From: Dethiosulfovibrio peptidovorans | Lineage (GTDB): Bacteria; Synergistota; Synergistia; Synergistales; Dethiosulfovibrionaceae | NCBI GenBank assembly: GCA_002748665.1 | Contig: PDTB01000021.1 | Span: 62,001-126,000, forward strand | Length of the DNA: 64,000 bases | Direction of reading: 5' to 3' | Shown: positions 1 to 64,000 of the stretch, in pieces | How the letters are laid out: each line of letters begins with the position of its first letter | Numbering within the stretch: the first letter of the stretch is position 1 | Notes under the pieces: model-generated | What the model saw: only the letters and a program-made list of their open reading frames with translations | Told to the model about the DNA's origin: nothing | Database searches by the model: none | Made by a program: the position numbers and the translations under genes

Positions 1-98
1 TTGGCTTCAGGTCTAGGATACCCATATCTCAGAACTCGTTTGTGTCTCTTGAGCATGCCTGGGTGATGAGGGGCTTTGATTGCCTCCCCCCCTCCTTC

Positions 99-128
99 TT
101 GCGTCCTGTCGCGATAAAGATGTATTAT
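99..128 (+). promoter_or_regulatory. Candidate sigma-70 promoter
   Basis: TTGCGT at 99-104 and TATTAT at 123-128 are separated by 18 bases and lie about 57 bases upstream of the exported beta-propeller gene. The match to consensus is moderate and there is no experimental support. The rest of positions 1-150 shows no convincing gene on either strand. Confidence 0.4.
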
Positions 129-184
129 AGTAGCAGCGGAGTGTCTTTGGGATTTGTTTGATATACGAGAGGAGGCCCAGGGGA

Positions 185-1354
185 ATGAAGAGAAGAATAT
201 GGAGTGCAGCAATGATGGTCTGTCTGGTGGTGCTTGGGGGAGCGTTGCCCGCGAGCGCTCGATACATGTTGGTTGGCATCGATGGCAAGGTAACCTGGAA
301 CGAGCAGGGGGTCATGGAGTCCTTGCCGCCCGGTGCGGACAAGATTCAGATTTTTGACATAGCCAAGGGGGGCACCGAGCCCCAGCAGGTGACCGTTTTG
401 GAGTTGTCTAACTCTATCTATGGCCCACCGACGAACATGGCCATCACAAAGGACGAACGTCTGGCCTTGGTGGCCAATTCTGTCGAGTGGGTTCAGAAAG
501 ATGGCAAGTGGACGGCATCTCCCGGAAGGGAGATCTATGTCATTGATATGGAGGCTACCCCGCCGAAACGGATTGCCACGGTTACGGGAGACCTTCAGCC
601 TTCCGGTATGGCCGTCAATAGAGCTGGAACTCTGGCCCTTGTGGCCAATCGTAAGGGCCATTCAGTAACGGTCTTTTCCATAGAAGGAAAGAGCGTGTCG
701 TTGGTGGGCACCGTTTCCATGGGAGATGAGGTTGCTGCTGTATCGATCTCTCCAGATGGCAGCAAGGCCTGGGTGGTCAAGAACAAGGCCCATAAGTTGG
801 CACTGCTTAGCATCGAAGGGACCAAGGTCGCCCCGACCGGTTTTGAGATTCCCGTTCTGTGGCCGTACAACGTGGACATGACCCCCGACGGTGCCCTGGC
901 GTTTTGCTGTGATATGGGAGGTCCCGGAGGATCGTCGGGCCACGTGGACACCGTCTCGGTCATCGATATGACCCAGAATCCTCCTCGAGTGGTCGATCGT
1001 GTGGTGACCGGTGACGGCCCCGAAGGCTTTGCCGTCTCTCCCGATGGCTCGTATCTCGCTACGGTCAACATTCGGGGAAGCAACGTGGACCATGGCTCCT
1101 GGCTTTACCACAAAAAGGGGACCGTATCCCTTCTCAAGATCGACGGAAAGTCTCTCACCAAGGTGGACGAAGTTGAGGTAGAAGCAATGCCCGAGGGAGT
1201 TGTCTGGAGTCCTGATGGCGTGTGGATGTACGTTGGCAACTTCCTGGACAAGAACATGTCGGTCCTGAAGGTGGAGGAGGGGCGTCTTGTGAACACGGGG
1301 AAAACCATACCCCTGGCGGGAGGCCCCGCCTCCATGTGTGGCCCTGTGAAATAA
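185..1354 (+). CDS. Exported YVTN/YncE-like beta-propeller protein
   Basis: The 389-residue product begins with a typical signal peptide (KRR, a hydrophobic stretch, then ASA before the likely cleavage near residue 25), so it is probably periplasmic. The rest consists of repeated blade-like units with the recurring pattern SPDG or TPDG followed by a short beta strand (for example SPDGSKAWVV, SPDGSYLATV, SPDGVWMYVG), as in YncE/YVTN or lactonase-type propellers. No catalytic residues can be assigned; such proteins often act as binding scaffolds or lactonases. The ATG at 185 is chosen because AGGAGG lies nine bases upstream and because the signal peptide starts there; an in-frame TTG at 158 lacks a ribosome site. 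It appears to be a single-gene transcript with its own terminator. Confidence 0.75.
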   Translation: MKRRIWSAAMMVCLVVLGGALPASARYMLVGIDGKVTWNEQGVMESLPPGADKIQIFDIAKGGTEPQQVTVLELSNSIYGPPTNMAITKDERLALVANSVEWVQKDGKWTASPGREIYVIDMEATPPKRIATVTGDLQPSGMAVNRAGTLALVANRKGHSVTVFSIEGKSVSLVGTVSMGDEVAAVSISPDGSKAWVVKNKAHKLALLSIEGTKVAPTGFEIPVLWPYNVDMTPDGALAFCCDMGGPGGSSGHVDTVSVIDMTQNPPRVVDRVVTGDGPEGFAVSPDGSYLATVNIRGSNVDHGSWLYHKKGTVSLLKIDGKSLTKVDEVEVEAMPEGVVWSPDGVWMYVGNFLDKNMSVLKVEEGRLVNTGKTIPLAGGPASMCGPVK

Positions 1355-1393
1355 TCGATCTGATAGTATAGAGGGCTGTAATCCTTTGAGTAT

Positions 1394-1448
1394 GAGGGAA
1401 ACAGCGCTTCCACTCAAGGAGAGAAGAAGCGCTGTTTCTCTCTTTTTT
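1394..1448 (+). terminator. Rho-independent terminator
   Basis: A long GC-rich hairpin (arms 1394-1410 and 1426-1442 around GAAACAGCGCTTC) is followed by TCTTTTTT. It lies 40 bases downstream of the beta-propeller gene and ends that transcript. Confidence 0.85.
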
Positions 1449-1531
1449 CGTTTGATTTTTTGTTTTATTCTCCATCAGGGAAAATGAGCTGTCTATAGGC
1501 GGTGATGTCTCTCCTGGCTCTGTCCTGCTCA

Positions 1532-1560
1532 TCTGTGCTTGCGCATTCCTATGCTATACT
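1532..1560 (+). promoter_or_regulatory. Candidate extended -10 promoter for the S10 peptidase
   Basis: TGCTATACT (the TATACT is 1555-1560) forms an extended -10 element. The -35 position is poor (TCTGTG). It is the best promoter-like signal between the upstream terminator and the carboxypeptidase gene at 1633. Confidence 0.4.
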
Positions 1561-1632
1561 AAATTATCATGGGATGTTAGAAAAACCATCGTATGCAGGA
1601 TGTCCATACGGTCTCGAAGGAGCGTGCTGTGA

Positions 1633-3180
1633 ATGAAGCGTAAAGTTCTCTTGATCTGTTGTGTTTTTATCTGTTTTGTTCTGGGGGACTCTTCGGCGTG
1701 GAGCTCTCCCGTTAATGAAAACTCAGCCCAGGCTGCCCAGAGTGAAAAGCCTGATGTTGACGATTTACGTCCTCTTTCGTCCGACACAGTGGAGGTTTGC
1801 CGTCAGGTGACCATAGGGGGGCAGTCAATTGCCTACGAGGCCCAAAGCGAGCGGATGCCTCTGTTCGACGACGAGGGACGCCTCGTGGCGTGGGTGTTTT
1901 ACGTGGCCTACACGAGGCTTAACCAGGGTTCGGTCCATCGTCCTGTAGCCTTTGTCTTCAACGGAGGACCGGGAGCGTCGTCCCTGTTTCTGCATATGGG
2001 AGCCTTGGGGCCCATGTGCGTCAAGACCTTGCCCGATGGGATCGGCCTTCCCAAACCGCCGTATCTGGTGGAGGAGAACCCCGACTCCCTGCTAGATCAG
2101 GCTGATCTGGTCTTTATCGACCCCGTCGGGACCGGCTTTTCAAGAGCGGAGGACCATGAAAAAGGTCCTCGGTTCTGGGGGGTTGAGGAAGATGCTGAGT
2201 GGGTGTCGCAGTTTCTCAGGATGTATCTCACGAGGGAGAAACGCTGGGGGGTGCCGGTGTACCTGATCGGAGAGAGCTACGGCGGCATGCGTGCGACCGA
2301 GATGGCCCCGATCCTTATGGAAAAGGGGATCATGCCGTCGGGGTTGGTCCTTATCTCCCCGGCCGTGAGCTATGGGGAGCTGATATGTGATGATTCCAAT
2401 AGCAGGCCCTTTATCCATACTTTGCCAGTCATGGCTGCAGCGGCCTGGTATCATGGTCGACTGTCCGATGACCTGCAAGGGATGCCCCTGGATCGCCTGC
2501 TCACTGAGGTTCACTCTTGGGCCAACGGCCCGTATCTCTCGGCCCTCTGGGCGGGCAATGGGTTGTCTCAGGACGAGTTTGACGCTGTGGTGACCCGACT
2601 AGCTCGATATACAGCCATGCCTGAGAGCCTGATCCGGCGGTGTAATCTCAAGATACCTTCAAACGAGTTTGTAGCCGAATTGCTCCTGGACCGCAAGGAG
2701 TATTTGAGCCAATACGACGTTCGGGTCACCTCTCCCGGTGGATGGGGCAACTACGAAAAAGACCCCATGTTTACCCTGACGGGGGCTCCTTACTACACGG
2801 CCTTTATGGCCTACCTTCAGGAGTATTTGCAGTTTGACACGGATCAGGAGTATCGTACTTTCAGTAAAGCTGCTCGGAGAGACTGGGATTTTGAATCCGG
2901 GCAGCAGAAGGAAGTCGGGTATCCGAACACGGTGAGCTCTCTAGCGCAGGCCATGCGGCGAAACGAGCACTTTCGGGTGTTCGTAGCTATGGGGGTGTAC
3001 GATATGGTCTGTTGTCCTGACTCTGTGCTCTATAGTCTGGGCCGTCTTGACGTACCTCGGGAGCGTCTTCTTCGCAACATAACGGTTCGGAGCTACGACG
3101 GTGGACACATGATGTACACTAACCCGAAGGCCCGTTCAGCTCTGAAGGCCGATCTCAGTCGCTTCCTTCAGGAGAAATGA
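1633..3180 (+). CDS. Secreted serine carboxypeptidase, peptidase family S10
   Basis: This 515-residue protein has the hallmarks of S10 serine carboxypeptidases: the oxyanion region FNGGPGASS (110-117), DPVGTGFS (163-170), the nucleophile motif GESYGG with Ser215, an Asp in VYDMVCC (Asp457) and a His in GGHMMY (His492). All three members of the catalytic triad are therefore present. An N-terminal hydrophobic segment (about 3-22) is a signal peptide, placing the enzyme outside the cytoplasm, where it would trim C-terminal residues from peptides. That fits a peptide-fermenting lifestyle (inference). The ATG at 1633 follows GAAGGAG. The Cys-rich small protein begins just after the stop and shares its transcript. 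Confidence 0.9.
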   Translation: MKRKVLLICCVFICFVLGDSSAWSSPVNENSAQAAQSEKPDVDDLRPLSSDTVEVCRQVTIGGQSIAYEAQSERMPLFDDEGRLVAWVFYVAYTRLNQGSVHRPVAFVFNGGPGASSLFLHMGALGPMCVKTLPDGIGLPKPPYLVEENPDSLLDQADLVFIDPVGTGFSRAEDHEKGPRFWGVEEDAEWVSQFLRMYLTREKRWGVPVYLIGESYGGMRATEMAPILMEKGIMPSGLVLISPAVSYGELICDDSNSRPFIHTLPVMAAAAWYHGRLSDDLQGMPLDRLLTEVHSWANGPYLSALWAGNGLSQDEFDAVVTRLARYTAMPESLIRRCNLKIPSNEFVAELLLDRKEYLSQYDVRVTSPGGWGNYEKDPMFTLTGAPYYTAFMAYLQEYLQFDTDQEYRTFSKAARRDWDFESGQQKEVGYPNTVSSLAQAMRRNEHFRVFVAMGVYDMVCCPDSVLYSLGRLDVPRERLLRNITVRSYDGGHMMYTNPKARSALKADLSRFLQEK

Positions 3181-3181
3181 C

Positions 3182-3340
3182 ATGCGCCTCCTTCTCCTTT
3201 TCATCGTCCTGGTCCTGCCTCTGGGCATGACCCTTTTGCTCGGTCGACGACGGGGCAAACGGTGTTGGAAAGGATGCCACGGATGTGGACTCTGTCGAGG
3301 CGATGCCAAAAATAAAGAACCAGGCTGGAGGGGGCGTTGA
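3182..3340 (+). CDS. Small Cys-rich single-TM protein (52 aa)
   Basis: The ATG lies one base after the carboxypeptidase stop and about seven bases after AGGAG, so translation is probably coupled. Residues 3-20 form one hydrophobic transmembrane segment, followed by GRRRGKR and then Cys28, Cys32, Cys35 and Cys38 (C-x3-C-x2-C-x2-C). The layout (one membrane helix, basic patch, Cys cluster) resembles FeoB-associated Cys-rich membrane proteins, although no feoAB genes are nearby. The cysteines could bind a metal or an Fe-S cluster. Its function is unknown; the reality of the ORF rests on its ribosome site, its position and its composition. Confidence 0.55.
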   Translation: MRLLLLFIVLVLPLGMTLLLGRRRGKRCWKGCHGCGLCRGDAKNKEPGWRGR

Positions 3341-3356
3341 GCCCCTTCTTTTTTTA
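3328..3356 (+). terminator. Rho-independent terminator
   Basis: An AGGGGGC/GCCCCTT stem with a GTTGA loop is followed by a T run (CTTTTTTT). It overlaps the last codons of the 52-residue protein and ends the peptidase transcript. Confidence 0.75.
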
Positions 3357-3609
3357 TGGCACCAGCACGGTTATACGATTTAGCTGATCGATGATGAGTT
3401 TCCTGGAACGTGATATGGCAGATTGGCTTCTACATCTAAAGTTGAGAGTATGGAGTGCCCAAGAACTTGTGGTTCGTATCCCCCATAGAACATGAAAAAG
3501 TACGAGCCCTCCACTCGTAATGGGATTGATCTGAGGGCAACATAATGGACGCCCTAGGGTACAATATAAGGGATATTAGGCGGTTTGACGCACCGAGGAG
3601 GAACGATGC

Positions 3610-4635
3610 ATGTCTGAAATGATCTATGGCCTGGAGCTGGAGTACAAGAGGTGGCGGGCTCTTATGGGGGAGATAGGAGAGCAGTCCTACCGGGCGGACC
3701 AGATTTGCCAGTGGATATACAAAAAAAAAGTTTTTGACGTCCATAGGATGACGAACCTGTCCAAGGGGCTTCGGGAAAAACTGGAGCCTCGGCTGTACGT
3801 TCAGCCGCCCTTTGCCGCCGAAGTTCAAACCTCTTCTGACGGGACGGTCAAGTTTTTATGGCGTTTTCTGGACGGCCAATCGGTGGAATCGGTCCTTATG
3901 GACCACGGAAACCACCATACTGCCTGTCTCTCGACTCAGGTGGGATGCCCTCTCACCTGTGATTTCTGTGCCACTGGGCGACAGGGATTTGTTCGGAATC
4001 TCACGGTCGGGGAGATCGTCGGTCACTTTTTAGCTATGGAGTCCTGGCTGGGGCAGGACATCAGGAATGTCGTCTTCATGGGGATGGGAGAACCTTTCCT
4101 GAACTGGGATAACCTTCGAGAGGCTATCGAGATACTGATTCATCCCAAGATGCGGAACATGGGAATTCGGCGCATCACCATCTCAACCTCCGGCGTCGTC
4201 CCTGGTGTTCTCTCCCTGGCCGACTCGGGGCTGGACGTGGGCTTGTCGTTGTCTCTTCATGCCCCCAACGACGAGATTCGCTCACGGCTCATGCCGGTGA
4301 ACGAGCGGTATCCCCTGGGGCAGGTTATGGAGGCTCTGGCGATCTACCAAAAAAAAACGGGACGGCGAATAACCGTGGAATATGTCATGCTCAAACACGT
4401 CAACGACGAACCCGCCCATGCCTATGAGATGGTCGCTCTTCTGGCGGATCTGGACGTGTACGTCAACCTGATTCCCTATAACCCCGTGGTTAAACGGTAC
4501 GCTCGTCCGTCGGCCAGTCGAATCAATCCCTTCATGGCAATTCTCCGGGAGCTTGGGCTTGAGGTAGAGCTTCGAAAGGAGAAGGGAAGCGACATCGACG
4601 CTGCCTGTGGTCAGCTTCGGGGGGGGCGGAGTTGA
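3610..4635 (+). CDS. rlmN: 23S rRNA (adenine2503-C2)-methyltransferase / tRNA A37 C2-methyltransferase RlmN
   Basis: The 341-residue protein is a full-length RlmN. The radical-SAM cluster motif C-x3-C-x2-C is CPLTCDFC (Cys113, Cys117, Cys120), followed by ATGRQGF and the GEI segment typical of RlmN. MGMGEP and ISTSG motifs of the SAM site are also present, as is the C-terminal GSDIDAACGQL segment carrying the cysteine used for the methyl-transfer intermediate. RlmN methylates C2 of A2503 in 23S rRNA and of A37 in some tRNAs. The start ATG (3610) follows GAGGAGG at good spacing. The gene abuts the downstream RNase H-SWIM gene by one base, so the two are probably co-transcribed. Confidence 0.95.
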   Translation: MSEMIYGLELEYKRWRALMGEIGEQSYRADQICQWIYKKKVFDVHRMTNLSKGLREKLEPRLYVQPPFAAEVQTSSDGTVKFLWRFLDGQSVESVLMDHGNHHTACLSTQVGCPLTCDFCATGRQGFVRNLTVGEIVGHFLAMESWLGQDIRNVVFMGMGEPFLNWDNLREAIEILIHPKMRNMGIRRITISTSGVVPGVLSLADSGLDVGLSLSLHAPNDEIRSRLMPVNERYPLGQVMEALAIYQKKTGRRITVEYVMLKHVNDEPAHAYEMVALLADLDVYVNLIPYNPVVKRYARPSASRINPFMAILRELGLEVELRKEKGSDIDAACGQLRGGRS

Positions 4636-4636
4636 T

Positions 4637-5227
4637 ATGGCCTGGCGGGCTCATTTCGACGGTGGTTCCAGAGGAAATCCCGGCGTTGCCGGGGCAGGTG
4701 CCGTTCTCTACGACGACGCAGGTCTTCTCGTCTGGCGGGGAAGCCGCCCTCTGGGCCGGGGCACCAACAACGAGGCCGAATATGAAGGCGCCATCATGGC
4801 CGTAGAGGAGGCTGCCCGTCGAGGTCTCAAAGAAATAACCCTCTGTGGTGACAGTAAGCTGGTGATTCAACAACTCTCCGGGGTCTGGAAAATCAAGGAA
4901 CCTCGCCTTCAGGTTCTGGCTGAGCGTTTTCGTCGGATTGCCTCCGGTATAGCGATATCCTATCGCTGGATTGCCAGAGCCGAAAATGACGAGGCTGATC
5001 GAATGGCGAACCAGGCCATGGACGATATAGTTGGGGAATCGATCAAAAAAGAGAGTAAAGAAGTTGATCAATACTGCTCTTTTGAGGCTGTAACGATCTC
5101 GGATACTACGGGGCGCTTTGAGGTTGATCTTCGCGGTCGCCGATGCTCCTGCCCCGTCTGGGAGGCCGAAGGAGACTGTCCCCATCTTAGGGCTTGCCAG
5201 AGAGCCGGTTTGTTGCCTTCTCGGTGA
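4637..5227 (+). CDS. RNase HI-family protein with C-terminal SWIM zinc finger
   Basis: Residues 1-130 form a type I RNase H fold with the metal-binding residues in place: Asp8 (FDGGSRGNPG), Glu48 (TNNEAEYEG), Asp72 (CGDSKL) and Asp121 (NDEADRMAN). This suggests active cleavage of RNA in RNA-DNA hybrids. After a linker, residues 170-183 carry C-x-C-x8-C-x-H (Cys170, Cys172, Cys181, His183), the SWIM zinc-finger signature associated with DNA or protein binding. RNase HI proteins usually carry other accessory domains, so this pairing is uncommon. The ATG at 4637 begins just after the rlmN stop; an earlier in-frame start at 4607 would overlap rlmN and adds only a poor extension. Confidence in the RNase H part is high; the SWIM role is inferred. 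Confidence 0.85.
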   Translation: MAWRAHFDGGSRGNPGVAGAGAVLYDDAGLLVWRGSRPLGRGTNNEAEYEGAIMAVEEAARRGLKEITLCGDSKLVIQQLSGVWKIKEPRLQVLAERFRRIASGIAISYRWIARAENDEADRMANQAMDDIVGESIKKESKEVDQYCSFEAVTISDTTGRFEVDLRGRRCSCPVWEAEGDCPHLRACQRAGLLPSR

Positions 5228-5246
5228 TCTTCTCCACCGACGGCTT

Positions 5247-5280
5247 AAAAGGCCCCGCCAGGAAAAAGCGGGGCCTTTTT
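5247..5280. terminator. Bidirectional rho-independent terminator
   Basis: AAAGGCCCCGC and GCGGGGCCTTT form an 11-bp stem with A runs on one side and T runs on the other. It can therefore terminate both the rlmN-RNase H transcript and the convergent DUF2207 gene. Confidence 0.85.
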
Positions 5281-5329
5281 GTGCGTGTTGTTTAATAAAA
5301 CTGTACTGATTGGTGACGAAGACGTTATA

Positions 5330-7306
5330 TCACCAGCCACCGCCACCGCCACCGCCACCACCACCACCAGAAGATCCTCCTCCACCGGAGAAGCCCGACG
5401 AGGATCCGGGGGGCGTCGCAGCTGAGGCCGCAGCGCTGGCGAAGGACTGGCCCAGCGACGAGGCGAAGTCTCCCATAGAGGCGATGTATATTGGAGCAGT
5501 CCCCGAATACCAGTGGGGACTGTAGCGTCCCTCTCCATTGGTGGTCGCTGCTCGGGCCAGAACTGCTTCGAAGGCTTCGCCCCAGTGTTGTTCAAGGCCG
5601 AGAGCCAGTGCGTAGGGAAGGTAGCGCTCGAAGAGCTCGGGTGTCCTCTCTGGGGGGTTCAGGGCGTTGAGACGCTCCTCCTCGGTGGTCTGGAGGTACA
5701 TGGCGAATCCGTCGATCTTGTCCATGAGTCGTCGTCCCAGGATCGTTGGGGCCTTCATCAATGGGTAGAAGACGGGGGGAATAAGGGCCATGATAGGCAC
5801 GCACATGGCGCAGATCGGCGAGAGGATTGACGGGAGCACGATAGCGATCCCAATGATCAGGATCGTTGCTTCTCCGAACAGGAACAAGATGCTGATGCAC
5901 AGGAGCAGAGCCTTGAATCCCTGCCGCATATTCCACTGCTGTCGGACCCTTCGGATCAGTTTAACGAAAGTAAGACCGAAGATGTTCGTTATCACCAGGG
6001 CAATAACCGTACTCGTTGCCGCTGCCATCATCTCCCCTCGTCCTCGAGCAAAAAGGAGGATCGACAAGGCGATAATCACGACCATGATGCTGAATCCCAT
6101 AACGGTGTAGAACACGTTTTTCTTATACAACAGATCGTCATATCGGGCGCCCAAGGTATCTGACAGGCTTTTCTGAGCCTCTGCCAACGTCTCGCTCTCG
6201 GATTTTTTAAGAGGAACAACCGTCTTCGATGCGAACAGCGTCTCGTAGAGGTACTGTTCTTCTGGGGGAAGAGGGGGCATTTGTTGGGTTTTCTCGGTCT
6301 GTATCAGCTCATATTTATTGAAGAGTCGGCCTTCCTGGGCGATGGTCAGATATCCTTTCACGGCCAGGGAGATCAGGGCAGCGGAAAAGGCCCGGTCGTC
6401 GAAGCCCATGTTTTGTATCTGTCGAACTGCTGCCGGTGAGAGATCCTCGGGAGGGGAGAACAGGGGGACGATGGTCCCTTTACGGGGGTCTCGTCCAACG
6501 TACATCCAGGCGATCACAAAAAAGATAAAACCAACGATAGTTGCAAGAGCATACCCCAGGTCCAAGCCGTGATCGTCCAGAAAATAGGCTCCCGAGGACG
6601 GCGGCTTCACATATCCTTTGGGCCAGCTGACGGCGACGGTGAGCCCCTCACGGGCTGCCAGTGAGTGGGTCGTCTCAAACGTGGCTGTCGTGTCGTTGGC
6701 TTTCATAGTGGCTTTTTTGTCTCGGGATCCTTGGACGCCTGTCCATGCACTAGTCTGGAGGACATCTGCTCCTTGGGGCAGATGGATGGTACACGATGCC
6801 TTCTTGATGGGAAAGGCCCAGCCGTTGCCCGTGACGTTCCAGTACAGCTCGTCGTAGTTCTCAAAAAAACCGATCTGGCGTTCGGTCGTGTAGGAGATGG
6901 TGTAGCGATGCTTCCCTGGTTTGAGGAGAACGCTGGGATTGCCGATCTTGATCCGAATTCCGTTGGAGAGGTCCTCAATGGCCCATCGCTCGGGGTGGCC
7001 ATCTCGGGTTACCTCAAGAACACTCAGAGGAGTACGGATACTTCGACCTGATGAGTTTTTGTAGAGGGTGGGAATATCTCGAAATATCCCTCGCCGGATC
7101 GATCGTCCTTCAGCTACAACAGCGATGGTCTCGGTGACCTGGATCAATCCCTCAGGTTGAATCCCTATCTCGCTGTGAAAACTGGAGATCTCCTCGGCCC
7201 CAAAAGCGGGAGCGAGACAAACCAGCAATGTGGTGACGAACCCAATCAACGAACGATCAAATGACCTTTTCAAGTACGATCTTCGAACGCATAAGATGCC
7301 CTTCAC
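5330..7306 (-). CDS. DUF2207 membrane protein with glycine-rich C-terminus
   Basis: The ~658-residue protein has a signal peptide (hydrophobic stretch ending in APAFGA), then an extracytoplasmic DUF2207 domain (about residues 30-240) with the characteristic start of a long beta-rich region. A transmembrane helix near 250, a cytoplasmic segment, two or more further helices (about 405-510) and a C-terminal region follow. The last ~20 residues are almost pure Gly/Ser ending in Trp, as is common in DUF2207 proteins. The family's function is unknown. The GTG at 7306 is preferred because AAGGAGGTGA sits about nine bases upstream; a TTG at 7312 is too close to that site. It is a single gene facing a shared terminator. 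Confidence 0.75.
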   Translation of the reverse strand: MKGILCVRRSYLKRSFDRSLIGFVTTLLVCLAPAFGAEEISSFHSEIGIQPEGLIQVTETIAVVAEGRSIRRGIFRDIPTLYKNSSGRSIRTPLSVLEVTRDGHPERWAIEDLSNGIRIKIGNPSVLLKPGKHRYTISYTTERQIGFFENYDELYWNVTGNGWAFPIKKASCTIHLPQGADVLQTSAWTGVQGSRDKKATMKANDTTATFETTHSLAAREGLTVAVSWPKGYVKPPSSGAYFLDDHGLDLGYALATIVGFIFFVIAWMYVGRDPRKGTIVPLFSPPEDLSPAAVRQIQNMGFDDRAFSAALISLAVKGYLTIAQEGRLFNKYELIQTEKTQQMPPLPPEEQYLYETLFASKTVVPLKKSESETLAEAQKSLSDTLGARYDDLLYKKNVFYTVMGFSIMVVIIALSILLFARGRGEMMAAATSTVIALVITNIFGLTFVKLIRRVRQQWNMRQGFKALLLCISILFLFGEATILIIGIAIVLPSILSPICAMCVPIMALIPPVFYPLMKAPTILGRRLMDKIDGFAMYLQTTEEERLNALNPPERTPELFERYLPYALALGLEQHWGEAFEAVLARAATTNGEGRYSPHWYSGTAPIYIASMGDFASSLGQSFASAAASAATPPGSSSGFSGGGGSSGGGGGGGGGGGW

Positions 7307-7438
7307 GGGCAATCACCTCCTTCTTACTTTGGCTGTTTGCCTTTAAATTTATCTAAGGCTAAGATGCACATGCTATATTTATTGAATCGATTACGAGAGC
7401 AAAACATGTCGTACTTGATCGAAGGGAGTGATGCAGGA

Positions 7439-7703
7439 ATGATACTGGTAACGGGAGGGGCTGGCTACATCGGCAGCCACACGGTCTTGGCTCTCAACGA
7501 GGTGGGGTACGGTGGTGTTCGATAACCTTGAGCGGGGCCATATGGATCTGGACTATGGCACGGCTTTTGTACGAGGAGACCTTCGAAAGCTGGATCATGC
7601 CCAGGCTGTTTTCAGAGAATATCCCATAGAAGGAGTTGTCCACTTTGTCGCCAGCAGCCTGTTTGGCCAAACTCTGGGACTGCCATCGCCGTCGGTTTGG
7701 TAG
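7439..7703 (+). pseudogene. galE: galE remnant (UDP-glucose 4-epimerase, N-terminal part, frameshifted)
   Basis: From an ATG at 7439 preceded by GAAGGGAG, the sequence encodes MILVTGGAGYIGSHTV, the classic NAD-binding start of GalE. The frame shifts near 7505, and the match continues in the +1 frame as VFDNLERGH and then GVVHFVASSLFG before it stops. GalE is normally about 330 residues, so roughly three quarters of the gene is missing. The break lies directly at the left edge of the allantoin cluster, which suggests the cluster's arrival or a deletion destroyed galE. No remainder of galE was recognised at the right edge. Confidence 0.8.
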
Positions 7704-7882
7704 GTTTTGGGTTCTATTGATACTTAAAGCTAAGGTATTATGGGTCAAGACACGTTTATCTGTCTGAGGGCCACTGTTCGATGTTGTCCTTGGAGGCGAT
7801 AGTCTGTTGAGAAACAGCGAATACGGTGATGCGGATGAGAGGTGTTGTATGACGACCTTTTCTGAAGAAGGAGGTGAAACGG

Positions 7883-9493
7883 TTGTCTGTAACGGTCAGG
7901 GATATACTAAGGATGTCTGAGCTCATCGATGTACGCCTTCTGGCTGGTCGTGAGGGGCTCGACAGAGGCGTTTCAAATGTCAATGTGATGGAGGCTCCCG
8001 ATATCGTCCGATGGCTTCATGGAGGGGAGTTCATTCTGACGTCTGCGTATGCCTTTCGTGACGACCCTGGGGCCATGCTGCCTCTTTGCAGGCAGATGAA
8101 GGATGCTGGTGTCTCCGCTTTTGGTATCAAGCCAAAACGTTTTCTATCGGAAATACCAGAGGAGTTGCTCTCCTTAGCTGAAGAAATTTCATTGCCCATC
8201 ATTGAATTGCCTTCTCATTTAGCTTTCGGTGATGTTATCTTTCCTGTTCTCTCTAAAATAGTGGGGGAAAGTGTGGGGGATATCCGTTTTTCCGAGGCGA
8301 TTCTCCGTTCTTTGTATACTTTAATGGCTGCAGGAGGAACCATGCACCAGATACTCTACACGGTACGAAATTTTTTGCGTGTTGGAGTTGCCTACCTTGA
8401 TCTCATTGCCAGAGACCGGTATGTATGTTCTTCCTCAGGTCCCTTTGAGGATGAGATTCATAGTGATACGATCCAGCATTTGACCCAGAAATATGTCGCC
8501 GAAGCCATAATTCTTTCGGGAGTTATTTATGGCTATATCGTCGTGGATATCGATCGGGAGTTAGCGCTGGACAGACAGAGGGCTATAGTCCTGGAGCATG
8601 CTAAGAGTGCGGTTCTCGTGTGTGTTCAGCGTGAGATGGCAGCCAGAGAGACGGAACGCCGATACCGGGATGAGTTCATTCAGGATCTCCTTTTTAAAAA
8701 TATCCGTTTTGAACGGGAGCTTTGGGCGAGGGCCGAGCGTTTTGACTGGGATTTCAGAGGTCCTTTCCAAACGGTCATTGTAGACATAGATAATTACAAG
8801 ATATGTATTGGAGATGCCAATACAAGCCCGGTCTGTTCCGATCTCGAAAGCAGAAGAGAGCGGATAATCACGTTGGCTATAGATATTATGAGATCCCATT
8901 ACCGTAAGATCCCGTACACGACCATGAGTGATATGGTGGTTTTTCTTCTCCCTTTAGGTAAAAAAGACAGCGGAGTTTATGAGTCTCTAGAAGACGTACT
9001 GCCTAAACTTCGGGCTATGATCAAAGAGCAGACAAATTTCTCTGTTACGATCGGTATAGGTGCCCCTAAGGAGAGCTGTTTCCTCTGTCACGAGAGCTAT
9101 GATGAGGCAAGGGAGGCTATCAACACCATACGTCCTCTGCTCGGGGGGGATCGGGATGTTTATTGGAGACGAATGGGTATGTATGCCATTTTGGCCAAGA
9201 TCAGCACCCTTCCCGAATCCGAGAGGTTCTACAGGGAGCAGCTTGGAGCGGTTCTCCAAACAGAAGGACGGGCAAGGGACGATCTCCTGGCTACGTTGGC
9301 GGCCCTGTCCGAAAATAACTGGTCTCTGCGAAAGACAGCGATGTCTCTTTGTATTCACTACAATACCCTTCGCTATAGGCTTGATAAGCTCCGTGAGCTT
9401 ATGGGGTCCGATATGGACTCTGGAGAGGAGCGGCTCAGCATCGCTCTGGCTCTGAAATTATATACTCTTGCCAAAGAACGACGATTGAAATAG
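7883..9493 (+). CDS. PucR-family transcriptional regulator
   Basis: The 536-residue protein has the N-terminal PucR domain (about 1-125, beginning VTVRDILRM with the HGGEFILTSAYAF segment), a poorly defined middle region that may sense ligand, and a C-terminal PucR-type helix-turn-helix (about 480-530: ENNWSLRKTAMSLCIHYNTLRYRLDKL). PucR proteins control purine and allantoin catabolism, which matches the genes that follow. TTG at 7883 is chosen because AAGGAGGTGA lies about seven bases upstream; the GTG at 7874 lies inside that ribosome site. The gene has its own strong terminator, so it is transcribed separately from allC and probably activates or represses that operon. Confidence 0.85.
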   Translation: MSVTVRDILRMSELIDVRLLAGREGLDRGVSNVNVMEAPDIVRWLHGGEFILTSAYAFRDDPGAMLPLCRQMKDAGVSAFGIKPKRFLSEIPEELLSLAEEISLPIIELPSHLAFGDVIFPVLSKIVGESVGDIRFSEAILRSLYTLMAAGGTMHQILYTVRNFLRVGVAYLDLIARDRYVCSSSGPFEDEIHSDTIQHLTQKYVAEAIILSGVIYGYIVVDIDRELALDRQRAIVLEHAKSAVLVCVQREMAARETERRYRDEFIQDLLFKNIRFERELWARAERFDWDFRGPFQTVIVDIDNYKICIGDANTSPVCSDLESRRERIITLAIDIMRSHYRKIPYTTMSDMVVFLLPLGKKDSGVYESLEDVLPKLRAMIKEQTNFSVTIGIGAPKESCFLCHESYDEAREAINTIRPLLGGDRDVYWRRMGMYAILAKISTLPESERFYREQLGAVLQTEGRARDDLLATLAALSENNWSLRKTAMSLCIHYNTLRYRLDKLRELMGSDMDSGEERLSIALALKLYTLAKERRLK

Positions 9494-9522
9494 TCGTTTT
9501 CATTTCTCTAAGAGGTTTGTGT

Positions 9523-9563
9523 GTTCGGTAGAGAACTTTTAGTTCTCTACCGAACTTTTTTTT
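9523..9563 (+). terminator. Strong rho-independent terminator after pucR-like gene
   Basis: GTTCGGTAGAGAACT and its exact reverse complement form a 15-bp stem with a three-base loop, followed by eight T. It separates the regulator transcript from the allantoin operon. A weak -10 candidate, TACAAT at 9601-9606, lies between it and allC; no good -35 is visible. Confidence 0.9.
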
Positions 9564-9633
9564 ATAACTACGCCACGATGTTTTGGGAGGGGGTCAAAAA
9601 TACAATTTAAGTGTTTCAGGAAAGGAGATACCC

Positions 9634-10878
9634 ATGGGACGAGTGGTATCCAGAGAAAGAATATGGAGGGATATCGAGGCCATTGGCAGTTTTGGGAGGG
9701 GGGATGCTCCGGGGAGAACCAGTTTTTCTTACAGTGATCAAGACGTGGTAGCCAGGCGCTACCTCACTGAACAGATGCGGGAGCTTGGCATGAGTATCTC
9801 TGCAGACGGTGTCGGAAATATCAGAGGTCGTCTGAACGGTTCTGACGGTTCTCTTGCGCCTGTTATGAGCGGTTCTCATATCGATTCCGTCGCTTGTGGT
9901 GGTGATTACGATGGAGTCGTTGGGGTTGTCGCCGCGCTTGAGGTTGCCCGGTGTATCGCAGAACGAAAAATTGAGTTGCTCAGGCCATATGAGGTTGCGA
10001 TTTTTTCTGAGGAAGAAGGTTCAAATTTTGGAGTGACCTGTGCAGGAAGCAAGGTCATGACCGGGGCTCTGGATGTTGAAGGCATAAAAAAAATAAAAGA
10101 TGCTGATAATGTGTCTATGTACGACAGATGTATAGAAAGGGGTTTCGATCCCGAGTCTCTCCATTCGGGAAGAGTTATGCCTGGACAGATCCACGGGATG
10201 GTGGAGCTCCATATAGAGCAGAGCGTTCTTTTGGAATCTCAGGCAATGCAGATAGGAGTGGTTCAATCCATCGCCGGGCTTTGCCAATGTAAGTTGACCT
10301 TTCGAGGTACGGCAAATCATGCTGGCTCGACCCCTATGAATTTGAGGCAAGACGCTCTTGTGGGGGCTTCCCGGTTTGTTGTGGAGTTAGAAAAACTGGT
10401 CCGGGATGATCCTTCTCCGTCCGTAGTAGGTACGGTCGGGGCTATCCAGTGCGAGCCTAACGCTTCAAACGTTATACCTGGAATTGTGATCATTTCTCTG
10501 GACGTGAGGGATGTTTTTCCAGATGCGATTGATCGGGTCATTGACGTCTGTCAGGAAAGAGCTCGTTTGATAGCTGTGGAAAAGGGGCTGGACTGTTCCT
10601 TTGAAATTTTGGGCAGACAAAGTCCCGTCGCTCTATCGCCTAAGATATGCAAGATGATATCGGAATGTTCAGATGCAAAGGGCCTCCGATGGATGCCGAT
10701 GAACAGTGGGGCGGTACATGATTCGGTTTTATTGAGCTCAGTTACGGAGACAGGGTTGATTTTTGTCCCAAGCAAAGCGGGGAAAAGCCATTGCCCCGAT
10801 GAATATACCGACATGGACGAGATTGCTGATGGAGCGGAGGTCCTTCTGTCAACAATTGTAGCTTTGGCTAACAGCTGA
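9634..10878 (+). CDS. allC: Allantoate amidohydrolase (M20 family)
   Basis: The 414-residue protein belongs to the M20 allantoate amidohydrolase / N-carbamoyl-L-amino acid hydrolase group. Motifs are SGSHIDSVACGGDYDG (His82 and Asp93 are metal ligands), FSEEEGSNFG (Glu126-128, catalytic base and metal ligand), a VELHIEQS segment and a late GKSHCPDE His. The family hydrolyses allantoate to ureidoglycine, CO2 and ammonia. The neighbouring allE and allB make allantoate the likely substrate here rather than an N-carbamoyl amino acid. The ATG at 9634 follows AAAGGAGAT at ideal spacing; upstream in-frame TTG codons have no such site. It is the first gene of the catabolic operon, and the allE ribosome site begins within about 20 bases. 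Confidence 0.88.
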   Translation: MGRVVSRERIWRDIEAIGSFGRGDAPGRTSFSYSDQDVVARRYLTEQMRELGMSISADGVGNIRGRLNGSDGSLAPVMSGSHIDSVACGGDYDGVVGVVAALEVARCIAERKIELLRPYEVAIFSEEEGSNFGVTCAGSKVMTGALDVEGIKKIKDADNVSMYDRCIERGFDPESLHSGRVMPGQIHGMVELHIEQSVLLESQAMQIGVVQSIAGLCQCKLTFRGTANHAGSTPMNLRQDALVGASRFVVELEKLVRDDPSPSVVGTVGAIQCEPNASNVIPGIVIISLDVRDVFPDAIDRVIDVCQERARLIAVEKGLDCSFEILGRQSPVALSPKICKMISECSDAKGLRWMPMNSGAVHDSVLLSSVTETGLIFVPSKAGKSHCPDEYTDMDEIADGAEVLLSTIVALANS

Positions 10879-10898
10879 ATATAAGCGGAGGTGCAAGT

Positions 10899-11666
10899 AT
10901 GGGGTATCCTAAGGATTTTCTCGAAACCCGGGCAGTGGTGCATCATGGAGCGTATGCGGTTATACCGCCGGAAGGGAGGGTTGTCAACGTTATACCTGGC
11001 TTTGAGGGCTTCACCACAACGATTATTGCTTCACCGAAGATGGGGGCAAGTTTTGTCCAGTACATTTCCAAGGTATCCCCTGGGGCGAAAACGACAGTCC
11101 CTTTTGGAGGAAATGGTGTTGAGACTTTTGTGTACTTTATGGACGGTGAAGGCGAACTTACCGTAGGAAGTCGGGGCGAAGAGCATATCCTTCAACAGGG
11201 AGGCTATCTTTTCTCGCCGGAAGATAGTCCAATATCGATTAAAAATGACTCCAGGGGGACAATGCGCATTCTCCTGTACAAACAGAGGTACATCTCCATT
11301 GATGGTCATGAAGCCAGGGTTGTGTGTGGCAACGTGAACGATATTCCTGAAGAGATTTATGACGAAATGGAGAACGTGTTTATTCAAGACCTTCTGCCCA
11401 AGGATCTGGGGTTCGACGTCAATTTTCACGTTTTGTCCTTTGAGCCTGATGGCTGTCACCCTTTTGTCGAGACCCACGTTCAGGAGCATGGGGCGTACAT
11501 CACCCAGGGGCAGGGGATTTACATGTTAGGTGAGGATTGGGTTCAGGTAAAGAAAGAGGACTTTATATGGTTTGGCCCCTTTGTCCAGCAGGCTGTCTAT
11601 GCTACTGGTAGAGAGCGGCTTAGTTATATTTATTCGAAAGATTTCAACAGAGATGTAGATATTTAG
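10899..11666 (+). CDS. allE: (S)-ureidoglycine aminohydrolase
   Basis: This 255-residue bicupin closely matches E. coli AllE/YlbA in length and in segments such as IPGFEG, GxGVETFxY, YIETHVQEHGAY-like and the C-terminal FNRDVDI. The Mn2+ ligands known from the plant enzyme are all conserved with the same spacing: Glu191, His193, His197 and Gln231. The enzyme deaminates (S)-ureidoglycine to (S)-ureidoglycolate. It follows allC by 20 bases with a GCGGAGGTG ribosome site, placing the second and third steps of allantoin breakdown side by side. Confidence 0.93.
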   Translation: MGYPKDFLETRAVVHHGAYAVIPPEGRVVNVIPGFEGFTTTIIASPKMGASFVQYISKVSPGAKTTVPFGGNGVETFVYFMDGEGELTVGSRGEEHILQQGGYLFSPEDSPISIKNDSRGTMRILLYKQRYISIDGHEARVVCGNVNDIPEEIYDEMENVFIQDLLPKDLGFDVNFHVLSFEPDGCHPFVETHVQEHGAYITQGQGIYMLGEDWVQVKKEDFIWFGPFVQQAVYATGRERLSYIYSKDFNRDVDI

Positions 11667-11684
11667 AATATAGGGGTGAGAGAA

Positions 11685-12677
11685 ATGTCGTTTACCGAAA
11701 AAATCTATCGTGATGAAGATGTCGATCTTGGAGTTTTAAAGGGGAAGACCGTCGGTATTATCGGATATGGAAGCCAGGGCTATGCACAGGCGAACAATCT
11801 TAGAGACAGTGGCGTGGATGTCATTATTGGAGCAGGCGACAGGCGTTTTCATAGTGGTTGGGATAAAGCCGAAAAAGATGGCTTTACCGTTATGTCTATA
11901 GAGGACGCGGTGAAGAAAAGTGACGTTGTTCATATCCTGCTGCAGGACCCCGCTCAGCCGGAGGTCTACTATTCCTCTGTCCATGCGAATCTGAAGAAAG
12001 GCCAAACCCTGAGTTTCGCCCACGGTTTTGCCATACTGTACGGAACCATCAAGCCCCCGAAAGATGTGGATGTGGTGTTATTCGTTCCCAACGGACCGGG
12101 GCCGGTGGTGAGGCAGAAATACTTGAATGGCTCAGGGATTTACGGTTGCGTTGCAGTTGACCAGGATGTCACCGGCAAGGCTGCCGAGATTGCTCTCGCC
12201 ATAGCCAAAGGTGTCGGCAGCACGAGGGTTGGAACTATCCTGATGTCTTTTCAGCACGAAACCGAAGGGGATAACTTTGAGGAACAGGTCCTTTATGGCG
12301 GAGCCATTCATCTTATGAGAGGCATATACAAGGTCATGACCGAAAATGGCTACCCGAAATCCTTTGCGTACGCTAAAGCGATTCGATCAATTCGATCCAT
12401 CATCGATGATATCGATGAGGTTGGTATAGAGGCCTATCTGACCGGTCGAGCGAGCAGAACCTGTGAGTTTGCCGTGAGGACATCTGGTCCCAGAGTTGTT
12501 AACTACGACGAAATTCAAAAGATATTCGAAGAAACTGAAAGAGGCGAGTTTGCCAAAAGGTGGCTTCTTGAGTTCAGCCAGGGCATGCCGGTTTTAAACC
12601 GTATGAGACGGACTTGGCAAGACTCGGATATGGAGGCAACAGGAATAGAATTCAGAAAGCGGTTTGGTCTTTCTTAG
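11685..12677 (+). CDS. Ketol-acid reductoisomerase-like protein, divergent active site; candidate ureidoglycolate dehydrogenase
   Basis: The protein (330 residues from ATG 11685; AGGGGTGAG is upstream; a GTG nine bases earlier lacks a site) aligns end to end with class I IlvC. In numbering from that GTG it has GYGSQG near 31, AHGF with His116, and DNFEEQ keeping the Mg ligands Asp199 and Glu203. The catalytic Lys of the PKGPG motif is Asn139 (VPNGPG). The two Glu of the second domain that complete the metal and substrate site are Lys234 and Ser238. It therefore cannot do the normal isomeroreductase chemistry. Rossmann loop residues RRFHS suggest NADP(H). It lies between allE and a carbamoyltransferase, in a cluster lacking AllD; oxidation of ureidoglycolate to oxalurate is the inferred role. 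No other ilv or leu gene is near. Confidence 0.7.
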   Translation: MSFTEKIYRDEDVDLGVLKGKTVGIIGYGSQGYAQANNLRDSGVDVIIGAGDRRFHSGWDKAEKDGFTVMSIEDAVKKSDVVHILLQDPAQPEVYYSSVHANLKKGQTLSFAHGFAILYGTIKPPKDVDVVLFVPNGPGPVVRQKYLNGSGIYGCVAVDQDVTGKAAEIALAIAKGVGSTRVGTILMSFQHETEGDNFEEQVLYGGAIHLMRGIYKVMTENGYPKSFAYAKAIRSIRSIIDDIDEVGIEAYLTGRASRTCEFAVRTSGPRVVNYDEIQKIFEETERGEFAKRWLLEFSQGMPVLNRMRRTWQDSDMEATGIEFRKRFGLS

Positions 12678-12718
12678 CAGCTTTAATCTGTTCGAGTTGA
12701 CGAAAGGAAGTGTTCCGT

Positions 12719-13732
12719 TTGGCAATTACCTCTGATTTTGCGCCGTCATGCATCGCTGCAGAGATGGAAGCGACAGAACTTCGCGGGAAGAATCTTGAAT
12801 TTCTTACGGATCTTTCCAAGGAACGATATAACCATCTCTTTAAAGTAGCTGAGATGCTTGAGCCTTTTTGGAGAACTGGCCTGAAACTTATGTCGGGAAA
12901 GGTTTTGGGGGCGCTCTTCTTTCAGCCTTCGACCAGAACCAGATTCAGTACCGAGTTGGCTATGATCCGTCTGGGCGGAGGGGTTCTTTCCGAGTCCAAT
13001 CCCGGGAAAAGTTCGTCCGCTGCTAAGGGAGAGAGTTTGGCTGATCACCTCAGAACCGTCTCTCAGTACGCCAATATCATAGGCTTGCGGCATCCTGACT
13101 ACTCTGTAGTATCTGAAGCGCTCTCCTACGCTGATGTCCCTGTGATCAGCTGCGGTTGGGGAGATGTAACTCATCCAACCCAGGGCTTGCTGGATATGTA
13201 CACTGCATATAGAGCCTTTGGTGGTTTCGATGGGCTGAGGGTATGCATCGCTTCATCCGACCTTTCCAGAGCGAGAAGTGGTCACTCCTTCGCTATGGGC
13301 TTGGCAATCATGGGAGCGGAAATCGTCTATGTGGGGCTCAAGGAAAATCCCATCCCCTCTGCTGTGCGAGAAAGGTTAGAGGCTGCAGGCGCTCGTTTGG
13401 AGGAGCACTACGACATTTCAAATGCTGAGTTTATGGACGTGATGGCGACGACGCATCTTTGTTATTTACCGGGGTGCAGTGTGCCTAAGGATAATCCCGA
13501 TGCAAGAAACGCTTTTATGAATAAAATAAAAGAGTTTTATATCACCTTGGATAACCTCAATTCTATAAAGAAAAAGGCCGGTCGTTCTATAGGTGTTATG
13601 CACTCCCTGCCCAGAAACTCGGTCGAGTTCGATTACGCCATTGATCACAGTGAGTTCGAGCTGTACTTCAAGCAGTTGGCCTTTAGCGTCCCGATACGTA
13701 TGGCGCTGGTAGCTTCTATGGTTGGCATTTAG
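12719..13732 (+). CDS. Aspartate/ornithine carbamoyltransferase-family protein; candidate oxamate (or ureidoglycine) carbamoyltransferase
   Basis: The 337-residue protein is built like ATCase. The carbamoyl-phosphate residues are conserved: PSTRTR (Ser71-Thr74), KGES (Lys103), RHP (Arg124), HPTQ (His152, Gln155), an Arg equivalent to ATCase Arg167 (Arg186) and HSLPR. The pair that binds aspartate in ATCase (Arg229 and Gln231, in TRVQ) is THLC here (His246, Cys248), and the ornithine SMG motif is absent. The second substrate is therefore neither aspartate nor ornithine. In this operon the expected step is phosphorolysis of oxalurate to oxamate plus carbamoyl phosphate; a ureidoglycine carbamoyltransferase has been proposed for related paralogs. 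TTG 12719 is favoured because AAAGGAAG is about nine bases upstream; GTG 12710 and ATG 12764 are alternatives. Confidence 0.75.
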   Translation: MAITSDFAPSCIAAEMEATELRGKNLEFLTDLSKERYNHLFKVAEMLEPFWRTGLKLMSGKVLGALFFQPSTRTRFSTELAMIRLGGGVLSESNPGKSSSAAKGESLADHLRTVSQYANIIGLRHPDYSVVSEALSYADVPVISCGWGDVTHPTQGLLDMYTAYRAFGGFDGLRVCIASSDLSRARSGHSFAMGLAIMGAEIVYVGLKENPIPSAVRERLEAAGARLEEHYDISNAEFMDVMATTHLCYLPGCSVPKDNPDARNAFMNKIKEFYITLDNLNSIKKKAGRSIGVMHSLPRNSVEFDYAIDHSEFELYFKQLAFSVPIRMALVASMVGI

Positions 13733-13793
13733 ATTTAGCAACGGCGGTGCATTTTCTGAAGTCTGGAGCATCATGCTATGAGGAGGTGTTTGT

Positions 13794-14996
13794 ATGTTGT
13801 TACGACAGGGAATTAGGAAGACTTGTGTTTTTGCTTTGGTGCTTGCTTTGATGGCTAGTGCGGGGGCCTGCTTTGGGGTTCAAAAAACGTTGAAGATAGG
13901 CGTTTTGGGTGTTATGAGTGGTCCTGCGGCGTCGTGGGGATTGGTGAATCGTTATTGTGCTGAAGCAAGGGCTAATATCATCAACAAAAGTGGCGGTTTT
14001 GAAATAGGAGGAGACAAATACCTTATTAAAATCGTTGCCATTGATGATCGCAACGACCCCAAGGTCGCTGTGGCAGGAGCAGAACGTCTTATCTATGAAG
14101 AAAAAATACATTACATCATAGGTCCTAATATTGACCCAACCTCCATGGCGGTTCAGCCTATCCTTGAAAAGGGTAAGGCCATGAATATACCATATTCTTT
14201 TTCGAAGAGTTTATACAGCCCTCCTGCAAGTAACTCGATCCTTGGAATGATCGCCTCCTATCAGGGTGGACCGGTTATATACAAATATCTCCAGGAAAAA
14301 GCGGGTATTAAGAGTATTGCCTTTGTTGCTCGAAATGACGCCGAGTCTCTTAACCAAAGAGATGAGGGAATTGCTGCAGCTGAAAAATTAGGTCTCACGG
14401 TACTGTCTGGAAGAGATACGTATGAGACTGGTACGACGGATTTCTTCCCTGTAATGTCCAGTGTCGTTGCCAAGAATCCAGATCTACTCGTCTTGTCGGG
14501 GGCCGCTCCTTCTGATACTCCGTTGCTGATCAAGGCTGCTCGAGAGCTTGGATTTAAGGGCAAAATGAGCACGGAAACGGCTCAGGACGCAAAAGTTATC
14601 TCTGAACTTGCAGGCGATGCTGCAAACGGATTTATCTGCGTTGGCGGGGCAAGTACGCCAGAAATCAGAAGTAAGGAAATGGAAGATTTCGCAAAGGAAT
14701 ACGAGAAAATTGCCGGAGAATGGAACGATGAGGCGGGCACCAAGGTCTATGCTCTCGATATGTTCCTGTATACCCTGAGGGCGGCTGGGCCGGAGGCCAT
14801 CAATGATATTGAGCTTTTTAAGAAGCAGATTAATAAGTTTTCTATGCCCAATCCCTACCTCAAGGATCATCGTCCCCTTCACTATGTCGGAGCTGGATAT
14901 TTTAATCAGAAACGCCAGATTTCTGTTCCTATCGTCGTGAACGTGTATGAAAATGGTGACTTTAAAACTCTGTTTGTTGGGGACATTGATCGGTAG
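13794..14996 (+). CDS. ABC transporter periplasmic binding protein, Liv/HAAT family (Peripla_BP_6)
   Basis: The 400-residue protein has a signal peptide (about 1-28) followed by a LivK-type two-lobed binding fold (KIGVLGVMSG start, INKSGG, KIVAIDDRNDP, YIIGPN). Complete LivHMGF-like components follow. HAAT systems import branched-chain amino acids, amides, urea and, in some bacteria, purine-derived compounds. Given the surrounding genes, allantoin, allantoate or a purine is the likely cargo (inference). GAGGAGGTG precedes ATG 13794. A stem-loop after the gene probably lets the binding protein be made in excess of the membrane parts. Confidence 0.85.
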   Translation: MLLRQGIRKTCVFALVLALMASAGACFGVQKTLKIGVLGVMSGPAASWGLVNRYCAEARANIINKSGGFEIGGDKYLIKIVAIDDRNDPKVAVAGAERLIYEEKIHYIIGPNIDPTSMAVQPILEKGKAMNIPYSFSKSLYSPPASNSILGMIASYQGGPVIYKYLQEKAGIKSIAFVARNDAESLNQRDEGIAAAEKLGLTVLSGRDTYETGTTDFFPVMSSVVAKNPDLLVLSGAAPSDTPLLIKAARELGFKGKMSTETAQDAKVISELAGDAANGFICVGGASTPEIRSKEMEDFAKEYEKIAGEWNDEAGTKVYALDMFLYTLRAAGPEAINDIELFKKQINKFSMPNPYLKDHRPLHYVGAGYFNQKRQISVPIVVNVYENGDFKTLFVGDIDR

Positions 14997-15020
14997 TAGC
15001 TCAGTCTTGTAATCTCAAAA

Positions 15021-15055
15021 AAGGGGAGGCTTCGATTTGTGAAGGCCTCCCCTTG
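15021..15055 (+). terminator. Intercistronic stem-loop after the binding protein gene
   Basis: AAGGGGAGGCTTC and GAAGGCCTCCCCTT pair with one bulged G, followed only by TTGTTT. This is a leaky terminator or 3'-end stabiliser, typical between a binding protein gene and its permease genes. Confidence 0.7.
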
Positions 15056-15085
15056 TTTCGAGAGAAGAAGGGGGATGACAAGTAT

Positions 15086-15940
15086 ATGGAGCAGGTTATT
15101 TTTAATGGTTTATATGCTGGAGCTCAATATGCGCTTATAGCGTTAGGATTGACGTTGATTTTTGGTCTTATGAACGTCATGAATTTCGCTCACGGTCAGC
15201 TTTATGTCCTCGGTGGTTTTATAACGTATTACGTATATGGAGAATTGCATCTTCCCTACGGAGTTGCCCTATTGGCAACTGCTCTAGCCCTTGCTGCGGT
15301 CGGATACGGATTTCAGGCGCTTCTTTTCAAACCTGTTCTGAGCCGCAGCGACAGAGAAGAGAGCAGTATGCTTCTCTCTGCAGGGACGGCAATAATGCTT
15401 GAGAGCTCTATTCTGATTTTTTTTGGAGAAAAACACAGGGGAGTTCCTGCGGTTGTCGAGGGCGTTCTGCGTGCGGGCTCCGTTTTTATGCCTAAGGGGC
15501 GTCTGTTAGTGATTGGACTTTCCTTTTTGTTTATCCTGTTGTTCATATTATTTATGAAATATACGAGGCCTGGCCGAGCCTTGCGGTCTATGGCCCAGGA
15601 TAGGGAAACGGCAGAGCTCATGGGCATCAACGTGGAAAAGTACGCTCTTTTAGGCTGGATGATGGCTGCTGCTTTGGCAGGAATTGCGGGAGCTATGCTT
15701 GTGCCTATCTCAGGTGTGAATTCAGGGATAGGGCAGTGGATATCAATTAAGGCATTTATCATGATAATGATCGGGGGAGCAGGTGTCATCTCGGGAGCTA
15801 TTCTCGGTGGGCTTGCTTTAGGTATATGTGAATCGTTAGGTTCCCATTTTTTCCCTGGTGGTGCCACGTACTTGATCATTTTTGTTTTTTTGATGGTTTT
15901 CATCTCAGTGCGTCCCAATGGAATTATGGGGAAGGCATAA
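15086..15940 (+). CDS. Branched-chain amino acid-type ABC permease, LivH-like
   Basis: The 284-residue, strongly hydrophobic protein begins with QVIFNGLYAGAQYALIALGLTLIFGLMNVMNFAHG, characteristic of LivH permeases, and has about eight predicted membrane segments plus the conserved cytoplasmic loop SMAQDRETAELMGI (EAA-like, for ATPase contact). ATG 15086 follows AAGGGGGA; the upstream in-frame start at 15053 would begin inside the hairpin. It should pair with LivM (15954) in the inner membrane to import the ligand of the 13794 binding protein. Confidence 0.88.
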   Translation: MEQVIFNGLYAGAQYALIALGLTLIFGLMNVMNFAHGQLYVLGGFITYYVYGELHLPYGVALLATALALAAVGYGFQALLFKPVLSRSDREESSMLLSAGTAIMLESSILIFFGEKHRGVPAVVEGVLRAGSVFMPKGRLLVIGLSFLFILLFILFMKYTRPGRALRSMAQDRETAELMGINVEKYALLGWMMAAALAGIAGAMLVPISGVNSGIGQWISIKAFIMIMIGGAGVISGAILGGLALGICESLGSHFFPGGATYLIIFVFLMVFISVRPNGIMGKA

Positions 15941-15953
15941 GGAGGGAGAGAAG

Positions 15954-16958
15954 ATGAGCGTGCTCCGTAAGAAAAGTACGATACTGCTGGTCTCCCTGCT
16001 TGTGCTGTACTTAGTGGGATTTCCGATGGTGTTCTCTCACGCGCCTTATTTTTTAGGTGTTTTGACAACAGCATCAGTTTTAAGCCTCATTAGCGGCGGT
16101 GTTTGGCTGATATTTTACATCGGACGTATAAACATAGGGCAGGGAGCTTTTGCTCTGGTCGGTGGATATACCGCTGCGGTTCTCATTACAAAGATGCAAA
16201 TTCCCTTCTGGTTTGCTTTGCTGGGCGCTGGTTTGAGCTCGGTTATCCTGAGCGTTGTTATTGGGTGGCCGCTGTTGCGCTTGAAAGGCGTCTATTTCTC
16301 CATGATAACGTTAAGTTTGACCGAAGTTGCCAGACTTGCGGCTCAGACTTTAACCCCGATCACTAACGGATCTAAGGGAATACTGAATATACCTTTGCCA
16401 GGGGCTTTGAAGGTAGGGGGTGTGACTCTCATCCCTGACTTTTCTACGGTAGATAAACATTTTGCTTTTTATTATTTAGGGGCGTTCTTGCTTATAGTTG
16501 GTTTTGCTGTTTTGTATAGAGTTGTTCACAGCAGATTGGGTTGGCTTCTCCGCTCTCTGTTGCAAAATGAGGATCTTGCCTCTTCTTTTGGTGTGAATGT
16601 TCCTAAACTCAGGGTCATAACCTTTGCGATTTGTGCTGCTATGGGTGGCGTAGGCGGTGCTTTTTTTGTCGTCATGCAGCAGTGTGTCTATCCGGCCACT
16701 TTTTCAGTGCAGGATTCCACATATTTCCTGCTGTATTGCTTTTTAGGTGGGCTTGGAAGCGTTTGGGGAGCTATAGCAGGAACCTTTGTGTTGTTCATCA
16801 GTTTTGAATTCCTGCATGGTCTTAACGAATATCAGCCCCTGATTTATTCCTTAATCATGATAGGGATGATGCTTTGGCTGCCTAATGGCATTATGAGTAT
16901 ACGAAGAGCTTTTTATGGTCGATTTTTGTCAAAAGACAGTTCGACGAATCTGAGTTAG
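15954..16958 (+). CDS. Branched-chain amino acid-type ABC permease, LivM-like
   Basis: The 334-residue membrane protein has the LivM pattern: INIGQGAFALVGGYTAA near residue 60, a SMITLSLTEV segment, the loop SLLQNEDLASSFGVNV and a C-terminal GGLGSVWGAIAGTFVL. ATG 15954 lies 13 bases after the LivH stop behind AAGGAGGG. It is the second transmembrane subunit of the transporter in the allantoin cluster. Confidence 0.88.
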   Translation: MSVLRKKSTILLVSLLVLYLVGFPMVFSHAPYFLGVLTTASVLSLISGGVWLIFYIGRINIGQGAFALVGGYTAAVLITKMQIPFWFALLGAGLSSVILSVVIGWPLLRLKGVYFSMITLSLTEVARLAAQTLTPITNGSKGILNIPLPGALKVGGVTLIPDFSTVDKHFAFYYLGAFLLIVGFAVLYRVVHSRLGWLLRSLLQNEDLASSFGVNVPKLRVITFAICAAMGGVGGAFFVVMQQCVYPATFSVQDSTYFLLYCFLGGLGSVWGAIAGTFVLFISFEFLHGLNEYQPLIYSLIMIGMMLWLPNGIMSIRRAFYGRFLSKDSSTNLS

Positions 16959-16970
16959 GGAGTGCCGTCT

Positions 16971-17753
16971 ATGTCCTTGATGCGAGTTTCCAATGTCACG
17001 AAAAAATTTGGTGGGCTTGTCGCTGTGAATAACGTGTCTTTTTCCGTGAACGAAGGAGAGATCCTCAGCATTATAGGTCCTAACGGTGCAGGAAAGAGCA
17101 CGCTTTTTAAGTTGTGTTCCTCTTTTTTGCCGGTCTCGTCTGGTGATATTTTTTTCAGGGAAAAAAATATCACCTCTTTGTCGCCTCATATCGTTGCTCG
17201 AATGGGGATTATCAGAACCTTCCAGGAAACTACGATATTTAAAGATATGACTGCTCTGGAAAATGTTATCGTTGCCCATCACCTCCAGAGTAAGGCTTCT
17301 TTAATGGGCTTCTTTTTCAATACGTCCACCGCGAGAAAAGACGAGGAGCGTTTTCGTCAGAGTGCGGCTGAAATTCTTGATTATCTGGGGTTGGGAGGTA
17401 TCAAGGAGACCAAGGCTTCTAATTTGCCTCATGGTTCTCTTCGTTCGCTGGGTATAGCTATCGGGATGGCTGCCTCTCCTAAAGTCCTCCTTTTGGATGA
17501 ACCTTTTGCTGGTATGAATTCCGATGAGACAGCTCAAGCTATGACGATGGTGAAGAGTATCAGAGAAAAAGGAGTGACGATCCTTTTGGTCGAGCATGAC
17601 GTATCTGCTGTAATGAAGATTAGCGATCGGATAGTCGTGCTTAATTTTGGCACCAAGATTGCCGAAGGATTGCCTGAAGAAATTCAAAAAAATGAGGCAG
17701 TCATTGAGGCATATCTTGGCAGGGAAGACGACGAAGAGGAGGTGCAGGAATAA
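16971..17753 (+). CDS. ABC transporter ATPase, LivG-like
   Basis: The 260-residue ATP-binding subunit has Walker A GPNGAGKST (about 33-41), Walker B VLLLDEP (about 165), a switch His in VEHD, and the divergent signature LPHGSLRSL that replaces LSGGQ, as usual in LivG. The C-terminal extension is LivG-like. ATG 16971 is preferred over GTG 16962 because GGGAG is eight bases upstream. It couples ATP hydrolysis to the LivH/LivM channel. Confidence 0.9.
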   Translation: MSLMRVSNVTKKFGGLVAVNNVSFSVNEGEILSIIGPNGAGKSTLFKLCSSFLPVSSGDIFFREKNITSLSPHIVARMGIIRTFQETTIFKDMTALENVIVAHHLQSKASLMGFFFNTSTARKDEERFRQSAAEILDYLGLGGIKETKASNLPHGSLRSLGIAIGMAASPKVLLLDEPFAGMNSDETAQAMTMVKSIREKGVTILLVEHDVSAVMKISDRIVVLNFGTKIAEGLPEEIQKNEAVIEAYLGREDDEEEVQE

Positions 17754-17755
17754 CC

Positions 17756-18490
17756 ATGTATTTTGAGGCTAAAAACCTGGTTCTGTCATATGGTCATGTT
17801 CAGGCGCTTAAAGATGTCTCTTTGTCCGTTGAAAAAGGGGAAATTGTGACCCTTATAGGAGCTAACGGTGCTGGTAAAACCTCTGTCTTGAGGGCAATAA
17901 CGGGGCTGAAAAAAATAAAAAACGGGTCAATTTCTTTTGATGGGAATAAATTAGACAATTTGTCAACGGAGCAAGTGGTGTCAAAGGGCATCGCTATGGT
18001 TCCAGAAGGACGGCATGTCTTCCCCATCATGAGTGTCAAAGATAATTTGTTGATGGGGGCATTTTGTCTGAAAAAAGACAAGGTTACCATAAAAAACAGA
18101 CTTGAAATGGTTTTTAATCGTTTCCCCCAGCTTAAGGACCGGTCAAAGCAGTTGGCTGGGACTATGAGCGGTGGGGAGCAGCAGATGCTCGTAATTGGTC
18201 GAGCTCTTATGGCGGATCCGAAGCTTTTGCTTTTAGACGAGCCTTCTTTAGGTGTGGCACCTATTGTTGTGGGTGAGATTGTCGACGTTGTTAAAAAAAT
18301 AAATAAAGAGGAGGGTGTCAGTGTTATTCTCGTGGAGCAGAATTCTCGAATGGCTTTAAAAATATCGCATCGTGCCTATGTGATGATGAATGGTGAAGTC
18401 GTTTTCCAGGGTAATTCTGATGAGTTGTACAACGATGAGCGGATTCAAAAGGCGTATTTAGGTGGAGATTTGAAATCTGCGTCAAATTGA
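17756..18490 (+). CDS. ABC transporter ATPase, LivF-like
   Basis: The 244-residue protein has Walker A GANGAGKTS (about 38-46), MVPEGRHVFP typical of LivF, signature TMSGGEQQML and Walker B LLLLDEPSLG. GAGGAGGTG lies within the end of the LivG gene and the start codon follows its stop by two bases. It forms a heterodimer with the LivG-like ATPase. Confidence 0.92.
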   Translation: MYFEAKNLVLSYGHVQALKDVSLSVEKGEIVTLIGANGAGKTSVLRAITGLKKIKNGSISFDGNKLDNLSTEQVVSKGIAMVPEGRHVFPIMSVKDNLLMGAFCLKKDKVTIKNRLEMVFNRFPQLKDRSKQLAGTMSGGEQQMLVIGRALMADPKLLLLDEPSLGVAPIVVGEIVDVVKKINKEEGVSVILVEQNSRMALKISHRAYVMMNGEVVFQGNSDELYNDERIQKAYLGGDLKSASN

Positions 18491-18511
18491 GGACTGAAGG
18501 GAGGAGCTTGC

Positions 18512-19066
18512 ATGATTGATAATAAGGTAATCGAAACGATTTTAGGTCGTCGCAGTCATAGGACATTTGAAGATCGACCTGTAGATACGAGTGTTGTCGA
18601 TGTTCTCTTGGAGTGTGCTTTTGCTGCGCCCAGTGCTTTGAACCTTCAGCCCTGCCATTTTATGGTTATAGATGACAGGGCTCTTTTGAACGCTATTGGA
18701 GACGGATATGGTAAGACTCGAATGGTGCACGAAGCTTCTCTCGCTATCGCTGTGTGTGTAGACGTGCCAAACTATGAAGAGAGATCAGGTCTCTTCGATG
18801 GAACCTGGATGGAAGATGGGGCTACTGCCATGGAGAATATGCTCTTGGCTGCAAGGGCTCTGGGGCTGGAGGGAGTATGGCTTCAGGTAGCGAACCGTTC
18901 TCCAAGAGAAGAAAATATCACCGCTGTGTTAGATATGGATCCAGGTTTCAGGGTTTTTGCTATGGCGGTACTCGGTTATCCTAAAGAGAAGCTGGCGCCT
19001 CATAAGGGAATTGATGAGAGCAGAGTTCATAGAAATGGAGTCCTCAGGGTAGAAAAAAGGTCATGA
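18512..19066 (+). CDS. Nitroreductase-family flavoprotein
   Basis: The 184-residue protein matches FMN-dependent nitroreductases: an RRSHRTFEDRPV start with the FMN-phosphate contacts, SALNLQPCHF around residue 45, and the C-terminal LGYPKE motif. These proteins use NAD(P)H for two-electron redox reactions on varied substrates. Its place between the transporter and allB suggests it takes part in the purine/allantoin route (for example a ring-redox step or disposal of electrons), but nothing in the sequence fixes a substrate. It is co-directional and 21 bases from LivF. Confidence 0.75.
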   Translation: MIDNKVIETILGRRSHRTFEDRPVDTSVVDVLLECAFAAPSALNLQPCHFMVIDDRALLNAIGDGYGKTRMVHEASLAIAVCVDVPNYEERSGLFDGTWMEDGATAMENMLLAARALGLEGVWLQVANRSPREENITAVLDMDPGFRVFAMAVLGYPKEKLAPHKGIDESRVHRNGVLRVEKRS

Positions 19067-19146
19067 TGAGTCAGAGAGAGACTGTTAGGAAGCCAGGGAA
19101 GCAAATCATCAGAATGATTGAGGCTGCGGATGTGGAGGTGTGAGCG

Positions 19147-20502
19147 ATGAAATACGATCTAATCGTGCAGGGAGGGAGGCTTGCCCTTGACGGTGGTGGC
19201 GTTATTGCTGATGTGGGGGTCATCGACGGCACTATCGTCTCCATAGGTTCGAATCTCGGTGATGCTGACGAAGTGATTGATGCATCTGGGTGTGTTGTTA
19301 CCCCTGGAATGATCGATTCTCATACTCATATATCAGAGCCCGGGCGGACGGAATGGGAAGGATACCTCACTGGCACGTCCGCTGCTGCAAAGGGCGGCGT
19401 TACTTCGTGCATTATGATGCCTTTGAATCAGATTCCATGTATTGAGGATAGTAACGCGTTAAATATTCAGTTCAATGTCGCTCAGGACAAGATGAAGATC
19501 GATATAGCTCTCTATGGAGCCCTGACACCAAGAAATCTGGGGATGCTAGAGGAGCTTGCTCAGGGGGGAGTAGTCGGATACAAGGCTTTCATGGCAACCT
19601 GTGGAGATCGTTCTATAAAGGGTGATATGATGAACGTTGACGATTACTCCTTGTATGCTGGGATGAAGACCATTTCCGAGACGGACAGAGTTTTGGCCCT
19701 CCACTGTGAAAATGCCGCCATAACGGATATGTTAGGGCGTTTGGCTGCGGAAAAAGGTCCTGATTCCTTGAAGGCCTATGTGATGTCTCGCCCTGTTTTT
19801 ACAGAGGTTGAGGCAGTGCGAAGGGCTATCTATTTGGCTGAGCAGGCGGGCGTTAAGCTCCATATATGCCACTGTAGTTGTCCCGAGGCGGTTTCGGAGG
19901 TCACCGCAGCCAGATTCAGGGGGGTACCTGTTTCGGCCGAAACCTGTACCCACTATCTTTATTTTTCAACCGAGGAGCTGGATGAGATTGGTACATCCGC
20001 TAAGTGTTCCCCTCCGATAAGAGAGGAGACGAATCGGGAAAGAATGTGGCAAAAGCTTTTTGCCGGTGAGATCGCCTGCGTTGGATCGGATCATTCCCCC
20101 TGTACGCCTGACTTGAAAGAAGGGACGGCCTTTTCTGCATGGGGTGGAATTGCCGGAATTCAGAACAGCTACGATGTCCTTTTCGATGAGGCTGTTCAAA
20201 AAAGGAGAATGCCCCTTAACCAATTTGTCGCTGTGACTGCGACCAATGCAGCGGAAATCTTTCATCTGAAGGGGAAGGGGCGTACGAGCATAGGGTACGA
20301 TGGGGATTTTGTTCTCATAAGACCCAATACGTACTACATTATTGAGGCGGATGGCCTGGAATATAAGCATAAGATAAGCCCATACGTGGGGCGATCCGTA
20401 GGATGTCAAATAGAGAGAACTGTCGTAAGAGGAAGAACTGTTTACTCTCGGAGTGGAGGCGTAAGTTCAACCTCATGTGGTCGTTTTATCTTGAGATGCT
20501 GA
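19147..20502 (+). CDS. allB: Allantoinase
   Basis: The 451-residue amidohydrolase is highly similar to E. coli AllB across its length. DSHTHISEPGR carries zinc ligands His59 and His61, VVGYKAFMATCGDR supplies the carbamylated Lys, ALHCENA and HICHCSCPE supply the other His ligands, and VGSDHSPC supplies the catalytic Asp. AKCSPPIR and the C-terminal KGKGRTSIGYDGDFV match too. It opens the hydantoin ring of allantoin to give allantoate, the substrate of AllC. It is the last gene of the cluster. A short out-of-place reading frame overlaps the stop of the preceding gene but is not convincing. Confidence 0.95.
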   Translation: MKYDLIVQGGRLALDGGGVIADVGVIDGTIVSIGSNLGDADEVIDASGCVVTPGMIDSHTHISEPGRTEWEGYLTGTSAAAKGGVTSCIMMPLNQIPCIEDSNALNIQFNVAQDKMKIDIALYGALTPRNLGMLEELAQGGVVGYKAFMATCGDRSIKGDMMNVDDYSLYAGMKTISETDRVLALHCENAAITDMLGRLAAEKGPDSLKAYVMSRPVFTEVEAVRRAIYLAEQAGVKLHICHCSCPEAVSEVTAARFRGVPVSAETCTHYLYFSTEELDEIGTSAKCSPPIREETNRERMWQKLFAGEIACVGSDHSPCTPDLKEGTAFSAWGGIAGIQNSYDVLFDEAVQKRRMPLNQFVAVTATNAAEIFHLKGKGRTSIGYDGDFVLIRPNTYYIIEADGLEYKHKISPYVGRSVGCQIERTVVRGRTVYSRSGGVSSTSCGRFILRC

Positions 20503-20826
20503 GGCGTATGTAATAGACAATTGGTATCTGAGTTGCTCTATTTGTTGAAGGGGTTCAGTGGAGAAAGCAATTTAATGAAATGCATGGCAATGGCTATAGA
20601 TAGCAAGGAAACTGATATGTAAACGACAATTAAGCTCTAGTGGTATTTTCATCTGCTCAAAATCAGTATCGTTCCCGCTACCCTGTAAGGCAAAACAGCT
20701 GATAGGGGCGATATATTCCCTTCTAGGAGCTGGTCAACACCTTTTGGGGAACTATGTCGTCTATTCTGTTTTTTGTAGGTAACGAAGATCTTGCGTGGGC
20801 TTATTGTACGTTTTAAATCCTTGGGT
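20503..20826. other. Intergenic region at the right edge of the allantoin cluster
   Basis: About 320 bases after allB contain no ORF with a ribosome site, no tRNA and no recognised repeat. Base composition changes from A+T-rich to G+C-rich across it, consistent with the right boundary of an acquired segment. No continuation of the truncated galE was seen here. Confidence 0.5.
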
Positions 20827-20864
20827 GAGTAGGCCGCTCCAATTGAGGCGGCCTACTCTTTTTT
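20827..20864 (+). terminator. Rho-independent terminator
   Basis: A perfect 11-bp stem (GAGTAGGCCGC and its complement) with a ten-base loop is followed by six T on the + strand. It would end transcription coming out of the allantoin cluster and may also block read-through between convergent genes. Confidence 0.85.
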
Positions 20865-20871
20865 GTGTCAG

Positions 20872-22038
20872 TTATCGGCAGAGTTTCAGGATCTCCAGTG
20901 CTTTCTTTGCATCGATGGGAACGAACTGGCCGACCGGGCCGTTCCAGTTGGTTTTGGTGGCCATCTCCTCCAGGCGGTCATCTGGAACCTCCAGCTCCTT
21001 CAGGGTTACTGGCATACCCAAGTTTCTGAAATAGTCCTCCATCACGGCGATCCCCCTGAGAACCATGTCCTCCGGGTTCCAGAAATCGGGCTCCAGGCCC
21101 CACACTCGGTGGAAAAATCGAACGAATCTGGGAATATCGTGGTAGTATACGGCCTTCATCCAGGCTGGGAAGACCACGGCTAATCCCGCTCCATGGGCCA
21201 CGTCGTACAGGGCACCGATCTCGTGTTCGATGCGGTGAGAGGCCCAGTCGCCCAGACGGCCGGTGTCTAAAATTCCGTTATGGGCGATGGTGGAAGACCA
21301 CATGATCTCGGCTCGGGCGTCGTAGTTTTCGGGATCTTTGAGGGCTACTGGCAGGTATTTGATCACAGTCTGAAGGGTCCCCTCAATGAGTCGGTCCGTC
21401 AGGTCAACGTTGGGGACGTTGGTGAAGTAGCGTTCCATAAGGTGGGCCATGATGTCCACCCCGCCAGCCGCGGTCTGATAGGCCGGAAGAGTCGTGGTCA
21501 GCTGGGGGTTGAGCACGGCGAATACCGGTCGGCTCAGGGGGGAGTAGAACGCATGCTTCAGCCATCCGTCCTCGTTCGTGATGACCGAGGCCTTGCTGGT
21601 CTCACTTCCCGTGGCCGACAGGGTAAGGACGCACCCCACGGGCAAGGCTGCCTTGGGCTCTACTCCTTGATCGAAAAAGTCCCACACGTTACCGTCGTAG
21701 GGGACACCTGCGGCTATTGCCTTGGCGGAGTCGATAACGCTACCACCTCCCACGGCTAAGATCAGGTCTACGCCCTGTATCCGGCAGAGGTCGATAGCTT
21801 CCCGAACCAGGGAAAGCCGTGGGTTGGGTACCACCCCTCCCAGCTCGATGAAAGCGATACCCGCCTCGTTCAGAGAGCGAACGATCCGATCATACAGGCC
21901 GGTTTTTTTGATGCTGCCGCCTCCGTAATGGAGCAGGACTTTCTTTGCTCCCCGTTCGGCAATCTCCGCCCCGACCTGCTTCTCAGTCTCCCGACCGAAG
22001 ATAATCCGGGTCGGGCTCTCGTAGACGAAATCTCTCAT
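20872..22038 (-). CDS. Iron-containing alcohol dehydrogenase, butanol-dehydrogenase (BDH/YqhD) type
   Basis: The 388-residue group III alcohol dehydrogenase has the nucleotide motif VGGGSVIDSAK (about 96-106), the LTLSATGSETS segment, and metal ligands in GGVDIMAHLMER (Asp and His), ASHRIEHEIGALYDVAHGAGL (two His). Family members reduce short aldehydes to alcohols with NAD(P)H and usually carry Fe2+ or Zn2+. The start ATG is at 22038. It stands alone, convergent with the allantoin cluster and divergent from the Nif3-like domain gene. Confidence 0.9.
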   Translation of the reverse strand: MRDFVYESPTRIIFGRETEKQVGAEIAERGAKKVLLHYGGGSIKKTGLYDRIVRSLNEAGIAFIELGGVVPNPRLSLVREAIDLCRIQGVDLILAVGGGSVIDSAKAIAAGVPYDGNVWDFFDQGVEPKAALPVGCVLTLSATGSETSKASVITNEDGWLKHAFYSPLSRPVFAVLNPQLTTTLPAYQTAAGGVDIMAHLMERYFTNVPNVDLTDRLIEGTLQTVIKYLPVALKDPENYDARAEIMWSSTIAHNGILDTGRLGDWASHRIEHEIGALYDVAHGAGLAVVFPAWMKAVYYHDIPRFVRFFHRVWGLEPDFWNPEDMVLRGIAVMEDYFRNLGMPVTLKELEVPDDRLEEMATKTNWNGPVGQFVPIDAKKALEILKLCR

Positions 22039-22165
22039 ACAGCATAAACCCCCTTTATAATGCGTATTTTTGATGGTGGTACATTAGTATAGCATGGGCG
22101 AACGTTTTTTTTGGTAGCGTATGTCGTGGAAGATTGTCCATACGTGTCGAGGAGGTCTGCCGTTC

Positions 22166-22498
22166 GTGTATGTCCTGTGTGTATATGTGCCTGAAGGGTA
22201 CGAAGAAAGGGTAAAAAATGCCTGCTTTGACGCAGGAGGAGGCTCAATCGGTCGCTATGATCGGTGTTGCTGGCAGTCCCTTGGCAGAGGACAGTTCCGC
22301 CCTCTTCAGGGTAGTTGTCCTTTTTTAGGAGATGAGGGAGAGGTGGAGTTTGTTCGGGAGTGGCGGATTGAGATGGTCTGCGACGACGATGTTATAGCGG
22401 ACGTGGTGACGGCGTTGCGGGATAGCCATCCGTATGAGACTCCTGCTTTTCATCTGATTCCAGCGCTTGGCGATGTGCTCTCTGAAAAACATCAATAG
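22166..22498 (+). CDS. Stand-alone Nif3/YqfO PII-like (NIF3 insertion) domain protein
   Basis: The 110-residue protein matches the inserted PII/CutA-like domain found in the middle of YqfO-type Nif3 proteins: VYVPEGYEERVKNACFDAG, GSIGRYDRC, FRPLQGS and the C-terminal DSHPYETPAFHLIP. The flanking Nif3 metal-binding domains are missing, so this is a free-standing version, a known but poorly understood family. GTG 22166 follows GAGGAGG by nine bases; the longer reading frame from 22121 has no ribosome site. Function is unknown; trimeric small-molecule or metal sensing would be expected from the fold. Confidence 0.7.
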   Translation: MYVLCVYVPEGYEERVKNACFDAGGGSIGRYDRCCWQSLGRGQFRPLQGSCPFLGDEGEVEFVREWRIEMVCDDDVIADVVTALRDSHPYETPAFHLIPALGDVLSEKHQ

Positions 22499-22505
22499 GT
22501 CTTTA

Positions 22506-22559
22506 TAAAAACGAGACGCCGGACCATTCGTTATTCGAAAGCCCGGCGTCTCGTTTTTT
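22506..22559. terminator. Bidirectional rho-independent terminator
   Basis: A 15-bp AAAACGAGACGCCGG stem and its complement are flanked by A and T runs. It lies between the convergent Nif3-like gene and the P-type ATPase gene and can serve both. Confidence 0.88.
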
Positions 22560-24438
22560 ATGGTGCTTGGTGTTTAGGTCTGTCGTTGGAGGGGTAGAGG
22601 GCAAGCGTTGCTGCCAGGATTACGACGAAGACGCTCCCCACGTTGTGGACAAGCGCTGCCCCGATAGGGCTCAACCATCCTCCGGCGCTCGCAGTCACTG
22701 ACAGTCCGTTGAAGGCCAGACCGAAGGCCACGTTGAAGCGGATGATCCACAGCATCCGTCGGGAGAGCCTCATCAGCCAGGGAATGCGGGAGAGGTCGTC
22801 CTGAGTGAGGGCTACGTCCGCAGCTTCCAGTGCTACATCAGTCCCCAGTTCGCCCATGACGATCCCGGTGTCGGCGGTTGCCAGAGCCGGTCCGTCGTTG
22901 ACTCCGTCTCCCACGAAGATCGTTGGGCCGTACGATCTCTTAGTTCGTCGAATGATTCTGGCTTTGTCGTCCGGTTTGAGCTCTCCGTAGCCCTTCACTC
23001 CCGGCAGAGCGGTGGCGACGGCCCGTACTCCAAGCGTGTGATCGCCCGAGAGTAGAGCCAGTTTTAGAACCCCCAGATCTTTCAGGGCGATCAATACATT
23101 GCTTGCCGCTGGACGAACCTGATCGGAGACGATGATGAGTCCCATAAGGAGACCATCCCGTTGAACGATAAGTGGCGTCTGCCCCTGCCTGAGGGCTTTT
23201 TTCAGGGAGGACGTCAGTTTGGAGGGAAGGGGGCGCTCTCCCCAGGAGGCCAGGCTTCCCACCGAGATAGAGTGGCCGTTCACCGTGGTGGTGATCCCCA
23301 GGCCGAGCTCTTGAACTCCGCCGTCAGAGGAGAGTTCAGGCAAGGCTTGATCGGCTGCTGCCTGGATGATCGCCCGTCCCAACGGGTGGGTGCAATCTCG
23401 TTCGGCTCCGGCCGCATATGCCAGAATCGTTGCCTCGTCAAAGCCAGAGCAGGGGATGACGGATGTCACCGTGGGGGAGCCTGTGGAGATCGTGCCTGTT
23501 TTGTCAAACAAAACTGCTTTTGCCGATGCTATGATCTCCAGGTAATGACCGCCCTTTACGAGAACTCCCTCTCGGGCAGCTCGTCCCAAGGCTGCTACGG
23601 CAGCCGTCGGAGCTGCCAGGATCAGGGCACAGGGACAGCCCACGATGAGTACGTTCACCGCCCGGTTAAACTGGCCGGTGGCGACCCAGGCTGTTGCGGC
23701 GCATATCAGGATAGCAGGTGTGAACCATGCGGCATATCGATCGATGAGGCGAACCGTTTCGGGCCGATCGGCCTCAGCCTGTCGGACCATGGCCACCACA
23801 GTACCCAGGGATGTTTCGGAGCCTACCTTGACGGTTCTTGCGGTGAGGACGCCATTGTAATTCAGGGTTCCGGCCAGAAGGCGATCACCAGGAGCTCTCT
23901 CCGCTGGAATGGGCTCCCCGGTCATGGTGGATTCGTCTACGGCCGATGTCCCCGTGAGCACGACGCCGTCGATAGGAATTCGTTCACCTGGTCTGATGAG
24001 CACCACGTCCCCTGGCGTGACCTGGTCGATGGGGATAGATCGGGGATCACCGTCCACGAGGACGGTCGCTTTTTGAGGTGCCAAACAGGCCAGGGCCTGT
24101 ATAGCTCTTCTGGCAGAGTCGCTGGTTGCCTGCTCTATGCGACCGCCCAGCGTCATGACGAAGCTGACCACGGCGGCTGCCAGAAACTCACCCTGGAGGA
24201 GACTGGCCACAATCGCGATGCTCACCAGCTCGTCCACGTTTGCCTGCCGTTTCCGAAGACCTTGAAACGCTCCCACGACGATAGGCAACCCGTTGATGCC
24301 CACCGACACCAGGGCCAGAAGGCTTCCGAGGATAGAAGGCGGATTCCCGTGGTCTAACAAGAAACTCCCCAAGGCCAACAGAGCTGCGAAAAGAGCTCTC
24401 CCCAGTTCAGGGGAGTACAGGTTTTTGTATATACTCAT
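22558..24438 (-). CDS. P1B-type heavy-metal ATPase lacking an N-terminal metal-binding domain
   Basis: The 626-residue pump has all P-type motifs: TGEP (actuator), the transmembrane CPC (Cys268, Cys270), DKTGT with phosphorylated Asp312, an HPLG nucleotide motif and GDGVND. It starts directly with membrane helices, without the usual HMA domain. The last-but-one helix reads GAALVHNVGSVFVV, where the HN.GS pattern differs from the M-x2-SS of typical Cu+ pumps and the D-G of typical Zn2+ pumps, so the exported metal cannot be fixed from motifs. The upstream CsoR-like gene, six bases away, argues for Cu(I) or a related metal. Confidence 0.9.
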   Translation of the reverse strand: MSIYKNLYSPELGRALFAALLALGSFLLDHGNPPSILGSLLALVSVGINGLPIVVGAFQGLRKRQANVDELVSIAIVASLLQGEFLAAAVVSFVMTLGGRIEQATSDSARRAIQALACLAPQKATVLVDGDPRSIPIDQVTPGDVVLIRPGERIPIDGVVLTGTSAVDESTMTGEPIPAERAPGDRLLAGTLNYNGVLTARTVKVGSETSLGTVVAMVRQAEADRPETVRLIDRYAAWFTPAILICAATAWVATGQFNRAVNVLIVGCPCALILAAPTAAVAALGRAAREGVLVKGGHYLEIIASAKAVLFDKTGTISTGSPTVTSVIPCSGFDEATILAYAAGAERDCTHPLGRAIIQAAADQALPELSSDGGVQELGLGITTTVNGHSISVGSLASWGERPLPSKLTSSLKKALRQGQTPLIVQRDGLLMGLIIVSDQVRPAASNVLIALKDLGVLKLALLSGDHTLGVRAVATALPGVKGYGELKPDDKARIIRRTKRSYGPTIFVGDGVNDGPALATADTGIVMGELGTDVALEAADVALTQDDLSRIPWLMRLSRRMLWIIRFNVAFGLAFNGLSVTASAGGWLSPIGAALVHNVGSVFVVILAATLALYPSNDRPKHQAP

Positions 24439-24444
24439 CGGGGC

Positions 24445-24720
24445 CTACTTTCCGAACTTTTTGAAAATGTCCACCACGTCGTCGATGAGGGCGTCATGCC
24501 CCTGATGATCTGCCATAGCCTGAGTGACGCAGCCCTTCAGATGGTTTTCCAGCAGGACAGCTCCCAAAGATCGTAAAGCGCCTTGAGCCGCAGCTACCTG
24601 CTTGATCACCTGCATACAATCCCTGTCGTCCTCCACCAGTTTTTTGATCGCCCGAATCTGTCCTTCGATTCGGCTGATACGATCGATGATTTTCTTGTGG
24701 TCCTCTCCACAAAGGGACAT
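24445..24720 (-). CDS. csoR: CsoR/RcnR-family metal-sensing repressor
   Basis: The 91-residue all-helical protein keeps the Cu(I) ligands of CsoR at matching positions: Cys35 (DRDCMQV), His60 and Cys64 (ENHLKGC). It would release DNA when loaded with metal and so induce the adjacent ATPase. ATG 24720 follows AAAAGGAGTGG; an upstream extension to 24792 would run through the promoter. A perfect palindrome 27 bases upstream is the likely operator. Confidence 0.88.
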   Translation of the reverse strand: MSLCGEDHKKIIDRISRIEGQIRAIKKLVEDDRDCMQVIKQVAAAQGALRSLGAVLLENHLKGCVTQAMADHQGHDALIDDVVDIFKKFGK

Positions 24721-24746
24721 ACAGCACCACTCCTTTTTTAGATACT

Positions 24747-24765
24747 TATACATACCATATGTATA
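24747..24765 (-). promoter_or_regulatory. Candidate CsoR operator overlapping a promoter
   Basis: TATACATACCATATGTATA is a perfect inverted repeat of 8-bp arms around a 3-base centre, lying just upstream of the csoR ribosome site and containing -10-like TATA sequences. Known CsoR operators are usually more G+C-rich, so binding is inferred from position and symmetry only. Confidence 0.5.
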
Positions 24766-24882
24766 TTTTAGGCTCGATGTAATTTTCGTCAAGTATGCAG
24801 GAGAAGGTCTATAAAAACACCCGTTCTTTCGTTGCCTTTCTCGCTGCTCTGTGGTAAGTCATACACATGGAGGTGATGGTCT

Positions 24883-25398
24883 ATGAGATACTTGTTGGGC
24901 GTTATGATGGCTGTCGTCGTTTTAACGACGGGATGTGGCTGGGCTCAGGAGCCTGCCATGAGATGGGGAAATTGGGTGTTCGTGGAGGACAGGAATTACC
25001 GGGAGTTTTTCCCCCTTGTTCCTGTCAAGGGTGTTCGGTGGTTTGCCGACAGCCAGGGGGCGTGTTTCCTCCAGGCTGTGCTGCCCTACGCATCGGTTGA
25101 GTCGGTATCGGTGCCTGAGTGGTTTACGAAGGACGGAATGGGAACGCCGCCCTCTCGTCCCGACGATGATCGGATGGGTTGGGGCCGCTGGGTGTTCATG
25201 GAAGGTAAACTTCTTCGGGAGTGTGTACCGCCGGGGCCTCAGAGTAAGGACGTTCGATGGTTTATCGAGGCGTCGGGTCGTTGTTTTCGGGTGCCGGTGG
25301 TGGATTTCCCCAAGCTCTATCCCGTCGATCGCCCTGCGTGGCTCAATACCGACGGTATGGGGCTCCCACCAGGAGCGTCCCCAAGCCCGGTCGATTAA
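24883..25398 (+). CDS. Lipoprotein with an internal tandem duplication, function unknown
   Basis: The 171-residue protein has a lipobox LTTGC (Cys18), so it is a lipoprotein. The mature part is two diverged copies of a ~60-residue unit: M-x-WG-x-WVF-x-E ... VRWF-x-x-SQGACF ... PEWFTKDGMG-x-PPS, then M-G-WGRWVFMEG ... VRWFIEASGRCF ... PAWLNTDGMG-x-PPG. Each copy has a Trp-rich start and one Cys in the middle. I do not recognise the family. ATG 24883 follows GGAGGTGATG. It is followed by a YdjM-like hydrolase gene on the same strand. Confidence 0.7.
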   Translation: MRYLLGVMMAVVVLTTGCGWAQEPAMRWGNWVFVEDRNYREFFPLVPVKGVRWFADSQGACFLQAVLPYASVESVSVPEWFTKDGMGTPPSRPDDDRMGWGRWVFMEGKLLRECVPPGPQSKDVRWFIEASGRCFRVPVVDFPKLYPVDRPAWLNTDGMGLPPGASPSPVD

Positions 25399-25439
25399 TG
25401 CGTGTCATGTTGACGTTTATCTAAAGGGGGTAATGCCCG

Positions 25440-25949
25440 GTGATGGGGCAGAACCATGCGACATTGTCCTTTGCATTGATCTATGGGGCCACCGGGCGAT
25501 TCCTCCCGGCCTCTCTGGCCTCCGTCGGGGCGGTCTTTCCTGATGCTATCGAGCGGCTTCTCTTCGGTCAAAAGTGGCAGAAGCACCACCGCAAGGGAAG
25601 CCACTGGTTCCCTCCGTATTTGCTAGGAGCCTGGGTGGCCTCTGTCTATCTCAGAGGACATCCCTTTGGTGGTATCGTGGAGGTCGTTGATGCGAAACTC
25701 TACGTTCCCATTGGGACCCAAACGGTTGCGGCTGCCGTGGCCTTTGGGCTTTTTTGGTTTATGGCGGGGTGTTTGCTTCACATAGTGGAAGACTGTTTTT
25801 TCGGTCCTATGCCTTTAGTGTTTCCGTGGAAGCGGCAGCGCCTGATCATCCAGATTTTCAAGACTGGCGGCCCAGCGGAGCGGATCATCGCTCGCTGTGC
25901 CCTGATCTTGGCGGTGGTGGGACGCTTTGTGGATGTTTCTCGAGGCTAA
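25440..25949 (+). CDS. YdjM-like membrane-bound metal-dependent hydrolase (DUF457)
   Basis: The 169-residue membrane protein carries NHATLSF at the start and HHRKGSHWF near residue 50, resembling the HRG-THS signature of the YdjM/DUF457 family, plus hydrophobic helices and a late LLHIVEDCF. These are predicted inner-membrane metal hydrolases with uncertain substrates. GTG 25440 or ATG 25443 could be the start; AAAGGGGG lies about nine bases before the GTG. Confidence 0.7.
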   Translation: MMGQNHATLSFALIYGATGRFLPASLASVGAVFPDAIERLLFGQKWQKHHRKGSHWFPPYLLGAWVASVYLRGHPFGGIVEVVDAKLYVPIGTQTVAAAVAFGLFWFMAGCLLHIVEDCFFGPMPLVFPWKRQRLIIQIFKTGGPAERIIARCALILAVVGRFVDVSRG

Positions 25950-26012
25950 AGGTAGGCTGCTGAGTCCTAATGTTAAGTATAATTGGGTCATATATAGTGA
26001 TCCATGATGCTT

Positions 26013-26061
26013 CTGCAACAAGCGAGAGGCGGCCGTATAAGCCGCCTCTCGCTTGTTGCAG
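26013..26061. terminator. Perfect 21-bp inverted repeat between convergent genes
   Basis: Arms at 26013-26033 and 26041-26061 are exact complements around a seven-base loop (CGTATAA). Neither side has a T run, so it is either a terminator that depends on other factors or an RNA 3'-end stabiliser for the two converging transcripts. Confidence 0.6.
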
Positions 26062-26067
26062 TTGTGT

Positions 26068-27249
26068 CTATTTTTCGTTGAGATATGCCCAAGCCACCGA
26101 GGCGGCTACGGCCGCTCCCAGGGGTAAAACGTCGTCGTCGACACAGTACTTGGGGTGATGCTGGGGGTACGTCATGTCCTTGTCGGGATTGCCCGTTCCC
26201 AGGAACATGAAGGTCCCGGGACGCTCTTGAAGGTAGTAACTGAAATCCTCGGCACCCATGGTAGGCTTGGCTTCAAGAACCTTATCCTCTCCAAGGACTG
26301 AGCGGGCTACCTTAACGGCAAAGCGGGTGAAATCCCGGTCGTTCACCGTGGGAGGCAACATGAATGTGTAGGTAAAATCAGCTTGGCATCGCAGACCGGA
26401 ACAGACGGCCACGGCGATCTCCTCCATGCGCTTTGCTATTGTTTCACGAACAGAGGTGTCGAAAGTCCTGGTGGTTCCTGAAACGGTCGCTGAGTCTGGA
26501 ATGGCGTTGAAGACGCTGCCGCTTTTGATCTCCCCTACGGAGATGACAGCAGCCTGAAGGGGATCCACTTCCCGACTGACGATGGTTTGCCAGGCCGATA
26601 CGACTGAACAGGCGGCGATCACCGGGTCCATCGACAGGTGAGGCATGGATCCATGACCTCCCTTGCCCTGAATCTTGAGCTCGAACTTGTCCGCCGAAGC
26701 CATGGTGGGCCCCTCGCAGTAGGTCATGTATCCGCTGGAGACAGGGGACCAGATATGTTGCCCAAAGACGACGTCAACGCCCTCCAAAACACCGTTCTCT
26801 ACCAGCTCCTTGGCCCCGGCTCCCACCTCTTCAGCATGTTGGAATAAGAGGCGCACACGTCCCGGAAGCTCGTTCTCCATCTCCTTAAGGATGGAAGCCG
26901 CCCCCAGGAGCATGGCGATGTGAGCATCGTGGCCGCAGGCGTGCATCGCTCCGTCGTTGACCGATCGATAAGGTACGTCCCGTTCCTCCTGAACGGCCAG
27001 AGCGTCGATATCGGCTCGCAAGGCGATGCATCGTCCTTCTTTGTTCGGGTTGAGATCAGTGACGACCCAGTTGTCTTTGTGACCACAGCCGATTTGGGTG
27101 TCGTAGCCCATATCTTCCAGGATAGACGCTATTTGAGCTGCTGTCTTGACCTCGTGAAGGGACAGCTCAGGGTGTTTGTGAAAATGATGTCTCCAGGAAG
27201 CAATGGATTCCAGGCGCTCCTGAGCTTTTTCTCGGATTGTTTGATACAT
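26068..27249 (-). CDS. M20 family amidohydrolase (N-acyl-amino acid / hippurate hydrolase type)
   Basis: The 393-residue protein has the M20D pattern: RHHFHKHPELSLHE near residue 20, ACGHDAHIAMLLG (Cys, His and Asp metal ligands), FQHAEEVGAGA (catalytic Glu pair), FGQHIWSP, and GAEDFSYY near the C-terminus with a late HHP. It is like hippurate, N-acetyl-amino acid or aminobenzoyl-glutamate hydrolases; the exact acyl group is unknown. The gene follows the sodium symporter on the same strand, so the pair probably imports and deacylates an amino acid conjugate (inference). Confidence 0.88.
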   Translation of the reverse strand: MYQTIREKAQERLESIASWRHHFHKHPELSLHEVKTAAQIASILEDMGYDTQIGCGHKDNWVVTDLNPNKEGRCIALRADIDALAVQEERDVPYRSVNDGAMHACGHDAHIAMLLGAASILKEMENELPGRVRLLFQHAEEVGAGAKELVENGVLEGVDVVFGQHIWSPVSSGYMTYCEGPTMASADKFELKIQGKGGHGSMPHLSMDPVIAACSVVSAWQTIVSREVDPLQAAVISVGEIKSGSVFNAIPDSATVSGTTRTFDTSVRETIAKRMEEIAVAVCSGLRCQADFTYTFMLPPTVNDRDFTRFAVKVARSVLGEDKVLEAKPTMGAEDFSYYLQERPGTFMFLGTGNPDKDMTYPQHHPKYCVDDDVLPLGAAVAASVAWAYLNEK

Positions 27250-27326
27250 GCAAAGCCCTCCTCGGTTATGATTATGAGACGACGGACCGGAGAGTCTCCC
27301 CCGGCCCGTCCACTATTGATGTCGAA

Positions 27327-28796
27327 TCAGCTCAGAGTTTGCTCGAACCGGTCCAGGGTCTTGCCGGAAATCTTAGAGGTGCCCAGACTGACGATCAATA
27401 CGACAGCAAAATTGACCACCAGTCCAACAAAGCCCTCGTGAAGGTTCATGGGCGCTGGAACCCCCATGAATTTGATGGCGACGACCGTGCCTAAGCCTGC
27501 CAGAAGGCCGGCGATAATCCCCAGCTTGGTCTGCCACCGGGCAAAGAGTCCCAGGACGACCGCCGGGAAGAACTGGGTGACTCCCGAATAGCCCACGAGC
27601 AGCAGGGAGACCAGCATGGACGGTGCGAAGATAGCCAAGAGGACTGCCAAGATGGTCAGAAGGGGGACAAAAGCCCGTCCCAGCTTGGCAACGGCCATGT
27701 CGTCCATCTGAGGGGCAAAGCCACGCTGGATCACGTTTCTGGCGAGCAGGTTCGACGCAGTAAGGATGAGTCCTGACGATGTGGAGATCGATGCGGCCAG
27801 CCCCCCAGCTCCGATGAAGCCGGCTAGTACCGGCGGGAAGTTTTTCACCAGAGCGATGAGCATGGCATGATCCGGCTTGGTAATAGTATCGGCGAAGGCC
27901 GGGTCTATCCCCGTCTTAGCAGCACAGGTGAAACCCACCACGATGATAGGGATCAAGGTCAGGGAGTATAGAGGCAGAATGACGGCGTTCTTGCGGACGA
28001 CCTTTTCACTTTTTGCCGCATAGGTAGCGGTGAAGATGTGGGGCCACATCCAAAAGCCCAGGCCGCAGATCAACGCCACCGAGCTCACCCAGAAGATACC
28101 GAGCCCGGCGCTATCAGGCAAGAGGAGGTGACTGGGCTTTATTTCCTGGAGGATCTCCCATACCTTGGCTGTACCGCCGAAGAACTTGTGGGGGAAGATA
28201 AAACCGACGGAGATCATACCAACCAACATGATAATGGCCTGAAGGAAGTTGGTCCACCCAATACCCCGGAGTCCCGAAACGTAAACAAAAATCACCGCAG
28301 CGATGAAACTGATGACCACGGCCAGCTTCCAGGATATCGCGCCACCGGAGGCCAGCTGGACGATCATGCCAGCCCCCATGATCTGGAGCTGAAGATAGGG
28401 AATTGTGAAAATTACTCCGATAAAGGCCACGAATACCCCAAGCCACCGGCTCTCGTATCGGTCCTCGATGAAGTCGGGTTGGCTGACGTAGTTAAGCCGG
28501 GCCCCCAAGCGGTTGATTCGGGGACCAATGAAGAAATACAGACCGTAGGCGATAGAGCTGTAGATCAGGGCATAGACGATGCTCATCCCCCTTGAATAGG
28601 CCCAGCCCGCCAATCCCAAAAAGGCAAAAGCGCTATAAATCTCGGCTGCTGCTGTGGTGTAAAAAAGAAACGTTCCAAAAGATCGTCCACCGACGAAATA
28701 GTTTTCCATACTGAACGCCTGGTTTCGGCCCGCCATCACGCCGACGACGGTGGTGATAATGAGCCAGCCAAAGATGATGTATACAGCGATGGTCAT
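27327..28796 (-). CDS. Sodium:solute symporter (SSS family)
   Basis: The 489-residue protein has about 13 hydrophobic helices and SSS features: ENYFVGGRSFGTF near the start, YTTAAAEIYSAFAFLG, RYESRWLGVF and the GAGGLAASISTSSGLILTASNLLARN sodium-site region. It is close to pantothenate and general carboxylate symporters. Its start overlaps the stop of the small upstream membrane gene by four bases, a coupling seen with DUF3311 partner proteins. Confidence 0.87.
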   Translation of the reverse strand: MTIAVYIIFGWLIITTVVGVMAGRNQAFSMENYFVGGRSFGTFLFYTTAAAEIYSAFAFLGLAGWAYSRGMSIVYALIYSSIAYGLYFFIGPRINRLGARLNYVSQPDFIEDRYESRWLGVFVAFIGVIFTIPYLQLQIMGAGMIVQLASGGAISWKLAVVISFIAAVIFVYVSGLRGIGWTNFLQAIIMLVGMISVGFIFPHKFFGGTAKVWEILQEIKPSHLLLPDSAGLGIFWVSSVALICGLGFWMWPHIFTATYAAKSEKVVRKNAVILPLYSLTLIPIIVVGFTCAAKTGIDPAFADTITKPDHAMLIALVKNFPPVLAGFIGAGGLAASISTSSGLILTASNLLARNVIQRGFAPQMDDMAVAKLGRAFVPLLTILAVLLAIFAPSMLVSLLLVGYSGVTQFFPAVVLGLFARWQTKLGIIAGLLAGLGTVVAIKFMGVPAPMNLHEGFVGLVVNFAVVLIVSLGTSKISGKTLDRFEQTLS

Positions 28797-29011
28797 ACCT
28801 CGTCACCGTCCTCTCGAGCTCGAAGCTTGTAGGCCAAGGCCATAATCCCCGAGGTGAAAAGAATCATCACCAAGGCATACATCAACAAGAACGGGATCCC
28901 AAATATCACGGGTTCAACCCGATTTACCATGTTGAGAACCGGCGGCGAATAGCCTAGAAGGATCAGAATAAAACACCACAAAACCGTTCTTTCTCCCTTC
29001 GACAAGTGCAT
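28793..29011 (-). CDS. Small membrane partner of SSS symporter (DUF3311-like)
   Basis: The 72-residue protein has two membrane helices (TVLWCFILILLGYSPP and FLLMYALVMILFTSGIM regions) and a charged tail. ATG 29011 follows AGGAGGTGG. The size, topology and four-base overlap with the symporter gene match DUF3311 proteins that accompany PanF-like symporters. A TATACT on the minus strand near 29060 could be the -10 of this operon. Confidence 0.7.
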   Translation of the reverse strand: MHLSKGERTVLWCFILILLGYSPPVLNMVNRVEPVIFGIPFLLMYALVMILFTSGIMALAYKLRAREDGDEV

Positions 29012-29208
29012 AATTCCACCTCCTGAAAATATTGTGTAGCACTTCCTCTTTGCAAGAGTATAGCACTGAAGTCGCTGGCGAAAAAGCCTCTCTGGCAATC
29101 CCTTTGGTCTCTTTATGGCTGCTTTGATTGTCATCGGTGTTTATAATATAGGCTTTTATGTATATGTTTTATGCGATACATGCCGTTCTGTCCTTTTATG
29201 ACTCGTCG

Positions 29209-29237
29209 TTGACAGTCTGTGGTCTCGTTTCTATACT
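29209..29237 (+). promoter_or_regulatory. Near-consensus sigma-70 promoter for the RND operon
   Basis: TTGACA (29209-29214) and TATACT (29232-29237) are separated by exactly 17 bases. The expected transcript start is only ~20-25 bases before the GTG of the membrane fusion protein. Confidence 0.85.
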
Positions 29238-29267
29238 CGAGTTCATAACGAGCGAGGAGATGGTTCT

Positions 29268-30545
29268 GTGACGATGGATAAATCGAAAATTCGATGGCTT
29301 CTTCCGGCAGTGTTGGCTGTTGTGATCCTGGTGGTATTGATCACTCCTCGGTTCATGCGGCCTGATGATTTTCTTCGGGAGGTCCCTTCTATTCGGCCGG
29401 TCCTGACCACGGTCTTGATGCCCTCTGGTGCTGGAGGACGGCGTACATTTCCCGGTCGGGTCCAGGCGTCTCAAAAGGTTGATCTGTCATTTCGTGTCTC
29501 CGGTCCTCTGGTGGAGCTTCCTGCTTTAGAGGGAGAGCACGTTCGGGAGGGAGACCTTCTGGCCCGGATCGATTCCCGGGATTTTCAGCTGGCCCTTGAT
29601 GGTGTGCGAGGAGCCCTCTCGGAGGCTCGGGCGACTCTGGATGCCATGCGAAAAGGAGCGAGGAGAGAGGATCTTCGAGCCCTCCAGGCAAAGGTTGAAG
29701 CCGCCAGTTCTCAGGCCAAGGAGGCCCGTTCTCAATTTCAGCGTTTCAAGCGGCTCTATGAGGCGCAGGCCATTTCTCAGGCCGAGTTTGATCGGTACCG
29801 TACAGCTCGGGACGTGGCCTCCTCAGCTTTGCTCGCTGTGCAGGAAGAGTTGAAAAAAGCTCGACGAGGAGCTCGTCCTGAGGAAATTCGAGCCATGGAA
29901 GCCAAGATCAGCTCCTTGGAGGCTAAGGAGGATGCTGCGGTCTCGGCTCTTGAGGACACCGACCTTCTGGCTCCCTTCGACGGCATAGTGGCCAGGCGAA
30001 TGGTGGACAAGTACCAATTTGTCATGGCCCGTCAGCCTGTGGTGAGCCTTCAGGATGCATCGTTGGCCCAGATCGTAGTGGACGTACCTGAGTCGGTGAT
30101 TCGTTATCGTTCCCACCAGCTCAGGATATGGGCCACCTTTGACAGTGCTCCGGGACGGTCGTATCCTCTCCGTTTAGTCGAGTTCGCCTCCGAGCCCGAT
30201 CCTGAGACCCAGACATACCGAGTAACATTGGCCATGACCTCTGATCCTGATTTCGAACTCCTCCCGGGAATGACCGTCCAGGTTGTCGGTGAGGTGCAAG
30301 AGCTGTCCGATGATGCGTCGGTCTATACCATCCCAGTAGAAGCTTTGCTCTCAGGCGACGGATCTCCCTCGGTATGGCTCGTTGTGGATGGCCGTGCGGA
30401 TTCCCGATCAGTTACGGTGGAAGCTTTGGGTGATGGATTCGTCCAGGTACGGGGGGATTTGAAATCGGGTGATCGCTTGATCACGGCTGGGATTCACGTT
30501 CTTTCTCAGGATCAGGAAGTTCGTCTTCTGGAGGATCAGCGGTGA
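29268..30545 (+). CDS. RND efflux periplasmic adaptor (membrane fusion protein)
   Basis: The 425-residue protein has an N-terminal membrane anchor (about 10-28), a lipoyl-type half (VSGPLVELPALEGEHVREGDLLARID), a long alpha hairpin with heptads (about 100-220), the second half LLAPFDGIVARR, and a beta-barrel end. It bridges the RND pump to an outer membrane channel. GTG 29268 follows GAGGAGA; ATG 29274 is an alternative. The pump gene overlaps its stop. Confidence 0.9.
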   Translation: MTMDKSKIRWLLPAVLAVVILVVLITPRFMRPDDFLREVPSIRPVLTTVLMPSGAGGRRTFPGRVQASQKVDLSFRVSGPLVELPALEGEHVREGDLLARIDSRDFQLALDGVRGALSEARATLDAMRKGARREDLRALQAKVEAASSQAKEARSQFQRFKRLYEAQAISQAEFDRYRTARDVASSALLAVQEELKKARRGARPEEIRAMEAKISSLEAKEDAAVSALEDTDLLAPFDGIVARRMVDKYQFVMARQPVVSLQDASLAQIVVDVPESVIRYRSHQLRIWATFDSAPGRSYPLRLVEFASEPDPETQTYRVTLAMTSDPDFELLPGMTVQVVGEVQELSDDASVYTIPVEALLSGDGSPSVWLVVDGRADSRSVTVEALGDGFVQVRGDLKSGDRLITAGIHVLSQDQEVRLLEDQR

Positions 30546-33500
30546 ACGTGGCCGAATGGTCTTTGAAACGGCGCTCCTTCGTCCTTTTCGTGGCGGTCCT
30601 CTTATTGATAGGTGGCGTGTGGTCCTATGTGGGGCTTGGGCGCTTAGAGGATCCCGACTTCACCGTCAAGACCGCCTTGGTTGTCACCCCCTATCCAGGG
30701 GCGTCGCCTACCGAGGTTGAGGAGGAGGTCACCGATGAGATCGAAGAGGCCGTGCAACGCTTGCCCCAGCTGAAGCGGGTCCGGTCTCAATCTCGCCGGG
30801 GATTGTCGGTTGTGTACGTGGATATCAAGGACGAGTACACCAACGGCAAGCTCCCTCAGGTTTGGGATGAACTCCGACGCAAGGTCAGGGAGGCTCAGCG
30901 ATACTTGCCTCCGGGAGCGGGTCCTTCTATGGTGAATGACGATTTCGGCGACGTTTTTGGTGTGCTTTTTGCCCTGACGGGTGATGGGTTTTCCATGGCC
31001 GACCTCAAGCGATACGCCGATATCGTTAAAAAACGAGTGCTCCTCGTGCCTGATGTGGCTCAGGTCTCTATCTGGGGCGATCGGACCGAGGCGGTCTTTG
31101 TTCAGTTCTCCCGGTCCAAGGTGACCGAGCTGGGTCTCTCCCCCGAACAGATCGTCGCGGCTCTTCAGGGGCAAAATCTGGTGGTCGACTCCGGCTCGGT
31201 CTTGGCTGGGTCTCTTCGGATTCCCCTGGATCCCAGCGGGAAGTTTCAATCGGTGGACGAGATCGGTGACATTCTCATTCGGGGTGGCCGCTCCGGTCGT
31301 CTCGTGGTCCTTCGGGATATCGCCACGGTGAGCCGGGGGTATCTGGAACCTCCGAGGCGGATCATGTGCTTCGACGGTAAGCAGGCTTTGGCCCTGGGAG
31401 TTTCCACGGTTCCTGGCGGCAACGTCGTTCGAATGGGAGAGAATGTCCAGGCCGAGTTGAGGCTGATTGAGGCGGACCTTCCTCTGGGGCTTTCCATTGA
31501 AACGGTGACCTTCCAAAGTGATCTGGTTCGTGAGGCCGTGGATGGTTTTCTCATGAACCTTGCGGAGGCCGTCTTCATCGTCATCGCCCTTCTCGTTGTT
31601 TTTATGGGTATGATCAGCGGTCTCCTCATGGGGGGAATCCTGCTTCTGACCATTGCCGGTACCTTTGTTGCCATGAAAATCATGGGTATTGAGCTCCACA
31701 GCGTTTCGCTGGGTACTCTGATCATTGCCCTGGGGATGTTGGTCGATAATGCCATCGTGGTTACCGAGGGCATTTTGGTGGGGATCACCATGAAACGCTC
31801 TCGGGAGGAATCTGCGATCCGCATCGTCCAGGAGACCAAGTGGCCGCTCTTAGGCGCGACTTTGGTGGCCATCCTGGCCTTTGCAGCCATCGGACTCTCC
31901 AGAGACGTGACCGGCGAATTCTGTCGTAGCCTCTTTCAGGTCATCGCCGCGTCCCTCCTCATCTCCTGGGTTCTGGCTGTCACCGTGACGCCTGTCCTGG
32001 GGGTCATGTTCCTTCGGCCCGAGCCAGGAGACGATCCCTACAACAGTCGGGGATACCGGATGTACCGTCGAATCCTGACGGAGTGTGTCGGTCATAGATG
32101 GCTTACGGTGACTGCGGCTGTTGTGCTGCTTCTGTCCTCCATTTTTGGGTTTCGGTTCGTGGAACAGAGTTTTTTCCCCGAGACGGCCCGGGATCAGTTC
32201 ATGATCCACTATTGGCTGCCCGAGGGGACCGATATCACCAGAACTGCCCAGGATATGACCGAGTTGTCGGAGCACCTCATGGCATCGGAGACGGATGTCA
32301 CGTCGGTGGCGACCTTTGCCGGTGAGGGGCCTCTTCGGTTCTATCTCTCTATGGAGCCCCAGCTTCCCGACAGCGCATATGGGTTTTTGCTGGTCTCGGT
32401 GACCGATCACAAGGTCATCCCTGCGGTCATGGCACGGGTGGGGCGTTGGATAGCCGACCGGTTTCCTGACGCTGATCCTCGCTTCGAGCGATTCATGAAA
32501 GGGCCGGGAACCGGGGCAAAGATCAAACTTCGGATCTTCGGGGACGATTCCGGGGAGCTCCGCCGGCTTTCCCGAGAGGTTCAGGCCATCATGGCTTGGG
32601 AGCCATCAGCTATCGATGTCCGGGACGACTGGCGTCAACCAGGCCAGGTCCTCCGGCCTGTCCTGGATCAGGCTCGGGTGAGCCGGTCTGGACTGTCCAG
32701 GGCCGAGATTGCCGGCGCTCTGGAGGGGACCTTTGCGGGACGAATCGTCGGGGTGTACCGGGAGGGAGATAGACTCTTACCTATTGTAGTTCGAGCCCCC
32801 GAGGACGAGCGTCTCGGGCTGGGGGCCGTGGAGAACGTCCAGGTCTGGAGTCGGGGACTCCGACGGTTTGTCCCTTTGGGGCAGGCCATCTCAGAGGTCC
32901 GATTGGTCTGGGAGGACCCGATAATCTGGCGGCGAAATCGGTCCAGGGTTATCACGCCCCAGTGTAACCCACGCTCAGGAACAGCGGAGGACCTCCGTCG
33001 TTGCCTGATTCCTCATATAGAAGCCATCACTCTTCCAACGGGGTACCATCTTGAGTGGGGTGGCGAATACGAGGTCTCCCGGGACTCAAAAGGAAGCCTG
33101 GTGGCCCCATTTTGCCTTTCCTTCATCCTTATGATCGTCCTGGTTATGGGTTTGTTCAACGGGTTTCGCCAGCCTCTGGTCGTGTTCCTCTGTCTCCCGC
33201 TGGCGGCGGTGGGTGTGACCGTAGGACTGCTGGTAACGGGGCAGAGCTTTGGTTTCATGGCCCTGGTTGGCTATCTTAGTCTGGCCGGGATGCTCATAAA
33301 GAACGCTATCGTTTTGCTGGATCAGATCGCGTTGGAACTGGCTCAGGGGACGGCCCGATTCTCGGCAGTGATCCATGCTTCAACGGGGAGAATTCGACCG
33401 GTGATGATGGCTGCGATGACCACGGTGTTGGGAATGGCCCCCTTAGCGTTGGACGATTTCTTCGCCTCTATGGCGGTGACCATCATGTTTGGGCTCACCT

Positions 33501-33595
33501 TCGCCACTGTCTTGACCTTAATCGTGGTTCCGGTGCTGTACTGCATGTTCTATGGGATCTCCATGGACGAGGTGGACGTTTCGTCTCCCATGTAG
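30542..33595 (+). CDS. RND family efflux permease (AcrB/hydrophobe-amphiphile efflux type)
   Basis: The 1017-residue protein has the RND layout: helix 1 at about 12-30, a periplasmic loop with PYPGASPTEVEEEV, helices 2-6 around 335-490, GMLVDNAIVV for the helix-4 proton-relay Asp, a second periplasmic loop, and C-terminal helices with SLAGMLIKNAIVLLDQI and MMAAMTTVLGMAPLAL. It exports drugs, solvents or metabolites using the proton gradient. Start GTG 30542 overlaps the adaptor stop (GTGA). No TolC-like gene lies next to it, so it must share an outer membrane channel encoded elsewhere. Confidence 0.92.
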   Translation: MNVAEWSLKRRSFVLFVAVLLLIGGVWSYVGLGRLEDPDFTVKTALVVTPYPGASPTEVEEEVTDEIEEAVQRLPQLKRVRSQSRRGLSVVYVDIKDEYTNGKLPQVWDELRRKVREAQRYLPPGAGPSMVNDDFGDVFGVLFALTGDGFSMADLKRYADIVKKRVLLVPDVAQVSIWGDRTEAVFVQFSRSKVTELGLSPEQIVAALQGQNLVVDSGSVLAGSLRIPLDPSGKFQSVDEIGDILIRGGRSGRLVVLRDIATVSRGYLEPPRRIMCFDGKQALALGVSTVPGGNVVRMGENVQAELRLIEADLPLGLSIETVTFQSDLVREAVDGFLMNLAEAVFIVIALLVVFMGMISGLLMGGILLLTIAGTFVAMKIMGIELHSVSLGTLIIALGMLVDNAIVVTEGILVGITMKRSREESAIRIVQETKWPLLGATLVAILAFAAIGLSRDVTGEFCRSLFQVIAASLLISWVLAVTVTPVLGVMFLRPEPGDDPYNSRGYRMYRRILTECVGHRWLTVTAAVVLLLSSIFGFRFVEQSFFPETARDQFMIHYWLPEGTDITRTAQDMTELSEHLMASETDVTSVATFAGEGPLRFYLSMEPQLPDSAYGFLLVSVTDHKVIPAVMARVGRWIADRFPDADPRFERFMKGPGTGAKIKLRIFGDDSGELRRLSREVQAIMAWEPSAIDVRDDWRQPGQVLRPVLDQARVSRSGLSRAEIAGALEGTFAGRIVGVYREGDRLLPIVVRAPEDERLGLGAVENVQVWSRGLRRFVPLGQAISEVRLVWEDPIIWRRNRSRVITPQCNPRSGTAEDLRRCLIPHIEAITLPTGYHLEWGGEYEVSRDSKGSLVAPFCLSFILMIVLVMGLFNGFRQPLVVFLCLPLAAVGVTVGLLVTGQSFGFMALVGYLSLAGMLIKNAIVLLDQIALELAQGTARFSAVIHASTGRIRPVMMAAMTTVLGMAPLALDDFFASMAVTIMFGLTFATVLTLIVVPVLYCMFYGISMDEVDVSSPM

Positions 33596-33600
33596 ATCAT

Positions 33601-33636
33601 GCACAAAACCCGGGGCATTTGTCCCGGGTTTTGTGC
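33601..33636 (+). terminator. Stem-loop terminator after the RND operon
   Basis: GCACAAAACCCGGG and its perfect complement form a 14-bp stem with an eight-base loop. There is no T run after the stem, but the distal arm contains TTTT. Confidence 0.7.
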
Positions 33637-33966
33637 AGCATAGGAGTTGTTGAGGAAATTCGTGTGACGTCGCAGATTAGGAGGCTCTGCTCTCTTGCTC
33701 TGTACCCATAGTATAGTCGGAGAAGTGAGTGTGGGCATCGGTGAAAAACCTACCTTTTGACTAGGTATAAATACGGATTGATATGGGGCTTCTGTGGTCG
33801 ATGGTTTCTCGGTCTCCTCTATGATGATGTGTGTGGTGTTGTGGATGAGAATGTCTGCTTATTGATCAATAAGTCGTAGTATAGTTATTGCGGAAGACCG
33901 ATCATCGGTCAAAACACCGTTCTCCATCTTAGTCTCAGTGTCTTTGCCGATAGGGTTTTGATATAT
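33637..33966. other. Intergenic region with palindromic operator-like site and -10 box
   Basis: No gene is seen in these 330 bases. CTTATTGATCAATAAG at 33858-33873 is a perfect 16-bp palindrome, followed seven bases later by TATAGT (33880-33885), a plausible -10. This could be a regulated promoter for the lplA operon, in which case the palindromic repeat at 33967-34219 lies inside the leader transcript. Confidence 0.35.
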
Positions 33967-34219
33967 GGGAACCTCTAAAACTCAGAAACTCGCCTCGGGT
34001 GGTTTCGACGGAGCCCATTCGAGGTTCGTATTTTTGACCTGCCGCCGTGAAGTATCGACTGGGACGAGGTGGATGTCGTCCCAAGCCGGGAGGACACAGG
34101 AGGTGCCCTTCGAGGTGACGGTACGGAGCAGGCAGGTCAAAAATACGTTCGGGCGAGATAGGGCTCTGGCGGAACGACCTGAGGCTGGGAGACCTGGATG
34201 CAGGTTTTTAGAGATGCCC
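33967..34219 (+). mobile_element. MITE-like palindromic repeat, copy A
   Basis: The 253-bp unit starts GGGAACCTCTAAAA and ends TTTTTAGAGATGCCC, which are imperfect terminal inverted repeats. Inside, CGTATTTTTGACCTGCC (34027-34043) pairs exactly with 34131-34147, GAGCCC pairs with GGGCTC, and smaller arms pair further out and further in, so nearly the whole unit folds on itself. A second copy in opposite orientation is at 47194-47450, alike over its full length with scattered substitutions. There is no transposase gene inside. It ends 28 bases before lplA. The reading frame across it is an artefact of the repeat. Confidence 0.85.
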
Positions 34220-34247
34220 GTATGATCCTTTTCAAGGAGGGGTTCTG

Positions 34248-35249
34248 ATGACGACCCATTGCATCGTCCATCGTGATACTGATCCGTTTTTCAACTTAGC
34301 AATGGAGGAGGTTCTCTTTGATCGATCCAGCCAAACGGCGGACGGCTATATACTTCTGTGGCGGAACCGCCCCACCGTGGTGGTCGGGCGGTTTCAGAAC
34401 ACTGTCGGCGAGGTGAACGCTCGTTTTTTGAAAGAACACGGTGTATCGGTCGTTCGTCGGACTACTGGCGGCGGTGCCGTCTACCACGACCTGGGAAATT
34501 TAAACTATACCTTTATACTGCCCGTTCGGGATCGGGATTCCAAGGGACTTGATTTCGCCCTGTACACCAGGCCACTCCTGGAGTACCTGGAGAGCATTGG
34601 GGTTCATGCCGAGCTTACCGGACGAAACGACCTGACCATCGAAGGCAAAAAATTCTCGGGCAACGCCCAACACGTCAGCCGGGACACCATGCTCCACCAC
34701 GGTACTATCCTCTTCAATACATGTCTGGAGGACGTGGCGTCGTCCCTGTCGGTGGACCCGGAAAAATTTCGGTCCAAGGGCGTTACCTCGGTACGCAGCC
34801 GAGTGACGAACGTAGCTCCACATCTCCCCAAGCCCATGAGTATGGAGGACTTTATCGATGGCCTCATGGAGTTCTTTGCCGCTCCCTTTGGCGGTTTCAT
34901 CCGGGGGTTATCCGATGAGGAAACCGAAGTGATTCAGACTCTTCGTGATGAGAAATACGCCACCTGGGACTGGGTGTGGGGGAACTCACCGCCCTTCTCT
35001 CTCTCGGCAGAGCGCCGCTTCGAAAAGGGCAAAATACAGCTTTATCTGGACGTTCGAGACGGCATCATCGGTGACGTTGCCATCCGAGGCGATTTCTTCA
35101 GTGAAGCAGATCCGCAACAGGTGGAGAAAGCCTTAAAGGGCGTCTCATACCGAAGGAACTCTGTGGAGAAGGCCCTGGCCTCGGTCGCTGTGAGTCGACA
35201 TCTGTTGGGAATCTCACCGGAGGACCTGATCGACCTGGTGATGGAGTGA
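34248..35249 (+). CDS. lplA: Lipoate-protein ligase A
   Basis: The 333-residue protein has the ligase motifs RRTTGGGAVYHDLGN (about 70-84), the lipoyl-adenylate segment GKKFSGNAQ, and a C-terminal accessory domain of the LplA type. It activates free lipoate with ATP and attaches it to lipoyl domains, such as the H protein of the glycine cleavage system or 2-oxoacid dehydrogenases. ATG 34248 follows AAGGAGGGG. The next gene begins at its stop codon. Confidence 0.93.
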   Translation: MTTHCIVHRDTDPFFNLAMEEVLFDRSSQTADGYILLWRNRPTVVVGRFQNTVGEVNARFLKEHGVSVVRRTTGGGAVYHDLGNLNYTFILPVRDRDSKGLDFALYTRPLLEYLESIGVHAELTGRNDLTIEGKKFSGNAQHVSRDTMLHHGTILFNTCLEDVASSLSVDPEKFRSKGVTSVRSRVTNVAPHLPKPMSMEDFIDGLMEFFAAPFGGFIRGLSDEETEVIQTLRDEKYATWDWVWGNSPPFSLSAERRFEKGKIQLYLDVRDGIIGDVAIRGDFFSEADPQQVEKALKGVSYRRNSVEKALASVAVSRHLLGISPEDLIDLVME

Positions 35250-36082
35250 TGTCTCATCCTCCCCGGAGTGTTCTGGTGGACGATGTCTCTCTGGCTTGTT
35301 CCGTCTCAGGGGAGGGGCCCCCTCTGCTCTTAATCATGGGCTTTGGGGGTACCATGGATATGTGGGGCTTCCCCTTTCTGTCTCGCCTCATGAAGAAATT
35401 CACGGTGATTTCCTTCGATCATCGGGGAATGGGAGAAAGCTCCCTGGGAATCCGAGTGCCCTCTATCGAGAGATTCGCCTCCGACGCGGCCGGACTTCTG
35501 GATGGTCTGGGAGTGAAAAAAGCCCACGTTCTGGGGTGGTCCATGGGGGGCTACGTGGCTCAGGAACTGGCGCTGTGTCGTCCTAACCTGGTGCGGCGTC
35601 TTGTTCTCTACGGCACGTGCTGCGACCATCAGACAGCTGTATCGGTCCGTCGCGAAGCTTTCGATCTGATCACAGACCTGTCGGTATCGGACCGTCGACG
35701 GACCGAGATCGCCCTTCATACCCTGTTCCCCGATCGGTGGCTGGAGAAACGTCCTCGCTTTGCCCGGGCATTTTTATCTCATCCTATGACTGCCTGTTCC
35801 AAGTATTCAGACGGGGTTGCCGCCCAGGTTCGGGCTCTGGAGTCCTGGTCAGGGTGTTGCTCTCGTCTGAGGACGATGGACATACCCACCCTGGTGGTTG
35901 CTGGCGAGCAGGACAGGCTTATCCCGCCGGAGCTTGCCCGAGCCACGGCGGCAGTCCTCCGCCGGGGACGGTATCGTCCTTTCCCTGACGGAGGACATGG
36001 ACTGGTTTACCAGTATCCTGAGGAACTGGCCCGAGTGGTGGAGGGCTTTCTGACGGCACCGAGAGGCGTCAACTTCATGTAA
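35249..36082 (+). CDS. Alpha/beta-fold hydrolase
   Basis: The 277-residue protein has an oxyanion segment MGFGGTMDMW, the nucleophile elbow GWSMGG (Ser about 97), an Asp in AGEQDRLIP and a His in DGGHGLVY, giving a complete triad. It resembles esterases and enol-lactonases; the substrate is unknown. Its start overlaps the lplA stop, so translation is coupled, with panC following 14 bases later. Confidence 0.85.
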   Translation: MSHPPRSVLVDDVSLACSVSGEGPPLLLIMGFGGTMDMWGFPFLSRLMKKFTVISFDHRGMGESSLGIRVPSIERFASDAAGLLDGLGVKKAHVLGWSMGGYVAQELALCRPNLVRRLVLYGTCCDHQTAVSVRREAFDLITDLSVSDRRRTEIALHTLFPDRWLEKRPRFARAFLSHPMTACSKYSDGVAAQVRALESWSGCCSRLRTMDIPTLVVAGEQDRLIPPELARATAAVLRRGRYRPFPDGGHGLVYQYPEELARVVEGFLTAPRGVNFM

Positions 36083-36096
36083 AGGAGAGAGTATTT

Positions 36097-36942
36097 GTGG
36101 TGAGAATCGTTCGCTCTATCCAGTCGATGAAGGCTTTTTCGGAGAGCTGCCGTGCCGACGGACGAAGCGTGGGACTCGTCCCCACGATGGGCTATCTCCA
36201 CGACGGACACATGTCCCTCGTCCGTGCCAGTCGGGAGGAAAACGACGTCACGGTGGTGTCCATCTTCGTGAACCCGATCCAGTTCGGCCTTGGAGAGGAT
36301 CTGGATCGCTATCCCAGGGACGAGGCTCGAGATCTGACTCTTCTGGAGGCGGGGAGAGTGGATTGCCTGTTCGCGCCGCCGGCAGAGGAGATGTTCCCTT
36401 CGGATCATTCGGTCACAGTGGACGAGTCGTCTATCAGTCTTCCCATGTGTGGAGCCTCTCGCCCTGGTCACTTTCAGGGTGTCTGCACGGTAGTCCTCAA
36501 ACTGGTCAATGTGGTGAGGCCCCATCGGGTTTACTTCGGCATGAAGGATTATCAGCAGCTTCAGGTCGTTCGTCGCATGGTTCGTGACCTGAACGTCCCG
36601 GTGGAGATCCGCCCATGCCCCCTGCTACGGGAGCTCGATGGGCTGGCGTTGAGCAGTCGGAACGCCTATCTCTCTCCAGAGGAACGGCGATCAGCCTTGA
36701 GCCTGTCCCAGGCTTTGTTCAAGGCCAAAAAAACCTTCGAAGCCGGTGAGCGTTCTGCCCGGGTTTTGGTCGACTCCTGCCTGGCCGTTTTGGCTCAGGA
36801 GGCGTCCCTGCGTCCCGAGTACGTTGAGCTTCGGGACGCTCTGGACCTGTCCCCCGTGGAACAAATTGATAGTCCGGTGGTCTTGGCCATGGCCGTCCGT
36901 GTCGGGACGACCAGACTTATCGACAACGTCGTGTTGGGATGA
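36097..36942 (+). CDS. panC: Pantothenate synthetase
   Basis: The 281-residue protein has the PanC motifs [14 protein letters not shown] (nucleotide-binding HDGH), [25 protein letters not shown] and SSRNAYLS. It joins pantoate and beta-alanine using ATP. GTG 36097 follows AAAGGAGAG. No panB or panD is visible in the window. Confidence 0.95.
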
Positions 36943-37033
36943 TGATGTCGTGTTCGATTCAGATGTTGAAATTCGAGCCTTGCAGAAAATCCCTCGTGAA
37001 TGTCGTCGAGTCAGCGGGACAGGACTGTCTTCC

Positions 37034-37735
37034 GTGAACGACGATCGACAGGCCATGATCGACAAGGCGCGGCGACATCGGAACAGAAAGGTCTTTCGCT
37101 CCCACGTTCCGGTAATGAAGGGACCGGACCCCGACAGGATTCAGCCTCGAAAGAGGTATGCTCAGCTGGTCTTCTTGAAAAACGTGATCAAGAGCCCAAA
37201 TATCGAGGTAGGGGACTACACGTATTACGACGACATCCGGGGGGATAAACCTCTGGAGTTTGAGAAAAACGTCATCCACTCTATGCAGGAAAAACTCGTC
37301 ATCGGCAAATTCTGCTCCATAGGAGCGGAGACGGTCTTCATCATGAGCGGGGGAAACCACCGTCTGGACAACGTGAGCACCTACCCCTTCGGCCTCATGG
37401 GCAGCGGTTGGGAGATCGTTTCCTATGAGCCCGAGCTTCGGGGCGATATCGTCGTGGGCAACGACGTCTGGATCGGCTTTCGGGCCACGATCCTGGGTGG
37501 AGTGACCGTCGGCGACGGTGCTGTGATCGGGGCTGGAGCCGTGGTTACTGCTGACGTGCCTCCCTACGCTGTGGTGGTGGGAAACCCCGCCCGGGTTGTG
37601 AGGAGGCGCTTCGACGACGAGACCGTGGACATGCTTATCAGGATCAAGTGGTGGGACTGGTCTCCCGAGAAGATCACCCAAAACGTCGGGATTCTGGCAT
37701 CGCCGTCGGTGGAGCGGCTGAGTCGATTTTTGTAA
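37034..37735 (+). CDS. Hexapeptide-repeat acetyltransferase (xenobiotic/Vat type)
   Basis: The ~233-residue protein has a left-handed beta-helix: [32 protein letters not shown] (catalytic His region of xenobiotic acetyltransferases), [22 protein letters not shown] and GNPARVV. It resembles streptogramin/chloramphenicol acetyltransferases that transfer acetyl from acetyl-CoA to hydroxyl groups; the natural substrate is unknown. The start is uncertain: GTG 37034 has AGGA upstream, ATG 37055 is possible, and the open frame runs further back inside panC. Confidence 0.82.
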
Positions 37736-37767
37736 GCTGTCCGAGAACGACGTAAGGAGGTGAGTCG

Positions 37768-38205
37768 ATGTACTGCAAAAAAATGGTCGACTTCGCGGCT
37801 CCCTCTCTCCGTTAGATGTAGAAAACGCCCCTACGTTCACCTGATGAGTCAACGACTATGACGTGACCTGGCATCTGACCCTGGTTCCCATATCCATCTC
37901 TGAGACCGTCGAGCGTGATGTGTTGGAAAAACTCTCTCGGGAGTATACCTATGCCGTCGTCGCTCTGAAGAGCGACCGTCTCCTGGGAATCTGCGGGCAT
38001 CTGAGTGTGGATCACCTGAAACAGGTGGGGAAGGAGGTCCCTTTCTGGGGGCCAAGGACGCCTGGGGCCAGGGCTATGGTGCTGAGGCTCTGAGCTTGTT
38101 GGTGGACTATGGCTTTCGGGTCCTGAACATCCATAACGCATGCTTCAGGTCCCGTTCGACAACGAACGGGCCATGATGTACATGGAGCTCATGGCGGACC
38201 GTTAG
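37768..38205 (+). pseudogene. GNAT N-acetyltransferase pseudogene (RimJ/RimL type)
   Basis: Pieces of one GNAT protein lie in consecutive frames: TLVPISISETVERDV and LSREYTYAVVALKSDRLLGICG in one, the acetyl-CoA loop KDAWGQGYGAEALSLLVDYGFRVLNIHN in another, and DNERAMMYMELM in a third. The order and spacing match an intact family member, so at least two frameshifts have inactivated it. An ATG at 37768 after AAGGAGGTG is followed by an early stop. Confidence 0.75.
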
Positions 38206-38245
38206 GTGGATTTTGGGCCCAGAACGTTAGGTAGGAGGAGATACC

Positions 38246-39052
38246 ATGGCTGATCTTTCAAGCGTTTCAAAGACTCTCTACGTTCCTTTGGTCGGGCGGA
38301 TCTATGCGTCTCATCATCACAGGGATATTCTCTACGATCCCAAAGCTCTGTCCGTGGAGGACAAATTGCCGCCCCAGGTTTTCGATATGAAAGGGCAAAG
38401 TGAGTACACCCTCCTGGCCAGTGCTGTTCGAGCCAGACTCGTGAACGATCGAATCCAGAACTTCTTGAAAGCCCATCCTGGGGCTACAGTGGTGAACGTG
38501 GGATGTGGCCTTGATACATCCTATGATGTGAACGCCAATAACTCGGCCCGGTGGTTTTCCCTGGATTTGCCCGAGGTGATAGAGCTCAGACGCACCCTTT
38601 TCCCCGAAGGAGAGCGGGAGACGTACCTGGCTCGATCCATGTTCGACTACTCATGGATCGACGATGTCAAGTCTCAGACTGGCTCCCGTCCCGTCCTGGT
38701 GACTGCAGCAGGCGTCTTGCACTACTTTCACGAGGATCAGGTGGTGGATTTCCTCAGGCACCTTGCCGGCTTTGGCCGAAACCAGGTCCTCTTTGATGCT
38801 GTCTCTCCCGTCGGGCTCTGGTTTTCACGCCGGTACGTTCGAAAGCTGGGGCATGGTGATGCCGAGATGTGCTTCTCCGTAGCAAGCGCCCGGGAGTTGG
38901 CCGCCAAGGTTTCTACCGGCACCCGGGTTCTGGAGGAGAACGGCCGTTTTTTTCAGGGGATTCCCTCGAACCTGAAGATGGCGACCAAACTCTCCACGCT
39001 CCTCGTCGAAATCTTCGCTATGGCGAAGATTATTCGGATGAGGGTTCGGTGA
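38246..39052 (+). CDS. SAM-dependent methyltransferase, leucine carboxyl methyltransferase (LCM/TcmP) type
   Basis: The 268-residue protein starts SSVSKTLYVPLVGRIYASHH and carries the SAM motif VVNVGCGLDTSYD (about 80-92), a DLPEVIELR acidic strand and VTAAGVLHYF. These are typical of the LCM/PPM family that includes TcmP-like O-methyltransferases. The methylated substrate is unknown. AGGAGGAG precedes the ATG. Confidence 0.85.
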   Translation: MADLSSVSKTLYVPLVGRIYASHHHRDILYDPKALSVEDKLPPQVFDMKGQSEYTLLASAVRARLVNDRIQNFLKAHPGATVVNVGCGLDTSYDVNANNSARWFSLDLPEVIELRRTLFPEGERETYLARSMFDYSWIDDVKSQTGSRPVLVTAAGVLHYFHEDQVVDFLRHLAGFGRNQVLFDAVSPVGLWFSRRYVRKLGHGDAEMCFSVASARELAAKVSTGTRVLEENGRFFQGIPSNLKMATKLSTLLVEIFAMAKIIRMRVR

Positions 39053-39238
39053 TGCTCTGTCCACTACTGTACTCACCTTCTCTCAACTTTTTTGTCTCCC
39101 TCTTATAGAAAATGTCTTGACCTCAAACGGCATTGAATTGATCCCCGTAGAAAATGTTTTTTAGAGATACCTTTAGGTGGTCAAAAGCGTTATAATTTTA
39201 AATTTTATATTTAAAAAGATAACAAAGGAGGAGATGTT

Positions 39239-40294
39239 ATGCGTAAAATAGTATTTTTAGCCTTGATTATGGTTTTTTTGACAAGTTCTTTGTACGCAGG
39301 TATAAAAGATAAGTTGGACAATTGGGAAGAAAAAAGCGGTTGGCCATTTGATGTCAGTGATAAAGAAATCTCCATGGGGTATCTGAAAGATGCTACGACA
39401 ACTGATTTAAGTGATGCAGATTTGGACTTTGTAAAATCTATTGGTGAACGATTTTTAGAGGATCTGGCTATCTGGAAAGCTGCACAAAACGATATCAATT
39501 TAAAAAGCCATCAAAAATTTGCTGCACTTGACAGGCAGATAAGGAATTACAATGAAGCAAGAAAACAGATTGCTGAATATATGGAGTATGATTTTCTTTT
39601 GCCTCTGCAAAAAATTAAATTGATTTCCTATAAAGACGGTTCTTTCGCCATAGCAAAGGGAACTGATGGAAAGTATGTGCGAGAGTTAGGAGAAGCTTAT
39701 ATCAATAAACTTCAGAGATATGCCAAACAGGTAGCTCCGTTTTTTGGCGGAAAAGATGACAAGATGGGAAAATCTATAATTGATCAGGTTGCTCTAGTTG
39801 TAAAAGCCAATGAATATTCAAAGGATATCATTAGAAAGTCGCAGGAAGAGAAAAAGATTGAAAATGAAAGAAAGCAAGGGGAGATGGCAAAAACTGAAAA
39901 ATACGATCCTAAGAAAGTTTCTGTGAAATTTTCAGATGAGTTCATTGGTGAGATAAAACGGGAATATAAAAAAGCATCAAAGACCGTAGATGGAAAAATT
40001 CTTGACATTTCTCCAGTTCAATATAAGGAGTATATGGATTATACAGGCGGAGCTTTGAACCTTGAGGAATGTATAGCAAAAAAATGTACTTATAAAGAAA
40101 AATATGATGTGCAAGGAGTTTTGTTGGTAAAAAATGACGGGAAATATATAAAATACACGTTCTCATCCGTAAAAAGTATCAACCATGTACATAATGGAAC
40201 TGCCTACAGCAATCCTTATACAAGCTTTTATACGAAAGTGGTTAAAAAATGTGAGGTTCAAGCTGAAAATGTGGCAAATGAATATAGGAAATAA
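39239..40294 (+). CDS. Exported protein of unknown function, A+T-rich
   Basis: The 351-residue protein has a clean signal peptide (RKIVFLALIMVFLTSSLYA). A helical, Lys/Glu-rich middle (about 60-230) follows, then a C-terminal part with Cys pairs (EECIAKKC and KKCEVQ). I do not recognise a family. The coding sequence is far richer in A+T and uses A/T-ending codons, unlike the genes on its left, which points to horizontal acquisition. AAAGGAGGAG precedes ATG 39239, and TATAAT at 39191-39196 is a possible -10 with no clear -35. A terminator follows. Confidence 0.75.
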   Translation: MRKIVFLALIMVFLTSSLYAGIKDKLDNWEEKSGWPFDVSDKEISMGYLKDATTTDLSDADLDFVKSIGERFLEDLAIWKAAQNDINLKSHQKFAALDRQIRNYNEARKQIAEYMEYDFLLPLQKIKLISYKDGSFAIAKGTDGKYVRELGEAYINKLQRYAKQVAPFFGGKDDKMGKSIIDQVALVVKANEYSKDIIRKSQEEKKIENERKQGEMAKTEKYDPKKVSVKFSDEFIGEIKREYKKASKTVDGKILDISPVQYKEYMDYTGGALNLEECIAKKCTYKEKYDVQGVLLVKNDGKYIKYTFSSVKSINHVHNGTAYSNPYTSFYTKVVKKCEVQAENVANEYRK

Positions 40295-40334
40295 TTGGTA
40301 CCCTTGACAAAGAGTACCTTAGTTAGAAATTTTT

Positions 40335-40375
40335 CCAAAGAGCTTCTGTGGTTGATACGTTACAGAGGCTCTTTT
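40335..40375 (+). terminator. Rho-independent terminator
   Basis: AAAGAGC-TTCTGT pairs with ACAGA-GGCTCTTT with internal mismatches, followed by TTTTTG. It ends the unknown exported-protein gene. Confidence 0.7.
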
Positions 40376-40387
40376 TGTTCTGCTTTT

Positions 40388-41037
40388 TAGGGAACCTCTG
40401 GGGTGTGCATATTTTGAAATCTGAGCAGACCCAAAAAGCCATGGACCAGAAAAGAGGACGAGTCAGGCTAAACAAACGTTAAAGTGAGTTTCCCGCACCA
40501 TCGACTTCCTATGCAAGAGGACTTGTAGCGTCAACAGAATAGATCGCTTCTGATCCCATGATCAAGTATTAGAATTGAGTGATGATGGTATAGGCCAGCT
40601 TCCGCAGGCACTATTGTAGTGGGGCTCGCACTTTACCAGCCCTTCAAAGTATCAAGGCTCCTGTATGGTCTTGCCATCAGGGGTGCTTTCTTCCGCAAGG
40701 AGGTTTCGTTGTATCAGGAGAGCACTGTAAGAACCCTGGCGTAACCCCGTACACATTCGTTCTCCTCGAAATGAAGACCGACAATCTAACTCGTAGCGTC
40801 GTCAGCCAATCGAAAGGATAAGCGTCTATCTGAACCAAATCCTCGAAACATCTTCTTCTTGTCCTGCTGTCATCTCTCCTCGTATAGCCCTGTCGATAAC
40901 CGTCGCTTTTGTAACTCCCTGTGTGCTCAATAAAATATCTCTCCTCATTCCACTATCGTGACACAGGAGAGGTAGTTTCACTGTCCCTCTTAGGGATAAC
41001 CGTGTCGTTGTCCCGTGACAGGCAACGACATATAAGC
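40388..41037 (+). pseudogene. Probable decayed insertion sequence (transposase remnant) and otherwise empty DNA
   Basis: The stretch begins AGGGAACCTCTG, like an insertion-sequence end. Around 40635-40745 one frame reads LYQPFKVSRLLYGLAIRGAFFRKE and then VRTLA, resembling the N-terminal part of IS1182-type transposases (Y-x-P, LLYG, RK, R-x-LA). Stops interrupt every frame and no other end was found. The identification is weak. Nothing else coding is visible before the GntR gene. Confidence 0.3.
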
Positions 41038-41081
41038 TTGACAAAAAATTCTGAGGATGTAGTATGTAGCCAATATATTGG
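41038..41081 (+). promoter_or_regulatory. Promoter and palindrome upstream of the GntR/TRAP genes
   Basis: TTGACA (41038-41043) and TAGTAT (41060-41065) are 16 bases apart. Directly downstream, CCAATATATTGG (41070-41081) is a perfect 12-bp palindrome, well placed for autorepression by the GntR-family protein. Confidence 0.5.
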
Positions 41082-41137
41082 TTGAATATCGCCCCCTCCA
41101 CAGCCTGTGAGTTCTCAAGTGATAGGAGCGCGAAAAG

Positions 41138-41785
41138 ATGTCCCAAAAATCTGATCAAGCATATGACGTTATAAAGCGGGGAATTCTCTGCGGAACAATT
41201 TCCAGTAAAAAACCGATTTCTGTGGGTAGCTTGGCTTCCGAGCTTGGAGTGAGCAGAACCCCCGTTCGGGATGCCCTCCAACGGTTGCAGACAGAGGGGT
41301 TTGTGCAGATTTTTCCTAACCAAGGTGTAATGGTTCAAAATCTTACTTCTGCAGAAGTAACGCAAATGTATGAATTACGTATCGCCCTTGAGGGGTACCT
41401 TTTGCGCCGTAGTATAGGGCTTTTTTCAAAAAAGGACATTGCCTCTCTAAAGGAGCTGCTAGAGTTGCAACGAGAAGCTATGGAGAGGAATGATTCTTAT
41501 GCATTTATGCGTTTTGATAATGCACAGCACTTATACATTCATAAGGTTTATTATAATCCCTTCATTTTTGACGTCCTTAACCGGATGGCAGATCGGATTT
41601 TTTACGGAGGAGTGCAGGCTTTGAAAATGCCCGGACGGATGGAGGCTACTTACAAGGAGCATGTCAGTATCGTGGAAGCTATTGAAAAAGGTGATGTGGA
41701 AGCGATCCTTTTAGCTCTTGAAAATCATTTTACCCATGGACTAAGTTCAACAATCAGCTCTTTTAATCAAGGTGTTTTAAGTTAG
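41138..41785 (+). CDS. GntR-family transcriptional regulator (FadR subfamily, FCD domain)
   Basis: The 215-residue protein has an N-terminal winged helix (SVGSLASELGVSRTPVRDALQRL, about 29-51, then EGFVQIFPNQGVMV) and a helical FCD ligand domain with metal-type residues (FDNAQHLYIH and a late KEHVSIVEAI and ENHF). It probably controls the TRAP operon that starts 47 bases downstream, responding to the transported carboxylate or its breakdown product. Confidence 0.9.
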   Translation: MSQKSDQAYDVIKRGILCGTISSKKPISVGSLASELGVSRTPVRDALQRLQTEGFVQIFPNQGVMVQNLTSAEVTQMYELRIALEGYLLRRSIGLFSKKDIASLKELLELQREAMERNDSYAFMRFDNAQHLYIHKVYYNPFIFDVLNRMADRIFYGGVQALKMPGRMEATYKEHVSIVEAIEKGDVEAILLALENHFTHGLSSTISSFNQGVLS

Positions 41786-41832
41786 GCTGTGGCACATATA
41801 TTTTCAATTATTAGAGGAGGTGTAACGTAGCA

Positions 41833-42831
41833 ATGTTGAAGAAATGGTTTGTTGTTTTTGCGGTATTTATGGCAGTTTCTTTTTCTGTGGCTCTTTGTCC
41901 TGTCGAGGCTTCTTTTAATAAGAGGTTGAAGTTTGGCGTGGCTGTTTCCAAGAACTCCACGTGGTACCAAGGGGCCAAAAAGTTCGCAGAGCTTATTAAT
42001 GAGAGGACGGAAGGAAGATTTGTCGTAGATATTTTCCCGAGCGACCAGTTGGCGGCAGGAAATATCATCAAGGGGTTAGAGCTTCTGCGAATGGGGGTGA
42101 CGGATATCGACATGCGCTCCACCATCATCTATACCACCGTGGACCCCAAATTTACGGTCCCTCTCATGCCCTGGATTCTACCTTCCTACGAGAAAGCTGA
42201 TGAGGCCATGGGGGGCAAGGGTGGAGAAATGCTCTTCAATCTCGTTAGGAAAAACGGTATTGAACCTCTTGCCTTTGGAGAATCGGGGTTTCGTCAGATT
42301 ACGAACAATAAGCACCCTATTGTGGCTCCTGAAGATCTTGCTGGACTCAAGATTCGAGTTCCTACTATAAAAATGTATATAGCGCTCTTTAAGGCTCTGA
42401 AAGCTGATCCCACATCCATTAATTTTGGAGAGCTTTTTGCGGCTTTACAGCAGGGAACGGTAGATGGGCAGGAGAATCCTCCAGATGTTATTGTCTCTGC
42501 AAGGATACAGGAAGTTCAGAGGTACATGACTCTCTGGAATGCATCGTATGATCCCATCATCATGAGTGCCAGCAACAAGTTCTGGAAATCCCTCTCTTCG
42601 GAAGAGCAGGGCGTATTCTTAAATGCTGCGCAGGAAGCTATGGCGTACCAGCGAGCACTTGCCCGTGAGAAAAACAAGGAACTCATAAAAACCTTTGCGG
42701 AAAAGATGGAAATCACCACTCTTACGCCCGAGCAGATCAATGCTTTTCAAAAGAAGGCTGCCCCCGTCTATGAGGAATACAAAAAAATTATTGGTACAGA
42801 GCTGTTAGAGGCCTTTGGGTATTCTGAGTGA
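41833..42831 (+). CDS. TRAP transporter substrate-binding protein, DctP type
   Basis: The 332-residue periplasmic protein has a signal peptide (about 1-26) and DctP motifs: KKFAELINERTEGRFVVDIFP, DLAGLKIRVP (with the Arg that binds ligand carboxylates), INFGELFAALQQGTVDGQENP. The ligand is probably an organic acid. AGGAGGTG precedes the ATG. A strong hairpin separates it from dctQ. Confidence 0.92.
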   Translation: MLKKWFVVFAVFMAVSFSVALCPVEASFNKRLKFGVAVSKNSTWYQGAKKFAELINERTEGRFVVDIFPSDQLAAGNIIKGLELLRMGVTDIDMRSTIIYTTVDPKFTVPLMPWILPSYEKADEAMGGKGGEMLFNLVRKNGIEPLAFGESGFRQITNNKHPIVAPEDLAGLKIRVPTIKMYIALFKALKADPTSINFGELFAALQQGTVDGQENPPDVIVSARIQEVQRYMTLWNASYDPIIMSASNKFWKSLSSEEQGVFLNAAQEAMAYQRALAREKNKELIKTFAEKMEITTLTPEQINAFQKKAAPVYEEYKKIIGTELLEAFGYSE

Positions 42832-42840
42832 TAATTGAGA

Positions 42841-42872
42841 AAGCTAAGGAGAAGCTCGCTTCTCCTTAGCTT
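42841..42872 (+). terminator. Intercistronic stem-loop after dctP
   Basis: AAGCTAAGGAGAAG and its exact complement form a 14-bp stem with a four-base loop (CTCG). No T run follows, so it likely protects the binding-protein transcript and lowers permease expression. Confidence 0.75.
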
Positions 42873-42890
42873 AAAGAGGGAGTGTCCCCT

Positions 42891-43367
42891 GTGAAATGGT
42901 TTGACCGCATAGAAGAGGGGCTTCTTGTATGTTCTCTTTCTGTTATGGTTATAATTAATTTTGGGAACGTGCTTTCACGGTATATTTTCCACGCCTCATG
43001 GTCTTTTTCAGAAGAGTTGCTGGTGATTTTTTTTGTCTATAATAGCTTTTTGGGTGCTGCGCTTGCTTGTCGTCGGGGAGCTCACATGGGTTTTACGGTT
43101 CTTACGAGTGTCTTTCCCGAAAAGCTGAAGAAGAGCTTTGTTGTTTTTTCAACGGTTATCAGCCTTATCCTAATGGGGGTGCTTGTCCTTTATGGAGCCG
43201 AGATGGTCTGTGGGCAGGTGGAGTATGAACAGAGAACACCTGCTTTAGGGCTTCCCGAAGCTGTGGCAGGTTTTTCCGTTCCTTTCGGAGCTTTGCTAAT
43301 TGCCATTCGCATGGTTCAGGCCTGCGTTGCGGAGCTTCGTCAAATCCAGAGTTTTTCCGAGAAATGA
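42891..43367 (+). CDS. TRAP transporter small permease, DctQ type
   Basis: The 158-residue protein has four membrane helices and the DctQ-like segments NVLSRYIFHASWSFSEELLVIFF and RRGAHMGF. GTG 42891 is chosen because GAGGGAGTG is six bases upstream; GTG 42882 overlaps that site. The large permease gene follows within 16 bases. Confidence 0.88.
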   Translation: MKWFDRIEEGLLVCSLSVMVIINFGNVLSRYIFHASWSFSEELLVIFFVYNSFLGAALACRRGAHMGFTVLTSVFPEKLKKSFVVFSTVISLILMGVLVLYGAEMVCGQVEYEQRTPALGLPEAVAGFSVPFGALLIAIRMVQACVAELRQIQSFSEK

Positions 43368-43383
43368 AAATGGGGATAGAGTC

Positions 43384-44673
43384 ATGAGTCTCGGGATCAG
43401 CCTTTTTGGAGTTTTTTTTCTTCTCCTTTTTGCAGGAGTACCCATAGCGATCGCTCTTGGTATGGCGGCAGTGGCATCGTTTTTTTCCCAGGGATTTCCG
43501 CTTTCAGTTCTTCCGACGGTAATCTATGCTTCTCTCGGAAAATTCACGCTTCTCGCTATTCCTTTTTTCATCTTAGCGGGAGTGATTATGGAATATGCGG
43601 GAATCTCTAAACGCCTCGTTCGCCTTGCGGATGTTTTCGTAGGACATGTCCGAGGTGGTTTGGCAGTTATTACTGTGATTGTGGCGTGTTTTTTTGCGGC
43701 TATTTCCGGCTCTGGCCCTGCCACTGTTGCAGCTGTGGGTACTATTCTAATCCCTGCCATGATAAATGCTGGCTACAATAAGGGGTTTGCAGCTTCCCTT
43801 ATGGCGGCATCGGGCAATGTGGGTATCATTATTCCTCCTAGCATAGCTTTTGTAATCTATGGTGTATTGGCAGAAGTTTCCATAGGCCGTCTTTTTATGG
43901 CAGGCATCGTCCCGGGAATATTGCTCGGATTCTGTCTTATTGTTGTGAGTCTTCTGCTTCTCAGAAAGAACAAAGATAATCTTGTATGTCGCGAGGCTTC
44001 CACGTGGACAGAAAAATGGCAGGCTTTTCGAGATGCTCTTTGGGGGTTGTTGGCTCCCGTGATCATCCTCGGAGGAATTTATGGGGGTATCGTAACGCCT
44101 ACAGAAGCCGCTGGTATTGCTGTAGTCTATGGCCTCTTCGTAGGAGTTTTCGTCTATCGGGAAATCCGCCTGAAAGATTTGAGGAGACTCTTGGTAGATG
44201 CTTCTATGGGATCTGCGGTGGTCATGTTCATTATTGCTTTTGCTAGTGTTTTTGCCTGGGTTCTTACAACAAGTCATTTTGCTAGAGATATTTCCGAACA
44301 TCTTCTCTCCATTACCACGAACAAAGTTCTCCTGTTGCTCATAATAAACGGCATATTACTTATAGCAGGATGTTTTATTGACGCGGCTTCGGCATTTTAT
44401 ATCTTTTTGCCTATCATGTTGCCCGTTATTCAGAAAATTGGAGTTGATCCCATCGTGCTTGGCGTTTTTATGACCATGAACCTTGCGGTGGGAATGACGA
44501 CACCCCCGGTAGGATTGGATATCTTTATGGCGAGCAATATTTCTGGAGTTTCCCTGAAGGAAGTCTCGATCAAGGTAATGCCTTTTATGCTGGCAAGCCT
44601 TGTGGCGGTTGTCCTTGTCACCTTTTTCCCATGTTTTTCACTTTGGTTGCCGAACCTGATGGGAATAAAATAA
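43384..44673 (+). CDS. TRAP transporter large permease, DctM type
   Basis: The 429-residue protein has about twelve hydrophobic helices and DctM signatures: GVPIAIALGM, ISGSGPATVAAVGTI, NVGIIIPPSIAFVIYG, GIYGGIVTPTEAAGIAVVYG and MTTPPVGLDIF. It is the sodium-coupled channel of the system. ATG 43384 is the start; the open frame extends back into dctQ but without a ribosome site. Confidence 0.92.
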   Translation: MSLGISLFGVFFLLLFAGVPIAIALGMAAVASFFSQGFPLSVLPTVIYASLGKFTLLAIPFFILAGVIMEYAGISKRLVRLADVFVGHVRGGLAVITVIVACFFAAISGSGPATVAAVGTILIPAMINAGYNKGFAASLMAASGNVGIIIPPSIAFVIYGVLAEVSIGRLFMAGIVPGILLGFCLIVVSLLLLRKNKDNLVCREASTWTEKWQAFRDALWGLLAPVIILGGIYGGIVTPTEAAGIAVVYGLFVGVFVYREIRLKDLRRLLVDASMGSAVVMFIIAFASVFAWVLTTSHFARDISEHLLSITTNKVLLLLIINGILLIAGCFIDAASAFYIFLPIMLPVIQKIGVDPIVLGVFMTMNLAVGMTTPPVGLDIFMASNISGVSLKEVSIKVMPFMLASLVAVVLVTFFPCFSLWLPNLMGIK

Positions 44674-44698
44674 ACTTGCAGTTGAGAGGAGAAATCGA

Positions 44699-45514
44699 AT
44701 GCGTCTTTCCATCGTAGCGGAAAATTCTACGACCTCCCCTTCTCTTACTCCGGAGTATGGGTTGAGTATGCATCTTGATCTGGAGGGGCTCTCGATTCTT
44801 GTCGATACGGCGCAGGGTATAGGCCTTTTCTCCAATGCTTTCAAAATGGGGATTGACTTGAGGCGTTTGGATATGGTGGCCTTGAGTCATGGGCATTTTG
44901 ATCATGTCGGGGGGTTTGCTTCCCTGTACTCTTATTGTGGATCTATTCCCCTCTGGGGGCATCCGAAAATCAACTCCTTGCATTGCAGGCTTGAGGGAGA
45001 AAAAAAACGTTTTATTGGATTCCATCTAAATAAAGATGCCGTGGATTTTCACCCGGTGCAGGGATGTGTGGAAATTGCACCACAAATGTGGGCTTTGGAG
45101 ATCCCCAAAGAGAGACGAAACCCTGACTTCGTACATACGCCACCTCATCTTGTACAGGAGATTTCTGGAGGTGAGAGCATTCTGGATCCCTTTGAGGATG
45201 ATATTTCCTTCGTTGTAGAAGGGAGAAGAGGGTTAAGTGTGCTCCTTGGATGTGCTCATGCGGGGGTCGTTAATGTCCTTGAAGAGGTGTCTCATTTTTT
45301 TGGGACTCGTGAGTTTTTTTCCGTGACGGGGGGAATGCATCTTTCAAGGTTAGAGGGGGGAGCCCTTGAAAAGATTGTAAAAATACTGGCAAAGAAATTT
45401 GTGGTGCGTCATTGGTTCCCATGCCATTGTACAGGATTCTCTGCGGCTTCCATGCTGGCCGTGCAGGGACAAAATGTGAATTGGGGACATGTGGGAACTG
45501 TTGTCGACATTTAA
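44699..45514 (+). CDS. Metallo-beta-lactamase-fold hydrolase at the end of the TRAP operon
   Basis: The 271-residue protein has SHGHFDHVGG (about 63-72, the HxHxDH metal site), GCAHAGVVN (His of the second metal site), a GGMHL motif and late WFPCHCTG. It belongs with MBL-fold proteins annotated as RFA-P synthase-like metal hydrolases (the group of HGHxDHxGG proteins with a C-terminal CHCTG). Placement 25 bases after dctM suggests it acts on the imported compound, for example a lactone or ester. Its substrate cannot be read from the sequence. Confidence 0.82.
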   Translation: MRLSIVAENSTTSPSLTPEYGLSMHLDLEGLSILVDTAQGIGLFSNAFKMGIDLRRLDMVALSHGHFDHVGGFASLYSYCGSIPLWGHPKINSLHCRLEGEKKRFIGFHLNKDAVDFHPVQGCVEIAPQMWALEIPKERRNPDFVHTPPHLVQEISGGESILDPFEDDISFVVEGRRGLSVLLGCAHAGVVNVLEEVSHFFGTREFFSVTGGMHLSRLEGGALEKIVKILAKKFVVRHWFPCHCTGFSAASMLAVQGQNVNWGHVGTVVDI

Positions 45515-46363
45515 GTCGCCTCGTTGGCCTGGTGCTGCAGGACCTTTGGGATAACGCAATGAATTTTCAGCTCAGAGAGAGGCTGTTCGTCGGGAGCTTG
45601 CTTCTCCTTTCCCTATAAGCAAATGCCCTGATGTCGTGTCATATGATTTTTTCGAGAGCAACTGTCAAGCTCCCTCTGAATTGAGAGAGTAATCGTTGAC
45701 TAGGTAGCTTTTGTATCTCAAGTCTGCAAAGGTTTACGGGGGTAGAGATGTCCTTTTGTCGTCTCAGTGGTCTCTGTGATATTTGTCGTACGTCTGCGGT
45801 ACTCTTCCTTCGGGATGAGTGTTGGCTTGGTTACTTGAAACGTCCCCCTTGCGTAGGGTACAGATTAATAAGTACATGTCCGAAAGATTGTGTTCGGCCT
45901 CAGAGACGATGCGTCTGTCGTAAGAAGGAGGGATGTGACACTGAACGATTTTCCTCAAACAACATTTACCGTATACGACTCAACCTGAAGTGTTGTAAAG
46001 AGCGCAGATTTTGCGTGAATGCTCTCATTTTGAAGCTCCCTACAGATATGATGCTTTTTGATGAGCTGAAACGAGAGGAGTACAGGGTGTTGGGGAGCGA
46101 TACGCAGTTTAGGGAAAGTCCAGCGAAGTCAAACGGAAATAAAGACTTCGCCGGATAATGAGCCGCCTATAGAGGACGAGGTATACGCTGATGGTTCTGT
46201 GATTTTCCTGATGATGAAACTCAGCAAGGTTCTTCGGGATCTTTTTTGCAGCTTTTTCAAATATCTTGTGGAGAGTAGAAATGAGGTTTTTATGATTTGT
46301 GATGACAAATAAGCCCATTCTCCCCCTCTGCTCGAAAACATCTGAGGTCTCTTCATCAGTTTC
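45515..46363. other. Intergenic region without recognised genes
   Basis: About 850 bases separate the TRAP operon from the iclR stop. Open frames exist (for example 45748-46158 on +, 46109-46318 on -) but have no ribosome site, odd composition and no family resemblance. It may hold decayed genes. Confidence 0.5.
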
Positions 46364-47119
46364 TTACTTAGCTTGCTCCCATATGCCTAAGTTCATGGAA
46401 ATTCTAGAACACGTGTCTTTGAGCTCAGGGATGAGTTCCCGCATCGACTGTTCGTCGAATCTGACTGTTGGAGCCGCTACGGACAGACAGCCAAAAATCC
46501 TGTGGGGGGGTTCGAATATCGGTACTGCTACGGATATAACCCCTTCTTCTCTCTCCCCATGGCTTAGAGCATATCCGTCTTTTCGAATGGCTGTGAGTTC
46601 TTGGAGAAAGGAGTCTCGATCAGTTATGGTCGCTCCGGTTATGGGGTAGGCTTTTGCGATTTCTCTGAGGGCGTATGCTTCATCCGAATAGGCCAATATA
46701 CATTTTCCTCCTGCTCCTGCCCACAAGGGGAAACGGTCTCCCACTCTTACGACGCAAGACATGAAAAGGAGGCTCTCTACATGTTCGTAGCATACTCGAT
46801 AATCATTCTCAAGCACATAGAGAGTGACGGCCTCCTTTGTTTTGTCCCGTATTTGTTTCATTAGGGGATAGGCATATTTTACCGCTGAAATATTATCCTT
46901 CGCCAGAAAACCATAATGATAGAGCTTAGGCCCCAGATAATAAGACTTGTTTTTTTTGTCTTTTTTAATAATTTGAAGGGCGAGAAGAGAGTTCAGTAGT
47001 CTGGACGTCGTGCTGGTCGAAAGGGCTACCTTCTCGGAGATGTCTTTCAAGGTGAGATGTGTTGAGTCCAAGGTAAAACAGTCTAAAATTGAAACGGCTC
47101 TATCTAAAACTCTTATCAA
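46364..47119 (-). CDS. IclR-family transcriptional regulator
   Basis: The 251-residue protein has the IclR winged helix (RAVSILDCFTLDSTHLTLKDISEKVALSTSTTSRLLNSL in consecutive pieces, about 7-45) and the effector domain with LWAGAGGKCILAY and GYALSHGEREEGVISVAVPIF. It is divergent from the large catabolic cluster that starts at 47838 and is its likely regulator. TTG 47119 is the best in-frame start, but its ribosome site is poor. The MITE-like repeat copy B lies 75 bases upstream, in its promoter region. Confidence 0.85.
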   Translation of the reverse strand: MIRVLDRAVSILDCFTLDSTHLTLKDISEKVALSTSTTSRLLNSLLALQIIKKDKKNKSYYLGPKLYHYGFLAKDNISAVKYAYPLMKQIRDKTKEAVTLYVLENDYRVCYEHVESLLFMSCVVRVGDRFPLWAGAGGKCILAYSDEAYALREIAKAYPITGATITDRDSFLQELTAIRKDGYALSHGEREEGVISVAVPIFEPPHRIFGCLSVAAPTVRFDEQSMRELIPELKDTCSRISMNLGIWEQAK

Positions 47120-47193
47120 TTTTTCACTGGTATTTTTGATAGCAAATCCCTCCCATGTAACGATATCCCAGATTTTATATAACAGTTGCTACA

Positions 47194-47450
47194 GGGCACC
47201 TCTAAAAACCTAACATCCGAGTTTCCCGGCCTCAGGTCGTTCCGCCAAAGCCCTGTCTCGCCTAAACGTATTCTTTGACCTGCCTGCTTCGTACCGTCGC
47301 CTCGAAGGGCACCTCCTGTGCCCTCTCGACTGGGACGACATCCGCCTCGTCCCAGTCGATACCGTCACGACGGCAGGTCAAAAATACGAACCTCGAATGG
47401 GCTCCGTCGAAACGACCTGAGGCGAGTTTCTGCGTTTTTTAGAGGTTCCC
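47194..47450 (-). mobile_element. MITE-like palindromic repeat, copy B (inverted relative to copy A)
   Basis: On the minus strand it starts GGGAACCTCTAAAAAA and ends TTTTTAGAGGTGCCC, so its ends form a cleaner 15-base inverted repeat (GGGxACCTCTAAAAA) than copy A. The internal long pairing (GGCAGGTCAAAAATACG with CGTATTCTTTGACCTGCC) is kept with one inserted base, as is the central CGACTGGGACGA / TCGTCCCAGTCG hairpin. No transposase lies inside; movement would need an enzyme encoded elsewhere. Confidence 0.85.
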
Positions 47451-47837
47451 TAATATTCCTGCCCCAGATTGAACGAGGGGTGAGCCGTATATGGCTTTGC
47501 GATAAGAAGCTAGTGATTAATTGTTGGACTTTCTAGAGCTTAGTGACGAGGGAGAAGGACAACTTCAGAACCAATGTCTTCCCTATCTTTTTTAGGACAT
47601 AACGATCCTAAACGGTGTTGGCAGAAAGATCAAGCCGATAGTCTCTGATATATTGTCTGAATTCCTTGACATTAGGGGGGAGTTGATGTATGTTTTAAAT
47701 ATGTCCCATTTGGTGGAACTTGTTGCCACAGAGTGGTATTTTGGCGTTATAGAGAACTATGCTGCTTTGTTAGCTGTTTGGGACGTGACGAAGTTGAGCA
47801 TGAATAGCAAGGCATCACAACACAGGAGGGAATCTGA
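47451..47837 (+). promoter_or_regulatory. Upstream region of the large catabolic cluster
   Basis: These 390 bases hold no supported gene. The best promoter candidate is TTGCCA (47723-47728) and TTATAG (47747-47752), 18 bases apart, about 85 bases before the first gene. An IclR binding site is expected here, but no clear palindrome stands out. Confidence 0.4.
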
Positions 47838-49613
47838 GTGGACAGAGATTTGGTAGCCTTTCAGCTGGTTTGTTTTCTTGAGTCCCGTGGGGTAGAAAAA
47901 ATTTTTGGTTTGTGTGGCCATACGGTGCTTGGCTTTCTTGATGCCTTGAGGGAAAGCAAGAAAATCGAGTTTATATCAGTTCGGCACGAACAAATAGCTG
48001 CCCACGCGGCAGATGGGTATGCCAGGGCTAAAAATAAAGACACCCCTGGAGTCCTCATGACCCATTTAGGACCTGGTTTGACCAACGCCACGACTGGCAT
48101 AGCGGAAGCGGGACTGAACTCCATTCCTCTCGTTGTGATCGCTGGCGATGTTCCCAGCAGCTATTATGGTCGTCATCCTCACCAAGAAGTAAACGTCCAC
48201 AGCGATGCAGCCCAGTTTGAGATATATAAACCTTTCGTAAAGAGAGCATGGCGTGTCGACCGTGCTGAGCTTCTACCGGAGATCATGGACAAGGCTTTTC
48301 GTCTGGCTGTGACCGGTCGTCCTGGTCCGGTTCTCGTGTCGATTCCCATGGATATTTTCTCCGTAGAACTAGACGTTAAATTTTTCAACCGACGTTACGA
48401 CAACATCCCTGAACTTCCCAAACCCAGTATGGATGTTTCTCAGGCTGAGAAGATAGCTAGACTCCTCGGCGAGGCAAAAAAACCTATCCTGTATGCTGGT
48501 GGGGGCGTTATTTCCAGTGGAGCCTCTCAAGTTTTAACTGGTTTGGCAGAACACCTCTCGTTACCTGTACTCTACAGTTTGATGGGTAAAGGATCTATAT
48601 CGGATGAGCACCCTTTGGCTGTAGGTATGACCGGTTTTTGGGGGACAAGTTTTAATAATTCGGTGGCGATGCAGGCTGATCTTATGATGGCGATCGGGAC
48701 TCGCCTTTCTGAGGCAGATTGTAGTTCCTGGTATAGAAACGAGACTTTTAACATTCCTCCCACAAAACTCATCCATATAGATATAAATCAAGAAGAGATA
48801 GGTCGCAATTTCAAGACCGAGATTGGGGTGATCTGTCATGCTAAGAAGGCCCTTGAGGTAATTCTTGAGGCTGCCAGAAAGATATATCCCAACGGTGTTG
48901 AAAGGTCAGGAATAGTGACGTCCATAGCCGAAGCTAAAACTGCCTATCGAACGTCTCTCTTGGAAGCTCAAAAATCTGATCAGTTCCCTATGAGGCCAGA
49001 ACGTATCTTGTTTGATTTAAGGGAAGTTCTCCCGAAAGATGGCTATGTCGTTGCTGATGTGGGCTGGAATAAAAACGGCGTAGGACAACAATTCCCCGTG
49101 TATGAGCCGGGAACGTTTGTTGCTCCCGGGGGCCTGTGTACTATGGGATATGGTGCTTCGGCCGCTCTGGGCGTTAAAGTGGCATGCCCGAATAAAAAAG
49201 TGGTCGCGCTTGTCGGTGATGGAGGAATGGGTGCCAATGTCTCTCCTCTTGCTACTGCAGCTGAGAAGCACATTGCGGTTGTGTGGGTTGTCATGAATAA
49301 CTGTGCTTTTGGTACCATTGCTGGTTTGGAATCTCAGCATTATGGGCATTCCTTTGGCACTCTTTTCGAAAAAGATGGGAAGCCATATTCCCCTGATTTT
49401 GCTGCCATAGCGAGGGCTTACGGTATAGGTGGTAAAAAGATCGAGTCAGCTGAGGATTTCAAGCCTACCTTGGAAAAAGCGCTCGCTTTGAACGAACCCT
49501 ATCTTATCGATGTCAGTATGGAGAATACTCCTGTCGTTACGGCAGGGTGCTGGAATATAAACGATATATACACTAAGAGAGGGGAGCGTCGTTCAGAGAG
49601 GGTATGGGAATGA
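47838..49613 (+). CDS. Thiamine-diphosphate-dependent enzyme, acetolactate synthase/IolD superfamily
   Basis: The 591-residue protein has all three ALS-type domains: an N-terminal pyrimidine domain with the catalytic Glu51 in RHEQIAAHAADGYAR, a central domain, and the C-terminal pyrophosphate domain with GDGGMGAN...NN. No regulatory subunit is encoded nearby, so it is unlikely to be a biosynthetic acetolactate synthase. Superfamily members decarboxylate 2-oxoacids, ligate aldehydes or (IolD) hydrolyse cyclic 1,2-diones. With the TIM-barrel, Gfo/Idh and acylating aldehyde dehydrogenase genes of this cluster, an IolD-like ring-opening role is an attractive guess. GTG 47838 follows GGAGGG. Confidence 0.8.
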   Translation: MDRDLVAFQLVCFLESRGVEKIFGLCGHTVLGFLDALRESKKIEFISVRHEQIAAHAADGYARAKNKDTPGVLMTHLGPGLTNATTGIAEAGLNSIPLVVIAGDVPSSYYGRHPHQEVNVHSDAAQFEIYKPFVKRAWRVDRAELLPEIMDKAFRLAVTGRPGPVLVSIPMDIFSVELDVKFFNRRYDNIPELPKPSMDVSQAEKIARLLGEAKKPILYAGGGVISSGASQVLTGLAEHLSLPVLYSLMGKGSISDEHPLAVGMTGFWGTSFNNSVAMQADLMMAIGTRLSEADCSSWYRNETFNIPPTKLIHIDINQEEIGRNFKTEIGVICHAKKALEVILEAARKIYPNGVERSGIVTSIAEAKTAYRTSLLEAQKSDQFPMRPERILFDLREVLPKDGYVVADVGWNKNGVGQQFPVYEPGTFVAPGGLCTMGYGASAALGVKVACPNKKVVALVGDGGMGANVSPLATAAEKHIAVVWVVMNNCAFGTIAGLESQHYGHSFGTLFEKDGKPYSPDFAAIARAYGIGGKKIESAEDFKPTLEKALALNEPYLIDVSMENTPVVTAGCWNINDIYTKRGERRSERVWE

Positions 49614-50389
49614 TGGATCGTCCTATGCCCTGCAATCCCTTGAAAATCAGAAATGCTTTACTAGGTGGACCTGTTCCCCTCATGTGTGTCCCTCTGGTTG
49701 GAAGGACAAGAGAAGAGGTCATGGTCGAGGTACAAAATCTCCCGTCTGTAAACCCAGATATCGTAGAGCTTCGGGTCGATGCATGGGAGAGCATAGAAAA
49801 CGTGGACGATTCCATATTACTCCTTCGGGAGGTCCGTGGTGCTGTGGGGGAGCTTCCGATAATACTGACTTGTCGTGGACACTGGGAAGGAGGAATCAAG
49901 GCGGTTTCGGAGAGCGTTAAGGACAGTCTCTACTCCTGGGCGATTTCCGAGAGGGTCGTTGATTTAGTTGACAAGGAATTATCTTACGGCTATGAGAAAC
50001 TTTCGGAGGTTAAATCCCAGGCGGAGAGTTCCGGGGTAAGACTTATCGTATCCTACCATGATTTTTCCAAGACGCCTTCAGTCTCGTCCATCTATTCTCG
50101 ATTGGCAGGACAGATCTATTGTGGTGCTGACGTGGCAAAAGTTGCTTTTATGCCTTGCTCCGAAGAGGATGTTCTTAACGTTCTTGAGGCCACTCTGGCA
50201 ATTCGACGTGATTTTCCTGAAGTGCCTCTTATCGCGATGTCCATGGGAGTTTTGGGACAGAGCAGCCGTTTGATTGGAGGCCTGTACGGATCAGATCTCA
50301 CCTTTGCTGTTGGGAGCGTCGAATCCGCTCCTGGGCAGATCCCGGTTGAAAAAATGCGTGTTTTTTTTGATCTACTTTATCGTTTGTAA
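49610..50389 (+). CDS. aroD: Type I 3-dehydroquinate dehydratase
   Basis: The 259-residue protein aligns along its length with E. coli AroD. The Schiff-base Lys177 (DVAKVAFMP), His150 (SYHDFSKTP), Arg220 (SSRLIGG) and Gln243 (SAPGQIP) of the active site are all present, as is ELRVD. It interconverts 3-dehydroquinate and 3-dehydroshikimate by syn elimination. No aroA, aroB, aroC or aroK is near, and the gene overlaps the TPP enzyme gene, so a catabolic role on quinate-like compounds is inferred. ATG 49610 has GAGAGG seven bases upstream; 49604 is possible. Confidence 0.9.
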   Translation: MMDRPMPCNPLKIRNALLGGPVPLMCVPLVGRTREEVMVEVQNLPSVNPDIVELRVDAWESIENVDDSILLLREVRGAVGELPIILTCRGHWEGGIKAVSESVKDSLYSWAISERVVDLVDKELSYGYEKLSEVKSQAESSGVRLIVSYHDFSKTPSVSSIYSRLAGQIYCGADVAKVAFMPCSEEDVLNVLEATLAIRRDFPEVPLIAMSMGVLGQSSRLIGGLYGSDLTFAVGSVESAPGQIPVEKMRVFFDLLYRL

Positions 50390-50401
50390 GGGGGTAATAC
50401 T

Positions 50402-51229
50402 ATGGCGCGAAGATACTCTCTTGCTCAACTTACCGTTCTTGGATGGGCTCCTCCCGATATGATTTACAATGCTCATGCTCTGGGTTATGACTGCGTAGGC
50501 ATAAGATCCATCAGTATGGGTGTCAAGGGAGAACACGACTACAGTATAGATAAAAATAAAGAACTGTTTGATCGTACCCGCCTCGCGATGGAAGAGACTG
50601 GTGTTGAGATTAACGATATTGAGCTGGCGAAAATAGCCGATGAGGTGGATGTTCGGATTTATGAGGGGGCTTTCGAAGCAGCAGCTAGTCTTGGAGTTAA
50701 GAACGTAATAAGCAGTATCTGGAGCGACAAAAGGGACTTCTATCTGGATCAATTTGCCTTGCTATGTGATTTGGCTGCTCAATACGACATCACGGTGAAT
50801 TTGGAGTTTGTCACGTGGGCATCAGTCCGTACCTTGAAGGAAGTTAGGGATGTATTGAATGTCGTCAAAAGAAAAAATGCTGGAATCATGGTGGATACCC
50901 TCCATTTCTATCGTTCTAAGGTCAGTCCATCGGAATTAGACGACTGCTCCCATGATCTCTTCAGTATGGTCCATATTTGTGATGGTCCTGCTGAAATTCC
51001 GGACTGGGATGATAAAGAGAGTCTTATACATACAGGAAGGGACGAGCGGTATTACGTAGGAGAGGGGGCTATTGATATAGCCAATATCCTGCGCCGTCTC
51101 CCTAGCGATATCGTTTTGGCTATAGAGCTTCCCCATCTGCAGAGGGAGAGCCAATGGGGGGCCATGGAGCACGCCAAGCGTTGTCTCGTGACGGCTAAGG
51201 CATATATGAAAAAGGAAGGTCTTTTTTAG
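50402..51229 (+). CDS. Xylose isomerase-like TIM-barrel protein (AP-endonuclease 2 superfamily)
   Basis: The 275-residue protein has the metal-site pattern of this superfamily: NLEF (Glu about 141), MVDTLHF (Asp and His about 166-169), MVHICDG (His about 194) and AIELPH (Glu about 243). The superfamily includes inosose dehydratase IolE, inosose isomerase, hydroxypyruvate isomerase and 3-dehydroshikimate dehydratase. Next to aroD, the last two activities of interest are 3-dehydroshikimate dehydratase or an IolE-like dehydratase; the motifs do not decide. AAGGGGGTAA precedes ATG 50402. Confidence 0.8.
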   Translation: MARRYSLAQLTVLGWAPPDMIYNAHALGYDCVGIRSISMGVKGEHDYSIDKNKELFDRTRLAMEETGVEINDIELAKIADEVDVRIYEGAFEAAASLGVKNVISSIWSDKRDFYLDQFALLCDLAAQYDITVNLEFVTWASVRTLKEVRDVLNVVKRKNAGIMVDTLHFYRSKVSPSELDDCSHDLFSMVHICDGPAEIPDWDDKESLIHTGRDERYYVGEGAIDIANILRRLPSDIVLAIELPHLQRESQWGAMEHAKRCLVTAKAYMKKEGLF

Positions 51230-51262
51230 CATGTATTTTATTGAAAAGAGGGGACATGGAGC

Positions 51263-52684
51263 ATGGCAATGAAAGAAATAACTCCAGAACAGATCCAGGT
51301 TCTTGAGGAGTTGATAGAGAGGGCTCGCAGGGTTCAGAGCGTCATAGAGAACTATGACCAAGACAAGGTTGATCGTATATGTAGGGCGGTTGCATGGGCT
51401 GCCGGTAATCCAGAGGACTTTGACAGGCTTTGTAAAATGGGCGTCGATGAGAGTGGTGCTGGGGATCGGAATGGGCGTTACGGCAAACGTCATAAGATTC
51501 TCGGAGTTCTCCGGGATGCTCTTAGACAGAAAAGTGTAGGTGTCGTAGAGGTCAATAGTGAAAAGGGGATTGCGCGGTACGCTAAACCAGCTGGACTGAT
51601 CACTTCTCTAATCCCCATGACTAATCCAGAGCTCACCCCCATTGTCACTGCCATCTACGCTTTGAAGGCCCGGGATGTTGTTGTTTTCTCGCCACATCCC
51701 AGAACGAAGATGACCACCTTCGAGGTTGTTCGATTGATGCGAGAGGGATTACGGGGCATTGGCGAACCGGAAGACTTTCTCCAGTGTGTTAAGTTTCCCA
51801 CCATGGCTATGGTTAATAAGCTTATTTCTATGGGTGATTTAATAATGGCGACAGGTGGCCCTGCCATGACAAAAGCAGCTCATAGCTCCGGTAAGCCAGC
51901 CTACTGTTCTGGTGCAGGGAACGCTACCGTGATTTTTGATGAGACCACAGATATCGAAATAGCGGCAAAAAATACTAGAATTAGCAAAACATCTGACTTT
52001 GGGTCTGGCTGCTCTGCAGACGGAAATCTCGTGATCTACGGCGGGATATACGATGCCATGATACAAGCTCTGGAAAATGAGGGGGGATACTTGGCCAACG
52101 ATGATGAGAGAGAAATGCTTAAAAAAGCGATGTGGGACGAAGAGGGGCATCGTATTGTTAACACCGTTGCGGTGGCTCCTCAGGAGTTGGCAAGAATTGC
52201 CGGTTTTCAGATTCCCAGTGATCGTAAATTCATAATGGTGGTTGGTGATGGTATAGGCAAAGAATACAACTTTTCAGGAGAGAAACTGACGACCCTTCTT
52301 GCGCTTTATCGTTACGAGGGTGACTTTGAGAATGCTCTTAAAATGATAGATGGGATCTACAAAGTGGGAGGTAGAGGTCACTCCTGCGGTATCTACAGTC
52401 ACGATGATGAGCATATTCACCGTCTTGCTCTGAGGGCTCCCGTGACTCGTATAATGGTTCGACAACCTCAATCTAAGGCTAATGCAGGAAGTGCCGAGAA
52501 TGGTATGCCCATGACATCAAGTATGGGATGTGGAATCTGGGGGGGCAACGTGGTCTCAGAAAACATCGCACTCAAGCATTATATGCAAAGCACCTGGGTG
52601 GCTCGCCCTATAATGAGGGATCAACCCGAAGAAGCGGTGCTATTCGGGGAGTTTTTTGATTCCTCAAAAAAGAGGCTTGTGTAG
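51263..52684 (+). CDS. CoA-acylating aldehyde dehydrogenase
   Basis: The 473-residue protein is of the AdhE-N/EutE/SucD/SauS type. Catalytic Cys250 lies in DFGSGCSADGN, and segments such as GLITSLIPMTNPELTPI, VVFSPHPRTK and ATGGPAMTKAAHSSGKPA are typical of acylating, not carboxylate-forming, enzymes. It would turn an aldehyde from the TPP or lyase step into an acyl-CoA using NAD(P)+. The aldehyde is unknown; sulfoacetaldehyde, succinate semialdehyde and acetaldehyde enzymes are all in this family. Confidence 0.85.
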   Translation: MAMKEITPEQIQVLEELIERARRVQSVIENYDQDKVDRICRAVAWAAGNPEDFDRLCKMGVDESGAGDRNGRYGKRHKILGVLRDALRQKSVGVVEVNSEKGIARYAKPAGLITSLIPMTNPELTPIVTAIYALKARDVVVFSPHPRTKMTTFEVVRLMREGLRGIGEPEDFLQCVKFPTMAMVNKLISMGDLIMATGGPAMTKAAHSSGKPAYCSGAGNATVIFDETTDIEIAAKNTRISKTSDFGSGCSADGNLVIYGGIYDAMIQALENEGGYLANDDEREMLKKAMWDEEGHRIVNTVAVAPQELARIAGFQIPSDRKFIMVVGDGIGKEYNFSGEKLTTLLALYRYEGDFENALKMIDGIYKVGGRGHSCGIYSHDDEHIHRLALRAPVTRIMVRQPQSKANAGSAENGMPMTSSMGCGIWGGNVVSENIALKHYMQSTWVARPIMRDQPEEAVLFGEFFDSSKKRLV

Positions 52685-52789
52685 GCTTTTAAAACTATTT
52701 TTAATGAGAGGCGTTTGGATCTACCTCTTTTATATTTGGTAGTTCGACTCTTAGAATCGAAGAGCCGGCGTAGTGAGGAGGTCTTTTAC

Positions 52790-53797
52790 ATGAAGCGACT
52801 AATCCCTGTTTTAAGTGTTTTCCTCTTTTTGGGACTTTTAGTTGCTGCTCCTGTCTCTGCTAAGTATCCAGATAAAAATATTAACGGTTACATTTCTTGG
52901 GGGGCTGGTGGTGGAACGGACAACGCGTCCAGAGCCTTAACTCCTCTGGTGGAAAAGATTATAGGCGGTAAAATTGTTTTGCAAAACAAGCCAGGGGCTG
53001 CTGGGGCTCTAGCCACTACGATGGTGGCTAATTTACCTGCTGATGGTTACTCCATTCTTTATAATGCCGAAGGTCCAGCACTTTACAAAGTCCTTGGATT
53101 GGGTACATACGATTACAATGATTTTGAAACGCTGTGTCTCATGGTTTTTGGTGTTGACGTAATATGTGTCAATCCGAAAACTCCGTACAAAACTCTTCAT
53201 GAGCTTGCGGATGCGGCCAAGGAGAATGCCGGAAAGATTAGGATGGCGTCTACCGGAATCGGAGGTATCCCCTTTGTTATAGCCTCTATGCTCAAGAGTA
53301 TGAAAGGCATAGAGTTCAACTTGGTCGGATTTGATGGTGACGGTTCAGGTATGGCAGCTCTTCTTGGCGGGCACGTGGAGGTCATGCCAATAAGTATGAT
53401 GGGTGCTGGTACTGTGGATTTGATCAAGAGTGGGAAGCTTCGGCCCTTAGCGGTCGTCAGCGATAAGAGAGTCGAACAGCTTCCTGATGTGCCCTCCATC
53501 GTTGAGATTTATCCTGAATTTTCCCAATACCTCCCTATTGGTCACTTCTATGGGGCTTTTGTCAAAAAAGGAACTCCGCAGTCTATAGTTGATACGCTGA
53601 AGGTCGCTTATATGCAGGCTGTTAAAGACCCCTCATTTGTTGATTTTATTAAAAGATTAAATGGTATTCAGCTGGCTATTTCGGGAGCGGAGGCAGATGC
53701 CTTCTTGAAGAAAAATCAATCTAACGTAACGTGGTTACTAGAGGAAGCTGGTGTCACTAAAATTTCACCGGCTGAACTTGGAATTCCCAAACCTTAG
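52790..53797 (+). CDS. Tripartite tricarboxylate transporter binding protein, TctC type
   Basis: The 335-residue periplasmic protein has a signal peptide and the TctC pattern YPDKNINGYISWGAGGGTDNASRALTPLVEK, then VLQNKPGAAGALATTMVA, DGYSILY and GHVEVMPISMMG. TctC proteins usually bind di- or tricarboxylates or related acids. ATG 52790 follows GAGGAGGTC. A hairpin and the TctB and TctA genes follow, so the system is complete. Confidence 0.9.
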   Translation: MKRLIPVLSVFLFLGLLVAAPVSAKYPDKNINGYISWGAGGGTDNASRALTPLVEKIIGGKIVLQNKPGAAGALATTMVANLPADGYSILYNAEGPALYKVLGLGTYDYNDFETLCLMVFGVDVICVNPKTPYKTLHELADAAKENAGKIRMASTGIGGIPFVIASMLKSMKGIEFNLVGFDGDGSGMAALLGGHVEVMPISMMGAGTVDLIKSGKLRPLAVVSDKRVEQLPDVPSIVEIYPEFSQYLPIGHFYGAFVKKGTPQSIVDTLKVAYMQAVKDPSFVDFIKRLNGIQLAISGAEADAFLKKNQSNVTWLLEEAGVTKISPAELGIPKP

Positions 53798-53806
53798 ACC
53801 CCATGT

Positions 53807-53841
53807 AAGGGAGGTACCCTCTCAAAGGAGGGGCCTCCCTT
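53807..53841 (+). terminator. Intercistronic stem-loop after tctC
   Basis: AAGGGAGG-TA-CCC pairs with GGGCCTCCCTT around a short loop. There is no T run. It matches the hairpins after the other two binding-protein genes that precede permease genes. Confidence 0.65.
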
Positions 53842-53861
53842 GGAAAGGAGCTTTGAATTCC

Positions 53862-54326
53862 ATGCCTCAAAAAACGAGTCAAATCAAAAGAAACCCAGGA
53901 GAAGTGTGTTTCGCTGCTTTATTTGTCCTTTTTGGTGTATTGGGATATTACTTTGCTTTGGATATGACCAGCGGTAGCTACTCGTCACCGTCGGTTGCGC
54001 CTAAGATAGCCTCTTCAGTCATTATATTCATGGGGTTTATAGAACTTCGAAAAAGTATAAAAAAACTTAGGAAAAACTTTAAATCCGAGGGGCTTTTTGT
54101 CTTTCTTTTTACTAGGGAAGTCTTCTTTGTGCTTGTGTTGCTGGGGTTATATTCTATCTTTCTACCGGTTCTTCATTTTCCTTTGGGATCATTTCTTTTC
54201 CTTTTGTTTTCTCTTCTTTTTCTCCATCGTTGGAAGGAAATTGGCCTTTGTTTTGCTATATCAGTAGGTACAGTAACAACGCTCGTTGGAATATTTAAGT
54301 ATGTTTTTCAAGTGGTTCTTCCATGA
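53862..54326 (+). CDS. Tripartite tricarboxylate transporter small permease, TctB type
   Basis: The 154-residue protein has four hydrophobic helices (starting VCFAALFVLFGVLGYYFALDM) and the SYSSPSVAPK segment after the first helix, typical of TctB. ATG 53862 lies eleven bases after AAAGGAG. The longer open frame back to 53751 runs through tctC and the hairpin and is not used. Confidence 0.82.
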   Translation: MPQKTSQIKRNPGEVCFAALFVLFGVLGYYFALDMTSGSYSSPSVAPKIASSVIIFMGFIELRKSIKKLRKNFKSEGLFVFLFTREVFFVLVLLGLYSIFLPVLHFPLGSFLFLLFSLLFLHRWKEIGLCFAISVGTVTTLVGIFKYVFQVVLP

Positions 54327-54364
54327 TTTTAGTTTTTAGATAAGAATGAAAGGGAGAAAAACAG

Positions 54365-55867
54365 ATGGAGCAGCTACACGGTTTTATAGCACCGTTGCTG
54401 AATCCCCAGATGATAGCTCTAGTATGGCTAGGAGTGGTAGCTGGCGTTTGGGTTGGAGCAGTTCCTGGGCTGTCGGTTACCATGGCTAGTGCCCTATTGA
54501 TTTCTTTTACTTTTTCGTGGCAGCTTAACAACGCTTTGGCGTTGATATGTGGCGTTTTTGTAGGGGGTGTGTATGGAGGAGCGATTACGTCAATCCTTCT
54601 CAACATCCCCGGAGCTCCTGCTGCTATCGCTGCTGGATTTGACGGGTATCCTCTGGCTAAAAAGGGAGAGGCGGGCAGAGCCATTGGATTAGTGACAACA
54701 GTATCCATCTTTGGTGGGCTGCTTGGTATAGCTGTCCTGGCGGTTGCTGCTCCTATCGTCGCGAACTTTGCTTTAAAAGTGGCCCCTAGGGATTATTTCC
54801 TTCTTGCTTTGATGGGACTTCTTCTTATTGGAAGTATCGGTAGCGATGATCCAGCCAAAGGGGTACTTGCCGGTGCGGTTGGAGTTCTTCTCAGTATGGT
54901 GGGTATGGATCCTTCGACCGGGGAGCTTCGATATACGTTTGGCAACGTGTATCTGATGGCCGGAATTAATTTTATAACAGCGATGATTGGGCTTTTTGGA
55001 CTCTCGGAAGTTCTTTTTCAGTTAAGGGATCCCTACAAGGCAGCTGTCAAACAGAAACTGAACAAAGTTGTTCCAGATTTGAAAACGTTTTTTAAACACC
55101 TTCCTCTTACGCTTCGGTCTAGTTTGTTGGGGGTTTGGATAGGGGCCCTTCCAGGAACAGGAGGAGATGTAGCTGCTTTGTTGGCCTACGATCAAGCGAA
55201 ACGTTCAGTTGCTCATCCAGAATGTCCTTTTGGGGAGGGAGCAATCGAGGGAGTCATAGCCCCCGAGTCGGCAAATAAGGGCGCTATAGGAGGTGCTTTT
55301 ATTCCCATGCTGACTCTGGGTATTCCAGGTGACGCTGTTACAGCAATCATCATTGGAGCTCTGTTTATTCACGGTCTTAAACCGGGGCCCATGTTGATGA
55401 TCGAAAATCCTGATATTTTTTGGATGGTTATTTCCTTGCTTCTTATGGGAAATATCGCTCTTCTTACTATTGGGCTCTTGAGTGTCAGAATTTTTAGTAA
55501 AATAATAGAGATCCCTAAAAAAATCATTCTTCCTGTTGTAGTCATTTTATCAATTATTGGAACCTATTCAATTCAAAATAGCCTTATGGATGTGTTTTGG
55601 ATGATAGGTTTTGGTGTCTTAGGATATTTCATGAAAATCTATGGCTATAGTACTGCTCCTATGGTTCTAGGTATCATCCTTGGGCCATTACTCGATTCCA
55701 ATTACCGCAGAGCAATGCAGTCCGTTGGAGAGTGTTTTTTACCGTTTATTTTGGATTTTATTAGAAATCCATTATCTCTTTTTCTGACTTTATGTATCGT
55801 GTATTTGGTGATTTCTCAGAGCTCTTGGTGGATAGCTTGGCGTCAACAAAAAAGTTGTGCTAAGTAA
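54365..55867 (+). CDS. Tripartite tricarboxylate transporter large permease, TctA type
   Basis: The 500-residue protein has about twelve helices and the TctA motifs GVVAGVWVGAVPGLSVTMA, ALICGVFVGGVYGGAITSILLNIPGAPAA, DGYPLAKKGEAGRAIG, and GAIGGAFIPMLTLGIPGDAVTA in the second half. It is the channel subunit. AAGGGAG precedes ATG 54365. Confidence 0.92.
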   Translation: MEQLHGFIAPLLNPQMIALVWLGVVAGVWVGAVPGLSVTMASALLISFTFSWQLNNALALICGVFVGGVYGGAITSILLNIPGAPAAIAAGFDGYPLAKKGEAGRAIGLVTTVSIFGGLLGIAVLAVAAPIVANFALKVAPRDYFLLALMGLLLIGSIGSDDPAKGVLAGAVGVLLSMVGMDPSTGELRYTFGNVYLMAGINFITAMIGLFGLSEVLFQLRDPYKAAVKQKLNKVVPDLKTFFKHLPLTLRSSLLGVWIGALPGTGGDVAALLAYDQAKRSVAHPECPFGEGAIEGVIAPESANKGAIGGAFIPMLTLGIPGDAVTAIIIGALFIHGLKPGPMLMIENPDIFWMVISLLLMGNIALLTIGLLSVRIFSKIIEIPKKIILPVVVILSIIGTYSIQNSLMDVFWMIGFGVLGYFMKIYGYSTAPMVLGIILGPLLDSNYRRAMQSVGECFLPFILDFIRNPLSLFLTLCIVYLVISQSSWWIAWRQQKSCAK

Positions 55868-55922
55868 TTATAAATTTATTCTGAATATTAGGGGTTTTAT
55901 AAAAATAATTTGGAGGATTGTC

Positions 55923-56813
55923 GTGATTAAGAATAAGACTTTTTGGGCTGATACAGAATTTTTTGGCCTTCTTGGTCACCCTGTAAGGAAATCGATCTCT
56001 CCGGCCATTCATAACGCCAATTTTAAGTCTCTGGGGCTGAATGCGATCTACACTCCATACGAAACTACAGTTAAAACCCTCCCCAAGGTTATGGATGCTT
56101 TGGAGTCTATGCGTTTTAAAGGACTGAACGTGACCATGCCTCTCAAGCAAGAAATCATACAATACCTTGATGAGTTGGATGAGCTAGCCTCTCTTTGTGA
56201 TTCCGTCAACACAATTTACTGGAGGAATGGGAAAGTTTGTGGTTCAAACACTGACGGAATTGGTTTTGTTCATGCTCTGAAGACGCAGGGCGAGTTTGAT
56301 CCTGTAGGGAAACACTGTCTTCTCTTTGGGGCTGGAGGGGCAGCGAGAGGTGTCGCTTTTGCTTTATGTGGTGCAGGACTAAAATCCATTTCTCTTTGGG
56401 GAAGAAGAGCTGATTACGACATGATTCAAAGATTAGCCAGTGACCTGAATGCGTATCGTTCGGATGTTTGTAAGGTCCAATCCACTGAACCTGGATATAT
56501 TCCGCGACTCCTTAAAGAAAATGAATTGGTCATAAATGCAACTCCCGTGGGTATGGCACCCAGCATTGATAATGTCATATTTGATACCTCGTATTTAGAG
56601 AGGCAGCACATGGTTTGCGATTTAGTCTATGTACCCCACGATACACAATTGATACGTGAAGCTGAGGCCAGAGGGGCGAGGACTCTCATGGGCTATTGGA
56701 TGACTATTTGGCAGGGGGTAGAGTCTTTTCGTTGCTGGACTGGGGGCAAGGAGCCTGACGTAGAGGTCATGACTAAGACCATGCTGGAGTACTTGAAGAG
56801 AAAAGAGGAGTAG
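55923..56813 (+). CDS. Shikimate/quinate dehydrogenase-family protein (AroE-like)
   Basis: The 296-residue protein has the substrate site GHPVRKSISPAIHN (Ser24, Ser26), NVTMPLK (Lys75, catalytic) and SNTDGIGF (Asp111, catalytic), then a Rossmann domain with FGAGGAARG and WGRR. The ligand-contact and catalytic Lys/Asp are therefore intact. The family contains biosynthetic AroE and catabolic quinate/shikimate dehydrogenases (YdiB type). The setting with aroD and carboxylate transporters favours oxidation of quinate or shikimate. GTG 55923 follows TTTGGAGG at eight bases; the extension to 55857 overlaps tctA. Confidence 0.85.
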   Translation: MIKNKTFWADTEFFGLLGHPVRKSISPAIHNANFKSLGLNAIYTPYETTVKTLPKVMDALESMRFKGLNVTMPLKQEIIQYLDELDELASLCDSVNTIYWRNGKVCGSNTDGIGFVHALKTQGEFDPVGKHCLLFGAGGAARGVAFALCGAGLKSISLWGRRADYDMIQRLASDLNAYRSDVCKVQSTEPGYIPRLLKENELVINATPVGMAPSIDNVIFDTSYLERQHMVCDLVYVPHDTQLIREAEARGARTLMGYWMTIWQGVESFRCWTGGKEPDVEVMTKTMLEYLKRKEE

Positions 56814-56815
56814 TC

Positions 56816-57724
56816 GTGTTGTTTAGCGCTCTGCCTGATGAGGTCATTATATGCGAGGTCGGGCCAAGGGATGGTTTGCAGAATGAAAAGATGCTCCTTT
56901 CCGTGGAACAGAAGGTTTCCCTTATAGAAGGCATTGTTGATGCTGGAGCCCAGTGTGTAGAGATTGGGGCCTTTGTCCATCCTAAGGTAGTACCCTCAAT
57001 GGCTGATAGTGACGAGGTTGTGAAGAGGCTTGGTGAAGAACCGTATGGTGTGGAATATAGAGGTTTAGCGCTTAATCTTAGAGGTGTTGAAAGGGCATAT
57101 GAGGCTGGCCTCACTAGAGTCAAAGTATCTGTTTCTGCTAGTCCAACGCATTCGAGGCAAAACAGCAATGCCAGTCCTGAAGAGGTGATGGTTGGTTTTG
57201 AAAGATGTGTTGCTTTTTGCCTTGAAAAGGGCGTCGGCCTGAGTGGGGCGATCTCGACGGCTTTTGGCTACTCTGTGGAAGGAGTTATTCCTCTAGATTC
57301 TATCTATCCTATCGTCGATGCCTATCTCAATCTGGGAGTAAGTGAAATATCCATGTCGGATACCACGGGAATGGCCCATCCTAAGCAGGTTTACCAATAT
57401 ATGAGTGCACTCATCAATCGTTATCCCTCTGTTACTTGGACGGCCCATTTTCATAATACGAGAGGAATGGCGTTGGCCAACATATATGCTGCTTTGAACG
57501 CTGGAGTGTCTCATTTTGATTCCTCTTTCGCTGGACTGGGGGGATGTCCTTTCGCTCCTGGAGCATCAGGTAACGTAGCCACTGAGGATGTTGTCAACAT
57601 GTTGGAAACTATGGGGGTCAAGACTGGATTCAATATCGATAAAGTTCTTGCCGTGGCCAGAATGGTTGAGGGCTATGTTGGACACCCTGGGGATAGCTTC
57701 ATGCTGAAGGTTTGTCAACGCTAA
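56816..57724 (+). CDS. Hydroxymethylglutaryl-CoA lyase-like aldolase
   Basis: The 302-residue TIM barrel has CEVGPRDGLQNEK (about 13-25; Arg and Asp of the active site), a metal-binding HFHNTRG, and GLGGCPFAPGASGNVATEDVV with the conserved active-site Cys. These are the HMG-CoA lyase signatures. The enzyme would cleave a 3-hydroxy-3-methylglutaryl-CoA-like thioester to acetyl-CoA plus an oxoacid, plausibly the last carbon-carbon cleavage of the cluster's pathway. GTG 56816 lies two bases after the aroE-like stop. Confidence 0.88.
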   Translation: MLFSALPDEVIICEVGPRDGLQNEKMLLSVEQKVSLIEGIVDAGAQCVEIGAFVHPKVVPSMADSDEVVKRLGEEPYGVEYRGLALNLRGVERAYEAGLTRVKVSVSASPTHSRQNSNASPEEVMVGFERCVAFCLEKGVGLSGAISTAFGYSVEGVIPLDSIYPIVDAYLNLGVSEISMSDTTGMAHPKQVYQYMSALINRYPSVTWTAHFHNTRGMALANIYAALNAGVSHFDSSFAGLGGCPFAPGASGNVATEDVVNMLETMGVKTGFNIDKVLAVARMVEGYVGHPGDSFMLKVCQR

Positions 57725-57773
57725 TATGAACATGAATGTTATTTGTCAGTTATGAATGAAGGGCGGCTTGACG

Positions 57774-58946
57774 ATGAAACAAATCTCGATAGGTATCATT
57801 GGGAGCGGTTTTGCATCTCATCTTCACTGTAAATATATGTCTCAGGTTGCTGGGGTATCTCTTCGGATGAAATCTATAGCAGATATTGATCTCGAAAAGG
57901 CTAAGAATGTCGCGGATCTGTATGGATTTGATTCCTACTACGAGGATTACAGGCGTATGTTGGATGATCCAGACATAGATGTTATCCACATTTGTACGCC
58001 ACCTTTTTTGCACTCTTCCATGGTTTCGGAGGTCTTGTCGTCTGGTAAACACGTGATCTGTGAAAAACCTCTGACCGGTTATTTTGGAAAAGGAGAAGAT
58101 TGTTCTCTCATTGGCGATACGGTGCCTAAATCGGTGATGTTTGAAGAGGTACAGAAGGAACTTGCCGAGATTGAGGAATCTGTGCGTTTAAGCGATAAGA
58201 TATTCATGTATTCTGAGAATTATGTTTACTCGCCTAATGTTCAAAAAGCAGCTGAAATACTCCATGCTAAAAAGAGTAAAATATTATTTATGAAAGGAGA
58301 GGAGAGTTTAAAGGGATCAACATCTCCTGTTGCTGGCTCTTGGGCTAAGACTGGCGGAGGCTCTCTTATCCGTGTGGGATGTCACCCTCTTGGAGGAATC
58401 TTGTGGCTGAAGAAAGAACAGGCCAAGGCCAGAGCCGAGGTGATCGGGGTGAAAAGTGTATTATGTGACACGGCAAGGCTTACCCCGTTTCTTAGTGATT
58501 ATGAACATAGGCATATCGAAGTTAGACCTGAGGACGTGGAGGATTTTGCCTCTTTGATCGTTACTTTTACGGATGGCACTAAAGCTTTGATCATAGCAGG
58601 AGACGTAATGCTTGGAGGTACAAAGAACTATGTTGAAATATATTCAAACGATTCTGTTTTGAATTGCAAGATAACTCCTTCAAATAATTTGAATAGTTAC
58701 ATACTAGATGAAGATGGTCTTGAGGGGGTGTACATATCGGAGTTATTGCCCTCAAAGATCGGTTGGCAAAGGCCTTTTGTTGCGGAGGGTGTTCTCCGGG
58801 GGTACGTTGGTCAGTTTCAGGATTTCATGGAGTGTGTTGCTACGGGAAGAAAGCCCCTTTCTGATTTTGACTTGGCAAGACAAGTTACGGAAGTGATATA
58901 TGCTGGATACCTCTCAGCTGAAGAGGGCAGGTCGGTAGAGATCTGA
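57774..58946 (+). CDS. Gfo/Idh/MocA-family oxidoreductase
   Basis: The 390-residue protein has the NAD(P) motif IGIIGSGFASHLH near the start, HICTPPFLHSSMV, the catalytic motif CEKPLTG (about 102-108), and the C-terminal GGGSLIRVGCHPLGG with the His that acts in sugar and inositol dehydrogenases. It would oxidise a ring or chain hydroxyl. An insertion after the EKP motif (about 108-130) is longer than in IolG. ATG 57774 follows AAGGGCGG. Confidence 0.85.
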   Translation: MKQISIGIIGSGFASHLHCKYMSQVAGVSLRMKSIADIDLEKAKNVADLYGFDSYYEDYRRMLDDPDIDVIHICTPPFLHSSMVSEVLSSGKHVICEKPLTGYFGKGEDCSLIGDTVPKSVMFEEVQKELAEIEESVRLSDKIFMYSENYVYSPNVQKAAEILHAKKSKILFMKGEESLKGSTSPVAGSWAKTGGGSLIRVGCHPLGGILWLKKEQAKARAEVIGVKSVLCDTARLTPFLSDYEHRHIEVRPEDVEDFASLIVTFTDGTKALIIAGDVMLGGTKNYVEIYSNDSVLNCKITPSNNLNSYILDEDGLEGVYISELLPSKIGWQRPFVAEGVLRGYVGQFQDFMECVATGRKPLSDFDLARQVTEVIYAGYLSAEEGRSVEI

Positions 58947-59080
58947 AAAGTTGCCTGCTCCACGGTGACTGATAAAAGACGTTATGTTGAAGCAATGATT
59001 ATTTTAATTTTGGTCTTTGTGTCTGCTGAGAGGTCGCTGGGCTGTCAGTGCCGTTTAACAGCTTTTCGGAGGTGATGTTC

Positions 59081-59575
59081 GTGAGGATTTTGATATGGCT
59101 GGACGACCACCTTGAGGAGTATGTATTGAGCGGCCTTCTCGTGATGATGGCTAGTATTGTGATTCTCCAGGTATTCATGAGATATGTATTTAACAACTCA
59201 CTATCATGGGCTGAGGAGGCTTCTCGGTATGCTTTTGTTTGGTCTGCCTTAGTTAGCATAGGTTATAGCATTAAACAGAAAAACATATTGAGTGTGGAGA
59301 CGTTGATTGATTTGCTCCCCGTAACTCTCGGGAGGTCTTTAGTAAGGCTGAACAATTGTATTGTGTTCTTTTTCTTCAGTTATATGTTTATTGCCTCGAC
59401 ACCGGTGTTGCAGAAGATTATCAGAAGTAACCAAACAAGTCCGGCTTTAAAAATCCCTATGGGTTGGGTCTATCTGTCTGCGTCGGTAGGTTTCCTTCTC
59501 GCTACTTTACGAGCGGGGCAGCGTTTACAGGTTTATTTTAGACAATCAAACAAAGAGGGGAGGAATGAAGGGTGA
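59081..59575 (+). CDS. TRAP transporter small permease, DctQ type (second system)
   Basis: The 164-residue protein has four helices and the DctQ-like VFMRYVFNNSLSWAEEASRYAFVW segment. GTG 59081 is chosen because CGGAGGTGAT lies immediately upstream at correct spacing; ATG 59075 is within that site. It overlaps the large permease gene by four bases. Confidence 0.87.
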   Translation: MRILIWLDDHLEEYVLSGLLVMMASIVILQVFMRYVFNNSLSWAEEASRYAFVWSALVSIGYSIKQKNILSVETLIDLLPVTLGRSLVRLNNCIVFFFFSYMFIASTPVLQKIIRSNQTSPALKIPMGWVYLSASVGFLLATLRAGQRLQVYFRQSNKEGRNEG

Positions 59576-60861
59576 TTTTGTCGATGCTGATTATTCTCCT
59601 CTTTGGTCTCATTTTAGGGGTGCCTATCGTTGTGGCACTAGGTTTTGCCACGATCCTTCCGTCATTGTTTGATCCGTCTTTTACCGCCAACATACAGTAC
59701 GTTATACGTTCTATAGTCAGTTCGTTGGACAGTACTCCGATGCTTGCAATCCCTCTTTTTATTCTTTCGGGAAATATCATGACTAGGGGAAAAATTTCCG
59801 AAAAACTTTTTAATTTTTTTGCCTATTTTATAGGAGATCGCACGGCTGGGCTTCCTATAACCACCATAGTTACCTGCCTCTTTTATGGAGCTATCTCCGG
59901 GTCAGGGGTTGCCACTACTGCGGCGGTGGGAGGTATGGCTATACCTTTTTTGATATCTCTCGGTTACGACAAAGTTTATTGTGCTGCTTTGATAGCTACT
60001 GCAGGTAGTCTAGGTGTCATCATCCCCCCGAGCATACCGTTCGTAACCTATGGTGTCGTTACTGGTGTATCTATCGGTAGCCTTTTCGTGGCTGGTATTA
60101 TCCCGGGCATCGTTATAGGGGTGAGTCTCATGGTTTATGCCTATATCTATGCTAGGCTCCATGGCGAAGACAAGGAGAGAATAGCTAAGAAAGTTCAGGA
60201 GCTGAGAGCCTGTGAGTTTATAGTTTTGCTGAAGCAAAGTTCTTGGGCACTCTTTGCTCCGGTCATTATTCTTGGGGGAATCTATGGAGGCATAGTAACC
60301 CCTACGGAGGCTGCGGCAGTTTCCGTTTTTTATGCGTTGTTTGTCTGTCTCGTAATTTATAAAAGCCTCTCCTTCAAGGAACTCGGCGCGGTATTGGTAG
60401 AAACGGTAAGATCGTACTCTCCCATAGTTGTCCTCTTGGCCTTAGCGATTGTCTTTGGTCGTATTCTGGCCTTGCTTCAGGCTCCAGTAATGTTGAAGAA
60501 TTTTGTACTCTCAAACTTTGCAGAAAATAAGTACGTTTTTCTTTTGGCTATTGATGTCATTCTTCTTATATTGGGTATGTTCATGGATGTTGGACCGGCC
60601 ATAGCTGTCCTTGCGCCTATGCTCCTGGCCTCTGCAGTCGCCCTAGGCATAGATCCTATACACTTGGGTATCATTATGGTGGTTACCTTAGCTGTAGGCA
60701 TGGCAACGCCTCCCTTTGGAGTGGACCTTTTTGTGGCCGCTCCTTTAATAAAAGAGCCGGTTATCAAAGTAGGGATGAAGGCTGTCCCTTTCATTATGGC
60801 TTTTATTGTTGCCTTGCTTATTATCACATATGCTCCTAGCATGAGTCTGTTTTTTTTGTAG
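59572..60861 (+). CDS. TRAP transporter large permease, DctM type (second system)
   Basis: The 429-residue protein has DctM features: GVPIVVALGFATILP, AISGSGVATTAAVGGMA, LGVIIPPSIPFVTYG, GGIYGGIVTPTEAAAVSVFYA and MATPPFGVDLF. It is clearly a separate paralog of the 43384 permease. GTG 59572 overlaps the stop of dctQ. Confidence 0.92.
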   Translation: MILSMLIILLFGLILGVPIVVALGFATILPSLFDPSFTANIQYVIRSIVSSLDSTPMLAIPLFILSGNIMTRGKISEKLFNFFAYFIGDRTAGLPITTIVTCLFYGAISGSGVATTAAVGGMAIPFLISLGYDKVYCAALIATAGSLGVIIPPSIPFVTYGVVTGVSIGSLFVAGIIPGIVIGVSLMVYAYIYARLHGEDKERIAKKVQELRACEFIVLLKQSSWALFAPVIILGGIYGGIVTPTEAAAVSVFYALFVCLVIYKSLSFKELGAVLVETVRSYSPIVVLLALAIVFGRILALLQAPVMLKNFVLSNFAENKYVFLLAIDVILLILGMFMDVGPAIAVLAPMLLASAVALGIDPIHLGIIMVVTLAVGMATPPFGVDLFVAAPLIKEPVIKVGMKAVPFIMAFIVALLIITYAPSMSLFFL

Positions 60862-60970
60862 TTTAAATTTTGTTTTTAAGGGAGGTAGTTCAAGCTTCAT
60901 TGACCTCAGATTGTTTCTGGAGATCTGCAGAAGGTCTTGGGGGCCATAAAATAAAAGGAGGGTGATTTAG

Positions 60971-61993
60971 ATGTGCAGTAATATTTTTAAGCCTTTGTTT
61001 GTGCTGTTGATGGTTGTATTGATCGTCAGCTTTGGATTGTCTGGAGACAGTCTGGCTGCTCCTAAATATACGCTGCAGCTGGCGGGAGCGTATCCGTCTA
61101 CAGGGGGTACACCAAGGGCTTTAGCCACGGAAAAGATCAAGGAGCTTATCGAAACCAAGTCGGGTGGTAATATCACGGTTAACATATATCTCGATAACCA
61201 GCTTGGTGGGGATAGGGAAATTCTTGAGTCATGCCAGTTTGGAGATATTGCTATGGTCTCTCAAACTACAGCTCCTCAAGTCGCTTTTATCCCTGAACTA
61301 GCGATTTTTGATATTCCTATGCTTTTTGACGATTTGTATATTGCGAAAAAAGCTTTATCTGGGGCTCTACGGCAAGAGCTGAACAGGTGGTATGAAAAAG
61401 CGGGGTTTAAATTGCTTCTTTTTGAACCGATTTACTACCGCGAAACGACGAGCAGAAAATCCCTCAAGCGAGTCGAAGATTTTAAAGGTTTGAAAATACG
61501 TACAATGGAGAATGAATATCACCTGGCCTTCTGGGAAGCTCTTGGTGCCAATCCCACACCGCTTAATTTTGCGGAACTCTACGTTGCGTTGCAGCAAGGT
61601 CTCGTGGATGCTCAAGAAAATCCGTACGAGGTTATCTGGGCTGCAAAATTCTATGAGGTACAGAAAAAACTCGTGAATACTCATCACATTGCGTTCATCC
61701 TAAGCATTGTTATGAACAAGGATAAGTATGATGAGATGCCCAAGGCCTATAAGACGACAATTGATGAGAGTATGGAGGAGGTCGCCGATTTCCTGTTTTC
61801 TCTCGCGAAGTCCCAAAATGACGGAATGCTTGTTGAGCTTGAAAAGGTCGGTATGGGTGTTGAGACCCCAGATGCAGAATTGAAAGAGGAGTTGCAAAAA
61901 GCTGCTGCTGTCGTTGAAAAAATGATCCGAAAGAAGGTCGGCAACGCTGCGGTGGATTCTCTTATGCGGTCCGTTGAAGAAGCAAAGAAATAG
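60971..61993 (+). CDS. TRAP transporter substrate-binding protein, DctP type (second system)
   Basis: The 340-residue protein has a signal peptide (about 1-31) and DctP motifs: the GGNITVNIYLDNQLGGDREILE segment, DFKGLKIRTMEN with the ligand Arg, and NFAELYVALQQGLVDAQENP. Here the binding protein gene follows the permeases, unlike the first TRAP operon. AAAGGAGGGTGAT precedes ATG 60971. Confidence 0.92.
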   Translation: MCSNIFKPLFVLLMVVLIVSFGLSGDSLAAPKYTLQLAGAYPSTGGTPRALATEKIKELIETKSGGNITVNIYLDNQLGGDREILESCQFGDIAMVSQTTAPQVAFIPELAIFDIPMLFDDLYIAKKALSGALRQELNRWYEKAGFKLLLFEPIYYRETTSRKSLKRVEDFKGLKIRTMENEYHLAFWEALGANPTPLNFAELYVALQQGLVDAQENPYEVIWAAKFYEVQKKLVNTHHIAFILSIVMNKDKYDEMPKAYKTTIDESMEEVADFLFSLAKSQNDGMLVELEKVGMGVETPDAELKEELQKAAAVVEKMIRKKVGNAAVDSLMRSVEEAKK

Positions 61994-62065
61994 TTTTGTG
62001 CAAATTATGACGTTATGTTGGGTTTGTTGAAAATATTTTTCATAAAACCTTAAGGGGGGAGCAGG

Positions 62066-63061
62066 ATGAGGAAGTTTTTTGTTTCGATTTGTTTTTTGCT
62101 TATTAGCGTAAATCTTTGTTTTGCTGCATATCCTGATAAGAACTTGCATGGTTACATAATGTGGGGGGCTGGCGGAGCTATGGATAACGTGGCCCGTGCT
62201 ATTACGCCCCTAGTAGAAGAGTATCTGAACAGAAAAATCATATTGCAAAATCGAACTGGTGCTACAGGAGCTGTAGCTACGACTTTTGTTGCAAATCAAC
62301 CTTCAGATGGATATACGATCCTTTTTGGAGCGGAAAATCCTAATCTGTATAAAGTGACGGGTTTGTCTCAAATTGATTATGATCAATTCGACCCCGTGTT
62401 GTTGATGATGGCTAATGTCGGTGTTGTCATGGTTGGCAAAGAATCTCCTTATAAAAATTACAAAGATCTTATAGACGCTGCCAAATCTGGAAAAATCATA
62501 AAGATGGGCTCTACCGGCCCTGGTGGGTTACCCTTTGTGGCGAATACAATGATAGAGAAAATTCATGGTATAGGCTCTTTCAGCAAAGTCCGTTTTGACG
62601 GCGAAGGTCCTTGTATCACTGCCTTGATGGGAGGGCATATTGATGCGGTTGTTGTCGGGGTGCTTGCTGGAGAGAGCTTTATAAAATCCAGAGCGCTGAA
62701 AGGGTTAGCTGTCCTTTCTACCAAAAGGCTACCGGAGATGGATATGGTCCCCGCTGTGACAGAATTTTTCGATGCCTATAAAGACTATCTTCCTTGGGGA
62801 GCCTTTTTTGGAGCTTTTGTTAAGAAGGGGACTGCGGAAGATAGATTAGCTGTACTTCGAAGTGCTTTTGTGAAAGCATATGAAGATCCTAGATTTGATG
62901 AACTGGCTAAAAACATGGGAGGTGTAAAGCTTGGATTAACAGGTATAGAGGCTAGAAAGTATATAGAACAAAATAAATCCGTGAGTGCGTGGCTTCTTTA
63001 TGATGCTGGAGGAGCTAAATTTTCTCCTGATTCTTTTGGGATAAAAAGGCTTGAGGATTAG
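62066..63061 (+). CDS. Orphan TctC-type binding protein
   Basis: The 331-residue protein has a signal peptide and reads YPDKNLHGYIMWGAGGAMDNVARAITPLVEEYL, closely related to the 52790 TctC, with LQNRTGATGAVATTFVA. No TctA or TctB gene follows it. It probably feeds the TctAB pair at 53.9-55.9 kb with a different but related ligand, or acts as a sensor. GGGGGGAG precedes the ATG. Confidence 0.88.
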   Translation: MRKFFVSICFLLISVNLCFAAYPDKNLHGYIMWGAGGAMDNVARAITPLVEEYLNRKIILQNRTGATGAVATTFVANQPSDGYTILFGAENPNLYKVTGLSQIDYDQFDPVLLMMANVGVVMVGKESPYKNYKDLIDAAKSGKIIKMGSTGPGGLPFVANTMIEKIHGIGSFSKVRFDGEGPCITALMGGHIDAVVVGVLAGESFIKSRALKGLAVLSTKRLPEMDMVPAVTEFFDAYKDYLPWGAFFGAFVKKGTAEDRLAVLRSAFVKAYEDPRFDELAKNMGGVKLGLTGIEARKYIEQNKSVSAWLLYDAGGAKFSPDSFGIKRLED

Positions 63062-63107
63062 TCATTAGTATAGTTTTGTGTTCATAGAGTGCATTAAATA
63101 TCTTAGT

Positions 63108-63147
63108 TTTTCTGCCACCGGGATTCAGTCGATCCGGTGGCAGAAAA
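63108..63147. repeat. Inverted repeat spanning the end of the Opp ATPase gene
   Basis: TTTTCTGCCACCGG and its exact complement (63134-63147) flank a 12-base loop that contains the stop codon of the minus-strand ATPase gene. It could act as a hairpin for either converging transcript, but neither side has a proper T tail after the stem. Confidence 0.4.
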
Positions 63148-64000
63148 CCATGTGGCCTGGTTCGATCTCTCTTGGAATTGGTACGGAGTCGGCACACAGA
63201 GGAAGGGCGCGAGGGCAGCGGGTTCGGAAGCGGCATCCAGAAGGGGGATCCATGGCGCTTGGGACTTCCCCCTCCAGGGGCGAAGCGTTCAGAATATGGC
63301 CGCCCGAAAGCTTGGGAACGGCTGAAAAAAGGGCCTCTGTGTAGGGATGGCAGGGATTGGCAAAAATTTGTGTCGTATCGCCTGTTTCGGCGATACGCCC
63401 TAGATACATGATGGCTACCCGGTCACTGATGTGACGTACCACTGACAGGTCGTGAGCGATAAAAAGGCACGAAAAGCCGTACTCCTCTCGAAGGTCCATG
63501 AGCAGATTCAGGATCTGGGCCTGGATGGAGACATCCAGGGCTGAGACCGGCTCATCCGCGACGATGAGCTCAGGCTCTACGGCCAGAGCCCGGGCAATTC
63601 CGATCCTCTGGCGTTGTCCACCACTGAACTGATGAGGGTATCGACCGGCTTGTTCGGGTCGGATGCCCACCCGTTGCAGAAGGGCCAGGGCACGTTTATC
63701 TGCTTCCGCAGCGGTGCTCGCAGTTCCATGGAACAGCATGGGTTCGGTCAGGATCTCCCGTACCGGCTGGCGAGGGTTCAAAGAGGCGTAGGGGTCCTGA
63801 AAGATCATCTGAATATGTTTTCTGAGCGGGAGCATCTGATGTTTCGTGTATGCCGTTATGTCGGTTCCGTTGTAGAGTATTTTGCCCCCCTTGGGAGGCA
63901 GCAGCTTGATGACCGTACGGGCTACCGTGGACTTGCCGCAGCCCGATTCTCCCACCAGGCTGAAGACCTGTCCTCTGTCGATTTCGAAGCTGACTCCGTC
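63125..64000 (-). CDS. Oligopeptide/dipeptide ABC transporter ATPase (OppF/DppF type), 5' end outside window
   Basis: The gene runs off the right edge, so its N-terminus is missing. Visible are Walker A GESGCGKST, the Q loop FQDPYASLNPR, signature FSGGQRQRIGIAR, Walker B VADEPVSALDVS, switch AHDLSVV, and the C-terminal oligo_HPY domain with GCRFRTRCPRALPLC (Cys-rich) typical of OppF/DppF. It energises peptide import and belongs to an operon continuing beyond 64000. Its composition is G+C-rich, like the window's housekeeping blocks. Confidence 0.93.
   Translation of the reverse strand, partial: DGVSFEIDRGQVFSLVGESGCGKSTVARTVIKLLPPKGGKILYNGTDITAYTKHQMLPLRKHIQMIFQDPYASLNPRQPVREILTEPMLFHGTASTAAEADKRALALLQRVGIRPEQAGRYPHQFSGGQRQRIGIARALAVEPELIVADEPVSALDVSIQAQILNLLMDLREEYGFSCLFIAHDLSVVRHISDRVAIMYLGRIAETGDTTQIFANPCHPYTEALFSAVPKLSGGHILNASPLEGEVPSAMDPPSGCRFRTRCPRALPLCADSVPIPREIEPGHMVFCHRID

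Follow-up and report, generated by a model that had tools for sequence, protein, structure and literature searches.

The window, the whole stretch of 64,000 nucleotides of Dethiosulfovibrio peptidovorans DNA analysed here, carries an allantoin operon in which the gene after allE encodes a protein with the fold of class I ketol-acid reductoisomerase (KARI; IlvC, EC 1.1.1.86). Sequence and context strongly support both a role of this KARI-like protein in allantoin breakdown and the loss of its isomerase site. We further consider it probable that the protein is a KARI-fold enzyme without the isomerase half that has kept hydride transfer, and that, as an NAD(P)-dependent dehydrogenase of (S)-ureidoglycolate, it takes the place of AllD without being homologous to it. 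More tentatively, we propose a wider scheme, in which this dehydrogenase arose through the loss of one of two metals and the adjacent carbamoyltransferase (TCase) is a second, AllFGH-independent oxamate carbamoyltransferase. One phylum would then use two or more unrelated redox systems to form oxalurate, namely the KARI-like protein in some genomes and ETF plus an FAD dehydrogenase in others; a class V aminotransferase may be a third solution. If true, half-reactions that a textbook bifunctional enzyme combines would be found apart in a natural KARI-fold protein, a natural single-metal form of KARI would be at hand for comparison with mutants, and a missing step of allantoin use would be supplied. 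In the openly licensed literature, a full-text search returned no paper on KARI together with allantoin and ureidoglycolate, and among the papers listed by looser searches no title or abstract beginning linked KARI to ureides; two algal papers contain all three terms.

The allantoin operon and its relatives

The original prediction had placed the KARI-like gene between allE and a carbamoyltransferase gene with no ilv gene nearby. This agrees with the operon as we find it: allC, allE, the KARI-like gene and the TCase gene follow one another, allB lies downstream and no ilv gene is present in the operon (Table 1). The AllC assignment is one of subfamily; the AllC equivalog profile TIGR03176 reaches only 266.4 of its 597.75 bits. 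In the transporter, the binding protein was identified by profiles and the other four genes were named from sequence; homologues of the binding protein, 73-75% identical, occur in the AllE regions of genomes G007, G074, G083, G125 and G131. The livG-like coding sequence contains an inverted repeat of 15 pairs whose arms are A/T-rich (window 17142-17174). Between the transporter and allB stands a nitroreductase-family gene (window 18512-19066), which is absent from the corresponding operon of genome G005.

Table 1. Features of the allantoin operon, with positions in the window
Feature	Position	Strand	Evidence and remarks
PucR-type purine-catabolism regulator	7874..9493	+	PF07905 + HTH_30
Hairpin resembling an intrinsic terminator (15 pairs, T tract), between regulator and allC	9523..9555	+	consensus match only
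allC-type M20 amidohydrolase (allantoate amidohydrolase subfamily)	9583..10878	+	NF006771 430.8 bits, cut-off 399
allE, (S)-ureidoglycine aminohydrolase	10899..11666	+	TIGR03214 336.4 bits, cut-off 200
KARI-like protein gene	11685..12677	+	Asn136, Lys231, Ser235 changed; His113, Asp196, Glu200, Ser257 kept (ATG numbering)
Pseudo-ATCase-type carbamoyltransferase (TCase), proposed oxamate carbamoyltransferase	12710..13732	+	PF02729/PF00185
Branched-chain-amino-acid-type ABC transporter (binding protein + livHMGF-like), candidate ureide importer	13794..18490	+	
allB, allantoinase	19147..20502	+	TIGR03178 552.7 bits, cut-off 357.85

In G005 the order is PucR-allC-allE-KARI-like-TCase, followed by two NCS1-family-like permeases, carbamate kinase and allB; the best matches of the permeases include allantoin permease models, all under cut-off. 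AllE, the KARI-like protein and the TCase are 85-91% identical between the window's genome (G000) and G005 and conserved in order, whereas PucR, AllC and AllB are only 63-70% identical and the transporters differ. The allE-KARI-like-TCase arrangement is the same in G000, G003 and G005. Since these operons come from one lineage of one genus, the linkage counts as one evolutionary event, not three. In G000 a carbamate kinase gene lies away from the allantoin operon, directly after an allantoinase/hydantoinase-like ORF (L145 7-1698, G000:C22).

AllD (EC 1.1.1.154) would share the expected reaction and the step after AllE, but it belongs to a different protein family, the L-sulfolactate dehydrogenase-like family, and uses NAD+ (PMC3527362). 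The KARI-like protein (P0001) matched neither PF02615 (Ldh_2) nor the AllD profile TIGR03175 at E 0.001. The earlier statement that AllD is missing holds for the operon; elsewhere in G000, however, there is one gene of the AllD superfamily (Ldh_2), which falls under every AllD-type cut-off. Ldh_2-family genes are also found in four same-genus genomes without AllE. In principle, the Ldh_2 gene in G000 and G005 could supply AllD activity, which would count against the dehydrogenase reading.

A KARI fold with an altered catalytic site

The ORF is intact and encodes 330 residues, in the frame and at the coordinates originally proposed. Its start codon is probably the ATG at 11685, which is preceded closely by a ribosome-site-like GGGGTGA; the GTG at 11676, on which the first residue numbering was based, is the less likely start. 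We therefore number all residues three lower than before.

End-to-end homology to class I KARI, as first suggested, is borne out at every level. The TIGR00465 ilvC profile scores 300.8 bits (NCBIfam; cut-off 226), NF004017 gives 329.6 bits, slightly below its cut-off of 336, and PF07991 and PF01450 (Pfam) match across almost their whole lengths, so that both KARI domains, the Rossmann and the second domain, are present. Full-length identity to class I KARIs is 38-45%, and sequence comparison with KARIs in the PDB yields E values down to 2.8e-85. AlphaFold2, run on 26 sequences, gave five models with mean pLDDT of 76-91, the best of which has a mean of 90.9 and a pTM of 0.86. All of the 50 structural matches listed for this model are KARIs, with a query TM of up to 0.94, the value for 7q03, a closed methanogen enzyme. 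The loop after the second strand, GAGDRRFHSGW, is at least two residues longer than in the class I rows compared.

The differences from class I KARI lie in the catalytic residues. We aligned 47 rows, comprising three odd proteins (from G000, G003 and G005) and 44 rows from 43 other KARI genes (L043 repeats L010): 34 from the phylum, eight from plasmid-collection records (seven bacteria, one archaeon) and E. coli IlvC. Matches were present in 130 phylum genomes, and the 34 are the ones whose loci were retrieved. At the positions of E. coli K155, E389 and E393 the three odd proteins all have Asn, Lys and Ser, whereas the 43 others have Lys, Glu and Glu throughout. The catalytic Lys is thus replaced by Asn and the second-metal Glu pair by Lys and Ser, in accordance with the substitutions first noticed. 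The positions of E. coli H132, D217 and E221, the His and the first-metal Asp/Glu, are conserved in every row, and the second-domain Ser (E. coli S414) is retained in the KARI-like protein. An alignment error hiding the residues at shifted positions was ruled out by the 47-row alignment together with a residue check: there is no Glu within residues 221-244, and the first Lys after Asn136 is Lys145.

In MtKARI, site A Mg2+ is bound by Asp191/Glu195 and site B by Asp191/Glu231, with Glu227 more distant (PMC8615647). Asp191/Glu195 align to Asp196/Glu200 of the KARI-like protein, and Glu231/Glu227 to Ser235/Lys231. By sequence, the site-A ligands are therefore kept, whereas the site-B Glu pair and the catalytic Lys are lost. 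The divergence extends further: of 91 near-invariant columns (a single residue in 97% or more of 42 class I KARIs), 30 are altered in all three odd proteins, 20 of these at residues 197-285 in the second domain, and 61 are retained by one or more of the odd proteins. By its predicted fold the protein falls within the KARI family, and its sequence marks it as a new variant of that fold. As it lacks two defining catalytic features, it should not be annotated as ilvC, the label that genome annotation would give it with TIGR00465 over cut-off.

The KARI-like gene is the only PF01450 match in G000. Orthologues with 90-91% identity occur in G005 and G003, both of which additionally have an ordinary KARI; of the six other species searched in the genus, the remaining four have the ordinary one only. 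In G005 the ordinary gene is flanked by ORFs for an ACT-domain protein and an acetolactate-synthase-like protein (neighbours named from sequence). All further matches among 185 phylum genomes are at most 43% identical (E up to 1e-60). In the tree, the three odd proteins with the same Asn/Lys/Ser set form the separate clade that the original prediction had asked about, with a support of 100/100 and a stem of 5.93 changes per column. The clade falls outside the KARI groups of the phylum, and an origin as a recent duplicate of the genus's own ilvC is accordingly not supported. Its nearest row is Alkalihalophilus (89/87), a placement that may reflect long-branch attraction.

Between G005 and G003 the KARI-like gene has a dN/dS of 0.032; for G000 against these two, dN is 0.058-0.063 and dS is not estimable. 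These values indicate that the gene is under purifying selection.

A misannotated ilvC class had also been predicted. The profile score agrees with the misannotation, but the class does not look widespread. A DNA pattern for non-Lys KARIs (codons ending in C/T, class I spacing, ExExDxFxEQ; records near the window possibly excluded) gave one hit in the genomes of 84,980 species, within a non-KARI ORF, and none in viral contigs. As a control, the Lys form of the pattern hit every ordinary phylum KARI locus tried and the non-Lys form every odd-gene locus. Matches to the KARI-like protein in plasmid records were all below 60% identity (118 records; 43.8% for the best among the matches listed), and peptide-pattern searches of viral contigs returned no relative of P0001 or P0002. 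A widespread hidden clade is hence not supported; as far as searched, the KARI-like proteins appear to be a small, strongly diverged clade.

The slot after allE across the phylum

Fourteen of the 185 phylum genomes encode AllE. Thirteen encode the TCase (E up to 1e-50), and each of these is among the 14. We sorted the 14 AllE regions by comparison with a query protein set, not by full annotation. The KARI-like gene lies between allE and the TCase gene in three (G000, G003 and G005). In four others (G125, G126, G127 and G131) allE is followed by an FAD dehydrogenase and EtfB, with EtfA next in G125, G126 and G127. Pfam places the FAD dehydrogenases of G125 and G127 in the DAO family, and the G125 copy shares 88-91% identity with those of G126, G127 and G131. 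Genes for the TCase and carbamate kinase come next in G125 and G127; in G131 both are located behind EtfA on a separate contig, and G126 yielded no TCase. This FAD dehydrogenase with EtfB/EtfA is a candidate flavin/ETF-type ureidoglycolate dehydrogenase on the grounds of its position. At L067 10391-13352 (G125), the DAO-family dehydrogenase falls under all named-family cut-offs (two copies scanned).

A class V aminotransferase is present in a further four AllE clusters (G007, G147, G148 and, as a contig-edge piece, G139), those of G147, G148 and G139 being 28-30% identical to that of G007. The class V aminotransferase PucG reportedly converts ureidoglycine to oxalurate. The remaining three (G074, G083 and G153) show neither the redox nor the aminotransferase types compared next to allE, and in G083 an Ldh_2 gene is lacking as well; these clusters, with no recognised oxalurate-forming gene, count against the dehydrogenase reading. 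In G153, a 2Fe-2S xanthine-dehydrogenase-like ORF (named from sequence) lies a few kb away on the opposite strand.

Eighteen genomes, the 14 with AllE and four of the same genus without it, were tested for AllA, AllG and carbamate kinase. AllA, which would channel ureidoglycolate into glyoxylate, is absent from all 18, AllG, the E. coli-type oxamate carbamoyltransferase, is found only in G153, and carbamate kinase is over cut-off in 17. If the pathway runs, another ureidoglycolate route and another oxalurate-cleaving enzyme are therefore needed. Most simply, the oxidation of ureidoglycolate would take place between the AllE and TCase steps, with the enzyme varying from lineage to lineage. G153, whose genome encodes the ATCase-like TCase, additionally has genes resembling E. 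coli fdrA and ylbE, with identities of 39% and 45% (L142 3209-6192).

The window's TCase is below every carbamoyltransferase cut-off listed, despite its PF02729/PF00185 matches, and no plasmid record matched it at E 1e-40. It carries the pseudo-ATCase motifs STRT, HPTQ, H[ST]LP and GX[SC], here as STRT, HPTQ, HSLP and LPGCSVPK. The H[ST]LP and GX[SC] pair is printed for pseudo-ATCase subgroup 2 in Table 1 of PMC4016543. For Rubrobacter xylanophilus the sources disagree: the text of PMC4016543 gives subgroup 1, printed with HPLA, whereas a review gives H(T/S)LP together with the Ser/Lys pair for its ureidoglycine carbamoyltransferase, UGTCase (PMC4581275). This UGTCase is the one assayed pseudo-ATCase member described there and cleaves allantoate (PMC4016543, PMC4581275). 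The substrate loop is nearly identical in all 14 TCase copies, with or without a redox gene nearby; HSLP occurs in 13, and HALP in the second copy of G007. Since the TCase shares its motifs with a group that has an allantoate-cleaving member, and its loop does not vary with the redox neighbour, it may not be an oxamate carbamoyltransferase, which counts against the dehydrogenase reading. The near-constant loop suggests that all copies act on the same substrate, not necessarily oxalurate.

Proposed reaction and its alternatives

In the proposed pathway, AllB and AllC would produce ureidoglycine, which AllE would turn into (S)-ureidoglycolate. The KARI-like enzyme would hold the latter on a single Mg2+ and pass the C2 hydride to NAD(P)+, yielding oxalurate; Lys231 and Asn136 may provide a new general base and substrate contacts. 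The TCase would phosphorolyse oxalurate to oxamate and carbamoyl phosphate, from which carbamate kinase, encoded in the operon in G005 and elsewhere in G000, would yield ATP.

KARI catalyses a rate-limiting methyl migration and then an NADPH-dependent reduction in the same site (PMC11264209). With the second-metal ligands and the Lys lost, the migration step should stop. What would remain is hydride transfer at C2 of a metal-bound 2-hydroxy or 2-oxo acid, which fits the conversion of ureidoglycolate to oxalurate. N-hydroxy-N-isopropyloxamate is a transition-state analogue of KARI (PMC11264209), and a hydroxyoxamate inhibitor is named in the entry title of the KARI structure 6bul. Since oxalurate is N-carbamoyl-oxamate, we count the binding of oxamate-type ligands by KARI sites in favour of the dehydrogenase reading. 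Wild-type KARIs are described as promiscuous reductases (PMC4353338), and fungal KARI mutants at other NADP/Mg residues as reduced in activity throughout (PMC8471054); the literature searched, as far as its text was available, documents no KARI mutants that keep the reductase step alone. The oxidation of ureidoglycolate to oxalurate, already proposed from the window, remains the best-fitting step and is strengthened by the comparison of the slot after allE; the argument for it is one of context and chemistry.

The alternative that fares best, though unlikely, is that the KARI-like protein reduces tartronate semialdehyde, hydroxypyruvate or glyoxylate after the breakdown of ureidoglycolate, while the TCase acts on allantoate as a UGTCase. 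Tartronate semialdehyde resembles the normal KARI substrate minus its methyls. The promiscuity of KARIs as reductases and the UGTCase-like motifs of the TCase also fit this route. Yet no ORF in the fetched AllE regions has E. coli gcl, hyi, glxR or glxK as its best hit, and AllA is missing from every genome tested. Moreover, the redox-gene operon regions of G000, G003, G005, G125 and G131 contain an allC-family gene (in G125 and G131 34-35% identical to that of G005), and a UGTCase would therefore be redundant.

Less likely still is a dehydrogenase acting on a different ureide, such as one that oxidises ureidoglycine, the substrate of the adjoining AllE, to an imine hydrolysing to oxalurate. 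The shared operon is compatible with this, but AllE, which consumes ureidoglycine, is kept in both other operons (85% identity to the window's), and the retained KARI metal site would better suit a 2-hydroxyacid.

That the protein still serves as IlvC in the window's organism is very unlikely. The original prediction had taken isoleucine/valine synthesis to be excluded on mechanism; the loss of the isomerase site is well supported, but exclusion is deduced from residue identity, and G000 still encodes a dihydroxy-acid dehydratase, IlvD (above the TIGR00110 cut-off; L152 7327-8994, G000:C15), and has no other KARI. Its ordinary ilvC was possibly lost or left unassembled. Against an IlvC function stand the loss of the Lys and both second-domain Glu in all three proteins, the ordinary KARI that G005 and G003 possess besides the KARI-like gene, and gene context: the operon is without an ilv gene, and the G000 IlvD gene adjoins transporter-like and regulator-like ORFs (named from sequence), with similar neighbours in G005. 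A catalytically dead or purely structural or regulatory remnant, as the several missing catalytic residues could suggest, is the least credible of all given the purifying selection, the confident predicted fold, the retained His113, Asp196 and Glu200 and the 61 near-invariant columns still kept.

Read as a ureidoglycolate dehydrogenase, the KARI-like protein would give the operon the same chemical order as the anaerobic allantoin module of E. coli (allB, allC, allE, allD, allFGH, allK), in which carbamate kinase also comes last (PMC11326118). The difference is that the KARI-like protein would stand in for AllD, and an ATCase-related TCase for AllFGH. According to that study, oxamate carbamoyltransferase genes were unknown before allFGH (PMC11326118). 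The TCase of the window shares the H(T/S)LP motif and the Ser-x-x-Lys pair given for the R. xylanophilus UGTCase. In R. xylanophilus, however, the UGTCase authors found none of the usual allantoate- or ureidoglycine-hydrolysing enzymes (PMC4016543), whereas the window has genes of the allC and allE types, with a redox gene separating allE from the TCase gene. The second TCase copy of G007 (L143 10269-12339), 67-68% identical to the window's, is followed by an asparaginase-type gene, an arrangement that resembles the R. xylanophilus UGTCase neighbourhood as described.
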